Shown here: piece after piece, positions 1 through 64,000 of the stretch
How the letters are laid out: each line of letters starts with the position of its first letter
Position numbering within the stretch: the first letter of the stretch is position 1
Source of the DNA: Prorocentrum cordatum
Taxonomy: Eukaryota; Sar; Dinophyceae; Prorocentrales; Prorocentraceae
Direction: 5' to 3'
DNA: 64,000 nt
Assembly: GCA_963575745.1 (NCBI GenBank)
Contig: CAUYUJ010019351.1
Location: 91,001-155,000, forward strand
Translations under genes and position numbers: made by a program
The notes under the pieces: generated by a model
The model's input: only the letters and a program-made list of their open reading frames with translations
What the model was told of the DNA's origin: nothing
Database searches by the model: none

Positions 1-115
1 TGGTTGGAGAAAACATGACTGCCCATGTTGGATATACATTGGAGACCCTCTGCCACTGTATTGTTAAATCTGAGCCACGTCTACATCGCAGAGCAGGGGT
101 GGTGGCTGGGACGGG

Positions 116-279
116 GCAGGAACTTTCGAAGCTCTGGCCAGATTTCTTGGATTGGCGCTGGACGCATCTCTCTGGCGCGCGGACGCGCCAGGGGCGGGGC
201 CAGATGGGCCCAGCGCAGATCCAAAGAGCCCGCGCGGAACTCCGAACGCTATGTTTATGACATTGCTTTCTTCTTCGAA
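116..279. mobile_element. Introner-family TIR element, copy 1
   Basis: The two ends are inverted copies of each other. The inner arms read TTCTTGGATTGGCGCTGG on the left and the complement of CCAGCGCAGATCCAAAGA on the right. The right outer end (GCGCGGAACTCCGAACG, then CATTGC, then TTCGA) matches the ends of the introners inside the EF-hand/TPPP gene near 12.6-13.7 kb. A GGCGCGC core sits in the middle. It could be an intron of an unrecognised gene, but I could not prove flanking exons. Confidence 0.6.
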
Positions 280-651
280 GACCGCCGAGGCTGAGCCGGC
301 AGGACTGGCCGAAGAGCCGCGAGAAGCAGACCAGGCAGACCTGGAGGTCCCGCGCCCTCATGACCGAAGCAGTGCGCCCGGCGGCGGGCGCAAGCATGCC
401 GCGACCGCTTACGAGGGAGGGGGCAAGCCTGAGCCCAGCTGGCTACGGGGTGCATCCCGCGGCATGCTCCCGTCGTGGAAGAAGACAGCGCGGCCGGGAC
501 ACTTCTGGCTGCTCTCGGCCTCCGGGGGCCCTCGCCGTGCTCTGGGGCAGTCAGCAGAAGCACTCGGAAGGAAGAGTCGGCCCTGGGGAAGGGTCTGAAC
601 TCTTGGAGCCCTCGCGAGCAGTCTCAGGACCCATTGGGCGGCCCCTTGGGC

Positions 652-654
652 CGT

Positions 655-689
<35 letters not shown>

Positions 690-693
690 TCGC

Positions 694-728
<35 letters not shown>

Positions 729-731
729 TCG

Positions 732-811
<80 letters not shown>

Positions 812-826
812 TTCGTCGTCGTCTTG
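652..826. repeat. CGT/CCG trinucleotide microsatellite
   Basis: A near-pure run of CGT with CGC interruptions. Every frame through it is open (poly-Arg, poly-Ser or poly-Thr), so the long frames here are not taken as genes. Confidence 0.95.
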
Positions 827-1526
827 GGCCTGACGCTCACCCTCCGCCGCTGCCGATTCACCTGTTTCGGCGCCGCCCCCGGCCGTCCCAGGCCCTGGTG
901 CTGTGCCCTCCGCCGCAGTTGGCTTACTTGGTTGGGCCCTGCTCCCAGCTGTCCCCAGCCTTGGTTCAAGGCAGAAGCGCCACCCTCAAATAATCACTCC
1001 GACGAGCCAAGCACTTGAGCAACCGCCACTCAGGAAGGGATGGAGCAGGGCAGGGCTGATCAGTAAACGCTAAGGGCTGTTTAGTAAACGCCAGTTATGG
1101 GAGTCGGGGTGGATTTTCCTCTCTTGACTGGTGCACAAGCGTTTCGGCATGGATCGCCGCTTGCCATCGCTATCATGGCGCGCTTTTCTCGCTGACCTGG
1201 CTGCGCGTGTTGGACGATCAGATGTGCGTGCTGTATGCGCAGATGTAGCGTGCATGTGCTCGCCTTGGCTTTCGATTGTGTTTCCAACGCGCAAAGCTGC
1301 ATGTGTCGTGCGCAAGTCACACGCGTCACATTCACACCGCGTCCCAGCTATCTACCCAGTGCCGCACATATACCAATGTAGCCGCGCCGCACATCCAATA
1401 CATATCCACGTGCCGAGTGGAGCGTCCTTGTGTCCTCACTCCGCCACGGTGCCCCCCTGGCACGTTGTGGCGTGGTGTGCAGCGAAATGCTGCCTGGCAC
1501 GTTTCCTTAAGTCTCCTGAAGTACGC
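827..1526. other. No recognisable gene
   Basis: Short overlapping frames in both directions have no recognisable protein similarity. The stretch near 1,020-1,135 (paired 'agtaaacgc' motifs) resembles 11,469-11,570, suggesting a diverged dispersed repeat. Confidence 0.5.
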
Positions 1527-1713
1527 GGCGAGCGATGGGGGGAAGTGAGACGGGGCGGGCCTTCTCAGAAGTCCAGGAAGTCCTCAGGCCTTCTGAAAAA
1601 TCCAAGCCTTCCCCGAAGAAACAAAAAACTTCCCAGAAGGCGCGGGGGCTACTGAGAAGTCCCGCCACTTTCTGAGAAGGCCTTCTTCTTCTCACCTCCC
1701 CCCTTCGCCCGCC
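1527..1713. mobile_element. G-rich TIR element, copy 1
   Basis: About 45 bp at each end form imperfect inverted repeats. The left arm holds GGCGAGCGATGGGGGGAAG and GCCTTCTCAGAAG. The right arm is the complement of a strand reading GGCGGGCGAAGGGGGGAGG followed by GCCTTCTCAGAA. The same design occurs at 34,495-34,641 and 47,972-48,127. No coding capacity, so a MITE-like non-autonomous element. Confidence 0.7.
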
Positions 1714-2046
1714 GCCGATAAAAGAAAAAACAGCCCTTCCTCCCGCCACGCCACGTGCATGCATCCGGGTTCCCCCCCCCTCCCGAGGCTCCCTGCCGGC
1801 GTCCCGACGGCTCCCCTGGGTTTTTTCAGTGCTTTTCGAGGCTCCTAGTGCGCCCCAGAAGGCCACCGAGGCCGCCAAGGCGGCCCAACATTTCCCAAGA
1901 GGCGCCCTACAGTCCCCAAAGCAGAGAGGCGCTGATTGGGCCTCAAGAGGCATCGAAAAGACCAGAAACACAAGCGACAAAGACCTTCCAGCATTGTCTG
2001 GGTCATTCGAACCCTGCAGGGTTCCCGCAGCTGACATTTTGCCTCG

Positions 2047-2202
2047 GGAGGAGGAGGGAGGAGGAGGAGGAGGAGGAGGAGGAGGAGGAGGAGGAGGAGG
2101 AGGAGGAGGAGGAGGAGGAGGAGGAGGAGGAGGAGGAGGAGGAGGAGGAGGAGGAGGAGGAGGAGGAGGAGGAGGAGGAGGAGGAGGAGGAGGAGGAGGA
2201 GG
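2047..2202. repeat. GGA trinucleotide microsatellite
   Basis: About 150 bp of nearly perfect GGA, followed about 130 bp later by a CTC-rich tract (2,330-2,450) of opposite polarity that could pair with it. Confidence 0.95.
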
Positions 2203-2329
2203 AGTCCTCTCGGCTCGAAGTGGTTCTACGACGGCCTGGGAGCAGCCGAGGCGAGGCCCCAGGCGCCCAACCAGGGCCCCAATATGGCCCCAGAGGGTCT
2301 CGAGAGGCCCCAGTCCGAGAGGCCCTCCC

Positions 2330-2450
2330 CCCCCCCTTCCTCCTCCTCCTCCTCCCTCCTCCCTCCCTCCTCCCTCCTCCTCCTCTCCTCCTCCTCCCCC
2401 CTCATCCTCCTCCTCCTCCTCCTCCCCCTCCTCCTGCTCCTCCCGTTCCC
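2330..2450. repeat. CTC/CCT tract
   Basis: Degenerate CTC/CCT-rich stretch, the complement of the GGA array upstream. Confidence 0.85.
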
Positions 2451-2459
2451 CCGACGCCT

Positions 2460-4146
2460 CCCGAGCAACCCTTAAAATCTCCATGTTGCTCAAGGGGGCT
2501 TCCCAGGCTGCTGGAACGGCCGCCGAGGTCCAAGAGGCGTTCAAGAATGCGCACGCTTTCCCTTGCCCAGCTGCTTCGATACGAAGCTGATCGTTCTGAG
2601 CGTATGCATCAAGGCCATGATCAGAGCCCGAAGAACTTTTTTCATCGCAGCGCAGCAGAAGCGATCCGCTCGCGCGCTCTAGTAGCCCGGTGCGCGTGGC
2701 GTACTAATCAACCAGCAGCAAGAGAGGAAAGTAGGACGATGGCGGCCGCAAAAACCATGCGGGGGGAGGAGGGCACACACCGCGGAAAGACCTCCAGCAG
2801 GAGTTGCGCGAGCGGCCAGACTGCGCTGGGGCGACCTGGCAGTGGACGCAAAGCGGCATCGCGACCACACCCAGGGGCTGAAGTCAAGGCTGCAGGCGCA
2901 GCAAGCGTGGAGCAAGTCGAACCAATACGTCAGAGGGAAGGAGCGGCACGCGAATCCACAACGGCGAGAAGGGGAGCATGAAGGTGTCCGTGACGAAGCC
3001 GTAAGCGTCAGGCTTTGCTGTACAGGTACGGCGCCAGCAGGATGCGGACATTGCCTGAGCGTCAGTGGGGGGGCTGGGGCTGCGAACAGCGCGCTGCAAC
3101 AAGATGCTCCCGTACTGAGCCCACGGGCTGCTGAGCTGCTGAGCAACTGAACAGCCGGGGTGGTGGAGCGAAGCGAGAAGCCACCCGCCGACGCCAAAGA
3201 TCGCCCAGGCGGCGGGGCGCGGCAGGAGCACAGGAAGGGGGAGGAACCACCGACCCGGCCGGTGCACGCTTCACGGCCGGGCGGGGCAAGGGCGGTGGCC
3301 AGAAAACACAAAACATGACGGAAACCACCTCAGACTTCAGATCTGATCCATATTTTACTCGGTCCGCGTGCGCTTTAGCAACGGCGCCCGGCTACGAGTC
3401 TCGTGCACGTAAGCACTCTGTAAAACCATGAAGCTGTCTGCCTCAATCCACCAGAATGGGCAGCTTGCCTGAATGATACAAACCTGCTGCATACCGAACC
3501 TTATACGTAAAATGATGCCGACGTGAGTGCTGGAATGGAGCCGAAGATCTTCGCACACTTGAACCTATCTAGGCCTCCATTATCGGCCCCTTACGCCTTC
3601 ATGGGCCGTCGTGGCGCGTCTTGGGTCCCTTTGACGGCTCTCTTGGACAGTCTTGGCGCCTATTGGCTCTCTAGGGCTATCTTGGGCCCAAGTGGAAGCC
3701 CTCTGGAGCTGTCTTTGGGGCCTTCGGCCCTCTAAAGAAATCCTGAAACCACTTTAATAAGGAAACATGCGTAATCGTGTTGAAAAGCCAGCTGAAGCCT
3801 TGTACTTATAACTTTGGTTGCCTCGGGCTTCTCTTGGCGTCTCTCCTGGAGACTTTCCTGCGCTTGTTCAAGCCTCCTGGGACCTCTTCGACCGCCTGGC
3901 ATGCCTTTTGGGCCGTCTTGAAGGGACTCCTGAATCTCTCTTGGACTGTCTTGGTGGCCTGTTGGCGACCTCTTGAACCATCTTGGATTAGGAATCTCCC
4001 AAATGCAGAATAAACCAGAACACACGTGTGCATACCTTCCTGGTACTCGGGATCCCAAACGTCTTTGCATCTGCAATCCAGATGTTAATCACCTCGCGCT
4101 TCCCGTCGATCGATGGATCCACGCTCCTAAGACAAAGATCCTTAGG
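2460..4146. other. Gene-free stretch with weak minisatellite similarity
   Basis: No protein family is recognisable. From about 3,590 to 4,000 the sequence consists of short related phrases such as TCTTGGxxC and GGCCTCTTG, the complement of the CCCAAGAGG family that fills 26.7-28.1 kb and 55.6-56.5 kb. A short CTC run lies at 4,147-4,183. Confidence 0.5.
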
Positions 4147-4309
4147 TCCACCCCTCCTCCTTCTCCTCCTCCTCCTCCTCCTCCAGCCAGCTCGGCTCAG
4201 AGCAGATGTGGCCTGGCCGACCTCTTCCGCTCACGTTTTATCCCTACTTTATGTCAGGCGCATGTCGCTGAGGTGTTCCAGTCTCTGGTGGCTCGCTTGC
4301 GCAGTCATG

Positions 4310-5660
4310 TCTACATTTCTAGTGACGATTGGTTCATACAATCCTATGCAATCTGCCTCTCTGGACAGGCTGACTGACATTGCGGACCGCACGAACAACT
4401 TTGACGGCATTGTGCTGATCGGTACCCGTGCCAAGGCTGCTCGAGGCACATCTCTTCGGAAGAGGCAGGCGGGGAATCAGGTGGTGATTGAGGCAGGGTG
4501 GACAGCTCGTGAACTTACTAATATGCATTGTGGGGTGTCGATTATGTGGGGACCTCGAGTGAAAGCTGAGCATCTCGTTCGTACCGAGTGCGCGCCAACT
4601 ATCATTGGTGGTCGGCATCTCCTGTGTCGCGCACGCTCTGGCAGATTTGATGTTACGGTCATGTCTCTCCATTTCCCGCCGAAGCCGGACTCCTCTCGTG
4701 AGCGGGCTCGATGTCGGCGTACGGTTGATGAAATGATTGCGTGGCTTGCTCCTCGTCTGGCGTCTTTACCTCAACGTACTACGCCGCTGGTGTGTGCAGA
4801 CGTGACGTACCTTTTCCTGCACGCCCACTTCGGCACCGCCTGATCCCTGGGCTTCGCCCTCTCCTGGCCGCGTGAGGCCCCGCCATCTTCCGCCCTGTCT
4901 CTGCTAATTAAAGCTGTGCGCGTCCTGCTTAGCTTTCAGCGGAAGAGGTTCGCTCTCGCCCTGCAAATCAAAAAAATGTGCAGACGTGAATGATGGTATG
5001 GGGCTGGTTCAGAGGAATGGCTCCTGGATTTCTGACGACCCTATGGCTGTGGACCCACGCGTGGCGACGCGCGGGGTGTACGCAGGTGCTGCATGGTCTC
5101 GGCCTCTGGCTCTCGATGGGCTGCAGGCGGCGAACAGCTACAAGGGTTTCGGTCCTGCCTGCTATGGGCCTCATGGGGAGCCTGGCTGTGTAGATATTGT
5201 TGCGGCACCCACTGTGCTGGTCCAACACTGTCAGAATGCTGGTCCTCTTCATCGTCTCAGTCGGGAGCTGCAGCAGGTTCGACGGAAGGCCGTATCATAT
5301 CATTTGCTCATCCACATGGCTTTTGACTATGCCTTGGACTCCCAATCTGTGAGAGTATCTCCTGAGCGCCCGCGCTGGAATCTTGATGCACTCATGCTGG
5401 CACTTCGCAAAGGTGTTGGTCGCAAGGATCTCTTGGGCGCGGTGGGGGCTCGCATCTCGGGAGACTCAGAGCAGCGTGCGCGTTTGTTGGTCTTCTCTAC
5501 AGCTGACCAGGCATTTGACCATCTCAACGCCATGCTGATCCAAGAAAGGCAGCGTTTCTTTGGCACTGAGGCTTGTCAACGGCACTCTATGGCATCTGAA
5601 AGGAGGTGCCCTTCTCGATCGGCGTTGTCCACTTCGAATGGGTCTCGCGCGTGCGAATGA
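4310..5660 (+). pseudogene. LINE A endonuclease domain, interrupted
   Basis: Reads as an exonuclease-endonuclease-phosphatase type domain. It opens with a strand ending in SYNP, followed by a TR pair in the position of the catalytic Glu region. After this come SIMWGP, a VMSLHFPP strand and PLVCADVNDG, where GDxN is usual. The last motif is split by the insertion at 4,806-4,976. Removing the insertion plus one target copy restores the frame from CADV straight into NDGMG. Downstream, YKGFGPACYGPHGEPGCVD and HMAFDYAL continue the domain. The frame breaks near 5,580-5,660. Family assignment rests on motif order and the following RT. Confidence 0.7.
4793..4989. mobile_element. SINE-like retroposon with 13-bp target duplication
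   Basis: TGTGCAGACGTGA occurs at 4,793-4,805 and again at 4,977-4,989. Between them are 171 bp of unrelated sequence ending in AAATCAAAAAAA. The host site is the LINE A endonuclease frame, which becomes continuous when one target copy and the insert are removed. A poly(A) tail plus a 13-bp duplication is the signature of target-primed reverse transcription. A GGTTCG near the 3' end recalls a pol III B box, but a convincing A box is not visible, so the parent RNA is unknown. Confidence 0.85.
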
Positions 5661-6340
5661 TGAGGCTCATATTGTGCAGCAACTTGTTGAGCTGACTCGA
5701 GAGAACGGCAAGCGTTGGCGGCGGGAGGCTCGGCAGCAGCAGCAGCGTCAGGTTGAGGAAGTTCATGACTTGTGGCGAGAGCGGCGAATTGCCGACGCAG
5801 CTCGACTTTGTTGGCGGGTCGGTGGCACTCGCTTCGGACCCGAACGGCGGGGTTACCTAGCTGTTCGAGGGTTGTCGCTCGTGCATCCGAGCTTGTTGCT
5901 GATTTTTCTCGCCCTGGAGCTGAGGGGTGAATGGGGGCCACGCAGATCGCTAACTGGCAGGAGTGGAAGGATTTTCTTCTGTCTGGGGCGTCGCCGCACG
6001 TCGAGCCCACCTACGCTGATCGTGAAGCTGCTAGTCTTCATGGTTTAAATATCAGTTGAGCCCTTCTCAAACTGGGAAGCGACGAGCTGGGCCTTCATGG
6101 GCCCCGCCTCTGGAACAGTGGTGGTTGGTTTGGCCCCCGCTCAAGAACTGTAAAGTGAAGGTGGTGGGGCTGGGATCTTCTCGGGAGGGACTGCGTCTTC
6201 CTGAATTTTAGATATACTTCTTTGGGAGTCTGGTTAAAATCCGAAGTTCGGGATGGGCCCTAATCCGGTGGCGCTGTAGCGAAGGGCTCCTCTTCCACGT
6301 CCTGACGGAAAAAACGCGGTGGGTCCACCACCTGGACCCG

Positions 6341-6931
6341 ATGGGGAACCTTTTCATGCATCAACGGGGGCCAGGGCTGTTTGGTGACTGCGATTATGGT
6401 CTCGTGCTGTACCATCGTCGGGAGGAGGCCCAGCTTGTGCAGACTACAGGTGGGTATCACTTGTGGCGGTCGGGGCTGTCGCGCGTGACCAACGCCCGCG
6501 ATTTAGCGAACGCGTTCAGTTCTAGCAGCTGGGGGTCTATGCGATCGGCAATTTCTTGCATGTTCTGGCCAGGGTCCTTGGGCGTCGGGGAGCAGCGTTA
6601 TCGATGGGCTGTCATTCAGCTTCGGGGTTATGATGAGCAGGTTACTCTACGTCCTAGCAATGGTGGGCTTATGGGGGATGGATATGCCGTTCGCTCTTTT
6701 GTGCGCGCTTTCGAGCCGACTGTGGAGTCTGGCGAGCGGCAGGACCTGTCCCTGACAAAGTATGCTGATGATATTACTAAGAAGTTGGTGGGAGGGATGT
6801 TTACGACCCTACGAAAACTTATTGAGCTAGGCCGTAGTCGCAACGCTGATCTAGATAAATCTCTTCTGCTGGATGGATATAAGCAGAACCTTAGTAAACA
6901 TGACAGCGCCTGGACATATTCCTGGACCTGA
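6341..6931 (+). pseudogene. LINE A reverse transcriptase fragment
   Basis: Conserved RT features can be read in order. VTNARDLANAF fits motif A (Asp, then Asn-Ala-Phe), SNGGLMGDGYAV fits motif B, and LTKYADDITKKL carries the YADD catalytic box of motif C. The usual upstream finger and palm blocks are split into other frames, and the frame closes soon after motif C, so this is a remnant. Confidence 0.75.
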
Positions 6932-6982
6932 CCCCGGACCTGAGCTAGTCACTAGTGTGATCGATATCGGGAAACGTGCACA

Positions 6983-7320
6983 ATGTGTGACAGTGATGGC
7001 AATGTCTGTGGAGCTATCTTACCTGATCGACGTGCCGTGCATACACATATTATAGCTAGACATGGGTATCCGTCTTTCTTGAGTGTCTTGAGTGTCTCTA
7101 ACCAGCGCTGCGTGTGCCTTACCACGTTCGCCTCTCGTGCCACATGTCGACGCCATCTTCGTGATTCATTAGAGCGAGGTTTTGCAGTGATGTAACGGTT
7201 CGTCATCTCCTGCCTCTGAATGTACTCTTATCGTATCAGTGCCCTCTATGTGTGTTCTATGGCCTCAGCTTTGAGGCTTTGCAGGATCATTTGACAAGGC
7301 ATCTCGATCCTTGCCCTGAG
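6983..7320 (+). pseudogene. LINE A C-terminal zinc-finger region
   Basis: Three finger-like patterns follow the RT: Cys...His-x3-His in CGAILPDRRAVHTHIIARH, Cys-x-Cys...His in CVCLTTFASRATCRRHL, and Cys-x2-Cys...His-x3-His around CPLCVFYGL and HLTRHL. They are split between two frames. C-terminal zinc fingers are known from several LINE clades and probably bind the element RNA or target DNA. Confidence 0.6.
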
Positions 7321-7345
7321 CCCCGACCGCCCTGGCTTAGAGACC

Positions 7346-8137
7346 ATGGTGCACACGACCATGGACAACCTGCCCGCTTGGATGCTCGAGGTCCCAACGC
7401 AACCGAGCGACGACGTCGGAGAGCCTCTCGCGAAGAAGGCAGCCCGGCATGCCGAGGCGGCCAAGCAGCAGGCCGAGGGAGGCGGGGACGTTCTGAAACA
7501 GCTCGTGATCATCCTCACGAAGCTCATGCTCCTCGTCCTCTTCCTCCTCCTCCTCCTCGTCCTCCTCCTCCTCCTCCCCTCACGCTCTCATCAGCGCCGC
7601 CGAATTGAGGGACAGCTGCGGCGTCGTTCTTTTTTCACGTTCCTGATGCCATCGGAGTCGGTCGCGGCCAAGGCCGCCAAGGCCGCAGGCGTCGAGTATC
7701 ACAACGGTGCCCAGGAGCTGAAGGAGAGCAGCGGCGACGCGTCTTCTCTCGGGCCCCCTTGTCTGCAGGTGCGGGTGGCACTGGTGCAAGCTGCAGGTCA
7801 GGATCCGTTGTGCCCAGAGAAATGCAAACATTGCTTTGAGATGTTTTGGAAGGAGGTGGTGGTGGTGAAGGAGCTTCTAGAGTTGGCGGACGAGGTCCGC
7901 GTGTGCAGGATCAGGGTCACGCGGGAGCAGGAGAACAAATCGGAGGAATATCGGCTGACGTTCGCTATCGACTCGATGGTTCCCGAGCTCGAGCGTTGCC
8001 TCGTGAAGTATCTGAAGGCGGCGGGAGGAGAGCGGAAGGTGGGAGCAGCCCCTCGGGGGGTTCTCGAGCGGGACGCGGCGAAGCTGCTGGATCGCATCAC
8101 GCGCTGTGCTCAGAGCAGCAGCACAGTGTCGAAGTGA
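7346..8137 (+). CDS. Retroelement-associated ORF with CTC expansion
   Basis: A 263-codon frame directly after LINE A, probably a second element ORF. The N-terminal part (MDNLPAWMLEVPTQPSDD) is acidic and Lys/Ala-rich. The C-terminal part is charged and helical, with a CPEKCKHC cluster and a long amphipathic stretch. Residues about 56-85 are translated from a CTC microsatellite (7,528-7,577) and give a poly-Leu run that looks inserted. The following frame reads more naturally one base out of register. I recognise no family, and it may be a pseudogene. Confidence 0.5.
   Translation: MVHTTMDNLPAWMLEVPTQPSDDVGEPLAKKAARHAEAAKQQAEGGGDVLKQLVIILTKLMLLVLFLLLLLVLLLLLPSRSHQRRRIEGQLRRRSFFTFLMPSESVAAKAAKAAGVEYHNGAQELKESSGDASSLGPPCLQVRVALVQAAGQDPLCPEKCKHCFEMFWKEVVVVKELLELADEVRVCRIRVTREQENKSEEYRLTFAIDSMVPELERCLVKYLKAAGGERKVGAAPRGVLERDAAKLLDRITRCAQSSSTVSK
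7528..7577. repeat. CTC microsatellite inside an element ORF
   Basis: About 50 bp of CTC/CCT within the 7,346-8,137 frame, adding a hydrophobic run unlike the charged residues around it. Confidence 0.85.
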
Positions 8138-8315
8138 GCAGTGTTGCTGGATCGCATCTTATGCTGAGCAATGGTGTCGTGAACAATGCTGTTGGATCGC
8201 ATCCTGGGCTGAGCCGTGAGCAGCAGCGAAGTGTCGCAGTGAGCAGACCTGGTGGATCGCAGCGTGGTGTGAGCCGCGAGCAGCAGCAGAGTGTCGGTAG
8301 TGAGCAGCAGTAGGT
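8100..8315. repeat. Short tandem repeat, about 60-bp unit
   Basis: Three to four diverged units containing GAGCAGCAGC, AGTGTCG and TGGATCGCA follow the end of the element ORF. Confidence 0.75.
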
Positions 8316-8509
8316 AGCGAATGATGTGCAAGAATGTGGAGGGGGGGCGTGGCTGGGACGGTGGCGGGGGGGGGGGGCAGAAAGAGACGCAGCCGAGCGG
8401 GGAACCTCGGCGGTTGCGAGCGCCCGTGTGGTTGCCCTGATCGCTCGTGAAGTTTCGCGCAGACCGATGCTTGCGAATTCGGAGCGCCTTCGAGAATTGG
8501 CGGCAAGGG

Positions 8510-9107
8510 GAGCCTTTTTCCCGGAAAGGGCGCCTGCCCAGGGTTCTCTTTTAGTTGGTAAACCTGTCCCCGGTGCCTCAACTGAGGTGGGCCGGCGGAT
8601 TCTTTCCCTGATAAGTATCGAGGTCGAGGTGGGCCCGCGGATTGAAATTTGAGGACGTCTCAGGCGAAACGCTTGTTTTTGAAATCCCGATGGATAACTC
8701 ACAGGGTGCGGGCCACTCTTTCGTGTGTTGAGGATGTCTCGAGCGAAACGCTTGCTCCGAGGATGTCTCGAGCGAATCGCTTGTTTTGTAGAACTTGAGG
8801 GATCTGGGCGCCCCAGAGATTTGCCTTCTCCAGGTGCACGAACCCGTGTGTTTTTACGTATGTGCCTGTAGATTTGCCCTCTCCAGGTGCACGAGTGGAA
8901 TGTTTCGTGGGGTGTCTCGTGGACTGTTTCGCGGGGTGTCTCGTGGAATGTTTCCAGGAAAACGTTGAAAACGGTCGCCCGTGTCTCGTGGAATGTTTCG
9001 CGGAGTGTCTCGTGGAAGTGCCCGTCGCCCAATACGGTGTCGTGAAAACGTTTCCATGCATGTGGTTCTATATCCCTTTCCGGGTTCGTGGGTCCATCAT
9101 GTTTCCT
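8510..9107. repeat. Composite dispersed repeat, short form
   Basis: It begins with a block (TTTTTCCCGGAAAGGGCG through GGGTTCTCTTTTAG and ATCGAGGTCGAGGTGGGCC) that recurs at 29,620-29,760. It continues with copies of GATGTCTCGAGCGAA and an array of GTGTCTCGTGGAATGTTTC phrases. It ends with TTTCCGGGTTCGTGGGTC, which recurs at 32,173-32,190. The long form is at 29,620-32,205. Both forms are followed within 35 bp by a CTC or GGA array. Confidence 0.75.
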
Positions 9108-9110
9108 CGA

Positions 9111-9170
9111 CCTTCTCCTCCTCCTCCTCCTCCTCCTCCTCCTCCTTCGAGCGCTGCTGCTGCTGCTGCT
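9111..9170. repeat. CTC array followed by CTG
   Basis: CTC repeats (about 9,111-9,145) followed by a short GCTGCTGCT run. Confidence 0.85.
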
Positions 9171-9761
9171 TCCTCATCCTCGGGGGCCCCCCAGCCGTTC
9201 CGATTGGCCGACAATCAGATCCTGGAAGGAGTCTCAGGAGACTCTCGCCGATCTACGGCCCAGGGGCGGAGGATTTCAAAACCAAAGCCTAGACCATTGG
9301 CGAAGTCTTGGGGATTTTTTCTTGCTCGCCTTGTATAGCCTCGATGGCTGTATGACCTGTGAGTTTGAGCCGTGCCGCCGCCCCCCCCGAGTGCTGTGCC
9401 CGCGCCGCAGGGCGGGGCTTGGGCCCGAGCACTTGGCCGTGCCTGCAGAGGCTGGAAGCCAAGTGAAGCTGCCTGCGAAGGCCACTCAGGGGCAAACTTT
9501 TTGGCGCTATGAGGTGGCTCATGGAGTCGGCCCCCCAGAGTCGTTCTGTTCGGTTCTGTTCTCCTCCTCCTCCTCCTCCTCCCTGGTCCCTCTCCCATCC
9601 CCGGTCACCTTCCCTTCCCTGGAGCCCTATACTGCGCTGATCCCTTCCCTCCTGGTTCCATTCCCTCCCATTGCTATCTCCTCTCGTCCCCTCGGTCTCC
9701 TCACCTGGTCACCAGCTGGCCAACCGTCCACCCAACCAATCAGCGAACCAGTCGGCCAATT
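9171..9761. other. No recognisable gene
   Basis: Overlapping frames have no family similarity. A short CTC run is present at 9,560-9,583. Confidence 0.45.
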
Positions 9762-10330
9762 CGCATATGTATCTATGTATGTATGTATGTATGTATGTAT
9801 GTATGTATGCATGCATGCATGCATGCATGTATGTATGTATGTATGTATGCATGTTCGTACGAACGCATGTACGTACGCACATACATACGTACGTGTACGT
9901 GTATGTTTGTTTGTATGTGTGCATGTCCGTATGTATGTTCGTCTGTATATATAACACTGTGCGTACATGTATTGATGTATGTGCATTTGTGTGTATACAT
10001 GTATACATGTATGTATGTATGTATGTATGTACGTATGTATGCATGCACGCATGCATGCATGTATGTATGTATGTACGTATGTATGTATGTATGTATGTAT
10101 ATGTATATGTATATGTGTATGTATATGTATGTATGCATGTATGCATGTACGCATGTATACTGTACGTATGCATGTACACATGTAGATGTGTATATATGTA
10201 TGCACGCACGCATGCATATATCCATTCATGCATGTCTGCCTGTCTGTCTGTCTGTATGTATGTATGCATATATACAGACTCGCATCGGTATGTACATACC
10301 TGTACTTGCATGCCATACATGCATATATGT
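9762..10330. repeat. TATG/CATG tetranucleotide microsatellite
   Basis: About 570 bp of alternating ATGT and ATGC units with a few point changes. It is self-complementary in parts (CATGCATG, GTACGTAC) and so should form hairpins or cruciforms. Met/Cys/Val/Tyr-rich frames on both strands are repeat translations. Confidence 0.95.
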
Positions 10331-11027
10331 AAGCACAATGCACATCGTACGACATGCTCCCCGTGCTCTGGCCCAGCCAGCCGGCCATCCAATCAGACAG
10401 CACATCAAGCAACCAGTCACCCCCCGGTGCGCTAGGGCCGTATCGAGCAAGCAGTCATCGGAAGTAGTGGAACGCGCCTTCTATGGGGAGGCACACCTTG
10501 TCGCCGTCCACAACTCGGAAGCCCAAACCGTAGAAGCGATTCCGGTTTCGATGATTTCGCCATCTATCGCCGCTTTGGCTTCCGATGGGCTTCGGGGGCC
10601 TTCACATGGCACCCGAATAGCCCCCATGAGAGCCAAGGACAGTCCACATACTTGGCCCCAAAACACCCCCAGAGGAGCCCAAGATGCAGATCGGGCGACC
10701 CAAGGTGTCCCCCAACAAGCCCCAAGATGCTCCAACAGATGGCCAGCTCTGGAAACCCTGAACCATGCAAACTTGGCCATCTCTCGGGGGGCCGATTTTT
10801 ACTCCCGCCGGCCTTCCACCGGCTTCCGCCGGCGGAGGTGGCCTCGCTCTACTTTCGCGGGCGTCCGCCGCCCTTCCGCCGGGGAAGAGGTGTCAACTCC
10901 TTCGATCCTCGCAGGCGAGGCCGTTCCTTGAATCCGCCACATGCCACCCAAGACTGCCCCGACGGCCCCCGGGACTCCCAAGATACCGCCGGAACGTGCG
11001 AAGGAAAGACGGGGAGCGGAGCGGGGG
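10331..11027. other. No recognisable gene
   Basis: Part of the interval (10,590-10,770) has the CCCAAGA/CCCCCAAGATGC phrases of the minisatellite family seen at 26.7-28.1 kb. The rest is unassigned. Confidence 0.45.
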
Positions 11028-11213
11028 AGGAGGAGGAGGAGGAGGAGGAGGAGGAGGAGGAGGAGGAGGAGGAGGAGGAGGGAGGAGGAGGAGAAGGAGG
11101 AGAGGAGGGAGGAGGAGGTGGAGGAGGAGAAGGGGGAGGAGGAGGAGGAGGAGGAGGAGGAGGAGGAGGAGGAGGAGGAGGAGGAGGAGGAGAAGGAGGA
11201 GGAGGATACGCGG
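11028..11213. repeat. GGA microsatellite
   Basis: Long GGA array with GGAGGAGAAGG interruptions, followed at about 11,238-11,264 by a short GTTGGA hexamer run. Confidence 0.95.
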
Positions 11214-11738
11214 AGTAGGAGACGCGGAGCAGAACGAGAAGTTGGAGTTGGAGTTGGAGTTGGAGTCCCTGTTGGCGCGCCAGGGGCGCGGCGTCCCCGG
11301 GCTCGGGAGGGCACGGTCTGTCCAGCGGGCGTGCCGCGGCCCCGCCGCGCTGGTCTGTCGGGTGCGCCCCGTGCGACGCCCGCCTCTTGAAGCCTCCCAG
11401 ATGGGCGACGATCAAAAACGGGTCGCGCTAAAGGGCAGGAAATCCACCCCCAGAATAATCGAAGCCGTTTAGTACACGCACCCAGGGGAGGAATCGAACA
11501 GGGCGGGGCTTTTAGTAAGCGCCCAAGGCCGTGTTGGTAAACGTGTCCGGTCTGGGCGTTCTTTCTTCCCTTGATTTTCGCGAGATGGCGTAGCGACCCG
11601 AAGCGGCGGCTTACGCGAGCCGCTAGCCGCTAGTGCGGCCACCAGGGCGCTCACGCGCGACCCTGCGCGGGGAGCTTACGCGCGAACGTCGGCGCAGACG
11701 ACCCCGTTTTCTTTCGCCACTCCGATGGGGTCGGAGAA

Positions 11739-11907
11739 GATGGGGTCGAAGGATCGCGCCGCATGGCCGATGCATCACCGATGCATCGGCGATGCATCGG
11801 CGACGCATCGGCGACGCATCGGCGACGTCGGCGTGGAGAAAACCGGGCTCCACATCGAGCCGCATCGCCAGTGCATCGGCGATGTGCCGCGATGCCCCGA
11901 CCTCATC
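11739..11907. mobile_element. GGGGTCG-type TIR element, copy 1
   Basis: The left end, GATGGGGTCGAAGGATCGCG, is matched in inverse at the right end (a strand reading GATGAGGTCGGGGCATCGCG). The interior contains a 12-bp minisatellite, (GATGCATCGGC)n, at 11,766-11,836. A second copy lies at 48,954-49,095. The shared GACGTCGG-CGTGGAGAAA-like centre supports family membership. Confidence 0.6.
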
Positions 11908-11940
11908 AGCTCGGACTCCATCTGGGAGGCTTACTAGGGC

Positions 11941-13771
11941 CTAGTCCGAGGTCTTGGTGGCGTGGGAGCCAGTGTACGTGCTCTTATCGTCGTGGAACCG
12001 GACGTTGTCCGCCCGCGTGGCCGTCAGCACAGGCCTGCCGTTCTGGATGATCTTCATGATCAGGTCGCCGTAGTCGACGCCTGTCTTCTCCGCCGTTGCC
12101 CAGATGGCGTCCTCGAACTGCTTTCTGTCGATCCGCCTCTGGCCCTTCTCGCAGGCCTTGGCGAACACGAGGTCCGCGTCGTTGCTGGAGAAGCCCTTGT
12201 CGAGGAGCTGGCAGTCCTTACAGAGCTTCACGAAGCTCCGGTTGTCCATCGTCTGCTGCCCGCTCCCACAGAATATCAAGAACACGTCGTGGAGAGACTT
12301 CGGATTGCGGTCTGCGCTGGGGGCGAAGACCGCCTCTGGCCGCGAAGGCGACTTTGAGGGCCTGCGACGCTCCGCGATCTCCGTGGGAAGGCCCAGCTTA
12401 GCAAGGCCAGCATCTATGCTGTCCACGTGGCCATGCGCATGCGAGCCCGTGTAAGTCGTCTTATCGTCGTGCAGGCGCACGTGGTCCGACTTCGTCCCCT
12501 TCACGATCGGCGGGCCAGCGATCAAGACTGCCTCTCGAGTGCTGCTCTCGGACACGCCCTTCTTCGCAGCGACCTGCCGGATGGCCTCGCCGAACTGCGC
12601 GGCGTTGATCCGCCGCTTGCCCTTCTCCACCACCTTGGCAAATATCACAAGGGAAACGAACAATGACCTAAACGTAAGAACTCGGAGGTCCGCGCGGATT
12701 TCTCGGATCGGCGCTGGACCCTCCTCCCTGGCGCGCGAAGCGCGCCAGGGGCGGCGCCGGAAGCGCCGCCAGGGGGGTCCAGTGCGGATCCGAGCAATCC
12801 GCGCGGACGTGCGAGTTTTCATGTTTCTGGCATGCTTCGCTCCCCTGGATCAGGTCGACGTCGGTGCTCCCGAGCTTTTTGTCCATCAGGCCGCAGTCCT
12901 TGTTGGGCGCCCGAGTTATCCGGGGTAACTCGGGTCCGGGGTAACTCGGGTTTGGATTCCCGAAAAAGGAACCCGAGTTAGCCCTGACCCGAGTTACCCC
13001 TGATGATTCGGGGCTCTGACCTTGCACAGCTTGAGGAAGCACCTCCCGTCCATGTCCTCGTGCCCCTCGCCGCAGAAGCTGAGGAACGTGCTCAGGACTC
13101 CTGGGTCGGCGCTCGGGTCGGCGCTCGGCTGCAAGAGCTGGCGGGCCTTGGACTCCTCGCTGCCGCCGCCGCTGCCCTGGACCCACTGCGAGAACTCCTC
13201 GTACGTGACCTTCCCGTCGTGGTTCCTGTCCATGTGCTCGAATATGGCCGTGATGTCGGCATCGCGGAATCTGCCGAGCGACTTCAGAATACTGCTCAGC
13301 TCCTCTCGAGGAGCAGCGAATGACACAAACACGAACTCTCGGAGGTCTGCACTGACTTCTTGGATCGGCGCTGGACCCCCCTGCCCTGGCGCGCGGGGCG
13401 CGCCAGGGGCGGCGCCGGAGGCGCCGCCAGGGGGGGGTCCAGCGTACGGCAGGTTCGTGTCGTGCCGACCCCAGCGTTGGTTTTTGACACCGCGGGGATC
13501 GTTCAACCTTGAACGATCGGCCGCTGCCGCAACGCCCGATCGTTCAACATCGATCGATTCTGGGTCGCCGGCGGCGTTCAACCTTGAACGTCCGCGCTGG
13601 GGTCGCCGCTGGTCGACACGACGCAAACCTACCGTAGATCGACGAAATCCGCGCGGACCGTCGAATCTATACGTTTACGTCATTGCTTGTTTCTCGATCC
13701 TCGCTGCTCAGGGAGCCCGTCTTGCTCGCGTACCTCTCGAAGACCTCCCTGATCGCCGAGGCGTCCCCCAT
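11941..13771 (-). CDS. EF-hand protein with two p25-alpha/TPPP-like domains (4 exons)
   Basis: Exons are 13,771-13,700, 13,302-13,021, 12,898-12,851 and 12,645-11,941, giving 368 residues and stopping at TAG. An EF-hand has a canonical loop at residues 49-60 (Asp49, Asn51, Asp53, Gly54, Glu60). Two p25-alpha/TPPP-like repeats follow, from about 92 and 225, each with LCKDC, a K/EKGxRRI segment and HDDKxTYTGSH (first copy at 193-203). TPPP proteins bind and bundle tubulin, and relatives occur in flagellate protists, so a calcium-responsive cytoskeletal role is inferred. The ATG at 13,771 gives the frame that enters the EF-hand. Intron 1 is GA-AG and intron 2 GT-AG. Intron 3 has no visible AG acceptor, but precise removal restores DLIFAK, matching DLVFAK in the second repeat. 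If intron 3 is retained, the frame ends soon after the first half-domain. Confidence 0.85.
12646..12850 (-). mobile_element. Introner in intron 3 of the EF-hand/TPPP gene
   Basis: A 205-bp intron whose whole body is a TIR element. On the plus strand the left arm holds GGTCCGCGCGGATTTCTCGG and GATCGGCGCTGGACCC. The right arm is their imperfect complement. GCGCGCC and GCGCCGCC palindromes lie in the middle. The outer ends are also inverted (minus strand CCAGGGGAGCGAAGC against CAAGGGAAACGAAC). TGAT is directly repeated at both edges. Confidence 0.85.
12899..13020 (-). other. Intron 2 of the EF-hand/TPPP gene with hairpin
   Basis: A 122-bp GT-AG intron (donor AAG|GTCAGA, acceptor AACAAG|GAC). 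It contains several copies of GGGTAACTCGGGT and the complement ACCCGAGTTACCCC around a TTTTTCGGG centre, so it is also an inverted-repeat element but unrelated to the introners. AAG|G is repeated at both edges. Confidence 0.8.
13303..13699 (-). mobile_element. Introner in intron 1 of the EF-hand/TPPP gene
   Basis: A 397-bp GA-AG intron. Subtracting the nested 192-bp element (13,445-13,636) leaves 205 bp, exactly the length of intron 3. It has the same inner arms (TTCTTGGATCGGCGCTGGAC) and outer arms (minus strand TCGAGAAACAAGCAATGAC against TCGAGGAGCAGCGAATGAC). GAGGA is repeated at both edges. The left copy provides the GA donor and the right copy the AG acceptor. Confidence 0.85.
13445..13636. 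mobile_element. 192-bp TA-flanked TIR element, copy 1 (nested in an introner)
   Basis: The left end TACGGCAGGTTCGTGTCGTG and right end CACGACGCAAACCTACCGTA are inverted copies with a 26-bp arm ending in GACC. Internal palindromes of TTCAACCTTGAACG occur twice. It begins and ends with TA, as expected for Tc1/mariner-type target choice. The copy at 38,948-39,139 has exactly the same length. Confidence 0.9.
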
Positions 13772-13918
13772 CCGCCAGAGCCGGGGTGGCCGGCGCCAGA
13801 GCCGAGATCAGCACCGCCGGACGAGCAGCAGCTCTTCTGAGATCTGCTGCCTCCGGAAGTGACGAGAGGCTTTGGTGGAGGATCGGCCTGGGTGGGGGGG
13901 GGGGGCGAATGTGATTGA

Positions 13919-14080
13919 AGGGGCCCTGGGACACACAAATAAATACACACAAATAAAAATATTCCCCATATTTTGCCGTATTTTCTGGGTTTTTGTCTTC
14001 CCCCCCAATTCCCATATTTTCCCATATTTTCTGGGGAGTCGACGATTAATTGTGTCTGTGTGTTTTTTCCTCTCCTGAGT
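13919..14080. repeat. Dispersed repeat R1, copy 1
   Basis: About 160 bp. It starts GGGGCCCTGGGACACACAAA, contains CATATTTT units and GGTTTTTGTCTTCCCCCCC, and ends AATTGTGTCTGTGTGTTTT. Other copies are at 19,104-19,225, 37,491-37,652 and 38,461-38,620. The AT-rich core stands out from the GC-rich surroundings. Confidence 0.85.
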
Positions 14081-15450
14081 GATGACTCTGCGTCGGCCGC
14101 CCCGCCGCCGGCTTCGGGCCCGGGCGCGCGCGGGGCGCGCGCTTTTTTCCCTCATTCGCCCTTCCCCCCCCCCTTGAATTTCAAAGAAAGGGGAAGACGA
14201 CCGCAACCACTCGGAAGGCAGCAACCCTTCTGGAATCCCTCGCTCGACGAAAGAAGCTCGATGTCAATCAACGCTTGTTGTCCCCGCCGAGCCCAAGCCC
14301 CCAATGCCGTGAGCTCTTCGCAACGCGGACCCCCGTGGTCTGGACCCTCTCCCGGGGGCCGGTTTTTCGGCCTCGAGCCACTTCTTGATGGCTCCAGGTC
14401 TAGCGAAGGCTGCCCAAAGCCGGGAACTGCTCAAACACCTCCCGTCGTGATTGTTTCGCAACGAAAGCATGTTAGAGCCCGGGGGTCGAACATCCATCCC
14501 TGGACCTGTTCCGGGTAGCGCTCTGGCCAGAATTTCAAGGCCGATCCGGCCGTGGCGACGAGAAGCCTCCTGGAGGCCCCCGAAATGAAGGAAACAACCA
14601 AAGTTCGACCCTCGAACCTCGAGGGGCTCTGGGTCCATGCTGGTTTTCGGGTCAAAACTCGAGCCTCCAGCGGCTGCTCGGGACGATCCAGGCCCCCCTG
14701 GAAAACCCTCGACGAGGCGCAGCGGCTGGAGGTCCCCCCGAGGCTGGAAAGCCGCCGAGGGCCCACGAAACTGCCCGAAACCTCGAATCTCGAATTCCTC
14801 TCGTCCCCCCTCCTCGCGTCCCCCTCCTCTCGTCCCCTCCTCTATACCTTCATACGTTACATACTCCGCACTTTCAGTTTTCCCTTGGGCAGCGCATGTC
14901 CACATGATGTATCTCAGCGATTGTCCCCACTCTGTGCACACTTGCGCTTGTAGCCCGGCGGGGACAGACCAGAGGACGTATCGACCCTGTAGTGTTGCCA
15001 GACGAAACACTGAAATCTGTACCGCATGACTTTGCCCGAGGAACAAAAAAATCGTCCCCCGCGTGGGCGCGCCCTGTGAATAGGAGGAGTCGGCTTGCGC
15101 AACAAGGTCGGCCCGCCCGCCGGCTGGCGCTCGCGGGCGGCGCGACGCCGGCGCCGACTGCGAGGCCGACTGGGCCTGGAGGATTCCTGAGGGTCCCGGG
15201 AAGGGGCAGCGGGCCGCGATGGAATCGGCGCGGTCGTTGGCGCCCCCCCCGCGCCCGCCCCCCCCCCCTGCAAGCCGACGCCGGCAACCTGTGAAGGGGG
15301 GGGGGGGCGGCTCCGCGCGGTCCTGGGCGGGGCGGGCCTCCGGGCCCCTGCCGGCGAGGAGTGGGCGACGGGGGGCCGACGCTGGCCCGCTGCCCCCCCC
15401 CCCCCTGAGCGGGTCCACCCCGAGCGCTGCCCCGCAGGGGCGGGGGCGCA
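14081..15450. other. Gene-free stretch of dispersed repeats
   Basis: Includes a repeat at about 14,675-14,795 (GGGACGATCCAGGC, GAGGCTGGAAAGCCGCCGAG, CCCGAAACCTCGAA) with relatives at 33,745-33,895 and 62,655-62,770. A block near 14,540-14,600 (CCGTGGCGACGAGAA) recurs at 25,095-25,150. Long frames have no recognisable similarity. Confidence 0.55.
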
Positions 15451-15604
15451 CCAGCCCGGCCACAGCTGGGGGAGCCGTGGTCCTCCCCCCCCTGGGGGAA
15501 CCCATCGCGCCGACGATCTCTCTTGAGAGGGGCGTCGTGTCGAAATCGACGGGTCCCCCCCAGGGGGGTAAGGACCACGGCTCCCCCAGTTGTGGCTGGC
15601 CTGG
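15451..15604. mobile_element. TIR element with about 50-bp arms
   Basis: CACAGCTGGGGGAGCCGTGG and TCCTCCCCCCCCTGGGGG on the left are the inverse of CCAGGGGGGTAAGGACC and CACGGCTCCCCCAGTTGTGG on the right, around a short spacer near ACGATCTCTCTTGAGAGG. It is a long hairpin without coding capacity. Confidence 0.75.
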
Positions 15605-15851
15605 CGCAGGAGGCTCAGGCCCAGCCCAGCGAGGGCTTCCCACACCTGCTCAGCTCCTACGGGCGGGAGAGAGGGCCATCCTCGGGCTCCGCGGGGGCTC
15701 CGCGGGGGCCTCGAGCAGCCGCGGGCCCCCCAGGTGTCGGCCCAGGGCCTCAACTCCTTCTCGACCAGGGTGCGCGGCTGCGCGCCAGCGCTCGAATGCT
15801 GGATTTCCTGGAGTGGACGGACCTTGCTGAAGCGGCGGGCTTGGGGGGAAC

Positions 15852-16056
15852 GATGGAGGAGCAAAGAACGGCACAGCCATCATGGTTCTGCGCTCCGCGC
15901 GGATCTCTCGGATCTGCGCCGGACTCTCCTCCCTGGCGCGCTCCGCGCGCCAGGGGTGGCGCCGGAGGCGCCGCCAGGGGGGGCCCTGGCGCCGAACCGA
16001 GACACCCGCGCGGAGCTAGGAAAGCCTGTGCTTGTGCCGTGCGCCACACGCTCGGG
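15852..16056. mobile_element. Introner-family TIR element, copy
   Basis: Inner arms CTCCGCGCGGATCTCTCGG and the complement of GACACCCGCGCGGAG flank the GGCGCGC/GGCGCCGCC core typical of the family. On the minus strand the 3' end reads GTTCTTTGCTCC, matching GTTCGTTGCTCC at the 3' end of the intron ending at 35,407. It may be an intron of an unrecognised minus-strand gene. Ends are approximate. Confidence 0.65.
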
Positions 16057-16552
16057 AGCGTTCTGACCCCTGAGCCGCCCGCCCCGTCCTTGTTTTCCTT
16101 CGGCCGCGTTCTTCCTCACTCCTCCTCTTGCATGGTGGCACAACTCCCTCCAACGGCAGCCCCGCTTGAGCCTTTCATCGCCAGCGCAGTCGCCCTCTGC
16201 CTAGCCTTCGGTCGGGCGTGTCCCCCTACAGGCGGATTCTGGACGACAAACAAATCAGAGTCAAACCATATTCAAAAAAAACAAAAGCATGCGAGACATT
16301 CGTCCCCATACTGTTGTGTCTAACCTTTTCTTGGAAGATTCCTCCTGCAGAGGGACATGCCCGACTCAAGCCCAGCCGCCGACGCACGACAATGTGCTCG
16401 TGCTGTGCTCTGCTCCTCGAGAGGCCTCTGCCCGCGCAGGGGCCCCACCCGCGGCGCGGGGCCCTCGCCGCCGCCCGCTGCTTCTAGCGGCCGGCGCCTC
16501 TCGAGCCCGCCGCTGCGGAGCCCGCGTGCCTGCCGCCGCAGCGCGGCCACCA

Positions 16553-16710
16553 GGAGGAGGAGGAGGAGGAGGAGGAGGAGGAGGAGGAGGAGGAGGAGGA
16601 GGAGGAGGAGGAGGAGGAGGAGGGGGAGGGGGAGGAGGAGGAGGAGGAGGGAGGAGGAATAGAAGCAGGAGGAGGAGGGGGAGGAGGAAAAGGAGGAGGA
16701 TGAGGAGGAG
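16553..16710. repeat. GGA microsatellite
   Basis: GGA array with AGG/GGG interruptions. A CTC array of opposite polarity lies about 150 bp downstream. Confidence 0.95.
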
Positions 16711-16857
16711 CCCTTGGGCCAATAACCCCCTCGAGTCGTGGATAAATCACGCTGGGATTCTCTTCGCTAGCTTCTGCCTCTGGGGGCCCCTGCCGGGCCC
16801 CCGGACTGTCGAGAACGACTCCAGATGAAAAACTGGTCCCAGGGAATAGGTCGAGAC

Positions 16858-16920
16858 CTCCTCCTCCTCCTCGTCCCCCTCCTCCTCCTCCTCCTCCTCC
16901 TCCTCCTCCTCCTCCTCCTC
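16858..16920. repeat. CTC microsatellite
   Basis: Short CTC run between two near copies of GTCGAGAACGA-TCCAGATGAAAAACTGG (about 16,808 and 16,935), so a local duplication brackets the array. Confidence 0.85.
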
Positions 16921-17529
16921 GATAGGGAAACAGGTCGAGAACGATCCCAGATGAAAAACTGGGGTCCACATCATGAACAAAATCATGTCGTCAGGGGTCT
17001 GGGGATGCGGATTTCCAAGGTCTGAGAGCTGGCGGAACGCCAAACATGAGGCCTGGCCATGCGTATCACCGCCCCCCTCGCCAGAGGAGAAATCCTCCAG
17101 GGTCTGAAGTCTCCTGGGCACATCTTTAACGAAAGTCCCACCGTAGCTTCCCATACAGTGGAGGCCCGACCACAAGAAACCTTCTACAAGAAACCCAACA
17201 CTGAGTCCCCAGGACGTCCATGGATTTTTTGGTTTGGGAAAATCACGCCTTCCATGGCAAAACCATCGAAACCCAGGGCACGCTTGAGGCAAGCAGGGTG
17301 TTTCTTGGCATGGGCCTCCACGGTGAGCCCTCGAGGTAGCCTCCTCCCAGGGCGCAGCCACTCGGGTCGGCCGAGAAGGGGCCCCGAGATCCAGGCGTGG
17401 CGATTTTTTCGCGCCAGGCGCTTGCGTCTGGCTTCGGGCCCCGGGACCATCACGGGGCGATCCCGCTTGAGACATGCAGCTGAAGGATGTTAGCCAGCGC
17501 GGGCCCCAAACAGTGCCTTCTTGCAGCAA
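16921..17529. other. No recognisable gene; dispersed repeats
   Basis: A block at about 17,055-17,150 (AATCCTCCAGGGTCTGAAG, TCCTGGGC) recurs at 38,085-38,150. No protein family is seen. Confidence 0.45.
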
Positions 17530-17880
17530 TATATGATGCGCAATCTAGGTGGTGCAACGGATGCGGTGCAATCTAGGCGGTGCAGTCCATGTGGCGCAAT
17601 CGATGTGGTGCAGCGCAGTGCAGAGTCATGCAAATCAGCGTAGGTACAATGCGAGACACTGCAATTCAATGCATAGCAATGCAACGAAATGAACTGCGAT
17701 CGCAATGCAAACCAGCGCAACTCAATGCAATGCCAAACAATGTAAAGCAGTGCGCTGCGATGTACTGCGAACCAATACACAGCAATGCAACGAAACACAA
17801 CACAATCAACACACTACATATCAATGCAGTACGACGTAGAAGTAATGTAGAGCAATGCGGCGGGGCGGTCAATGCAAACA
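17530..17880. repeat. Degenerate GCAATG-type short tandem repeat
   Basis: Many variants of GCAATGCAA, GTGCAATC and GCGATG with no fixed register, forming an old microsatellite. Confidence 0.75.
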
Positions 17881-18014
17881 CGTTCAAAGCAATGCGGCCA
17901 CGAGGTGGCGGGCGGCGACGGCCAGCCCGCCGCCCAGGCCCAGACGGCGGACGACGACGAAGCGGCGACGGGGCGGCAACGGCGGCCACACGGCGGCCAA
18001 ACTAGGGCTCCCAA

Positions 18015-18046
18015 CTTCGCGCTTCGCGCTGCGCGAAGCGCGAAGC
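18015..18046. repeat. Near-perfect palindrome
   Basis: TTCGCGCTTCGCGC and GCGCGAAGCGCGAA face each other almost without a loop. Confidence 0.75.
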
Positions 18047-18744
18047 GCGAATAACTTCGCGCTCTCGCGCCGCCCTCCCAAAAGGAGAATAGGAGGACGA
18101 GGAGGAGGGGGAGAAGGAACGAGGACCGCGAAGCGCGAATAACTTCGCGCCCTCGAGGGAGCCCTTGGCCAAACCGCCACCCAGGCCCAGACGACGGGCG
18201 ACGACGAGGCGGCGACGGCGACCAAGGCGGCGGTCCCGACGCGCAGGCCCATACGACGGGGGCGACGAGGCGGTGACGGGGCGGCGACGGCGACCACGTG
18301 GCCGCCAGACCGACGCGCAGACCCTGCCCTTTTGAAAACAAGCCACAATCCTTACTCCGAGTTTCTTAATAAGCGTCGGGGGCGTGTCGCCCCCGCCGAC
18401 AGCCCCACATCGACCCCCGTCGCGGGCAGCCACCGCGCGCCGAAGGCGCTCCAACCCCCGTCGCGGCGCGACGACGAGGCGAGGTTGACCCCCGTCGGGG
18501 TGGTACCCCCCGACGCTCAGTAAGAAGCCTGAAGTAAGTGCAAACACTGTTTGGAGAATGGGGCCTAGGGGCCTGGGGCCCCGGTTGTGAAATTCTACGA
18601 TGTTGCATGTGTTTCGTGACGTCGTGTCTGGCGGCCCGGCGCCGCCTGGCTCCTCCTGGTTACTGTGCTGCACGGGCGACAGAGAGGATGGCAGAGATCC
18701 TGGCGTTTCAGCCTGTGGGAGCTGGGCATTGCCGCCAAGCTTCT
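18047..18744. other. No recognisable gene
   Basis: GC-rich stretch with short GGCGACGACG-type phrases. No family recognised. Confidence 0.4.
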
Positions 18745-18905
18745 CTCTCTTTCCCTCGTCCCTCTTCCTCTCCCCCTTCCCTCTTCCCTCCTCCCTCTTC
18801 CCTCTCTCCTCTTCCCCCCTCCTCTCTCTCCCTTCCCTCTTCCCTCTTCTCTCTTCCCTCCCTCCTCGTCCTCTCCCCCTTCCATCTTCCCTCTTCCCTC
18901 CTCGG
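18745..18905. repeat. CCCTCTTC-type pyrimidine tract
   Basis: A run of CCCTCTTCC and CCTCCCTC variants. All frames are open, so none is called as coding. Confidence 0.85.
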
Positions 18906-19103
18906 ACCCTGGGGCCCTCACATATCGATCGGGCTCGAAAAATCCAACAGCAAAGATTGGGCTTGGGGCTCTGGTCGTTGTATTTGTCTTACGATGTGAG
19001 CCAGCGTGGGCCCCAAGCCGTGCTTTTTACTGGTCAATGTTGTGCGACCTATGTGGTACATCCCTGGGGAAGTGCGGTGCCGAGTGAGGGGAGCCATCTC
19101 TGA

Positions 19104-19225
19104 AGGGGCCCTGGGACGCACAAACAAATACACACAAGTAAAAGGATCCCCCATATTTTCACGTATTTTATGGCTTTTTGTCTTCCCCCCCACTTCCCAT
19201 ATTTTCCTATATTTTCTGAGGACCC
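19104..19225. repeat. Dispersed repeat R1, copy 2 (3'-truncated)
   Basis: GGGGCCCTGGGACGCACAAA through CATATTTT and GTCTTCCCCCCCACTTCCC matches R1 at 13,919. The TGTGTCTGTGTG end is missing and replaced by the 31-bp array that follows. Confidence 0.8.
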
Positions 19226-19340
19226 GACGCCCGTAGCTTGTCTTCCATGGCCCAGCGCCCGCAGCTTGTCTTCTATGGCCCGACGCCCGTAGCTTGTTTT
19301 CCATGGCCCGGCGCACGCAGCTTATGTTCCACGGCTAGGC
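19222..19340. repeat. 31-bp tandem repeat, four units
   Basis: Units read CCCGACGCCCGTAGC followed by TTGTCTTCCATGG with point differences. Confidence 0.85.
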
Positions 19341-19734
19341 TGCGCGCACGTGCGCGCCAAGGGGTGCTCCCGCGCCTGCCTGGCGGGATGGCGAAGCTGG
19401 CAGAGGTTGGCTGGGCCTCTGCTTGCTGGCGGCCGTTTCTTCTGGACGGGTTCTGACTGCCACTTCCCCCCGTGGAGGGTGGGAGGTTCGGGGAAAAATC
19501 GGGGGCGCGCAAACATGGATTATCGATCCATTGGTTTGGCGCGCGGTCGCCAAATCCATGGATCGGGGGAGGTGCCCTCCCTAAAATGCGGCCGGTACCG
19601 CCTCGTTCGGCGGCGGAAGGCCGCGATTTCCCATGGAATCGGGACCCGTCGCTAATTCACAATTCACGCCCCCTTGATCCATGTTTGCGATCGCCTGGAA
19701 AAAAGTGTGGGGAGCCAGGGGGAGCGGGCTTTCA

Positions 19735-20059
<325 letters not shown>

Positions 20060-20529
20060 CCACTTCCCCCCGTGGAGGGTGGGAGGCTCGGGGAAAAAGA
20101 ATGTGGGGAGCCAGGGGTAACGGGGTTTCCCTTCCGCCTGGCATCCCCCTTCTGGCCCACCCGTGCGGGAGGCCCGTCGAGACCCAAAAACCGACCCCCA
20201 GAAATCTCGACCCCTTCCCCAGGGCCGGTTTTTCATCCTGAGTCTTTTTTCTGGACGGTCCTGAGGCCTGGTAGGGGCCCCCCGAGGCCGAAAATAGCGA
20301 TAATCTCCCGTCGTGGCTTTTTCACGAGGCGAGGGGGTCTTGGGAGGGAGCGGGCTCTCTCTTCCGCCTGGCAGCCCCCTTCTGGCCAACAGCTGTGACG
20401 GAGGAGGACAAGGTCGAGACCACGGGTGGCCCTCGCGCCCTGCCCAAATTTCGGCTGCAAGCTGGCTCCCTGGGGCCCCACCAGAGTCCATAGCAGGAGG
20501 AGGAGGGGGAGGAGGATGAGGATGAGGAG

Positions 20530-23500
20530 GACGAGTGGTATTGCCTTGTGTGCGCTTAGCGCGTCCCCTGCCCACGCCCGCCGGGGTGGAGCAACGCTCG
20601 TGGGCATGGCGCGGGGGCTCCCCGGCCACTTGCAGATTTGGTGCTCGCGCTGCCAATGCTCTGCTGTTCTAGGGCTTTGCAGCGTCGTCCGCACCTTGCT
20701 GCTGCATGTCCGAGCTCCGTAGCTGCCTGCGCGCATTCCTGTGCTTAGCTGCGTTCTTTCTCTTATGGACACTGCGGAAGCCTGACGAAAGCTTGAGAGG
20801 TCCCTTCCAATGCGTGCTCCGTCTACATCGGGCTCTCGCTTTCGGCCTCGCGGCGCGTTTGCGGCGACGAGTGGTATTGCCCTGCGTGCACTTAGCGCGT
20901 CCCGTGCCCACGCCCGCCGGGGTGGAGCAACGCTCGTGGGCATGGCGCGGGGGCTCTCCGGCCACTTGCAGATTTGGTGCTCGCGCTGTCAATGCTCTGC
21001 TATCCTAAGGCTTTACGGCGTCGTCCGCACCTTGCTGGTGCATGTCCGAGCTCCGAAGCTGCCTGCGCGCATTCCTGTGCTCAGCTGCGTTCTTGCTCTT
21101 TTGGGCACTGCGCAGGCCTGGCGAAAGCTTGAGAAGTCCCTTGCAATGCGTGCTCCGTCTACATCGGGCTCTCGCTTTCAGCCTTGCTGCGCCTTTGCGG
21201 CGACGAATGGTGCTGCCCTGCGTGTACTTAGCGCGTCCCCTGCCCACGCCCGCCGGGGTGGAGCAACGCTCGTGGGCATAGCGCGGGGGCTCCCCAGACC
21301 CTTGCAGATTTGGTGCTCGCGCTGTCAATGCTCTGCTGTTCTGAGGCTTTGCAGCGTCGTCCGCAGCTTGCTGCTGCATGTCCGAGCTCCTTAGCTGCCT
21401 GCACGCCCTCCTGTGGTCAAGTGCATTCTTTCTCTTATGGGCACTCCGCAGGCCTGGCAAAAGCTCCAGAGGTCCCTTCCAATGTGTGCTCCGTCTACAT
21501 CGGGCTCTCGCTTTCGGCCTTGCGGCGCCTTTGCGGAGACGAATGGTGTTGCCCTGCGCGTACTTAGCGCGTCCCGTGCCCACGACCGCCAGTGTGGAGC
21601 AACGCTCGTGGGCATAGCGGGGGGGCTCCGTGGCCCCTTGCAGAATTGGTGCTTGTGCTGTCAATGCTCTGCGGTCCTCCGTCTTTGCAGCGTCGTCCGC
21701 ACCTTGCCTCTGCATGTCCAAGCTCCGTAGCTGCCTGCGTGCCCTCCTGTGCTCAGCTGCGTTGTTGCTCTTATGGACACTGCGCAGGCCTGGCGAAAGC
21801 TTGAGAACTCCCTTCCAATGCGTGCTCCGTCTACATCGGGCTCTCCCTTTCGGCCTTGCGGCGCCTTTGCGGCGTCGAGTGGTATTGCCCTGCGTGCAAT
21901 ACTTGGCGCGTCCCCTGCCCACGCCCGTCGGGGTGGAGCAACGCTCGTGGGCATAGCGGGGGGGCTCCGTGGCCCCTTGCAGAATTGGTGCTTGCGCTGT
22001 CAATGCTCTGCTGTTCTAGGGCTTTGCAGCGTCGTCCGCACCTTGCTGCTGCATGTCCGAGCTCCGTAGCTGCCTGCGCGCATTCCTGTGCTTAGCTGCG
22101 TTCTTGATCTTATGGACACTCCGCAGGCCTGACGAAAGCTTGAGAGGTCCCTTCCAATGCGTGCTCCGTCTACATCGGCCTCTCGTTTTCGGCCTTGCGG
22201 TGTCTGTGCGGCGACGAGTGGTATTGCCCTGCGTGCACTTAGCGCGTCCCGTGCCCACGCCCGCCGGGGTGGAGCAACGCTCGTGGGCATGGCGCGGGGG
22301 CTCTCCGGCCACTTGCAGATTTGGTGCTCGCGCTGTCAATGCTCTGCGGTCCTCCGTCTTTGCAGCGTCGTCCGCACCTTGCCTCTGCATGTCCAAGCTC
22401 CGTAGCTGCCTGCGTGCCCTCCTGTGCTCAGCTGCGTTGTTGCTCTTATGGACACTGCGCAGGCCTGGCGAAAGCTTGAGAACTACCTTCCAATGCGTGC
22501 TCCGTCTACATCGGGCTCTCGCTTTCGGCCTTGCGGCGCCTTTGCGGCGTCGAGTGGTATTGCCCTGCGTGCAATACTTGGCGCGTCCCCTGCCCACGCC
22601 CGTCGGGGTGGAGCAACGCTCGTGGGCATAGCGGGGGAGCTCCGTGGCCCCTTGCAGAATTGGTGCTTGCGCTGTCAATGCTCTGCTGTTCTAGGGCTTT
22701 GCAGCGTCGTCCGCACCTTGCTGCTGCATGTCCGAGCTCCGTAGCTGCCTGCGCGCATTCCTGTGCTCAGCTGCGTTCTTGATCTTATGGACACTGCGGA
22801 AGCCTGACGAAAGCTTGAGAGGTCCCTTCCAATGCGTGCTCCGTCTACATCGGGCTCTCGCTTTCGGCCTCGCGGCGCGTTTGCGGCGACGAATGGTATT
22901 GCCCTGCGTGCACTTAGCGCGTCCCGTGCCCACGCCCGCCGGGGTGGAGCAACGCTCGTGGGCATGGCGCGGGGGCTCCGTGGCCACTTGCAGATTTGGT
23001 GCTCGCGCTGCCAATGCTCTGCTATACTAGGGCTTTACGGCGTCGTCCGCACCTTGCTGCTGCATGTCCGAGCTCCGAAGCTGCCTGCGCGCATTCCTGT
23101 GCTCAGCTGCGTTCTTGCTCTTTTGGGCACTGCGCAGGCCTGGCGAAAGCTTGAGAAGTCCCTTGCAATGCGTGCTCCGTCTACATCGGGCTCTCGCTTT
23201 CAGCCTTGCTGCGCCTTTGCGGCGACGAGTGGTATTGCCCTGCGTGTACTTAGCGCGTCCCCTGCCCACGCCCGCCGGGGTGGAGCAACGCTCGTGGGCA
23301 TAGCGCGGGGGCTCCCCGGCCCCTTGCAGATTTGGTGCTCGCGCTGTCAATGCTCTGCTGTTCTGAGGCTTTGCAGCGTCGTCCGCAGCTTGCTGCTGCA
23401 TGTCCGAGCTCCGTAGCTGCCTGCACGCCCTCCTGTGGTCAAGTGCATTCTTTCTCTTATGGGCACCCCGCAGGCCTGGCAAAAGCTCCAGAGGTCCCTT

Positions 23501-24865
23501 CCAATGCGTGCTCCGTCTACATCGGGCTCTCGCTTTCGGCCTTGCGGCGCCTTTGCGGAGACGAATGGTGTTGCCCTGCGCGTACTTAGCGCGTCCCGTG
23601 CCCACGACCGCCAGTGTGGAGCAACGCTCGTGGGCATAGCGGGGGGGCTCCGTGGCCCCTTGCAGAATTGGTGCTTGTGCTGTCAATGCTCTGCGGTCCT
23701 CCGTCTTTGCAGCGTCGTCCGCACCTTGCCTCTGCATGTCCAAGCTCCGTAGCTGCCTGCGTGCCCTCCTGTGCTCAGCTGCGTTCTTGCTCTTTTGGGC
23801 ACTGCGCAGGCCTGGCGAAAGCTTGAGAAGTCCCTTCCAAGGTGTGCTCCGTCTACATCTGGCTCTCGCTTTCGGCCTTGCGGTGCTTTTGCGGCGTCGA
23901 ATGGTGCTGCTCTGTGTGCACTTAGCGCGTCTCCTGCCCACGCCCGCCGGGGTGGAGCAACGCTCGTGGGCATGGCGCGGGGGCTCCCCGGCCCCTTGCA
24001 GATTTGGTGCTCGCGCTGTCATTGTTTTGCTCTCGTAGGGCTTTGCAGCGTCGTCCGCACCTTGCTGCTGCATGTCCGAGCTCCGTAGCTGCCTGCGTGC
24101 CCTCCTGTGCTCAGCTGCGTTGTTGCTCTTATGGACACTGCGCAGGCCTGAGGAGTGTTTGATGAGAGGTCCCTTCCAATGCGTGCTCCGTCTACATCGG
24201 GCTCTCGCTTTCGGCCTTGCGGCGCGTTTGCGGCGTCGAGTGGTATTGCCCTGCGTGCAATACTTGGCGCGTCCCCTGCCCACGCCCGTCGGGGTGGAGC
24301 AACGCTCGTGGGCATAGCGGGGGAGCTCCGTGGCCCCTTGCAGAATTGGTGCTTGCGCTGTCAATGCTCTGCTGTTCTAGGGCTTTGCAGCGTCGTCCGC
24401 ACCTTGCTGCTGCATGTCCGAGCTCCGTAGCTGCCTGCGCGCATTCCTGTGCTCAGCTGCGTTCTTGATCTTATGGGCACTGCGGAAGCCTGACGAAAGC
24501 TTGAGAGGTCCCTTCCAATGCGTGCTCCGTCTACATCGGGCTCTCGCTTTCGGCCTCGCGGCGCGTTTGCGGCGACGAATGGTATTGCCCTGCGTGCACT
24601 TAGCGCGTCCCGTGCCCACGCCCGCCGGGGTGGAGCAACGCTCGTGGGCATGGCGCGGGGGCTCCGTGGCCACTTGCAGATTTGGTGCTCGCGCTGCCAA
24701 TGCTCTGCTATACTAGGGCTTTACGGCGTCGTCCGCACCTTGCTGGTGCATGTCCGAGCTCCGAAGCTGCCTGCGTGCCCTCCTGTGCTCAGCTGCGTTC
24801 TTGCTCTTACGGACACTGCGCAGGCCTGACGAAAGCTTGAGAGGTCCCTTCCAATGTGTGCTCCA
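20530..24865. repeat. 337-bp satellite array, about 13 units, with higher-order period
   Basis: Units start at about 20,534, 20,870, 21,207, 21,544, 21,880, 22,217, 22,554, 22,891, 23,228, 23,566, 23,903, 24,240 and 24,579, recognised by TGGTATTGCCCTGCGTGCAC-like text. Unit pairs six apart (20,870 with 22,891; 21,207 with 23,228; 21,544 with 23,566) match much better than neighbours, giving an approximately 2,022-bp higher-order unit. Because 336-337 bp is close to a multiple of three and stops are rare, frames stay open over several units on both strands. The minus frame at 23,027-24,364 is a 112-residue repeat. I treat this as satellite DNA, though a repetitive protein cannot be excluded. 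Confidence 0.9.
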
Positions 24866-24889
24866 TGGGGGCCCCCCCAGGTTTCACAG

Positions 24890-25065
24890 GGGGAGGAGGA
24901 GGAGGAGGAGGAGGAGGAGGAGGAGGAGGAGGAGGAGGAGGAGGAGGAGGAGGAGGAGGAGGAGGAGGAGGAGGAGGAGGGGGAAGAGGAGAAGGAGGAG
25001 GAGGAGGAGGAGGAGGAGGAGGAGGAGGAGGGGGAGAAGGAGGAGGATGAGGAGGGGGAGGAGGA
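24890..25065. repeat. GGA microsatellite
   Basis: About 175 bp of GGA with a few GAA/GGGG interruptions, directly following the last satellite unit, which it truncates. Confidence 0.95.
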
Positions 25066-25226
25066 GGCATCCAGACTTGCTGGTCGAGGTGGATCCAGCC
25101 GTGGCGACGAGAAACGCCTCCATGATGCCCCCGAAAGCACGAGAAACACCTGGGAAGGCCGCCGCCGTCCCGACTGGCCCTCCTCCGATGGCGCTCTCGG
25201 CGTTCGCCGAGGCTGGCCGGAGGGCC

Positions 25227-28200
25227 TCAGTACACGTAGCCGCGCCGCATCCGGATGGGCTCGGGGGAGATGTTGAAACTGCGGAGGTAGAACGACACCA
25301 GCGCTTGCTCCTCGCGGTAAACCTCCTCCTCCCGCATGGTGGTGCTGGCGAGCCAGGGCCCGGTGTGCGTGGCGTGCATGGAATCGATCAGGGCCATGCG
25401 CGGGGCCCTGCCTAGAAGAAGAGACAACTGCACAAGCATAAGCTGTCGGAGCTCAGCGCGGATTTCTTGGATCGGCGCCGGGCCCCCGACGGCGCCTCTG
25501 GCGCAGCCCCTGGCGCGCAGAGACAGCGCCGACCCAAGAAACCCGAACGGCCCTCCCAAACGTTCTGCTCTCGCCGCTTTTGATTCTTCGACTGCCGATT
25601 TTGGCTCGGAACGCGCCGGGGAAGAGCTCGTCGTAGCCCCACGAGCGCGACAACCGCGGGCGCACCATGCGGCAGAGCACCTCGAAAGCCTCCCGCGTGA
25701 ACACGGGCGCCTCTGCGGGGAAGCCGGAAAAGGCACGAATGGGCAATTCCGTGCAAGTGGACGCGGCCAGGACTGGGAAAACTGGCAACGGCTGAGTCGA
25801 GCCCGAATCAATTGGGATGAGGTTGCCCGGGCTGGAAGAACAAAAAAGGGAACTGGCCAGGGCTGTAAGGAGTGGAAGGGCTGGCCCCTGTTACTTTTTA
25901 CATCCAGCTTCCCATGTGTGGCTGCAGAGTAGCGGTGGCGCCGATCAGTGCCCATGGGGGAGGAACAGAAGGCCTCCCTGCCCAACTGTTCTTACCCCCC
26001 GCCAACCAATCGAAGTCTGCCTCCAAGACGCTCCCGCCGATAGGGGAGGTCGCATTCTAAACCAAATCTCGGCCGCAAGAACCCGATCGGGTCGTCGATG
26101 CCTACCGGCATCCCACAGCTTTCGCCCATCCCCAACTTCTGGAGAGCCTCCCGGCACAACTAAGCACGGACAACATGACACCAACTGCAGACGCTCGTGC
26201 TGCCGCTGACATCGTGAGACGCGGCAAGCAGCAACCTTACAACGCGAACGCGTCATCCTGGGCAAACCATCCCTGTGCCTGCGGGTACGGGCCGGAGGGC
26301 CGACGTGTCCCGGGATGCGCGGCCGCAGCCACCCCTGCCGGGAGCTGCAGCTCGGCCCAGCTCAGGGACGGCTCGTTCCGAGCGAGGGGCAACGGCGCTG
26401 GTGCCCCTCGTGATGGGCCCATTTTCCACCACCGCTGCCATAGGTAGCACGGGGGAGAGGGGAGGATGAGGAGGGCCTCCTTCTCCTCCTCCTTCTCCCT
26501 CTCCTCCTGCTCCTCCTCCCCTCCTCCTACCTATGGTAGTGGTGGTGGAAAATCAGCCCACCGCCTCTGAAATTTTCGGGCGGGGCCGCACGCGCTGAAA
26601 CTGATCATGTGCAACGAGCCCCGGTGGCAACCTCCAGCCCCGACGGGCGAACAGCCTCATGGCTTCCAGGGCCCTGGGGCGAGGAGGCCTCCAGCAGAAT
26701 AACAAACAACCGCAAGAGGCCCCCAAGACAATAGACGACAGGTCCGCGATGCCACAAGATCGCTCCAAGACGTCCAAGATGGCGCCTAGACGCCCCGAGA
26801 GGCCTCCAAGAACCCTCCCAAGAGAGTCTCCAGGAGCAAAAATTGATGATTTTCCGTTGGTTTTCTCATGATTTTGGCTTCTCCGCCTCATCGGCTTCCC
26901 GGCGCTTTATAACGGCCCAAGAGGCCCCCAAGATCCTCCCAACACGGCCCAAGAAGACTCCAAGAGGGCCCCCCAACGGCTCCAGCGGGCTCCAAGATAG
27001 CCCCAGAGGCCTCCAAGATGGCCCAAGAGGCCCCCACGACATCCCCAAGAGCAGGCCCAGACGGGGGACCCGAACGGAAATTTCGAGCTCTCGGCCCCGA
27101 GAGGTCCCCAGGATGCCCCAAGACGCTCCCAAGAAGCTCCCAAGAGGTCCCAAGAGGTCCCAAGAGGCCGCCAAGAGGCCCCCAAGAGGCCCCAGGAGGT
27201 CCCGGAAATATCGCCAAGAGGCCCACGACAGGCGTCCAAAGACATTCACAAGCCTCTCAAAGAGGCGCGCCCAGACGCCCCAAGTGGCCTCCAATAGCCC
27301 TCCCAAGAGAGCCCCAAGAAGCACGATTCATTGCTTTTCTATACGTTTTGGCCAGAATTCTAAGTTTCCACCTTTCCGGCTTTCCGACGCTCCAAGACAG
27401 TCCGAGACGCCCCCAAGACCGCCCCATGAGGCCGCCAGCGGCTCCCAAGAGGGCCCCAAGACGGCCCAAGAGGGCTCCAAGACACCCAAGACGCCTCCAA
27501 GACGGCCCAAGAGAGCCCCAAGAACGCCTCCAGAGAAGCTCCAGGGGCGGAACACGAAACATCATTTCGAACCTTCGGGGCTAAGCACCCCCCAGGAAGC
27601 CCCAAGAACAGCTCAAGTTCCCCCCACACCAACCAAGAGCTGCCTGTGCACTGCCTCCATAAGCTCACGACTGCGTTCCGACGAGACCCCACAACGCATC
27701 TCTAAGAAGTCTCACCCACAACCCATGCACAATGACGGGATGGGCCGAACGCACCTGAGCTCCATAATGCAAAACTGCAAGCAGCCATCGAGAGGCGTTC
27801 TTCTCCTCCTCGGGGCAGCCCTTGGGGGTCCCCGAGCGAAAAGTCCCCCTGGCAAGTCCTGGCAAGTCCCGGCAAGTCCCGGGCAAGTCCCAGGCAAGTC
27901 TGGGTCAGAGATGCCAGACCAGGCAATTTTTCGACACCCCTCATGAGGATCGTGGCCTCCGAGGGGACGGCGCCATCGACTCTCCCCCCCTCCTGCCCCA
28001 AGAAGCGGCCAACAGGCTCCCGAGGAGCCAAGCGGCGCCCAAGAGGCCCCCCAAGAGGCCGCAAAGAGGCCCCCAAGAGGCCCCCAAGAGCGCTCCGTGG
28101 GGGCCGGCGGAATGAGCGAAGCGATTAAATAACAAACAACCGCATGATCAGAAAACGTCGGGGGTCCGCGCGGAGCTCCGAGGATTGAATGCCTATGCCG

Positions 28201-31200
28201 TTCTCTCTTCTTTGCAACGCGCATCCAGCCTGGACGTCCCTTCCTAGCCTCAGGGCCCCGGCCCTCAGGGCCGCACCTTCGCACTGCCACCACAGACCCC
28301 CAAGCTGCGTTTCTTCTTGTTTTTTTCCACACCGTGGACCTCCACGGCTCCTCCAGGGATGAGCCCTCTCCGACGGACCAGCTTTCCAAGGGAGGTGGCG
28401 CCTCTGCGAGGGCGAGGGCGAGGGCGACGACGGCGACGAGGACGACGACGATCGGGCCGGGCGAAAGGGGGGGATAGCAAAGGGGGGGTTTGAGAATCAG
28501 CTCGCGTAGCTGATTTTCCCGGCGCCTCCCGGAGCCGGGAGGCGCCCATGTATCGAGGAATGGGCCCCTCGGTGGGGCCGAAACCAGCTGCATGCAGCAG
28601 ATCTCGTACTCCCCCCCTTTCCCTCTCCCCCCCTTTCGTTCGGCCCGAGACGACGACCCTCTCGAATGGACCGGCTCCTCATCCGGCGGAAGAGGAGGAG
28701 GAGGAGGAGGAGGAGGAGGAGGAGGAGGAGGAGGAGGAGGAGGAGGAGGAGGAGGAGGACCGGGACGTCTGGGCCGCCGGCGCCTGCCACTCGAGGAAGC
28801 TGACGAGCCGGCCGGCCGCCCCGAGGCGTCGCAGGTGGGCCGGGCGCATGCCGTCGTAGCTCAGGTGGGTGCCGACCAACGCGGGGGAGGCCACGTCCAG
28901 GCGGTTGCGCCGCCTGGGCCACGAGGCGGCACGCTGGGATGGGACGCGCCCGGAGACGTCTGCACTGCTTTCAAAAAATGCTTCGTGTGCTTGTTTGCTT
29001 GCCTGTTTGGTTGCTTGTGTGTTTGTGTGTGTGTTGTTTGTTTGTTTCTGTCTTCATGTCTTTGCTTGTTTCTTACGCAAGGTTGTTAAGCACCTTGGTT
29101 GGCCTTGCTTGTCTCCTGGAAGAACTTGTCTCTAAGGGTTCGATCAGTTTTTTTTCTCCAAGAAGCTAACCGGTGCTCTGCCAAATCCAGAGTCGGTCTG
29201 GCGACGTTGACTCTCGTTATCGCCCATTGTCTCCCGTTATCTCTCATTCCCTCTCACTGTCTATCAGCATACGTATCCCTATCCCTGTCTCTGTCCCTAT
29301 CCCTGTTCCCATTGTCCCCCGTTGTCTCCCATCGTGTCCCTTTGCCTCCAGTTGCTTCCCGTTGTCTATCTCTATCCCTATCCGTATACGTATTATTACC
29401 TCTGCTTCTATCCCTATCCCTATCCCTCTGCTTTTATCCCTTCACCTATCCGTTTGTGCATATCCTTACCCGATGAATATATCCCTATGCCTATCCCCAT
29501 CCCGATCCCTATGCCCCAATCTGTCTAGCCTTATCCCCCATCTCCACCCCTACCCCTGTCCCCCCATCGTGGCTCCCCATCGCAACAACGCAAAGCTGTT
29601 TAGGGCCCTTTGCCTCTAAAGTGTTTTTTCCCGGAAAGGGCGTGGGCCCAAGGTTCTCTTTTAGTTTGTAAACTGTCCCCGGTGCCATGACTGAGTTGGG
29701 CCGGCGGATTCTTCTCCTGATAATTATCGAGGTCGAGGTGGGCCAGCGGATTCAAATTTGAGGATTTCTCAAGCGAAACGCTTGTTTTCAGAATTTGTTG
29801 AGGATGTCTCCAGCGAAACGCTGGTTTTGCAGAGTTGGGGGATGTCTCGAGCGGGGGCCTCGTGGGGGGCCAGAATTCAAAAGATGTCTCAGGCGAAATG
29901 CTTGTTTTCACGTGCCCAGGTCGGCCAAAGGGGTATCCAACATGGTTGTCCGTCGCTGGCGCCTCAAACGACCGCATGTTGGATATCCCCCCTGGGTGGG
30001 CTGGAACCGTGAGTGTTTACGTGTGCAGGCCATCAAGGGGTATCTAACATGGTGGTCCCGAGCTGGAATCACGCGTTTTCACGTGTCCAGCCCACCCAGG
30101 GGTGTATCTAACATGGTGGTCCCGAGCTGGAACCAAGTGTTTTAACATGTTCAGGCCACCCAAGAGGGGTATCCAACATGGTGGTCCTGCGCTGGAGCCG
30201 GGTGTTTTCAATTGTCCAGGCCACCCAGGGGGGGTATCTAACATGGTTGCCCAGAGCTGGCACCATGTGTTTTTACGTGTCCAGGCCACCCAGCCGGGCA
30301 TCTAACATGATTGTCCCGAACTGGAACCATGTGTTTTTACGTATCCAGGCCGCCCAGGGGGGATATCCAACATGGCGTCGGGCCCAATGCCGAATTATCA
30401 GAAAACGCACGGGGGGCCGAAAAGCGCTACCCGAAAACATATCCCAGTGATGTGCTCTGGACAGGGGGTGGCGCCTTGGGTGCCACTCCAGGGAAGACAA
30501 TGCAAGGATGTCTCGAGCGGGAGCGCGAATTCAGCGTATCCAGGCCACGCAGGCAGGTATCTAACATGGTTGTCCCGAGCTGGAACCACGTGTTTTTACA
30601 TGTCCTGGCCACCCAAGGGGGTGTCCAACATGATTGTCCCGAGCAAGGACCACGTGTTTTAACGTGTCCAGGTCACTCAGGGGTGTATCTAACATGGTTG
30701 TCCCGAGCTGGCACCACGTGTTTTTACGTGTCCAGGCCACCCAAAGGGGGCATCTAATGGCACCCACGTTTTTACGTGTCCAGGCCACCCAGGGGGGCAT
30801 CTAACATGGCTGTCCCGAGCAAGGACCATGTGTTTGAACATGTCCAGGCCACCCAGGGGTGTATTTAACATGGTTGCCCAGAGCTGACACCATGTGTTTT
30901 TACGTGTCCAGGCCACGCAATCGGGTATCTAACATGATTGTCTCGAACTGGAACGACGTGGTTGTACTTGTCCAGGCCGCCCAGGGGGGTATCCAACATG
31001 GCGTCGGGCCCACCGCCGAATTATGAGGAAACGCACGGGGGGCCGAAAAGCGCTACCCGAACACATGTCTCAATGCAGAAAAGGGTTCTTTCTTGCTCTG
31101 AACAATGGGTTGCGCTTTGGGGACCTCTCCAGGGAAGGCATTGCGAGGATGTCTCGAGCGGGAGCGCGAACTCGGCGTATCCAGGTCACGCAGGGGGTAT

Positions 31201-34200
31201 CGAACATGGCTGTCCCGAGCTGGAACCACATGTTTGTTTCATGCTCAGGCCACCCAGGGAGATCTCTAACATGATTGCCCCGAGCTGGCACCACGTGTTT
31301 TAACGTGTCCAGGCCGCCCAAGTGGGTATCTAACATGGTTGTCCCGAACTGGCACCACGTGCTTTCACGTGTCGCAGTGCGTCCCCGTGGCACGTTCCCT
31401 GGCACGTCGCCTGGCGCGTCCCTTGGAACGTTCCGCGGCGCGTCTTCCTGGCATGTTCCCCTGTCAATTAGCTCTGAGGCAGCTACTATGTGGACTATGT
31501 GCTCAGACAGTTTGAGCTTAAGATCCAGACCAATTCGGTCAGGACTCGGATGCAACGGAGGACTCGATCCACAGCGCTACAAGGCACACTCGCGGCATGG
31601 CACATCGCAGTTCAGAACGGCGCAGCACAACACAGCCCTCGGCACGGTACGTCAAGATTGATACACTTACTTAGTATTGCAACCTGGCACGTTCCTTGGC
31701 ACGTTCCGTGGCGCGTCCTGTGGCGAGTCCCCCTGGCACGTCGCGCGGCGCGTCCCCTGGCACGTCCCGTGGCACGTCCATTGGCACGTTCCGTCACGCG
31801 TCCCCTTGGCACGTCCCGCGGTGCGTCCCCATGGCACGTCCCCTGGCACGTCGCCTGGCGCGTCCCTTGGAACGTTCCGCGGCGCGTCTTCCTAGCATGT
31901 TCCCCTGTCAATTAGCTCTGGGGCAGCTACTATGTGCTCAGGCAGCTCGAGCTCAAGATCCAGATCAGTTCGGTCAGGACTCGGATGCAAAGGAGGACTC
32001 GATCCACAACGCTATAGGGCACAATCTCGGCATGCACATCGCAACTCAACACGGCGCAGCACAACACAGCCCCCGGCACGGTACATCAAGATCGATACGC
32101 TCAGCATTTCATTTGCCCGTCGCCCAGTCAGGTGTCATTGACGCGTTGCCATGCGTTACGTTTCTATGTTCCTTTCCGGGTTCGTGGGTCGATCATGTTT
32201 TGCGGATTCACAAGCGAAGGGTGTGGGTGGTCACAGAGTGCTCTAGGGAGGAGGAGGAGGAGGAGGAGGGGGAGGAGGAGGAGGAGGAGGAGGAGGAGGA
32301 GGAGGAGGAGGAGGAGGAGGAGGAGGAGGAGGAGGAGGAGGAGGACCTCCTCGCGCGGCGCGCGCCCACGGAGCGCTGGGCGCCGCGCGCGCGCATCGCA
32401 GGCGGGCATACCGAGCAGACGGATCAGGCGGGGCGCGAAAGGGGGAGGAGGAGGAGGAGGAGGAGGAGGAGGAGGAGGAGGAGGAGGAGGAGGAGGAGGA
32501 GGAGGAGGAGGGAGGAGGGAGGAAGAAAGAGGGAGGAGGAGGAGAGCGCAGCGACGCGCGCATCAACCGCCGTGTGCGATCGCAAGTGCACGGGTAAGCG
32601 CGCGGACAGTCCCCCGCGTGCGGCCGTGTCGGGTCGGGCGAAAGGGGGGGATAGCAAAGGGGGGGTTTGAGAATCAGCTCACGTAGCTGATTTTCCCGGC
32701 GCCTCCCGGCGCCGGAGGCGGCCATGTATCGAGGAATGGGCCCCTCGGTGAGGCCGAAACCAGCTGCATGCAGCAAATTTCGTAACCCCCCCTTTCCCAA
32801 TCCCCCCCTTTCGCCCGGCCCGAATCAACCGCCGTGTGCGATCGCAAGTGCACGGGCAAGCGCGCGGACAGTCCCCCGCGTGCGGCCGTGGGCCTGGGTG
32901 CGGCGCAAGTGAACAATACACATACCACTCGGGAGCGCCGCGCGTGCCCGCCCGTGTGTCTCTCGCTCCCACCCTAACCGCCCCCGTGTGGTACTTGGAG
33001 CTGTGGCCCTGTCGCAGTGTCGCCCGGGCCCGAGCGGGGCGGCGCTCGTGGGACGGGCCGCGTCACCCGCCGCCGCCGCCGCACGCTCGGCGCTGGTCCT
33101 GGGTGCGCCGTGCCCGTTTCGCCCTGTGCCGGCGCGGACACCGCGCCAGTAGATGGCCGCAGGCTATGTTAGGGGGCCCACAAATATACACCACCACCAT
33201 CACCTCCCTCTCCCCCTCCCTCTCGCTGGAAAGAGGAGAGAGGAGGAATCGACGTGGTGGTGGTGTACATTCTTTGGGCCCCAATATGTCGTGCCCGCAA
33301 AGGGGCGTGATCCTCCTCCAGTCGAAGCGCGCTCCGGCAGCGTGCGAGGTGGGGGGGGCAGCAGGAGAGAGCCTTGTCCGCCCTCCCCCCCCCCTGCCTC
33401 CTGGGAGGGGCAACGACAGGGGGGGGGGGGGGCTGGCTCGGGAGCGGGGTGGGGGGCAACATCGGCCTGGAACCGGCGATGCCTCGCCCCCTGTTCGCCC
33501 TCCCCCCCCCTTCCTTCCTGGGAGGGGCAAAGGCAAGGGGCAGGGGGGGGGGGGGAATGGCTCAGGGGGTGCGGGGGACATCGAGTGAATCGGCAAGAGG
33601 CTCCCGAGGGCGAAACCGCACTCTCCTGGGCGGCGTGGTGGGCTCTCGGGCCCCTGTCGGCGATGAGTGGGCGATCAGAGGTCGATGCGTCCCCCCCTGA
33701 GCCGATGCCCTGACGATCCTCGTCGCTTGGTTTTCGGGTCGTGAATCGGGTCTCGGGGGCCGTTCGGGACGATCGGAGCATCCCTGGGAGCCTCTCCGCG
33801 AGGCGCAGCTGCTGGAGCGCATCCCGAGGCTGGGAAGCCGCGGAGAGCCGGCGAAGCAGCCCGAACACCTCGAACCTCGAACTTCGTCCCCCACCCCGAG
33901 GCCATTGCCCCCCGGCGAAAACACACCAGAGAAACTCGAGCTTCGAACTTCGTCCCCCCCCCCCTGAGGCCATCCCCCCTGACAGTTAAAACAGGGCTAG
34001 GATCGGGATAAATCGCTCCAGAGCGTTCCGGAGCGCTCTCAGAGCGTTCCGGAACGCTCTGGAGCGGCCGCGGCGCCCAATACATCCTCCAAACCCGCCG
34101 ATTCTCAGAGATTTCGAGTTATCCCGATCCGATTTTGTCCCGATCTTCGCGTCGTTTGAACAGTGCCCCTGGTCCTGCCTCCCCCCCCCAGGCGGCGAGG

Positions 34201-36648
34201 GCCGCCCCGCCGCCTCGCCGCGTCCTCTCCCGGGACGGGCGACGGCTTGCCTCCTTTCCCGTGCGGGGCCCCCGGAAGTCCGGGCCCTCTCTTGGCGGCG
34301 CGCACACGGGGGGTGCCCAGACCCCCTCGAGTAATGAAAAAATCATGACGGGAGGTTTTTCCTAATTTTCGGCCTCGGGGGGCCCTCGCCGGGCCTCGGG
34401 AGCGTCAAAAAACGACTCAGGAGGACAAACCGGTCCTGGGGAAGAGGTCGAGAACTCTGGGGTCGACGTAATGAAAAATTCATTACGTCGGGGGTCTGGG
34501 TAAGGGGGATGGGGGAGGGCTTCTTAGAAGGAGGCTGCCTCTTAGCAGGCGCCGGCCTTCCATATAGATAAGGCCCTCGCCTTCTAAGAAGCAGGGGTGC
34601 TTCTAAGAAGCCCTCCCCCCTCCCCTCACCCCCCTCTGCGCGTGGCCGACTCTCCCAGAGCTCCAACGCATTGAAAAATTCAGTGGTTGTTGTCGGCGCC
34701 CGGGGGCCCACGCTGGGCCCCAAGACTGCCAACCACTGACTATAATAGGGAGCCCACAAAGGACGTACGCGCCCAGCTATGTACATGAACACGGCCCCTC
34801 GATCCGCGAGACCAGCCGCGTTATACGAACATTTGCGCTATGCGTACTCTCGAAACCAGCGTGGATTCATGTACGTGTACGTCCTTTTGTCGCTCCTGAC
34901 TATAAGGATGCGAAGCTGGCCCTGCGGAGAGGAGCGGACCTTCCAGGAGCCTCGCATGCAGATTATATCGGCACGTCGGGCCTCCGGGCTCTCCCCACGG
35001 CCCAGCCTTCACCCCGAGCAGGTTAGGGCCGGTCCCGGGGCACGGCGAGGGTCCCTCGAGGCCGAAAAACTGTACACCCTGCGAAATGCTTTAAGAAATC
35101 ATGGGTTCAGAAATTCATAGTCTCAGAACTTGAATGAAAACCCCCACATTTTGATTAAAATCTTAAGATTTACATTGAAACGTTAAGAATCATCGAGACT
35201 CTGGCCGAAAACTTAAGTTTTCTAAAGCATCGCCTAAGGTGTACAGAAACCGCCCGTCGTGCTGTTGTCCACGCCGCGAGCACGCCATGGGCTCGGCTTC
35301 CCCCCCGGGCCACATGACGTCCAGCAGCGTCGCCGTTTCCACCGGGTGCGTCGGGTGCGCGAGCGCGATGTCGTCCAGGAGTAGCATGACAAATTCTGGC
35401 CCGACCCTGCTAGGAGCAACGAACTGAATAAACATGAACTTTCGGAGCTCCGAGCGGAGCTCCGAAACTGGCTGTGTTAATTGCGCAATCGGAGGTTGGG
35501 GGGTGAGATCGCAGTGGAACGGAGACCCCCAACCGGGAAATAGTTTCGTTTCGTTCGTGTCGTGCGTGCGGGCGAGGCGAAGCTGCGTGGGCGCGCGAGA
35601 GGAATGAACCCGCTATTGCTAGGGCAAAATCAAGACAAATGATTCTCCCCCTTCCGCCCGTCCGGCGGTGGCCCGCGGTGTCCCGTGGTGTCCCGTGGTG
35701 TCCGCCGTTGCCAGGGCGAAGTCAAGACAAATGATTCTCCCCCTCCCGCCCGTCCGTCCGGCCGTCCGGCGGTGGCTCGCGGTGTCCCGCGGTGTCCCGT
35801 GGTGTCCTGTGGTGTCCCGTGGTGGGTGTCCCGTGGTGTCCGCCGTTGCTAGGGCGAAATCAAGACAAATGATTCTCCCCCTCCCGCCCGTCCGTCCGGC
35901 CGTCCGGCGGTGGCTCGCGGTGTCCTGCGGTGTCCCGTGGTGTCCCGTTGAGTGAGATCGATAGTGAGATCGATACTGAGATCGCCCCGAGGTGTCCCGT
36001 GGTGTCCCAAAAAATGAGATCGATAATGAGATCGACAAGCGTCCCGTGGTGTCCCGTGGTGTACACCGTGGCGTCCCGTTGAGTGAGATCGATAGTGAGA
36101 TCGATACTGAGATCGATGTGGTGTCCCGAGGTGTCCCGTGGTGTCCCAAAAAGTGAAATCGATAATGAGATCGATAGTGAGATCGACAAGTGTCCCGTGG
36201 TGTCCCGTGGTGCCCCAAAAAGTGAGATCGATAGTGAGATCGATAGTGATATCGTTGTGGTGTCCCGAGGAGTCCCGTGGTGTCCTATGGTGTCCCGTCG
36301 AGTGACATCGATAGGGAGATCGATAGTGAGACCGATAGTGAGATTGAGAGGTGTCCCGCGGTGTCCCGTGGTGTCCCGTGGTGGCCCGTGTTGTCCCGCT
36401 GACAAGTGTCCCGTGGTGTCCCGTTGAGTGAGATCGATTGAGTCAGATGGTGGTTCCCCCCCCTCCCCCCCACAGCCTCCTTATCACCCGAAGGGTTCTC
36501 GTATAGGTATTTTCGTTTTCGGCCTTCGCAGCGCGGCCGCCGCCGCCGGGTCTGCCAGGAACTCCATGAACATGCCGCTGGGCCGGCGCTCCACGGTGCA
36601 GCCCAGCTTTGCCCGCAGCTCGCGCACGTCCGCCGACTCCAGGAACTC
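25227..36648 (-). CDS. DUF707/glycosyltransferase-like protein, 3' five exons (partial)
   Basis: Exons 36,648-36,524, 35,406-35,311, 28,913-28,784, 25,710-25,596 and 25,411-25,227 join in phase, with lengths 125, 96, 130, 115 and 185 nt, and encode 216 residues to a stop at 25,227. All four introns have GC donors and AG acceptors (AAG|GCC...CAG|GG; TG|GCCC...CAG|G; CAG|GCGCC...GAG|GCGCC; CG|GCAG...TAG|GCAG). The order of motifs is EFLADP, VMLLLDD, DVASPAL, FLEWQAPVFTREAF, WGYDELF and ALIDSMHATHT. It resembles DUF707 and related GT-A-like proteins, where a strand ending in acidic residues is followed by E-x-APVFxR-x-A, W-G-x-D and a VVD-x-HQ/HT end. A sugar-transfer role is inferred only. Upstream exons and the start are not identified. 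Confidence 0.7.
25412..25595 (-). mobile_element. Introner in the last intron of the DUF707-like gene
   Basis: A 184-bp GC-AG intron with family marks: GGAGCTCAGCGCGGATTTC and TTGGATCGGCGCCGGGC on one side, GCGCCGACCCAAGAAACCC on the other, and GCGCC palindromes between. GGCAG is repeated at both edges. The donor GC lies in one copy, and the acceptor AG uses the first G of the other. Confidence 0.8.
26455..26535. repeat. Hairpin bracketing a CTC tract
   Basis: TTTTCCACCACCGCTGCCATAGGTAG and its near-complement CTACCTATGGTAGTGGTGGAAAA flank GGGAGGATGAGGAGG and a CTC-rich tract (full hairpin about 26,420-26,551), all inside an intron of the DUF707-like gene. Confidence 0.65.
26660..28110. repeat. 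Degenerate CCCAAGAGGCC minisatellite
   Basis: Over 1.4 kb is built from phrases such as CCCAAGAGGCC, CTCCAAGACGGC and CCCCAAGA at 9-12-bp intervals. Frames on the minus strand (Trp/Gly/Leu-rich) are repeat translations. Related tracts occur at 3,590-4,000, 10,590-10,770, 55,570-56,540 and 58,150-58,240. It lies in the 3.1-kb intron of the DUF707-like gene. Confidence 0.75.
28452..28648. mobile_element. GGGCGAAAGGGGG TIR element, copy 1
   Basis: 197 bp. The left end holds TCGGGCCGGGCGAAAGGGGG, then GATAGCAAAGG. The right end is the complement of TCGGGCCGAACGAAAGG. The interior GAATCAGCTCGCGTAGCTGATT and GGCGCCTCCC...GGGAGGCGCC are further hairpins. GACGACGA is present on both flanks, a candidate 8-bp target duplication. 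Copy 2 is at 32,629-32,823. Confidence 0.8.
28691..28759. repeat. GGA microsatellite 25 bp from an exon
   Basis: GGA array in the intron just downstream (minus strand) of the exon ending at 28,784. Transcribed as CCT/CTC repeats. Confidence 0.95.
29215..29560. repeat. Degenerate CCCTAT/CCCTGT tandem repeat
   Basis: Variants of TATCCC and TGTCTCC. Not a telomere-type array, because the unit varies and the size is small. Intronic. Confidence 0.8.
29925..31370. repeat. 76-bp tandem repeat array
   Basis: About 15 units contain TATCTAACATGGTTGTCCCG, AGCTGGAACCA, GTGTTTTTACGTGTCCAGG and CCACCCAGGGG. A 190-bp spacer (GCCGAATTAT, GGGGGGCCGAAAAGCGCTACC, GGATGTCTCGAGCGGGAGCG) occurs twice, at about 30,374 and 31,005, giving a higher-order period of about 630 bp. 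Confidence 0.9.
31377..32105. repeat. Direct duplication of about 280 bp with GGCACGTCCC array
   Basis: The block from GGAACGTTCCGCGGCGCGTC through CCTGTCAATTAGCTCTG, AAGATCCAGA-CAATTCGGTC and GCACGGTAC at 31,400-31,668 is repeated at 31,845-32,105. Between and before are 20-bp units of CCCTGGCACGTCGCGC. Confidence 0.85.
32250..32345. repeat. GGA microsatellite
   Basis: Nearly pure GGA, intronic. Confidence 0.95.
32441..32531. repeat. GGA microsatellite
   Basis: Second GGA array about 95 bp after the first. Confidence 0.95.
32562..32628. repeat. 67-bp direct repeat, left copy
   Basis: ATCAACCGCCGTGTGCGATC through GCGTGCGGCCGTG. It abuts the TIR element at 32,629 and is repeated with about one mismatch at 32,824-32,890. 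Confidence 0.9.
32629..32823. mobile_element. GGGCGAAAGGGGG TIR element, copy 2
   Basis: 195 bp with the same ends and interior as copy 1 at 28,452 (about 90 percent alike by eye). It is bounded exactly by 67-bp direct repeats, which is much longer than normal transposon target duplications. Confidence 0.85.
32824..32890. repeat. 67-bp direct repeat, right copy
   Basis: Same as 32,562-32,628 apart from GGGCAAG in place of GGGTAAG. Confidence 0.9.
33173..33282. mobile_element. 110-bp hairpin/TIR element
   Basis: GGGGCCCACAAATATACACC and ACCACCATC on the left are the inverse of GTGGTGGTGGTGTACATTC and TTTGGGCCCC on the right, around a CCCTCTC/GAGAGGAG stem. Confidence 0.75.
33355..34013. repeat. 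Local duplication and dispersed repeat
   Basis: GCCCTCCCCCCCCC-TGGGAGGGGCAA-GGGGGGGGGG occurs twice (about 33,378 and 33,497). The block at 33,745-33,895 is the dispersed repeat shared with 14,675 and 62,655. No gene seen. Confidence 0.6.
34014..34066. repeat. 53-bp palindrome with 19-bp perfect arms
   Basis: CGCTCCAGAGCGTTCCGGA faces TCCGGAACGCTCTGGAGCG across a 15-bp loop that is itself partly palindromic. Confidence 0.9.
34495..34641. mobile_element. G-rich TIR element, copy 2
   Basis: The left arm GGGGGATGGGGGAGGGCTTC plus TTAGAAG faces the complement CTTCTAAGAAGCCCTCCCCC plus CCCCCTCTGCG. Internal copies of CTTCTAAGAAGC form further stems. Same family as 1,527 and 47,972. Confidence 0.75.
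35410..35470 (-). mobile_element. Introner 3' end remnant at an intron acceptor
   Basis: Immediately upstream (minus strand) of the exon at 35,406 the intron ends GGAGCTCCGAAAGTTCATG, TTTATTCAG, TTCGTTGCTCCTAGCAG. This aligns with the last 45 bases of intron 1 of the EF-hand/TPPP gene. The rest of the intron is other repeats, so an introner probably seeded it. Confidence 0.6.
35618..35945. repeat. Tandem repeat of about 110-bp units
   Basis: Three units containing AGGGCGAAATCAAGACAAATG, ATTCTCCCCCTCCCGCCC and GTCCGTCCGGCC, each followed by several GGTGTCCCGT decamers. Intronic. Confidence 0.85.
35946..36440. repeat. GAGATCGATA / GGTGTCCCGT decamer array
   Basis: Alternating runs of GTGAGATCGATA and GGTGTCCCGTGGTGTCCCG. 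Intronic (1.1-kb intron of the DUF707-like gene). Confidence 0.85.
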
Positions 36649-36659
36649 CTGCCCCGATG

Positions 36660-36800
36660 AGCGGCGGCGGCAGGGGCGGTGCTTGGCGGCAACTGGGGCG
36701 GCGCTTGGCGACGGCTGGGGTGGTCCTTGGCTGTGGCTGAGGCGGTGCTTGGCGACAGCTGGGGCGGTGCTTGGCGACGGCTGAGGCGATGCTTGGGAAC
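36660..36800. repeat. Short tandem repeat of GGCGACGGCTGGGGCGGTGC type
   Basis: About five diverged 30-33-bp units upstream (minus strand) of the first identified exon of the DUF707-like gene. Confidence 0.75.
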
Positions 36801-36859
36801 GGCTGCCCAATGCCGATCCGTGGGGGGTCTTCCAGGGCAGATCACTGCTAAAATATGAT

Positions 36860-36995
36860 CGCATTAAACAGAAATCACGGCGGGAAATGTTTGGCCGACT
36901 TCGGTCTCGTGGGGCCCTCGCCGGGCCCCAGGACGATCAGAAAACGACCAGGGACGGGAAAACGGCTCGTGGGAAAATGTCGGAACATCTGGGGG
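36860..36995. repeat. Dispersed repeat R2
   Basis: CGGCGGGAAAT, GGCCTCGTGGGGCCCTCGCC-like text, AAAACGACCAGGGACGGGAA. Relatives are at 34,340-34,460 (same strand), 20,190-20,325 (opposite strand) and 16,760-16,855. Confidence 0.65.
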
Positions 36996-37289
36996 GCCCG
37001 TACCGAAAAAATGAAAGCATCGCATGCCTGCCCAATGGAGATCTGCGAGGGGGGGGTCCAGGACAGGTCAGGTTCAAGAGGGCCGCCCTCTCGATCTCAT
37101 TCTGGCGCCTGGGCCCTCATGGCAGGCCGGCCAGGGGTCACGGAACGCGTGAGGGGTGTGCCGAAATGGCTGAGATGCGGAGGGCAGAGGCAGGGATGCG
37201 AGGAGGGAGGAGGGGGAGGGAAGGAGGGAGGCGTGACGCGGGGCGCGGTCTCTTCGGAGCGAGGGCCCAGTGTACCACAGAACGGCTGG

Positions 37290-37465
37290 GAGAGATGGCG
37301 TGAGGATCAACTCTCGGAGGCCCCCGAGCAGACTTCCGGCATCGGCGCTCGGCACCCCTCCCCAGCACGCGGCGCGCGCCCGAGGTCGGCGCTGCCATGG
37401 GGGTGGCCGAGCGCCGATCCAGGAGATCCGCGCGGACCTCCGCGCCCCGCGCCGTGCCCCCTCCT
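37290..37465. mobile_element. Introner-family TIR element, copy
   Basis: Left AACTCTCGGAGG, CATCGGCGCTCGG and right CCGAGCGCCGATCCAGGAG, ATCCGCGCGGACCTCCG are inverted copies. On the minus strand it ends CTCCGAGAGTTGATCC-TCTCCCAG, a possible acceptor. It lies 5' of the known exons of the DUF707-like gene and may mark another intron. Confidence 0.65.
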
Positions 37466-37490
37466 GGTTCCTCCAGGTCCCCCCCTCTGA

Positions 37491-37652
37491 AGGGGCCCCA
37501 GGAGACACAAACAAATACACACACAAACAAAAAGGATTCCCCCATATTGCCCCACATGTTCTGGGTCTTCGTCTCCCCCCCCACTTGCCATAGTTTCCCA
37601 TCTTTTCCTGGGACTCGACGATCAATTGTGTCTGTGTGTTTTCTCCTCCTGA
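37491..37652. repeat. Dispersed repeat R1, copy 3
   Basis: AGGGGCCCCAGGAGACACAA to TGTGTCTGTGTGTTTTCTCC, 25 bp from the introner copy. Confidence 0.85.
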
Positions 37653-38460
37653 CCCTTGCTGAGACGACGGCAAGCTAGGGGCCTTTTTCGGATGAAGAGG
37701 ACTCGGGAGTTGCTAGAACTGCCCCTGGCCCAAGGTGCCCCCAGGATTTCCAAGGAGGCCCCAACGGCCTCCAGAGCACCCCTCGCGAGGCTCAGAGGGG
37801 GCCCGAAAGGATCCAAAATGGAGCGAAAAGCTGGGGGCACCTTGCGCAAGGGGCACCTTCAGCAACCCCCGAGGAATCGGGAATCTCTGAGAGGTGGCAT
37901 GTCTGGAAACTGTCTCGGGCGCCGCGGCTGTTCCAAAGCGCTCCGAGAACGTTCCAGGCCGCTCTGGAACGATCTACGGTGGGGGCATTGGATAAGGAAC
38001 CATTGGATCAGGAATCCTGGGTCTGGAGACTGGTGGAACACCAATCGTGGATTGGCCATGGATATCACTGCCGAGCTCATCAGATAAGGAATCCTCCAGG
38101 GTCTGAAGCCTCCTGGGCGCATTCCTTCACCAACGCCCCCACCGTATCCTCACCCTAGACCTGCCCGCTTTGCGCGTGAGGACGCCCCCCCCCTAAAAGC
38201 ATCTCGTTCCGGTAAGCCGTGAGCCCAGAACAGTGAGCATCCCTCGGAACGCAACTCCTCACCTCCTTTTTCCACGCGACTCCCACTGCCCAAGAAGTTT
38301 AGCGGGGGCCCCAGAGCACAACCGTGAAAGCGACGCGGCGCGTTTCCAATCCGAGACGAGGCCCCGAAACGGACAGCGGGCGCGGAGCGGCAGGCCGACA
38401 GGCCTCAGCCCTGGCAGATCCGCAGGCTTCCGCCGGCAGAGCCGCCCACATGTTACTGAA

Positions 38461-38620
38461 GGGGCCCCAGGACACACAAATAAACACACACAAATAAACA
38501 TACGCACCATATTTTCCCATATTTTCTGGGTTTTTGTCTTCCCCCCCAATTCCCATATTTTCCAATATTTTCTGGGGAATCAACGATTAATTGTGTCTGT
38601 GTTTTTTTTCCCTCCTGAGT
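38461..38620. repeat. Dispersed repeat R1, copy 4
   Basis: GGGGCCCCAGGACACACAAA to AATTGTGTCTGTGTTTTTT, closest to copy 1. Confidence 0.85.
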
Positions 38621-38669
38621 TACTTCCGCCGGCCTTCCGCCGAGGGCCCTTTCTCTGGCGAGGTCGATC

Positions 38670-38947
38670 CTTCGTTCCCTCGAGGGCGATGCTCAGATCC
38701 TCGTGTCACTCCCCCCCCTCGATCCCTCGATCCTTCGATCCGTCGATGCCTCGATCCTCAGGTCCTCGTGTCACTCCCCTGCCCCTCGATCCCTCGATCC
38801 CTCGATCCCTCGAGGGCTATCCCCGCCCCCCCTCCCCGGGGCAGGCCGATTCCCCTCAGAGCGTCGATCCCTCGAGGACGATCGCTTCCAGTTTGTGTCA
38901 GGTCCTTCGACCCCTCGAGGGCGACGACCTTTCTGGAACAACCCAGG
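38670..38947. repeat. TCGATCCC minisatellite and tandem unit
   Basis: CCTCGATCC octamers (38,700-38,830) lead into a larger unit (TCGAGGACGATCGCTTCC, TTTGTGTCAGGTCCTTCGAC, CCCTCGAGGGCGACGACC). Its second copy is the one split by the copia element (39,190-39,208 plus 47,604-47,700). Confidence 0.8.
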
Positions 38948-39139
38948 TACGGCAAGTTCGTGTCGTGCTGACCTCGGCGCTGGTTTCTGACACCGCGGGG
39001 ATCGCTCAACCTTGAACGATCGGCCGCTTCCGAAACGTCAGATCGTTCAACATCGACCGCTTATGGGTCGCTGGCGACGTTCAGCGTCGAACGCCCGCGG
39101 CGGAGTCGCCGCCGGTCGACACGACGCGAACCTACCGTA
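38948..39139. mobile_element. 192-bp TA-flanked TIR element, copy 2
   Basis: Same ends, length and internal TTCAACCTTGAACG palindromes as 13,445-13,636. The tandem copy of its host sequence at 47,640-47,680 lacks it: CCCAGAGACCCCCAGTGGA replaces CCCAGG-TA...TA-CCTCCAGTGGA. This is an unoccupied site and confirms TA at both edges. Confidence 0.9.
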
Positions 39140-39202
39140 CCTCCAGTGGATGCTCCTTCCTCCAGCGGGCCCCCCCCCACTTGGGTCCCCTTCGAGGACG
39201 AT

Positions 39203-39208
39203 CACTTC
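39203..39208. other. Target site duplication of the copia element, left
   Basis: CACTTC here and at 47,604-47,609, directly outside the two LTRs. 5 or 6 bp. Confidence 0.8.
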
Positions 39209-40095
39209 ACCAACCGATGGCAGCACACGAAGTCTCCTCGGGATGTGTTCGATAGAACAGATTATCAGGATAATCGTATGAGCTCGTGAAATACGCAACC
39301 TTTCACCTGACTCAGGGCCCCCTGAATATCAAATGGCAATGGCCCAGACAAATGTAACATTAACCCAGTGCGACCCTACCTAGAAGTTGGAGCCCCTAGG
39401 AAAGCAGCATTAGTTGCTATGCTATGCTATGCTATGCTATGCTATGCTATGCCATGATGTACTGCGCTATGCTATGCTATGATATGATATGCTATACTAT
39501 GCTATGCTATGCTGCGCTATGCTATGCTATGCTATGCTATGCCATGCTGCGCTATGCTATGCTATGCTATGCTATGCCATGTCATGCCATGCTATGTTAA
39601 GCTGCGCTATGCTATGCTATGCTATGCTATGCTATGCTATGCTATGCTGCTCTGTGCTATGCTGTGCTGTGCTGTGCTGCGCTATGCTGTGCTATGCTAT
39701 GTTGTGCTGCGCTATGCTATGCTATGCTGGGCTATGCTATGATATGCTATGCTGCGCTATGCCATGCTACGCTATGCTATGCTATGCTGTGCTCTGCTAT
39801 GCTAAAGCTCAGCGAAGCTAAGCTGAAGGTAAGCTAAGATAAGATAAACCTGAGCTAAACTGAAGCTAAGCTAAGCTAAACTGAAATTAAGGGGGCGTAA
39901 CTGGGGGAACCGCGGGGCGGATGCCGGGGAACCGCCCGGGGCGAGCCCCACTGCCCGGCCCCTCTAAGCACATAGAGTAAGAACCCTTCTAGGCAGAGCC
40001 TAGGTAGGGAAAAACAGCCGCTTACAACACATCATGCTATGCTGAAATTGCTGACTACGTACACATAACTCGGTATAACGGAAGTTACATTGACA
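39209..40095 (-). repeat. 3' LTR of the copia element, enlarged by insertion
   Basis: Plus-strand text from ACCAACCGATGGCAGCACAC to CAGACAAATGT and from CAGCCGCTTACAACACATC to GTTACATTGACA aligns with the 250-bp 5' LTR at roughly 85 percent. Between lies about 660 bp of extra sequence, mostly a GCTAT array. No polypurine tract is obvious just upstream on the coding strand. Confidence 0.85.
39377..40007. mobile_element. Insertion in the LTR with 10-bp TIRs around a GCTAT array
   Basis: CCCTACCTAG at the left and CTAGGTAGGG at the right are perfect inverse copies. Between is a GCTAT/GCTGC/GCTGT array (about 39,414-39,880), then GGGGAACCGC and GCCCCACTGCCCGG. Whether the array was carried in or expanded later is not clear. 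Confidence 0.55.
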
Positions 40096-40920
40096 CGGGC
40101 GGAAAAAAGGAGTTAGCACAGACTCGATCAACATCGCACATTGCCAATCTCAAGGCTCCCGGGAATTTTACCAGGAAGCTCGAAACGGGAACAGGACCGA
40201 AACTAACACAGATAAAACGACGCCAACACCGCGGGTTCTCAGCACAAACCAGTCTGACTCAAATGTGGAACTCACTGGCGGTCGCGACAGCGACATTAAT
40301 ATAGCTTTAATTTGTCAGCGCACCAGGCGATCGGTCTATCTTGCTGGGCAGAAGCATGCACAGAGTGCGCTCCTCGAAACACTCAAGTACGAGTCGGCCT
40401 CCGCCGACTTAGTCGCTCACGTCGGCCCTGGCGGTCGTCATGCCCCCGTCGGCCTTGCCGACCATCATGCCAAACTGGTCTCATGCCAAAACGGCCTCTA
40501 GGTACCCGTTCATCCTTACGCGAAAGCTTCATGAGCGTACTCGGGCAACGGCTGGAACCTCGGCGTGCTGAGATCCTGGTTGTAGCGACGCAGCGACTGG
40601 ACGAGCACGCAGCGTACCTTCTTCTGCTTCGTCGGCTTCGGGTCGGTCCCCGTCGTTGTCGTCTTGGCTTTGATGGGCACTGGCTCCGTCTCGGGCTCGC
40701 GCGTCTTCTCGATCTTCATGTCGTACTCGAGCTGCTCTGTCTAATGTGTCCACCATGCTCCAGCACGGAACTCGCAGCATAATGCCGCCACAAGTCCCAT
40801 CACGAAGCCGAGAGCCATCATCTTCAGGACCAGGTCGTTCCAGTCGGTCGGCGTCGGTGGAACAGGTCCACGCCGCTGGGCGTGTGCTGCATCGCCTGAC
40901 CTGCCGCGCTGCTGCCAGCG

Positions 40921-42384
40921 CTAGCTGCCAGTGTCGCAGCCAGCTTCGCTCCACTCGCGCCAGAAATGGCGCTTGCCCTTGGCTTTTGCTTTCTCCTTCG
41001 CCTTCGTCACAGGCGGTTTCTCGAGAGCGTCGTGCAGTGCCTCGCCAGCGTCATCAAGCTCCTTCTCGTGTTGCTCCATCGCCCTCTTGGAGAGCTTCTT
41101 GCCGGCCACGAAGTCGGGGTCGTAACGCAACGCATGCGCTCCACGGCGTAGCGCGTCTGCCATCATCTGGCGGGCCGAGAGCTTGGTAAGTCCGTCCGCT
41201 ATCCGCTGCTGCGTGTTCACCCACTTCCAGGTGGCGCCTATCTCCGCCATCTGCTCATTCACGATCCTCGCCTCGATGGCTGCCCTCTTCTCCGCGATGC
41301 CCAGGCCTGCCGTCGCTGAGCGCGACGCGTCGTAGAGGCACTTCGCGCCCGTGATGAACGGCGACTCTCCCAGGTACATCATCGATTCTTCGAGCTCCAG
41401 GTCGGGTCGCAAGCTCCGCGCCATACAGACTTTCACTCACATCGGCGAGTCGGCGCCCAAGGCTGCTGCCTGGGCCTCCGCCTACAGCGAGCTCCTGCAC
41501 AGACGCTGCTTTTTCTTCGAGGCCCACTCCATGGCCGCGAAAGGCGCGGGGGTGCGGGCGTCGAGCTCGTCCGCGGGTCCGATGGAGATCGCGCGGCCTC
41601 CTTGCGAGCTGCCGTCGCGTCGGCTCGCCCAGCTCGCGTCGGTGTAGCTGCCGACTCGCAGGTTGCTCCAGGCCTCGTCGAACCCGAAGTGCAGCCCTAC
41701 GTCCGCGTCGGCCTTTAGAAAGCGCAGATCCTTGTTCCTATCCAAGAGGTCCCGCACGGTGGCTCGACCCGTCGCCGAAGCTCGAAATGACACAGTAGCC
41801 GCTGCCATGATCACTACTTGGGCTGCTGGCCACTGCAACTGTCCATTCAGGGTCCTGAAGTTCGTTAGCTCCTTCGGCGACAGCGCGCTCGTGGGGTCAG
41901 CTTGCCGATGCCTCTCGACAGTGATGGGTTTCATCGCGTGCAGGTACTTCTCGAACTTGAGGGTCGCGCTGTAAGTGCTCAGGGGCTGCTCCACTTCGCC
42001 TCCAGTGAAGATCGGACTCGGTCCGAAACCCCACTTGCCGAACTTTAAATTCTCGCTGGGGGCCCCTAGCCGCGACTGGAAGCACTCGGTGTCGTCGAGC
42101 CTCGCGTGGAGGTCCTGCTCGTTCGTCGCGCCCTCGCCGCGCCCGATGAAGTCGCCCACGCGTTTGCCGATCAGGCCGTCCACCACGTAGGTCTGGCTCT
42201 CGAAGCTACGCGCGTCGAGCGGGTCGTCGTCGACCCTCGCCGGGCGCAAGGGCAACAACAGGCAAATCTCGAGCCGGCGGTTCCTGAACCCGATCTCCTT
42301 TGCGACTTCGTCGGGGCGGTGGCGCCAGAGCCTGGGCGACCGCGGGCCAACAAAGCACGGCTTGATCATCTTGAGCAGCTGTGA
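40921..42384 (-). pseudogene. copia RT C-terminal part and RNase H
   Basis: A frame from 42,369 down to 41,482 contains VDGLIGKRVGDFIG (in the position of the palm motif near YVDD), RTLNGQLQWPA and SYTDASWASR-DGSSQGG. The last is the usual start of RNase H, with Asp of TDAS catalytic. The frame shifts near 41,440 and continues to 40,921 with EARIVNEQ, WVNTQQRIADGLTK and ALR, the copia RNase H end (ADGLTK). Confidence 0.8.
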
Positions 42385-43210
42385 ACATCTTCTCCTTCGT
42401 CGGGCTCGCGTGCAGCTTGGGGCCGCGCGCGCGCGCGTCCTCAGCCTGCAGGAATGCGGACTTCACGTCCGCGCTGGACAACCTCCATTTCCATAGAGAC
42501 GCCCAGAGCATGACCGTGTGTCGGCCAAAGCCTGCTGAGGGTCCTCGGCGACGTCGCGGTGCTTGAGCCTTTGGTAGAGTACGCGCGCGTTGGCCACCTT
42601 CTGCCCATCCTTCATCTTCCACTTGCGTAGGAAGCGTAGAAGGCAGCAGGCTCCGGGATCCACATCCGCCTCGCTGATGGGCTCCCAGCCGCCATTGCGA
42701 TTGAAAGCCTCGAGGGGCCTCCAGCTTCGCCGCGTAGAACTGGTCCTTCTCCTCGGGCGCCAGCCTACCCTCCACGATGATGGGGGATTTCCTCTTGAAG
42801 GCCAGCATGTAGACCGTCTCGGTGGATTCTTCCAACAGCAGCATCTGGTCGCCCACCTCGTGGGCGAGCGCACTCTCTTCGCTTTGTGGGGCGAGCTTCG
42901 CCCGCGACAGGCGGGCGCGCTTGGCCAGCGGGATGCCGTCCAGCTTCTCAGCCTCTTCGACACTCTTCTTAGCCGTCGTCTCGATGTGGAACCTGCTGGG
43001 CTCCTGCGCAGCGCTGCCAGACGCGCCGGCGCTGGCCGCTGCTGGTCCGTCGTCCTCGTCCTCACCGAGCGTCCTCGGCTGAGGACCTCCAGGAGCCGCC
43101 GCGGCAGCTGCTCCTGTCGGGCCGTCGGTCTCGTCCGTCTCCATGGGTGCCTGGGCGCTGGGCTGATGCTGCTCGCCCATGTCGTCCAGGTTGTCGTCGT
43201 GCTGGGGCAA
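42206..43210 (-). pseudogene. copia RT N-terminal part
   Basis: Fragments in two frames: KWKMKDGQKVANARV matches the copia RWV-x-TWK-KARL-type block, and SSADVKSAFLQAE is motif A with its catalytic Asp. Upstream acidic text (EESALAHEVGDQMLLLEEST) matches the linker between integrase and RT. A 1-nt change near 42,460-42,570 separates the frames. Confidence 0.75.
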
Positions 43211-43481
43211 CCGCCCCTCCGCGGCGTGGTTCTGCTAATTGCAGGTTCCCTTCATCAGCCCGAGCGCGCGCCTGAGCTTATCGATTGTGCTGAGTGGGCT
43301 GTCGGGGTCCTCGCTGCGTCCTTCTCGTTCGCGGGCCTCTCATGGCAGCTCGGGGCGAAGCTGCTCCGCGGTGCAAGGGTCGATCGCGCGTCCGTGCGTC
43401 ACCCGCGCCACCGAAATGCGCGTCGCGTTGCTCCTTCGCCCCCGCCGCTACCGCCAGAGCTGGGCCGTGCCAGTGGCACTT

Positions 43482-44782
43482 CTACAGCCCCTGCGTCTGC
43501 TCGGGTCGCCAGACGTAGACCCACTCGCCGATCTCGTCGTTCCTCCTTGTTGGCCTGCTGCGCGCCAGCAGCGCCGCTCGCGCGGCACGCGAGCAGTTGG
43601 CCTCGATGAAGGCTGTCGCGGCGGTCGCCCTCCATATCATCACATCGCGCACCTCGCCCTTGGGGTCGACCAGCGCGGCCTGCTCCGACAGGCCGAAGTC
43701 TTCGTCGCAGAGGGCGCCCAGGATCTTGGGCTGCGCCCCCAACGCCAGCGCCGCGGGCCCGAACCCGCGCGCGTTCCTCAGGGTGTTCTGCTGGCTGGCG
43801 GTCATCCTGGGGGCGGTCTTGAGCGGGTCGTCGGGGGACCGTAGATGGCACTTGCTCGGCTGTGCCATGCTGGCCGCGTGGTTCCGCCCCATCAGGCCTA
43901 ACCTGTGGTGCGCACCTCTCGGGATCAGGTCGAGCTCGTTGCTCATCCAGTCGTGCGTGCGCTTGGCCGCGTGCGAGCCTCCCATGTCCATGCGCTTCGT
44001 CTCAGGCTTGCCGGCCCAGCTGATCCAGAGCTTCTCCCATAGCTTCGACTCCTCCAGGAACGTCTCGAGATCGGGTAGTCGACTTCGTGGCGCGTGAACT
44101 CGCCCATAATGGCCAAGATCTCCCTCTCCTTCTGCTTCCGCGTGATGTAGTGCACGTCGGTGCGGATCACCTCGTTGAACCTCTGGGTCGTCGGCAGCAC
44201 TGCGACGCGAATCGCGCGGGGCCTCTGCCTGCCCAGGCAGATCTCGCACTGGGAGAGCCCGGCGCACTGGGTCCACTCTGCCGGGGCACCCGCATGCTGC
44301 ATGGCGACCGCCAGCGCTGCGTTCGAAAGGTGGTCCAGGCTGACATGTGCATGCTTGGCTGCTCGGATCGTCGACGCGTTGGGCCGCTTCGTGGGCCCCT
44401 GCATCATGTCGGTGTACTCGATGGCCTCGATGTCCTTCAAGACCTTCTCGGCTGCGTTGATGTCGCTGATGTTGTCGGCCATGCCCTGGTAGGCGATCAG
44501 GTAGGTCATTATCCTCGCCATCGGTCCAAGGTAGTTCTGGGCCTGCTGGGCGAGCTTGCCCCGCAAGATCACGTGGTCCTCCGTGCGCGCGCATGCCGGG
44601 GTCATGTGATGGATCAACTCCTTGTTGGTCGACTGCAGTCTCGTGGGCTTCTTGCATGGCACGTCCTTGCCCTGGATCTTGTACTTTGCCCCTGACCTCC
44701 ACTTATCGAGCCCGCGGTGATGTCCTGGCCGCTTCTTCCGTGTCTTCGCCCGCCAGTGTAGCCCCTGCCGCGGGCCTTCCAC
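43482..44782 (-). pseudogene. copia integrase region
   Basis: The pre-integrase zinc site reads HVSLDH...CAGLSQCEICLGRQRPRA. RTDVHYI provides the first acidic residue of the core. After a frameshift at about 44,090, RMDMGGSHAAKRTHDW and GAHHRLGLMGRNHA follow in the place of the D and E blocks. The final Glu of the D,D35E triad is not evident. The C-terminal EWVYVWRPE resembles the GKN-type tail. Confidence 0.75.
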
Positions 44783-45069
44783 GCGCGCGCGTGTCGGTTT
44801 CCGTTCTGCTGCTTCACAGACGCCGTCATAATCATCTTGAGAAACGTCCTTTCTTCTCGCCCCCTGGCGCCCTTGCTCTCCTTGGCGCGCTCCACAGAGA
44901 TCTTCTCGTTCGCGCGCTGCCAGGGGCGCCCGCGCTTGCAGGTGGGGGCGAAGAAGATATCGCCGGGCTTGTCGTTGTCGATCTTGTTCAGGAAGTCGCG
45001 GATCACGGCGGGCTCGGAGAAGTCCCAGCCCTCCTCGATCCTGAACCTGATCACCTCGATCCGCGGAAA

Positions 45070-45909
45070 CTAGAGCAGCTCCTGCGACAAGGCCCCCTGG
45101 TCCACGAAGACCTCCCAGACCAGCCGCTTGCGCGGCCCGCGCAGCGTGTCCTTCATGTCGAGCGCCGCCTGCTCCGGCGCCAGGACCAAGTCCGAGTGGG
45201 TGTCCGCGTCGATCGGGTGGCGCTCCGGGCCCGCGGCCTCTCCCGTGGCCAGGGCCTCGTCGTCGCTGCCGATCTCGTGGAACTCCGTCCGTGTCTCGAA
45301 ATAGAAAGTGTCGGGGTCAGGCGCCGACGAGCCCCCGTCGTCGCCCTTGACCGAATCTCCTTCAGTGTCTTTGTCCGTCGAGTCGCCGCTGCTGTCCTCG
45401 CCGTCGGCGGGTGCCCCCTCGTTCATGGCGTCGTCGGCGTCGCCCCCAGCTTCGCCCAACAGGTCGATGATGAAATGGTCCATCTCGTCGCGCTCGGACT
45501 TCATCCAGCGCTTGTCGGGGAGATCCTTCATCGTGAACGCTCCAGCTCGGTGATCTCGGATCAAGCCTCGCTCTTCCATGCAGGGTCGCGCGATGAGCAG
45601 CGGCGCCCAACCTTCGATGGGATGGGTCGCGATCTGCTTCTTGACGCCGAACGGCCGCGCCGTCAGCGTCACAATTTGCTTGGCCTCCAGCGCCCTGCCG
45701 TCTCCGAATCGGAAGCGTCGGTCGCTCTTGCTGTCCTCGACCTCATGCAGCAACTGCCTCGAACGAAGTAGCTCCTCCCACTGCGCCCGCGCCTTGTCGC
45801 CCATGACGGGCCGCGTGGCGCCGCCATCGCTGATGCCTTTGCCTATGGCCAGCAAGAAGACTTCCTCGGTCTCGTCGGCGCACTCCGGCGTCTCAGCATC
45901 CTCCACCAC
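45070..45909 (-). pseudogene. copia aspartic protease region
   Basis: VFLLAIGKGISDGGATRPVMG carries the aspartic protease active-site pattern, with DGGAT in place of the usual DSGAT. FRFGDGRALEAK and FTMKDLPDKRWMKSE follow, as in copia proteins before the pre-integrase domain. Confidence 0.75.
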
Positions 45910-46110
45910 GCGTGCCTTGTTGTCGGGCTTGGCGAAGCCTCCCTGCCTGAAGCGCTTGGGCCTCGGGCCGCGCTGCTGGGTCGCGCCAGATGCAGTTGAC
46001 CCCGCTATCGATAATGGCGCGCCCTTGCCAAGCGCTCCCTTCTGAAGGCGTAGAGCTTCTCGTCGTGGTGGGCCAAATCCCTTGCCGCGTCCTTTATCAT
46101 TGTCACGTCC

Positions 46111-47303
46111 TCAGCCTTTGCCAATGCCTGGTCTCGTCGCTCTCGTGGGTCCAGTGCGGCTGTCGCGCTGGTAGTTGTTCTCGGGTGCGAGGGCGACGTT
46201 CGGGTAGAATCGTGTGGACTTGGCGATCTCCGCTACGCGCTTCTTCGCGTCTGCGAAGCTGAAGTAGGCCTCGTCGCACGACATTTGGGCCTCCTCGACC
46301 TCCTGCGGCAGCTCCTCCGCGACGTCGGCCTCCTCCTCGTGCTCCTCGTAGTCGTGCTCCTCGTCGCCCTCATGCTCTTCCTCCTCCAGGTACGTGTCTT
46401 CGTAGCGCGGGCCTCGCTCCCGCTCGTAATCGTTCGTGTAGCTCACGTCGTCCTTCAAGCTCTGACCGACCAGCACCTCCTCCACTCGTTTCACGTCGCG
46501 CTTGTCGGGCGGAGCTTCGGCCCCGTATGTCGAGCAGTTTTTTTTGTTTTTGTTGTTTTTTTGTTTTCTTCGATTTTCGCCCAGCAGAGGCCGCCCACGC
46601 ATTGACTACGAACCTGGGCGGCGCCCGATGGTTGAACAGCCGCTCGCGTGAGAAGGTGCCAGCCCGCCAGCATGTCTGGGATGTCCATCCCAACCTCCTT
46701 GAGCTCCCTGAGCTCTCTCCTGTGGCGAAGGCAGCGCAACTTCATCGTCTCCTTCTCTTGGCGAGCGAACTTGCCGAAGAAGAAATGTGTACGGGCTGGC
46801 GGCTCGGTCTGGTTGTCGTACTTGTAGTACTCGTCCAGCACCTGGAACAATGGCCTGACAACCTCTTCTGTCTTTAGTAAATCCAGGTCGATGTCCTCCG
46901 TGGCCTCCGCAACCTCACCCTGCATCCCTGCAGCGAGTTCATGAGTAAGAAAACTTCCTCGATGGCTGCGGTGGTGTCGCGCTTCTTGTAGCACCGCTCG
47001 AAAACCTCCAGCTCGTGTCGACAGATTCGATATCCGTCGGTCCTCAACAGCTCATAGCTCGGCGCCGTCTGGGGCAGGCCTGCGTCTGAGCCTCGTCCTC
47101 CTCCGCCCAACTCTCCTGTCGTGTCCACCAGCCCTGCCTGCCGTTCTAGTCCGTGTAGTTGGCTCATCGTCATCCACGCTGCTCGGCGGGATGCGGCTGC
47201 CCTCCACGCCGGTGTCGGCGGGAACGGCGGCGGCACAGGCTGCCAGCGGGCCGCCAGGCGGCGGCTTGGCCAGGGGCGGCGCGCGAGACGCGCCGTCTGG
47301 CAT
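46111..47303 (-). pseudogene. copia gag region
   Basis: Starts after the primer-binding site with ATG at 47,303 (MPDGASRAPP). It changes frame near 47,150 into the capsid-like part (YKYDNQTEPP, GMDIPDMLAGWHLLTRA) and again near 46,570 into a Glu-rich linker. GWxLL is typical of copia capsids. A TTTTTTGTTTTTGTTGTTTT tract near 46,540-46,565 sits at the second frame change. Confidence 0.75.
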
Positions 47304-47340
47304 GGCAGCGACGGAGGAACTGGAGAAAGTGGATCTCTGG

Positions 47341-47353
47341 CTCCGCTACCAAT
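47341..47353 (-). other. Primer-binding site of the copia element
   Basis: On the minus strand ATTGGTAGCGGAG(CC) follows the 5' LTR, similar to the half-initiator-tRNA site TGGTATCAGAGC of many copia elements. Confidence 0.6.
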
Positions 47354-47603
47354 ATCAACCGATGGCAGCACACGAAGTCTCTTCGGGATGCGTTCGATAG
47401 AACAGATTCTCTTGATAATCGTGTCAGCTTGTGAAACACGCAATTTTTTACCTGATTCAGGGCCCCCTGAACATCAAATGGCAATGGTACAGACATATGT
47501 GAAACAACTGCTTGCAACACAGCATGCTATGCTGAAGCTGCTGACCTGTGCTAAACACAGGCCTACGTACACATAACTCGGTATAGCGGGGGTTATATTG
47601 ACA
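47354..47603 (-). repeat. 5' LTR of the copia element (250 bp)
   Basis: Element-sense sequence starts TGTCAATATAAC and ends CATCGGTTGAT. It aligns with both ends of the enlarged 3' LTR. Confidence 0.85.
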
Positions 47604-47609
47604 CACTTC
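47604..47609. other. Target site duplication of the copia element, right
   Basis: CACTTC, matching 39,203-39,208. Confidence 0.8.
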
Positions 47610-47971
47610 CCCTTTGTGTCAGATCATTCGACCCCTCGAGGGCGAGGTCCTTTCTGAAACGACCCAGAGACCCCCAGTGGAGGCTCCTTCCTCCAGCAGG
47701 CCCCCGCTCCCCTTTGGATCTCCCGATCGGCCTGCGCCGAGCCGTAGAGGAACACCTGGGCAGGCGGGAAGTTCAGGACGTCTCGTGGAGGCATACGGCC
47801 CATTGGGGTCTCGCGCCTCGAGACGCTCCAAGAGTTCCAAATGCATGCTCCTCCGCACCCCTGATAAGGGTAACTCGTCTGGGCATCGTTTCTGGATGGG
47901 CCGTAGAGGAGCACCTGAGCTGGCTGGAAGTTCAGGACGCCTCAGGGAGGCATGCGGCCAGTGCTGGCGGC

Positions 47972-48127
47972 GCGCAAAGGGGGGTAGGGGGGAGGGGGGA
48001 AGACATCTTAGACGGGGGCTGCTTCTCAGAAGGTGCGGGCCTCACGTCTACAGACAAGGAACGCGCCTTCTAAGAAGCAGCCTCCTCCGAAAAAGTCTTC
48101 CCCCCTCCCCCCTACCCCCCTCTGCGG
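47972..48127. mobile_element. G-rich TIR element, copy 3
   Basis: GCAAAGGGGGGTAGGGGGGA then GGGGGGAAGACATC on the left. The right is the complement of GCAGAGGGGGGTAGGGGGGA then GGGGGGAAGACTT. Inside are TTCTCAGAAG and TTCTAAGAAGC stems. About 33-bp arms. Confidence 0.8.
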
Positions 48128-48744
48128 CTGACAATGGGGCCCTCCCACGCCAGGGCCAATGCAAGATCAATCAACATCGAATCGGGAAAGCGAGCCGGAC
48201 AAGAAAATACATCGACTTGGGCTGCATCGGCACAAAGCCAGAATCGAATCGGACCCGCCGCGCCAGGACGCTCAACGACACCTTGCGAGCAGCGGGCCGC
48301 ATCGGATCGCCGGAATATCGGAATCGAGTCGGATCGGGCTGGCCGAAATCGCGAACTGGACTCTGCAGAGTAGGAGGACGAGGGGTCGACCTGTTCTCGT
48401 TGCTCTACGAAGCCCCCCCCCCTCAAGCCGTCCTCGACCCCCGCCCCCAGTGTGCCCGCACTCGCGGGGCGAACCGGAGCTTCCCCTACGAGGCACTGCC
48501 CGTCGAGAGGGGGCCCCTGGCTCGCAAGGTGCCAGCAGGGGCGCCGGTGCCAGGGCGCCAGACACAGCTATCGGGGGCCACACGGGCTCGACGACCCCGG
48601 GCTGCCGAGAGTAGATCCACTGCCCTGGCGCCCTCATCTCAGAAGGCGAAGGCAGGAGGAAGCCAACATCGGCATCGGGATGGGGCGGGCCCAGAGAACG
48701 TGTCGGGAGCCGCGGCCATTTCAGAGCGTCGTCCTGGAATGCTC

Positions 48745-48878
48745 TGAGACCGCTTCAGAACTAAAATATTCAAAAATGATTGATGAAGAATTGAAGTGTA
48801 GTATTTTTGAAAAGGGATGCTTTCCCGCTTTCTATCAACATATGATTAAATTTCACTTAAGTGAGACCGCTTCAGAAC
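48745..48878. mobile_element. AT-rich 117-bp insertion with 17-bp direct repeats
   Basis: TGAGACCGCTTCAGAAC is at 48,745-48,761 and again at 48,862-48,878. The 100 bp between are strongly AT-rich (AAATATTCAAAAATGATTG, ATTAAATTTCACTTAAG) and unlike the flanks. Removing one repeat plus the insert gives a smooth GC-rich sequence. The source is unknown; organelle DNA or a retroposed RNA fragment is possible. Confidence 0.7.
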
Positions 48879-48953
48879 GCCCTGGAATAATGTGTATCTT
48901 CGTTCTCGGCCTACATGGACCTCACCTCTGCAGCCCGCCTAGATGGACCCAGA

Positions 48954-49095
48954 GCAGATGGGGTCGGAGGACCGCGCCGTTAAGGCGATGCTTCGACGAT
49001 GCACCGGCGACGTCGGGATGGAGAAACTTGGGCTCGGGATCGCGCCGCAACTCCCACGCTTCGGCGACGCGGCGCAGTCCTCCGACCCCACCTGC
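48954..49095. mobile_element. GGGGTCG-type TIR element, copy 2
   Basis: GCAGATGGGGTCGGAGGACC on the left and the complement of GCAGGTGGGGTCGGAGGACT on the right give arms of about 25 bp. The interior (GATGCACCGGCGACGTCGGG, ATGGAGAAACTTGG) matches the copy at 11,739-11,907. Confidence 0.8.
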
Positions 49096-49239
49096 TCCGA
49101 CCCAACCCGGGCGGCCTTGAGCCTCTGGGCTTCCCGCGCTCTCTCCGCCAGCTCCGCTGGTGTCCTCCAGGGGCCGGGGAAAGATGCCCAAAAACCCAGG
49201 GCGGGAGGGAGTCCGCACGCCCGGGGTGCGAACCCTCTT

Positions 49240-49345
49240 TTCCTCCTCCTCCTCCTCCTCCTCCTCCTCCTCCTCTTCCTCCTGCTCCTCCTTCTTCTCC
49301 TCTCCTGTTCCTCTCCCTCCTCCTCCTCCCCCTCCTCCACCTTCC
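49240..49345. repeat. CTC microsatellite
   Basis: CTC array with TTC/TGC interruptions, about 170 bp before a GGA array of opposite polarity. Confidence 0.9.
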
Positions 49346-49516
49346 AGGCAGCCGGGCGCCAGACAGCGCGGCTGGCCGCCAGTCGGCCACGGCCCCGCCA
49401 AGATGGTCGACAGGCTGCCGAGCAGCGTCGCGGAGCGTGAGGCTCTGCCGTGCCCGGGCACCATCACCAGCAGGGGGCGGGCGGCGTGCTCGCCTTCGGG
49501 CTCCACGAGCGACCCA

Positions 49517-49576
49517 AGAGGAGGAGGAGGAGGCGGAGGAGGAGGAGGAGGAGGAGGAGGAGGAGGAGGAGGAGGA
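49517..49576. repeat. GGA microsatellite at the 3' end of LINE B
   Basis: GGA array on the plus strand, read as CTC in the sense of LINE B, just beyond its last recognisable coding. Confidence 0.9.
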
Positions 49577-49649
49577 CGAGCGCCACTCCCCATGGCGCGG
49601 CCGTCCCGTCATGAGCAGAAGGAGAAAAGCGAGAGGGAGCACACATGAG

Positions 49650-50303
49650 GATGGCGGCGGGCGAGGGCGGTATACCTCGCCTTGGTGAAGGGGAGGACCT
49701 GGCTGCCCCAGTCACCCATTCGCAGCCCTTTGAGCGTCTGGTATATAGTGAACAGGAAATCGAAAAAAACAACATAATGGACAATCTACCCCCGTCGGGG
49801 AGGGGGAGCATCAAAAGACACACCTTGGCCTGAGCAGAGAGATCGGCGAACCCAGAGGGGAGAGCGGGAAGGCAGGAGGCGACAGGGGCGAGGAGGGGAC
49901 AGTGAAGCAGGTGCAACACTCCGTCACCCTGGGGGGCACGGCACAGAGGGCACTCTTGGGTGGGATCTCTGAAACGACGAGTCGTGCACCAACTATTGCA
50001 CAGGGTTTTGAGGAGAGAAGAAGAGACAGAGCAGGGGAAGGCGCGGGCGGCGGCGACGAAGGAGAGGACCACGAAGTTGGCGTGGCACTCCTGGGCGGAT
50101 GCGAACCACCATCGCAGCCGAGGGAGCAGAAGCTCGCGGACATTGCCAGGAACCCTGAGCTGAACCTCTACCTTCGCCTGGAGCCCTCTCCCCCCCAAAG
50201 CGGGGACCCGCGGGATGGCCACCACAACGTCAAAGTTGGCCATCAGGGAACAGGAGAGAGAGAGGAGAGCCAGAGGGGGTGGCCCTTCCAGGCAGGGCAG
50301 CAT
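49650..50303 (-). pseudogene. LINE B C-terminal segment, out of frame
   Basis: Continues the RT protein after a frameshift near 50,245-50,300. RWWFASAQECHANFV and RFRDPTQECPLCRAPQGDG, HLLHCPLLAP give a Cys-x2-Cys...His-x4-Cys knuckle typical of the C-termini of many LINEs. The end runs into repeat sequence. Confidence 0.7.
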
Positions 50304-53300
50304 TCGTCATCATCCACAAGGCTCAGGAGCAGATCGCGGGCCCTGGAAAACGCCGACGAATGAACTGCACACCGATATCGAGCGGCTCGACTGGCAACCT
50401 CAAGATCCCGACTCTCGGCGGGGAAGTCGAGCCCACGCAAGTTCTGGAGGAGCCCGAACGGGATGGCGTTCCGAGGCCCTGCAGCGAGAGCCTGAAGTCC
50501 TTCACGAAGGGAAGACAGGACCGTTGCCGAGGGGGCGTGGAATTGACCAACATACATAAGCCGAGGGAAAGCACGAGAATTGTGCCGAGCAGTCGATTTC
50601 ATGAGCCCAAGACCGAGAGACTTGATATCGCGAACAGCACTGACATATCTTCCAATCGGGCGGGGCCAGCTTTTCGCAGAACTCTCGTACCCAAGCATGA
50701 GCCCAAGATGCCTCCCAGTCCTCTGAATGCTGAAGACACCTCTTTTAATGCCACGATTCTTGAGCTCCCGCTCCAAATTCTCAGAGGAAAAGCCAAGCGG
50801 GAAGACGGGGGCGGTTTTCTGGGGGTTCAGGTGGAGCCCAAACGCAGGTCCAGCTATCTTCATCACCTCAAGGACAATCACGAGGGCATCGAATACGTTC
50901 GAACAGGCGAGCCCCAGGTCATCAGCAAAGCCACCAGGGATCCCAAGATCACGATGCACACGAGAGTCGAGATACCAAGGGATCGGGTCGTAGGTGAGAG
51001 CGAAGAGACTTCCGCTGAGGGGGCGCCCCTGCTTGACCCCGCGCCGACTCCGACATCCGTGTTCACGGCGTCCGCGGAAGCTGACGACAACCCGGCAGGA
51101 AGAATAGAGCGCCTGCGCTGCACGGATGTACCATTCTGGAATGCCCATCGCTGTGAGCGTGAAGAAGATAGCCGAGTGGCGGAGGGAGGGGAACGCTGCT
51201 CGAATATCTAGAAGAATCAGTCCAGCCTGGGCTTCAGCTCGTTGGGCAATCCAGTGTATCAGCTTGGCCTCCAAATCTATGACATTCTCGGTTCCCAGGC
51301 GCCCAGGGGCGAAACCCCGCTGAAAGTAGACGCAGGTCTCTTCGCAAACTTGGGGCAGGGAACGGTTGAGGGCACGGCTGGTAATCTTGTTAGAGGTGTT
51401 GCTCAAGGTGATGGGGCGAGTGTCCTCGCGAGGCCTAACAGCGCGGCGGGCATCTTCGGGGGCGCCACCTTTGGCCAGGTAAACTTGGTAGGCCCAGTTG
51501 AACTCTGGATGGACCTCTCCTGTGGCCAGGATATGCAAGTACAAAGCATATAACGCAGAAAGAGCCCCAACGCCACCCCCCTTCCAGGCAGCGTAGGGGA
51601 GCCCGTCTGGGCCAGGAGCGGAGTCCCCGACCCGTGCTAGTGCTTCTTGGAACTCCTCAGGTTCCAGGGTCCAGAAGATCGAGGGCGGGGTGGGCGGGAT
51701 CCAGTGGACGAACTCCACGCGCTTGTCCTCAGACCCCTCGCTCCACCCATGCACTTGGCCCCAGTGAGCGGGAAGCTCGCGGAAGGCGCTCAGAGGGTCG
51801 AGCAGCTCCTTGCCGCTCGGGTGGACAACCCCCTCGAGGCCAACGCGCTTTCTCCTTTTGCCCCAAGCCGAGAGGTATCCAAGAAGCTTGGCGGTGCTCG
51901 ACTCCTTCCTGACCTGTGGGAGGCTGGGCCCCTGGATTTCCTCCACGCGAGCAGCAATGCATTGCCTCTGAAGGTCTGCGAGATCATCGTGATTGCTTCG
52001 AACGTCGGTCCATGCCCCCTCAGACGGATCCAGAAATCGAGCCAGGGTGGGGTAAGCAGTGCAAGCCCGACAAAGTATCTCTTGTCCAAGTCCGAGCCGG
52101 AAGCTACTCGAACCCACGGCCCTCGTGCCCCGCAGCGCTGCCAGAGCCCAGGGTAGAAACTCGGGAGGCGAGCTGGCCGTGCGCATCTCCAGTCTTCGCA
52201 TGAGCCTCCGAGCAGATTCCTTGAGAACACAACTGCAATCTTCAACCGCCTGAACAGGGTGGTCGGAGATCGGGCCCGCCTCCAGAACAACCTCAGAGAC
52301 CATGGAGGGGAATTCTTTGCGCCGGCAAACCCAACGAGGAACGCGAAACGAAGATGCTGCCGACGTATGCCCCGAAATCGAAGCAACCGCAGGTACATGA
52401 TCAGACGCTTCCCCGAGCCCTGCAGGACCCCGAAGAACACGGCTAGCAGGATGAAGGTCGATCAAGTCTGCAGGCGGAACGTTGAAGTAAATCCTGTCGA
52501 TTCTTCCCAATGATACCACTTGCTTAGCCTCCCCAACGCCGAGCTCGACCCGACGCGTGAAGGGGGGCTGCGTGACCTCGACCAGATCTTTAAAGAGGCT
52601 GCTGAAGAACCCGGGGATCGGGGCGAAGGCGAAACTGACGGAGCTGTCGACAAGATGCCTACCCTCTCCTTCCGCTGGAAATTTGAAGTCCCCACAGAGA
52701 ATACCCGAGCAACGATCCGCAGACCAGAGAGCGCGCCGGAGACAGCGAAGAGAAGCGTATACGTCCTGCCTGCCCAGGGCGGGGTCCAGATGGAAGTTGA
52801 TGATTTGCGCGCAGTCGCGATCGCTGGCCAGCCAGAGCGTCTGCGCCAGCCCACCGATAAGAGAGGAGTGATGTCGCCGAGGGATTAGAGCAGCAAGGGC
52901 GGGGTGAAGAAAGATAGCAGCACCGCCAGCGTGGGGATTGCCGGAGAAACTGCCGGCACTTATGCGACCGTGGACCTCGGAAGTGAAGAGAATCAAGTCA
53001 GCCATTGTGCCACGAACCTCTTGGATACAGACAATGTCATGAACTTGACTGAGCTGGGTAAGTCGAGCAATTTGTCGCCGCGCGTTTTCCGTGGGATCGA
53101 TGGCGCCAAACAGGGGGCGAGCATTCCAGCTGACGATTGAGAGATGGGACTGCGGGCGGCGCGGATGGAGGGTGGGGCCAGGGAATACATCATGGTCTGA
53201 AGAGGAACTGCTCGTCGATGAGGAAGTAGAGGCCGAAGAGGGGGAGAGACTGGAGCAGCGGCTGAGGGGCCGCGGCCGAGAGCGAGGCCTAGAGGCGTCA

Positions 53301-53308
53301 TCCCGCAT
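50243..53308 (-). CDS. LINE B endonuclease-reverse transcriptase ORF
   Basis: A 1,021-codon uninterrupted frame. A Ser-rich leader (1-50) precedes an exonuclease-endonuclease-phosphatase domain (about 55-312) with Asn62 (SWNAR), Glu97 (QEVRG), GDFKF at 206-210 where GDxN is usual, a RIDRIYF strand at 269-275 and SDH at 302-304. The RT domain (about 550-870) has APGPDGLPYAAWK from 564, TRPITLSNTSNK from 630, Asp701 of LLDIRAAFPSL, RGVKQGRPLSGSLF from 756 and FADD at 794-797. It would nick target DNA and copy its own RNA by target-primed reverse transcription. The Asn-to-Lys change in GDFKF may weaken the nuclease. The lost C-terminal frame suggests it is not autonomous, but such a long clean frame implies recent insertion. 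Confidence 0.9.
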   Translation of the reverse strand: MRDDASRPRSRPRPLSRCSSLSPSSASTSSSTSSSSSDHDVFPGPTLHPRRPQSHLSIVSWNARPLFGAIDPTENARRQIARLTQLSQVHDIVCIQEVRGTMADLILFTSEVHGRISAGSFSGNPHAGGAAIFLHPALAALIPRRHHSSLIGGLAQTLWLASDRDCAQIINFHLDPALGRQDVYASLRCLRRALWSADRCSGILCGDFKFPAEGEGRHLVDSSVSFAFAPIPGFFSSLFKDLVEVTQPPFTRRVELGVGEAKQVVSLGRIDRIYFNVPPADLIDLHPASRVLRGPAGLGEASDHVPAVASISGHTSAASSFRVPRWVCRRKEFPSMVSEVVLEAGPISDHPVQAVEDCSCVLKESARRLMRRLEMRTASSPPEFLPWALAALRGTRAVGSSSFRLGLGQEILCRACTAYPTLARFLDPSEGAWTDVRSNHDDLADLQRQCIAARVEEIQGPSLPQVRKESSTAKLLGYLSAWGKRRKRVGLEGVVHPSGKELLDPLSAFRELPAHWGQVHGWSEGSEDKRVEFVHWIPPTPPSIFWTLEPEEFQEALARVGDSAPGPDGLPYAAWKGGGVGALSALYALYLHILATGEVHPEFNWAYQVYLAKGGAPEDARRAVRPREDTRPITLSNTSNKITSRALNRSLPQVCEETCVYFQRGFAPGRLGTENVIDLEAKLIHWIAQRAEAQAGLILLDIRAAFPSLRHSAIFFTLTAMGIPEWYIRAAQALYSSCRVVVSFRGRREHGCRSRRGVKQGRPLSGSLFALTYDPIPWYLDSRVHRDLGIPGGFADDLGLACSNVFDALVIVLEVMKIAGPAFGLHLNPQKTAPVFPLGFSSENLERELKNRGIKRGVFSIQRTGRHLGLMLGYESSAKSWPRPIGRYVSAVRDIKSLGLGLMKSTARHNSRAFPRLMYVGQFHAPSATVLSSLREGLQALAAGPRNAIPFGLLQNLRGLDFPAESRDLEVASRAARYRCAVHSSAFSRARDLLLSLVDDDECCPAWKGHPLWLSSLSPVP

Positions 53309-53571
53309 CTCATGTCGGCCCCCCCCGCGACAAGCCGCGGTAGTCGCCCTCCCGCCGGTGACGAGGGGAATAGAACATGCAGAGGGTGCCGAGCACGAGG
53401 CCCCCGCAGCCGCCGTCGGACTCGCTATCGTACTGATGGCACCCGCAGCCGACGGCGCCTCAGACCCCGCCGAGGAGGCGCAGGAGCTGGCGGCCCTCGA
53501 GGATCGCCGAGATGGCGCACTCGCATGTCAACTTTGGATTGTGTCGACCCAGCCCTGGGCCAGCTCGCGGT

Positions 53572-55096
53572 TCATGTGGAACTGCGCGAGCGTCCCGAAC
53601 TAGGGGTGGATCTGGTACTGTTGCTGGTCGAGCTCTTCCATCTCAAACAGGACGTGGGTCTCCTCTCCAAAAACCATGTAAAGCACCCCCTTGAAGCCGT
53701 TGGACCCCATCTTGTACGAGGCCCCCCACTTCTGCTGCGCCTTGAGGTAGTCCACGACATGCTGGAAGAGGAGGCCGAGCATGCGGTTCTTGCGTCGAAC
53801 GTGAGCAGGAGCGTCCCGCCGCGCCCGAAGCTGTACTCGAGCACCGTTCATCGGGTCGGTCCACTCGGGCGGTGAGTCCTGGAGCCTGGGGCAGGCGTCG
53901 CGCACGGCCGCCTCGTCGTCGAAGGTGATGCTCACGCTCCTGTCGAGGTTGAAGGCTTTGATCGCAGCCTTGCCCTGAACAGCTGGCGGGAGAGAAGCTA
54001 GAATCGCCTGGCCCGCGCGCTCGAGGACCGAGTGGGGCAGGGGCCGCGGGAACCCGCCGACCCACATCTTGCATGGGTTGCAGTGCCCGTCGCCCTGCCA
54101 CCGCGTCGTTGGCCTCCTGGGCGAAGTAGGGGCCCCGGGCAGAGTCAGCAGCCCCGCTGGCTACGCCAGCCCGCGGTGCAGCGGAGCTGCGCGGCGGGCC
54201 ACTAGGAGGAAGCGCCGCCTGGGCCGCCAGGACCTGGGCCTGGAGCTTGGCCAGCAGCGCGTGCTCTTGAGCGGCGGACATCCCCTTCTGCTGGTCGGCC
54301 GTCAGCTTCTGCGCCTGGGCCTCGAGGATGTTAATGCGCCGGCCTTGGTTGCAATGGTGGTCTCGAGCCGCTGGAGGGAACCCGTCGCAAGTGCGAGGGC
54401 GGCAGCGGCAGAGGGCTCGGCACCAGCACAGGCACCGCCATCCCCCGCGGGCCCAGGCGGGCCGAGAGCGACGGGGGGCCCGCCAGGGGAGGCACCGCGT
54501 GGAGCAGGAGCCCGCGACAACGCCTCCGCGGTGAGCGAGCCGTTGATGTCGTGCGGGATGCCCGCGGCGCTCTCCGCGAAGTCCAACTCGCCCGCGTCGA
54601 CCATCTCGAAGTCGAGGGCGCTCTCCGCCTCAGCCGAGGGCGGGGGCCCAGGCGAGGTGCTCGCTCGGCCGATGGGCGTGGCCGCCCCCTCGGTGGTGGG
54701 TAATGAGGGTGCCGCATCCTCGAGGCCCAAGGTCAGGCCACGGGCAGCTGCAGCCTCGTCCTCAGCGGAGATCATGTCGAGGTCGACGACATCACTGTAG
54801 ACGCCCTTGCCAGCGGCGTCAGCCCAGGGGTCGTGCGACGAGCTCTTGCCCTTGCCCTTGCTGCGCCCAGCGCCTGCAGGCTTGTCGCCGATGGAGCGCC
54901 TGACTCCTGCGGGCCCCTTGCCAGCCCCAGCGGCGCCCGCCGCAGAGCTGGAAACGCCAGAATTGGCAACCATGGCGGGATCGCACGGGGTGACCCTGAT
55001 AATGCCGAAACAGAGCTGTCCTGCGGGTGGCCGAATGACCTGGCCTCGGGAGCAGGACACAAGGCAGCTCGAGGGCAAAATGCCTATGGGGGCCAA
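53572..55096 (-). pseudogene. LINE B ORF1-like region
   Basis: Two overlapping frames. From 55,096 to 54,302 the protein is Ala/Gly/Pro-rich and low in structure (GKGKSSSHDPWADAAGKG). From 54,067 to 53,572 it has a folded-looking domain (RKNRMLGLLFQHVVDYLKAQ, KMGSNGFKGVLYMVFGEE) preceded by a GDGHCNPCKMWVGGFPRP stretch. An RNA-binding ORF1 role is inferred from position. A frameshift near 54,290-54,330 separates the parts. Confidence 0.65.
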
Positions 55097-55162
55097 TTTG
55101 GCCCTCAGTCTGGAATCCCGCTACTTCGCAGCTTTCATCCAGACTTGAGCCACAATGGCTAC

Positions 55163-55247
55163 GGTGGGGAGGAGGAGGAGGAGGAGGAGGAGGAGGAGGA
55201 GGAGGAGGAGGAGGAGGAGGAGGAGGAGGAGGAGGAGGAGGAGGAGG
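55163..55247. repeat. GGA microsatellite
   Basis: Pure GGA, just outside the 5' end of LINE B. Confidence 0.95.
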
Positions 55248-55569
55248 CGCGAGAAGCAAAGTGGCCCCTCGGAGATACCGCTGACATATTTTTCGAGCGT
55301 GTGTGTTTCGATAAGACATCCAGCACGCGCTTCGTGGGGACGGCTCTGTGGTTGGCAGGTCTTGCGGCCCAGGGCCCCGATACTGCAGAACTTTACACAA
55401 ACTCAGCGTCTTCTTGGCCTCAGCCTCAGATCCGCCACCGTGCCTGCACGGAATGGGCGTGTCAGAATGCTTGTCTGGTGCCTTGGAATGTTTGCAATGT
55501 TCTCTAAGCCCACGCCCCTCCCAGGCCGCACGCGTTCCGAAAATCGCCCCTTTTCGAATTCCTTTCCAG

Positions 55570-56540
55570 CGGTCTTTTAGGCCTCCAAGCGGCCAAGATG
55601 GCCTCCAGGACGGCTTCAACCAAAACGACACCCAAAACGCTACAGATGGCGCAAGAGGCTTCGAAGACGGCCCGAGAGGCCCTCAAGCTGGCCCAAGAGG
55701 GCTCCAAGGGGCCCTCTAAGAGAGCCTGAGGAGTCCAACATCATAATTGTCCGGGCGTGTTTGAAGGCTTTTGAGGTTCTCTCCTACTTGGGTTCCCGAC
55801 CGCTCAAGACGGACCAAGTGGCTTCCAATATAGCTGCAGCTCCAAGAAAGCCCATGTGGCCCCCGAGAGGGTCCCGAGTCGGTCCAAGAGGACCCCTAAG
55901 ATCTCCCCAAGACTTGGGGGATGAAAAAACGACCCTACCCTGGGTTACAAGTGCGCGGTCTGTAAACCTCCTGGGAGCCCCCAAAGCCTAGAGCTGCCAG
56001 GACGCGGCACATCACGCAGGGTTTACCCTGTCAGCCACGCAGGGTTTACCCTGTCAGCCCACAGGAGTTTCAGCGCACAGCGCCTCGTAAACAAGGGTGG
56101 GGTCGTTTTTAATGCCCTTGAAAGACGGCCCTACAGCGCTCCAAAAGGGCACCAAGACGGCTCTGCATGCTCCAGGCGGGCAAGTCGCCTCCCTAAGACG
56201 GCTCAAGAGGCCTCAAGAGGCCCTACAGCGCTACAAGAGGGCACCAAGACGGCCCTACAGCGCTCCAAGAGGGCACCAAGACGGCTCTGCATGCTCCTGG
56301 CGGGCCAATCGCCTCCCTACGACGGCCCAAGAGGCCTCAAGAGGCCCTACAGCGCTACAAGAGGGCACCAAGACGGCCCTACAGCGCTCCAAGAGGGCAC
56401 CAAGACGGCTCTGCATGCTCCAGGCGGGCCCATCGCCTCCCTAAGACGGCCCAAGAGGCCTCAAGAGGAGAGGCCCCCAGGCCCCCCAAAAGGAAGAGGC
56501 CCCCCAGGAGGCTCCCAGGAGGCCCCCAGAGGGCCCCAAT
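55570..56540. repeat. CCAAGAGG minisatellite with a 125-bp tandem block
   Basis: Phrases as in 26,660-28,110. At 56,120-56,470 a 125-bp unit (GGCTCTGCATGCTCCAGGCG, TCGCCTCCCTAAGACGG, GGCCCTACAGCGCT) repeats almost three times. At 56,016-56,061 a 23-bp unit (CACGCAGGGTTTACCCTGTC) is doubled. Confidence 0.8.
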
Positions 56541-56544
56541 AAGC

Positions 56545-56635
56545 TTTCTCCTCCTCGTCCTCATGTTCTCCCTCTCCTCCTTCCCCTCCTCCCCCTCCTC
56601 CTCCCCTCCTCCTCCTCCTCCTCCTCCTCCTCAGG
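56545..56635. repeat. CTC microsatellite
   Basis: CTC/CCT array with TTC interruptions. Confidence 0.9.
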
Positions 56636-56692
56636 CGATGTCGGGATCACGACCCTCCCCAGTTCAGACCTCTCGCTGAATTGCCGCGAGGT

Positions 56693-56743
56693 GTGAATTC
56701 GACCTCCTTCCTACCGCGCCGACGAAGACGAGGTCGAATTCAC
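56693..56743. repeat. 51-bp inverted repeat with 14-bp perfect arms
   Basis: GTGAATTCGACCTC faces GAGGTCGAATTCAC across a 23-bp GC-rich loop. Confidence 0.85.
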
Positions 56744-57267
56744 GACCCGTCCTTATCAGACCACTTGTCGGAATTGCGCTGCTTTTACACTCAATATCAT
56801 TCCTGCAACGCTGTTGCACAGGCACGGAGCCGGGGTTTGCCGCAAACAGCTGGATTACCATGGCTGCCGCTGCCGCTTCTGTTGGATGCGCCGTCTGAAT
56901 CTCCTGGGCCTCTGAGCCTCGGCAAATTCGCCTCCGCGTCTCTGCAACGTGCGCACCGCAATTGGGATGCTCAGGCTGCAACTTCTACGACGTGCAGGCC
57001 CGAAGGCGTCGCAACAATTTGGCAGACGTCAGGCGCGTCCATCTTGATGAGGCTCATGCCTATTGAAGCAGTCGACACCTCTTGTGTGATAGCTTGGCTG
57101 GGACTCTGGGTGCTGAGGCCATATCTGCAGGACTGCCCGGGTAAGTCTCCGCCCGTCAGTTCTGTTAGGGCGCTGTGCTCCGTGGCCAACAAGCTCCGCA
57201 AGCAGCTCCGACCATCGGTGGACCACTTGCAGCTAGTCTTGGAAACTCCCTCCGTGCATCTGTATCC

Positions 57268-58020
57268 TTAGCTTTTCTTTCCTTTCGTCAGATCTTTGGG
57301 CTGCCCGTGAAATTTGCCGTGGCCGTGATGCTGCGGGATAGGTATTTGACCATCCCATTGCTGTTGGCCGTGCCGCTTGCAATACGGTTGACGTCTAAAT
57401 CCTTGAGACAATTCCTTCGGATTCAGCTGGACTTGTTGCTCTGTGTGTTTGCCGAGCGCTCGTTTTTGATCTACAGTGCCCTTTGCTGTTGCCGTTTTGC
57501 CATCCCTTGTTTCTCTTGTTTCTGCCACCACGACCTTCTGTCGTTTATGTATACAGGTCTGGCCTGTATGGCAACGTTCTCTTGTACTCCATCTACGGTG
57601 CGGTACGCTGAAAGGAAGCTGCTCCCGCCTGTGTGCACTACGCTCTAGTCGGCCGACACCAGACGACTTCTGTAGAAAACAATGCAAACACGTAGGAAAG
57701 GCGCAGCCAGCGAACGTCTTACCTGCCGCTCTCTTGACGATCACGCACACGACGTCGTCATCTAGTGGCTTGCCCCGAGCACCGGTGGTCTGTCTCACGA
57801 TCTCCAACCACCGAGCATACCATGCACCAAACGTTTCGCTGTGGACCAATTCGCCACTCATGGCTGCCTGAATCATGGGCGCCGAGCGGCCGTCGATTGC
57901 TGGCCGGCCCTGCTTGAAGATCACACGCCAAGCCTTGAAACCCGTATCTCGGTCAGAGGTTTCTCTTGGTGATGTTGACCTCGTGGCCTTCGACTCATGA
58001 CGTGAGCACGCGATCCGCAC
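57268..58020 (-). pseudogene. Retrotransposon gag-like fragment
   Basis: A 250-codon frame with the capsid-like pattern GFKAWRVIFKQGRP, TFGAWYARWLEIVRQ and VVCVIVKRAAG, followed by a His/Gln/Lys-rich tail (QPYCKRHGQQQWDG). The G-F-x-A-W-R start is typical of copia/gypsy-type gag proteins in dinoflagellate retroelements. No protease or RT follows, so it is a fragment. Confidence 0.5.
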
Positions 58021-58269
58021 ACGTAGCCATGCGCGTTCGCCGAGGCGTCATAAGCGCCGTTGTCACGATGTCACCAAACGCACCCTGGCTTCTTCCAGGC
58101 ATGTCTTGCCATTGAACTCCTCGACGTGCTGGTCTGCCGCGTTCCACTGGCGTGGCCCATCCAAGGGAGCCCCAAGAGGGCCCTAAGAGGGCCCCAAGAC
58201 ACCCCCCAAGAGCCCGAAAAGCCCCAAGTCGGCTCCAAGAGGCGATTTTGAAGGCTCTGTCCTTGTGTA

Positions 58270-58348
58270 TTCGTTGTCCTCTTCCTCCTCCTCCTTGTCC
58301 TCGTCCTTGCCCTCATCGTCTTCCTTTCCATTTTCCTCCTCTTCCTCC

Positions 58349-58393
<45 letters not shown>

Positions 58394-58440
58394 TCGTAGT
58401 CTTCTTCTTCTTCTTCTTCTTCTTCCTCCTCCTCCTCCTT
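58270..58440. repeat. CTC / CGT / CTT microsatellite
   Basis: CTC, then CGTCGT, then CTTCTT runs. Acidic minus-strand frames are repeat translations. Confidence 0.9.
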
Positions 58441-59199
58441 CCCTCGCCCCCACGCGGGCCCCAGGGATGGCCCGAAGAGGACCTCCAAGGCCATCCCTGC
58501 TCCAGAGATCTCTCTGTTCACCCTGGTTGCCCTTTTTGTTTCACTATATGAATCCCTTTGTCCCTTTTCCAATCAGCTCTCATGAGCAAGGTTTTTGAAT
58601 GGGTTGGTGGGGATTTTATTCGTCGCAGTCGCAGGCGAACGCGCCGACAGCGTCGCAAGTCAGCTCGGGCTACGAGCAAACCTAATTACCCTAAGCGCGC
58701 GCACAAGCGGCTGCTGAACTACCGCCGAGGGAGGCTGAGCTGCGCCGAGGGCTGAGGCCAGGGCAGCCAGGGCAGCGGCTGAGGGGCGCCTTGCGCTGGG
58801 GGCAGACTGCGAAAGCAGCCAAACGCCAGGCAACCAGCGTGCAGGATCCCTGAGGCGAGACCACCAGGAAAGACCCGAGGGGCGAGAACACCGGGAAGAG
58901 GACGAATCGAACCTTGTCGCACCAGGCGCCAGAGGTAGAAGCGAACCAATGCTACATGCCGACAGAGACAACCTCACATGGTTGAATAAGAAGGCTGAAC
59001 CACTCCCGAGCAATCCACGTATGGGGCGCGTCCCACCATGCAGGCGGCAGCTGCAAACACGGCCAGGCTGTGGCGTTGTCTGAGGACCAGAGGGCAGAAA
59101 CACGCAAGCATTCAAACCAGATCTGGCCGACGTGCAAGTCACCTGGACGCCAGGGTGCCTCACCAGGCGCAACGAAACCAGCAAGAAAACCACCGGGCG
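58441..59199. other. No recognisable gene
   Basis: Only short frames without family similarity. Confidence 0.4.
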
Positions 59200-60150
59200 C
59201 AGGGGACAGATGGGGGCGGCGCAGCAGGCAGCTGAAGGCGGATATTACCTCGGGCCAGGTGCCCGCGGCGCGGCGTGCGTGAGTCACGCGACGCCACGAA
59301 GGAGGCCAGATCACCAGGGAGACCGAGCCAGGCTGTGGCCAAGTCCAAGCGATGGCCAGGGGGCGGCGCAGCAGGCAGCTGAAGGCTGAGATTACCTCGG
59401 GCCAGGTGCCCGCGGCGCGGCGAGCGTGAGTCACGTGACGCCCCGAAGAGGAGGCCAGTTCACCAGGGATACCAAGCGGGGCTGTGGCCGGGCCCGAGCG
59501 AAGGCCAGGGCGAAAACAGCTACAGTGAACGGCCGGCGCCGTGTGGCACGCTGCGCCCCGCCCCAGCAAGGGGCGCCACGCCAGGTATTGACGGCGCCGT
59601 GGAGCCAGATCCCCAAGGGCGGGGGGCAAAGCCAGGCGCAATATTGGGACCAACGCCGGTCGTCAGGAGGCCCGCTGACGAGGGAGCCTGGTCAAGCAGC
59701 GGCCAGGTGCGGGGAAGGCCAGGAGAGGAGGCCTGTTACCAGGGAGACCGAGCCAGGCTGTGGCCGGGTCCGAACGAAGGCCAAGGTGAAAAACAGCTCC
59801 AGTCAACGGCCAGGACCGTGTGGCACGCTGCGCCCCGCCCCAACAAGGGGCATCGTGCCAGGTATTGGCGGCGCCGACGAGCCTGATCCCCAAGGGCGGG
59901 GGGGCAAAGCAAAGCGCGCTATCGGGACCACCACCGGCCATCACGAGGCCCGCTGACGAGGGAAACCGGGTCAAGCTGCGGCCAGGTGCGGGGAAGGCCA
60001 GGGTGAACATAACTACAACAACGGCAAAGCCGCGTGACGACACGTTGTGCCCGCCCCAGCAAGGGTATCGTGCCAAGTGTTTGACAGCGCCGTGGAGCCT
60101 GACCCTCGAGGGCGAGGGGCGAGCCAGGCGCTGTGCTGTGACAGAAACCG
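59200..60150. repeat. Tandem repeat with units of about 160 and 280 bp
   Basis: GCAGCTGAAGGC-GATTACCTCGGGCCAGG occurs at about 59,228 and 59,373. ACCGTGTGGCACGCTGCGCC, CCAGGTATTG-CGGCGCCG and CCCGCTGACGAGGGA occur at about 59,537, 59,816 and, weaker, 60,030. Confidence 0.8.
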
Positions 60151-60269
60151 GTCGGCAGAGGAAAACCTGGCGCGTGGACGCGTCGCTCAGGAACTGGCTG
60201 GGGAAGAAACGCGAGGCGCCACGATGACGGCCCCCTAGGGGCCGACCGGGACGATCCAGGCACCTCCGG

Positions 60270-62050
60270 AACGCTCCTGGCGAGGGAACGACACGCTGCG
60301 GCAGACGACCGCGCGTTCGGTCTGTGGCTCTCCCAGGGGATTCTTGCAGCTAGCGGCTGCATTTCCGACGCAACGTCCTGAGACTCTATTTGTGACGGGC
60401 GTCTCAGAGCGCGGGCGCGCCCTCTGCAGCGCTCCCTATTGTCGCCACGATACTGTCTCCAGGAGGGGGCACGCTTTCGAGCGCATTTTCGGCCTCCGCC
60501 GCGGTGCCCCCAGGGATGCTGATAGGAGTGAGGAGCAGTATGGGTGACCGCCTGCCGGTCTCCAGGAGGGGGGGGAACGACACGCTGTGGCTGACAACGC
60601 GTCCGGTTTATGGCTCTCCCAGGGGACTGTTGCAGCTAACGGCTGTACTTTCCGACACAAGCTCCTGAGACTCTATTTTGTGAGGGACGTCTCCGAGCGC
60701 GGGCGCGCCCCCTGCAGCGCTCCCAACTGTCGCCACGCTACTGTCTCCAGGAGGGGGCGCGCTCTCGAGCGCCTTTCTGGCCACCGCCGCGATGCTGTCC
60801 CAAGGACGCTGATCGGAGTGAGGAGCAGTATGGGTGTCCGCCTGCCGGCCTCCAGGAGGGGGAGGGGCCGACCCCCTGTGGCTGACGACCACGTGTTCGG
60901 TCTGTGGCTCTCCCAGACGACTGTTGCAGCTAACGGCTGCACCTTCCAACACGAAATCCTGAGTCTCTATTCTGTGAGGGACGTCTCCGAACGCGGGCGC
61001 GTCCCCTGCAGCGCTCCCAACTGTCGCCACGATGCTGTTTCCAGGACGGGGCGCGCTCTCCTTCCGGCCACCACCGCGATGCTACCCCAGGGGCGCTGAT
61101 CGGGGTGAGGACCAGTATGGGTGTCCGCCTGCCGGTCTCCAGGCGGGGGAGGGGCCAACCTGCTGTGGCTGACGACCACGCGTTCGGTCTGTGGCTCTCC
61201 CAGACGACTGTTGCAGCAAACGGCTGCACTTTCCGACACAAGCTCCTGAGACTCTATTTTGTGAGGGGCGTCTCCGAGCGCGGGCGCGCCCCCTGCAGCG
61301 CCCCCAACTGTCGCCACGATACTGTCTCCAGGAAGGTGCGCGCTCTCGAGCGCGTTTCCGGCCTCCACCGCGATGCCCCCAGGGACGCTGATAGGAGTGA
61401 GGAAATGGGTGTCCGCACGCCGGCTCTCCCAGACGACTGTTGCAGCTAACGGCTGCGCTTTCCGACTCGAGCTCCTGAGTCTCTATTTTGCGAAGGACGT
61501 CTCCGAGCGCGGGCGCGCCCTCTGCAGCGCTTCCACCTGTCGCCACGATACTGCCTCCAGGAGGGGGAGCGCTCTCGAGCGCCTCCCCGGCCTCCACCGC
61601 GATGGTGTCCCAGGGACGCTGATAGGAGTGAGGCTGACCAGTATGGGTGTCTGCCTGCCGGTCTCCACGAGGGGGGGGGAACGACACGCTGCGGCGGACG
61701 ACCACGCGTCCGGGCTGTGGCTCTCCCAGACGACTGTTGCAGCTAACGGCTGCACCTTCCGACACGAACTCCTGAATCTCAATTTTGTGAGGGACGCATC
61801 CGAGCGCAAGCGCGCCTTCAGCAGCGCTCCTAACTGTCGCCATGATACTGCCTCCAGGAGGGGGCGCGCTCTCGAGCGCCTTTCGGGCCTCCACCGCGGT
61901 GCTGCCCCAGAGACGCTGATAGGAGTGAAGAGCAGTATGGGTGTCCGCCTGCCGGCCTCCAGGAGGGGGAGGGGCCGACACGCTGTGGCTGACGACCGCG
62001 CGTTCGGTCTGTGGCTCTCCCAGACAACTGTTGCAGCTAACGGCTGCACT
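60270..62050. repeat. About 295-bp tandem repeat, six to seven units
   Basis: Units contain TCGGTCTGTGGCTCTCCCAG, ACTGTTGCAGCTAACGGCTG, TCCGAGCGCGGGCGCGCCC, TGTCGCCACGATACTGTCTC and GGACGCTGATAGGAGTGAGG. The unit near 61,400 has an internal deletion of about 70 bp. Minus-strand frames (such as 61,082-61,981) run through several units and are not called as genes. Confidence 0.9.
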
Positions 62051-62424
62051 GAGATTTCAGATGAGGGGCAGATTTCTGAAGTTCTCTTCCCGCCGAAATT
62101 GCGTCTCAGGCACTCTAGGCGTACTTGACTGAGGGGACAGGTGCGTAAGGAAGGATAGGGAGGAGGATGAGGAGCAGTAGGAGGAGGAAATCGAGGAGAA
62201 GGATGTTGGAAGGCACGTGCCTCTTCAGAACTGGGCGTTACTTGAATTTTCGATGCGTGTTGCTTGATGTGGCGTGGGGCGCTGCAGGATCAAAAGGTTT
62301 TCTCTGAAGGATCCTGGAACAAGATCAACGATGTGTCAGTATTTCAGCGCTACATCCTCCTTTCTCTGGGCCTCCTCAACCTCCTCCTCCTCCCTTCCTA
62401 CTCAGACTGAGGCGTACGCTGGAC

Positions 62425-62510
62425 TTCGTAACCCACTTAGTGGACTTAGGGGGAAGCCCCCTAAGTAGGTTAGCCTGCTTAGGCTAAGTGGGTTCAGAAC
62501 TACTTACGAA
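62425..62510. repeat. Compound inverted repeat
   Basis: TTCGTAACCCACTTAG faces CTAAGTGGGTTCAGAACTACTTACGAA (with an 11-bp bulge). GACTTAGGGGG faces CCCCCTAAGT inside it. Confidence 0.7.
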
Positions 62511-62654
62511 CCACTTCCAAACCAGTTCGCCCAACCCTTCCCTAACCTGGTTAGTGGAAGTGGGCTAACCACTATAGGACCCGCTTACAACCGCCCGAAC
62601 TACTTCACGAACCCAACATTCATCTCAGTGGTTTCGCGTCATACCTCGGGTCTG

Positions 62655-62770
62655 AAGCGACCATTTGGGACGATCTGGGCATCCCCGGAACGCTCTGGGC
62701 GAGGCCCCGAAGCTGGAAAACCGCCGAGGACCCACGAAAACACCCCAAAACCTGGGACCTCGAACCGTTC
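62655..62770. repeat. Dispersed repeat shared with 14,675 and 33,745
   Basis: GGGACGATCTGGGCATCCC, GAGGCCCCGAAGCTGG, AACCTGGGACCTCGAAC in the same order as in the other two copies. Confidence 0.65.
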
Positions 62771-62819
62771 TCCTCCTCTCGTCCGACTCGAGGCCTGCCT
62801 GGCCTCCGTCCGCGCGCGC

Positions 62820-63040
62820 CGCGTGATGGTCGCCGTCGGGTTGGCGGTCGTCGTTGCCGTGGTCGTCGTCGCCGCCGCCGTCGTCGTGGCCGGGGCCGGG
62901 GCCGTTGTGGTCGTGGTCGTAACTGTCGTCGTCGTGGGCGTCGTCGTGGTGGTGGTGGCAGTGCTCGTCGTGATGGGAGTGGTCCACGTGCTCGTCGTGG
63001 GTTTCGTCGTCGTGGTGGTGGTGTTCCCGGCTTTCAGCTG
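62820..63040. repeat. GTCGTC/GTGGTG-rich tract
   Basis: Val-rich on plus and His/Asp-rich on minus (HHHHDDAHDDD). A degenerate microsatellite rather than a gene, although a metal-binding His-rich protein on the minus strand cannot be fully excluded. Confidence 0.65.
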
Positions 63041-63414
63041 GCTGCTCGGCAGGGCCTGCCCCGATGTCCGGCGCGACGGCCTCGGGCGCTGCCGCCGTGA
63101 GCGCCGCCGGCGCCGGGGCCTCCGAGGGCGCGGGCCCAGCCTTCGGGGGGCCAAGAAGCAGTGAGCATCCACAGCCCACTGAGGTCGGCGCGGGGGCTGC
63201 TGAGGGGAAAAGGAGGTTACAATGCGGACGCGGCCGCAAGAAACCCTCGCAAGAAACCCAACCCTGAAAACCCGGGCGCAAGGTGCACCTGAGGGGAAAC
63301 CCGGAGCACCCTGAACGCAGCAGCTTCTTCAACGGCTGCGGGAAGTTACCGCGGCGCGCGCGGAGCGAAAGCATGTGGTTTCCTGATGCGCGCCCCTACT
63401 GTATGAGTGTATGC

Positions 63415-63597
63415 CAGGGTGGGTTATATCTGGCCAAACCTAGCCTACGCGCGGGGTACAAATGCCCCGAGTGGCTGGGGGGGCCAGATGACTCCGCTAA
63501 GTTGGCAGAGCCCACTTATTCCAGTAACTACCCTTAGCCACTTGGGGCACTTGACACCCAGTTACAAGCTAGGTCAGGCCAGATATTACCCACCTTG
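63415..63597. mobile_element. 183-bp TIR element with arms of about 58 bp
   Basis: CAGGGTGGGTTATATCTGGC, AAACCTAGC and AATGCCCCGAGTGGC on the left are the inverse of GCCACTTGGGGCACTTG, AGCTAGGTCAG and GCCAGATATTACCCACCTTG. Almost the whole element is arm. No second copy in the window. Confidence 0.8.
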
Positions 63598-63835
63598 CCA
63601 TCCAGTGATAGCCCCCCTATCCCCGTAGCAGCCCCCGCGCCGATCCCAGCAAGCATGCTCGCTTCGTGAAGCAAAACCGCGCGATGGGAGGCTGCTGGCC
63701 GTTTTCGTTCGGCTTCAGGCCCCGGCACCGTCACAGATCGGTCCGGCTCGAAACATGTCGTTAAAGGCTTAACGACTTCTGCCGTCCTTCGACTCGCGCT
63801 GGAGCGGCCGCGAAGTGCTCGAACTTTCCCTGGAG

Positions 63836-63925
63836 ATCTCTGGATTTACCTGGATTTACCCAGATTTATCTAGATTTACCTGGATTTACCTGGATTTATC
63901 TGCATTTACCTGGGTTTATCTGGCT
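63836..63925. repeat. 10-bp minisatellite TGGATTTACC
   Basis: About eight units with TCTAGATTTACC and TGGATTTATC variants, near the right edge of the window. Confidence 0.9.
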
Positions 63926-64000
63926 CGATTCTCACAAGTCGATTGGCGAAAAGTCGACAAGCCCTAAGGGAACATGCTGCAGGAAAACAGGGTCTGGGGC

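Follow-up and report, generated by a model that had tools for sequence, protein, structure and literature searches.

The 64,000-nucleotide stretch of Prorocentrum cordatum DNA that we analysed (the window) carries, on its minus strand at positions 11941..13771, a TPPP-like gene whose spliced frame encodes an EF-hand and two p25-alpha domains. The spliced product reached 219.6 bits in Pfam against a cut-off of 22.6 for PF05517, in two stretches, which places it in the p25-alpha family. Four exons (13771-13700, 13302-13021, 12898-12853 and 12647-11941) are separated by three introns of 397, 122 and 205 nt, numbered here 5' to 3' on the minus strand. All three junctions are present in P0001, a protein from a public assembly (368 aa, longest contig 1,451 bases) that is 98% identical over its length to the product of the gene and reads SSEELSS at intron 1, LCKDCG at intron 2 and DLIFAK at intron 3. 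The lengths of 397 and 205 nt that a first-pass annotation, made from the letters of the window, had assigned to introns 1 and 3 were thus recovered from the spliced frame and from the P0001 junctions. Six residues differ between P0001 and the gene, every one of them in exon 4. The contigs behind P0001 and behind P0126, a transporter protein discussed below, may be RNA or DNA and may come from strains with or without the inserts, and the support for splicing is at the level of protein. In the P. cordatum genome that was searched (4,128,499,153 bases, 4.13 Gb, in 21,875 contigs), the gene occupies a single place, and identity falls to 46-48% in the protein matches that follow. In one of these 46-48% TPPP paralogs (C15517), about 830 bases separate the first matched exon from a copy, further upstream, of the core of the transposon family described below (L012, 547-671). 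An AT-rich repeat of the tattttctggg type was seen by eye upstream of the start of the TPPP-like gene, at about 13930-14170.

The splice donors of P. cordatum are GT in 24.7%, GC in 51.4% and GA in 23.8% of cases, and 79.7% of acceptors read AGG (PMC10666404, in excerpt). Because a repeat at the edges of an intron leaves the exact cut position undefined, we listed for each copy every dinucleotide pair possible over the repeat. Intron 2 (12899..13020, minus strand), which forms a hairpin between CAAG repeats, has a single fitting pair, GT...AG/G. Intron 1 (13303..13699, minus strand) also has one fitting pair among all the positions possible within its repeat, GA...AG/G, and this pair lies within a duplicated pentamer, GAGGA, found upstream at 13698..13702 and downstream at 13301..13305 on the minus strand. 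Both introns therefore have splice sites of the dinoflagellate type. TCGAGA had also been considered as the duplication of intron 1 and was ruled out by the P0001 junction, the TCGA part belonging to the ends of the inserted element. Intron 3 (12648..12852, minus strand) could be cut at five equivalent positions, and none of them offers a GT/GC/GA-AG pair. Its edges are marked by TGAT repeats at 12852-12849 and 12647-12644, and the cut would fall at 12852-12648 or at an equivalent position within TGAT. The target duplication reads TGATC in the upstream copy (12848..12852, minus strand) and, by eye, TGATA in the downstream copy (12643..12647, minus strand); the fifth base differs and both encode isoleucine. 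We think that this intron, whose want of a splice-site pair of the dinoflagellate type the first-pass annotation had overlooked, is the most interesting feature of the locus.

Introns 1 and 3 are filled by copies of one miniature inverted-repeat transposable element (MITE). The copy in intron 3 (12648..12847, 200 nt) is 90.5% identical to the family consensus, a divergence of 9.5%, and the copy in intron 1 (13306..13697) is 81.9% identical, a divergence of 18.1%; the latter measures 392 nt with a second element nested in it and 202 nt without. As the first-pass annotation had reported, the nested element is 192 nt long when both TA copies are counted (13445..13636); it consists of 188 bp between two TA and has imperfect terminal inverted repeats (TIRs) that agree at 20/24 positions. 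Its net addition is 190 nt, and intron 1 minus the nested MITE thus measures 207 nt, not the 205 nt that had been claimed. Over 192 nt the nested MITE was 98.4-100% identical to seven other fetched copies (0-1.6% diverged; two at 100%), and TA was present at both ends in all 6 copies inspected as well as in the window copy, as expected of a TA duplication. A genome scan gave 4,064 first-look candidates, of which 40 were scored, and the 39 besides the element itself were 94-100% identical. An older copy, 87% identical, lies in the window at 38943..39139. From its TA target, we take the nested MITE to be of Tc1/mariner type; it resembles MITEs of that type in having TA at both ends, TIRs, a short non-coding body and many near-identical copies. 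The near identity of its copies, set against the 18.1% divergence of its host copy, indicates that it arrived long after the host element, and the order of events first read from the window, a different transposon landing later in an existing intron, is confirmed. The nesting itself, which had been presented as a special feature, recurs: a second family copy, L067 (1500-1876, 376 bp), also contains by eye a TA-flanked insert with inverted ends, so the arrangement is not unique to the TPPP-like gene. Other family copies longer than 199 bp were L065 (1248-1527, 279 bp) and L090 (452 bp).

We then characterized the host family across the genome. The element is about 199 bp long and palindromic over almost its whole length, and its ends, TAGGGGAACGAA...TTCGTTCCCCTA, form TIRs. 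The family alignment comprised intron 3 and 29 copies selected by similarity (28 distinct sites); together they are the top 30 of 3,330 candidates and hence a non-random sample. A 27-mer of the element end, searched with at most 2 mismatches, gave 4,090 + 3,941 = 8,031 matches in the genome, and the reversed control gave 0. Since an intact element has two ends, this corresponds very roughly to 4,000-8,000 family copies. A direct repeat of exactly 5 bp flanks 22 of the 51 copies with both ends located, a count in which the window copy (L016) is included and L022 and L023 are the same site, against 0.57 expected when flanks were re-paired randomly. The duplication and frame counts exclude copies whose second end was undetectable (9/30 of the pattern-listed copies L046-L075, and 5/20 of the placed loci L076-L095); in 4/15 of the remaining L076-L095, the ends were directly bordered by a repeat of 4 bp or more. 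The excess of 5-bp repeats identifies the family as a MITE with a 5-bp target duplication, and TIRs, a duplication of fixed length, small size and high copy number are all present. Moreover, the family alignment and the duplications at both sites uphold the earlier proposal that two insertions of one mobile family produced two introns in a single coding region. ATC is contained in most of the duplications of intron 3 and of L017, L018, L024 and L031, four of the 22 that lie in genes, often as an in-frame isoleucine codon, and ATC or GAT occurs in 7 of the 22 exact 5-bp duplications; the family transposon may prefer ATC-type targets. In the flanks of L022 and L094, the inverted repeat was seen by eye to extend outward, with no direct repeat. 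Rfam gave nothing at the gathering score, and a search of viral contigs gave one 19-base match (L001), which we put down to chance.

The first-pass annotation had described matching inner and outer inverted repeats in introns 1 and 3, and their mutual alignment, their membership in one genome-wide family and their folding all agree with this. The predicted fold of intron 3 had an energy of -143.2 kcal/mol compared to a shuffle mean of -82.4 (z -14.0, 0/200 shuffles as good), and that of intron 1 had -236.2 compared to -166.9 (z -11.8, 0/100 as good). The inserts of two transporter genes described below, C16540 and C16132, gave z values of -18.7 and -6.2. All four of the family introns folded (4/4) were thus far more stable than shuffles, and the predicted stem closes at or beside the repeats. 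Intron 2, on whose structure the first-pass annotation had not remarked, also gave a strong hairpin (z -6.9, 0/200 shuffles as good); this hairpin, between its CAAG repeats, means that inverted repeats are present in all three introns of the TPPP-like gene. We looked for selection on the stem in the 7 gene-internal copies and detected none: arms paired at 0.845 compared to 0.825 for re-paired arms, with 123/2000 shuffles as good, and selection for compensating stem changes is accordingly not supported. The 45 other copies paired at 0.917 compared to 0.908, above all 2000 shuffles. The hairpin may be merely inherited from the element.

Few of the sampled copies lie within exons. Among the similarity-selected copies, 4 of the 28 distinct sites looked gene-internal (taken from the best 30 of 3,330 candidates, by a screen that is partly weak), and of the pattern-listed copies with both ends, 0/36 had a convincing coding frame over the joined site in a weak screen based on frame length and codon-position GC; Pfam was applied, among the pattern-listed copies, to L051 alone. 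Seven gene-internal members are counted in all, namely introns 1 and 3, C16540, C16132, L018, L024 and L031. The existence of further gene-internal copies, which had been set beforehand as a condition for the first reading of this locus, is therefore established. The designation of the family as an introner stands as far as several members lie within genes; it does not stand in the sense of a dedicated introner with members mainly inside genes, given the 4/28 and 0/36 of the partly weak screen, and we regard the family as a MITE that sometimes becomes an intron. L035, whose PPR repeat lies to just one side of the junction, was not counted as gene-internal, nor were L044 and L051. L018 and L031 are the weakest of the counted cases: L018 has no Pfam domain match and was called coding by eye, on its repeated VPxG motif, and L031 has a deaminase domain on one side of the junction. 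Moreover, L018, L024 and L031 were picked for their frame over the joined site, so that this open frame is no independent evidence.

In six of these seven copies (intron 3, C16540, C16132, L018, L024 and L031) no GT/GC/GA-AG pair exists within the duplication. The strongest case is C16540 (L017), an MFS transporter gene with one family copy, in which a 205-nt insert is flanked by the duplication AATCC and offers no usable dinucleotides. The protein P0126 (515 aa, contig of 1,557 bases) is 100% identical to the joined C16540 frame over 390/390 residues, and a contig of 1,557 bases that encodes 515 aa leaves no room for a further 205 nt of insert. No insert-free copy of C16540 was found among 30 scored genome candidates. 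C16132, a transporter paralog, carries an independent insertion of the same family 25 nt further on, with the duplication TACAT; this copy is 25% diverged and has thus been tolerated for long. A cut at its pentamer yields GLPDYMAYVIVTLEYAA, parallel to P0126, and restores the frame that P0126 shows. P0127, the annotated protein of this paralog, agrees instead in all of the 54 letters compared with the product of a GC-AG cut within the element, and this product is out of frame. At L024, the annotated protein P0111 is without VPSHELVIWQVCQHPTVAGE, and P0112, P0113, P0114 and P0116 have counterparts to most of this stretch. Together, C16540 with P0126, C16132 with P0127 and L024 with P0111 suggest, at the level of sequence comparison, that copies whose duplication contains no AG are still cut at the pentamer. 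An AT-rich relative of the tattttctggg-type repeat forms a GT-AG-type interruption in C16132 (L097), and relatives were also seen by eye in the joined flanks of L055 and L061.

These copies have to be weighed against ordinary splicing. Intron 3 might be spliced at conventional dinucleotides close to the repeat with a change of few residues: there is an in-frame pair made up of a GA donor lying 14 nt inside and an AG/G lying 14 nt downstream, and its use would replace FAK by QGS at unchanged length. GA donors with AG/G are used in dinoflagellates (PMC10666404, in excerpt), sites of this type were chosen in the annotation of L024 and C16132, and the P. cordatum annotation drew on transcripts (same source), so that P0127 could reflect a genuine GC-AG cut. 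However, DLIFA[KR] is found in all of P0001-P0003, and F139 is invariant in an alignment of 12 sequences. At C16540, the close-by in-frame GA-AG/G cut would give AILGDSG, whereas P0126 reads AIQDSG, and the annotated cut at C16132 leads to a frameshift. We thus consider ordinary splicing of intron 3 unlikely, and the cut at the pentamer itself remains our preferred reading of this intron.

It could also be argued that intron 3 and the exon copies like it disrupt their genes in the strain that was sequenced, that P0001 and P0126 derive from insert-free alleles and that no splicing takes place at pentamers. The protein-level support for splicing is compatible with such a scenario, since the contigs of P0001 and P0126 may be RNA or DNA, as are the identity of P0001 to the window gene, which is below 100%, and the behaviour of most family copies as an ordinary MITE. 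The scenario agrees poorly with the 100% match of P0126 over 390 residues and with the state of the host genes, in which frames are intact despite a divergence of 5-25% between the gene-internal copies and the consensus. If the whole of this divergence is taken as age, which gives an upper bound, 2.8-15.9 stops should have accumulated for six of the copies, and none was seen in the matched frames. We consider this scenario improbable.

In principle, the elements could be cut from DNA and not from RNA, in the manner of the internal eliminated sequences (IESs) of ciliates. IES excision is likewise precise and leaves one repeat copy, and for Blepharisma IESs that derive from MITEs have been described (PMC9942856, in excerpt). 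In the assembly, however, the TPPP-like gene and the transporter genes are present solely in the insert-bearing form. Dinoflagellates are not known to separate germline and somatic nuclei, which also speaks against excision from DNA, and we consider such excision extremely improbable.

We therefore favour, with fair but far from full confidence, the reading that introns 1 and 3, two independent insertions of one palindromic MITE, are removed from RNA at the duplicated pentamers under the guidance of hairpin and repeat. The sequences themselves show the family with its ends and duplication, the two insertions, the nesting and its relative order, hairpins as predictions and the restoration of the frame, whereas removal at the level of RNA and its guidance by the hairpin are inferred. 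A non-autonomous TIR transposon of about 199 bp with a 5-bp duplication inserted twice into exons of the TPPP-like gene. Its TIRs would fold the pre-mRNA into one long hairpin and so bring both copies of the duplicated pentamer side by side, and excision would join the exons between the pentamer copies, restoring the frame that existed before insertion. Where the pentamer contains AG/G followed by T, C or A, as in intron 1 (GAG/GA), the result would be an ordinary dinoflagellate GA-AG intron. Where it contains no AG, as in intron 3 (TGATC) and in the copies of other genes, the element would still be removed at the pentamer. As the AG-free copies are apparently removed there, guidance by hairpin and repeat, and not by splice dinucleotides, is what we infer. 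The later jump of the TA-specific MITE into intron 1 lengthened the predicted hairpin and left the excision sites untouched.

Several elements of this reading have counterparts elsewhere. The introners of Amoebophrya are defined by an inverted repeat of 8-20 nt and a direct repeat of 3-5 nt at the intron ends (Farhat et al. 2021; PMC7789003, in excerpt), and introns 1 and 3 have such repeats at both boundaries. As far as that excerpt goes, the two systems are alike in their hairpin-forming introns with inverted repeats, in short direct repeats over both boundaries, in the absence of fixed splice dinucleotides and in their transposon-like spread; the predicted hairpins, which close at the repeats, fit the model proposed there. 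In contrast to Amoebophrya, the P. cordatum introns belong to a single defined family of high copy number, its ends known and its duplication exactly 5 bp long; the host is a core dinoflagellate, for which GT/GC/GA-AG introns have been described; and the support for splicing comes from protein and not from RNA-seq. Among dinoflagellates, Polarella glacialis is reported to have 12,253 recent introner introns and 15 families that number at least 100 introns each (review PMC11453091, in excerpt, which cites Roy et al. 2023), and the introns of P. cordatum are reported to be enriched in inverted-repeat elements (PMC10666404, in excerpt). Our introns share with these a derivation from transposons and, with those of P. 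cordatum, inverted repeats at the intron ends. They differ from known dinoflagellate introners in that family copies often lie outside exons and in that AG-free duplications appear to be tolerated. The nonconventional introns of euglenids similarly have variable borders, an RNA structure that joins the ends and direct repeats at a recent insertion (PMC4770533, in excerpt), whereas here the introns consist of a long palindrome from a still recognizable MITE family and the RNA structure is a predicted one. Dinoflagellate introners are thus already known. In the open-licence literature that we searched, we found no account of this family or of nesting in a dinoflagellate introner, and none of pentamer-bounded introns without GT/GC/GA-AG in Prorocentrum.

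A wider and more tentative reading, to which we give somewhat less than even chances, is that P. cordatum may combine ordinary GT/GC/GA-AG splicing with a removal of hairpin MITEs at the duplicated pentamer that is independent of splice sites. If this is true, exon insertions of the family, and perhaps of other families, would be nearly harmless from the outset, and in gene models forced to GT/GC/GA-AG such copies would turn up as frameshifts or deletions, or the gene would be missing. A central question of intron gain is how an exon insertion of a transposon without splice sites of its own can become an intron at once. With a high-copy family, an AG-containing and an AG-free insertion in the same gene, known ends and a fixed duplication, the sufficiency of a hairpin and a direct repeat becomes testable. 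If they suffice, the removal route described in Amoebophrya and euglenids would also be active in a free-living dinoflagellate, and part of the P. cordatum gene catalogue would need to be re-modelled.

Elsewhere in the window, four diverged copies of the family lie at 117..210, 15894..16014, 25431..25556 and 37309..37442. The first-pass annotation had pointed to these copies; they exist, and their standing as introns was not borne out, as none of 10 ORFs near them contained a Pfam domain above the cut-off. Among 20 window ORFs outside the TPPP-like gene that were compared with Pfam, reverse transcriptase was the sole domain to reach its cut-off. It is encoded on the minus strand at 50246-53341 by an ORF of 1,032 aa from stop to stop, with 73.6 bits against a cut-off of 29.6, together with an endonuclease match below threshold.
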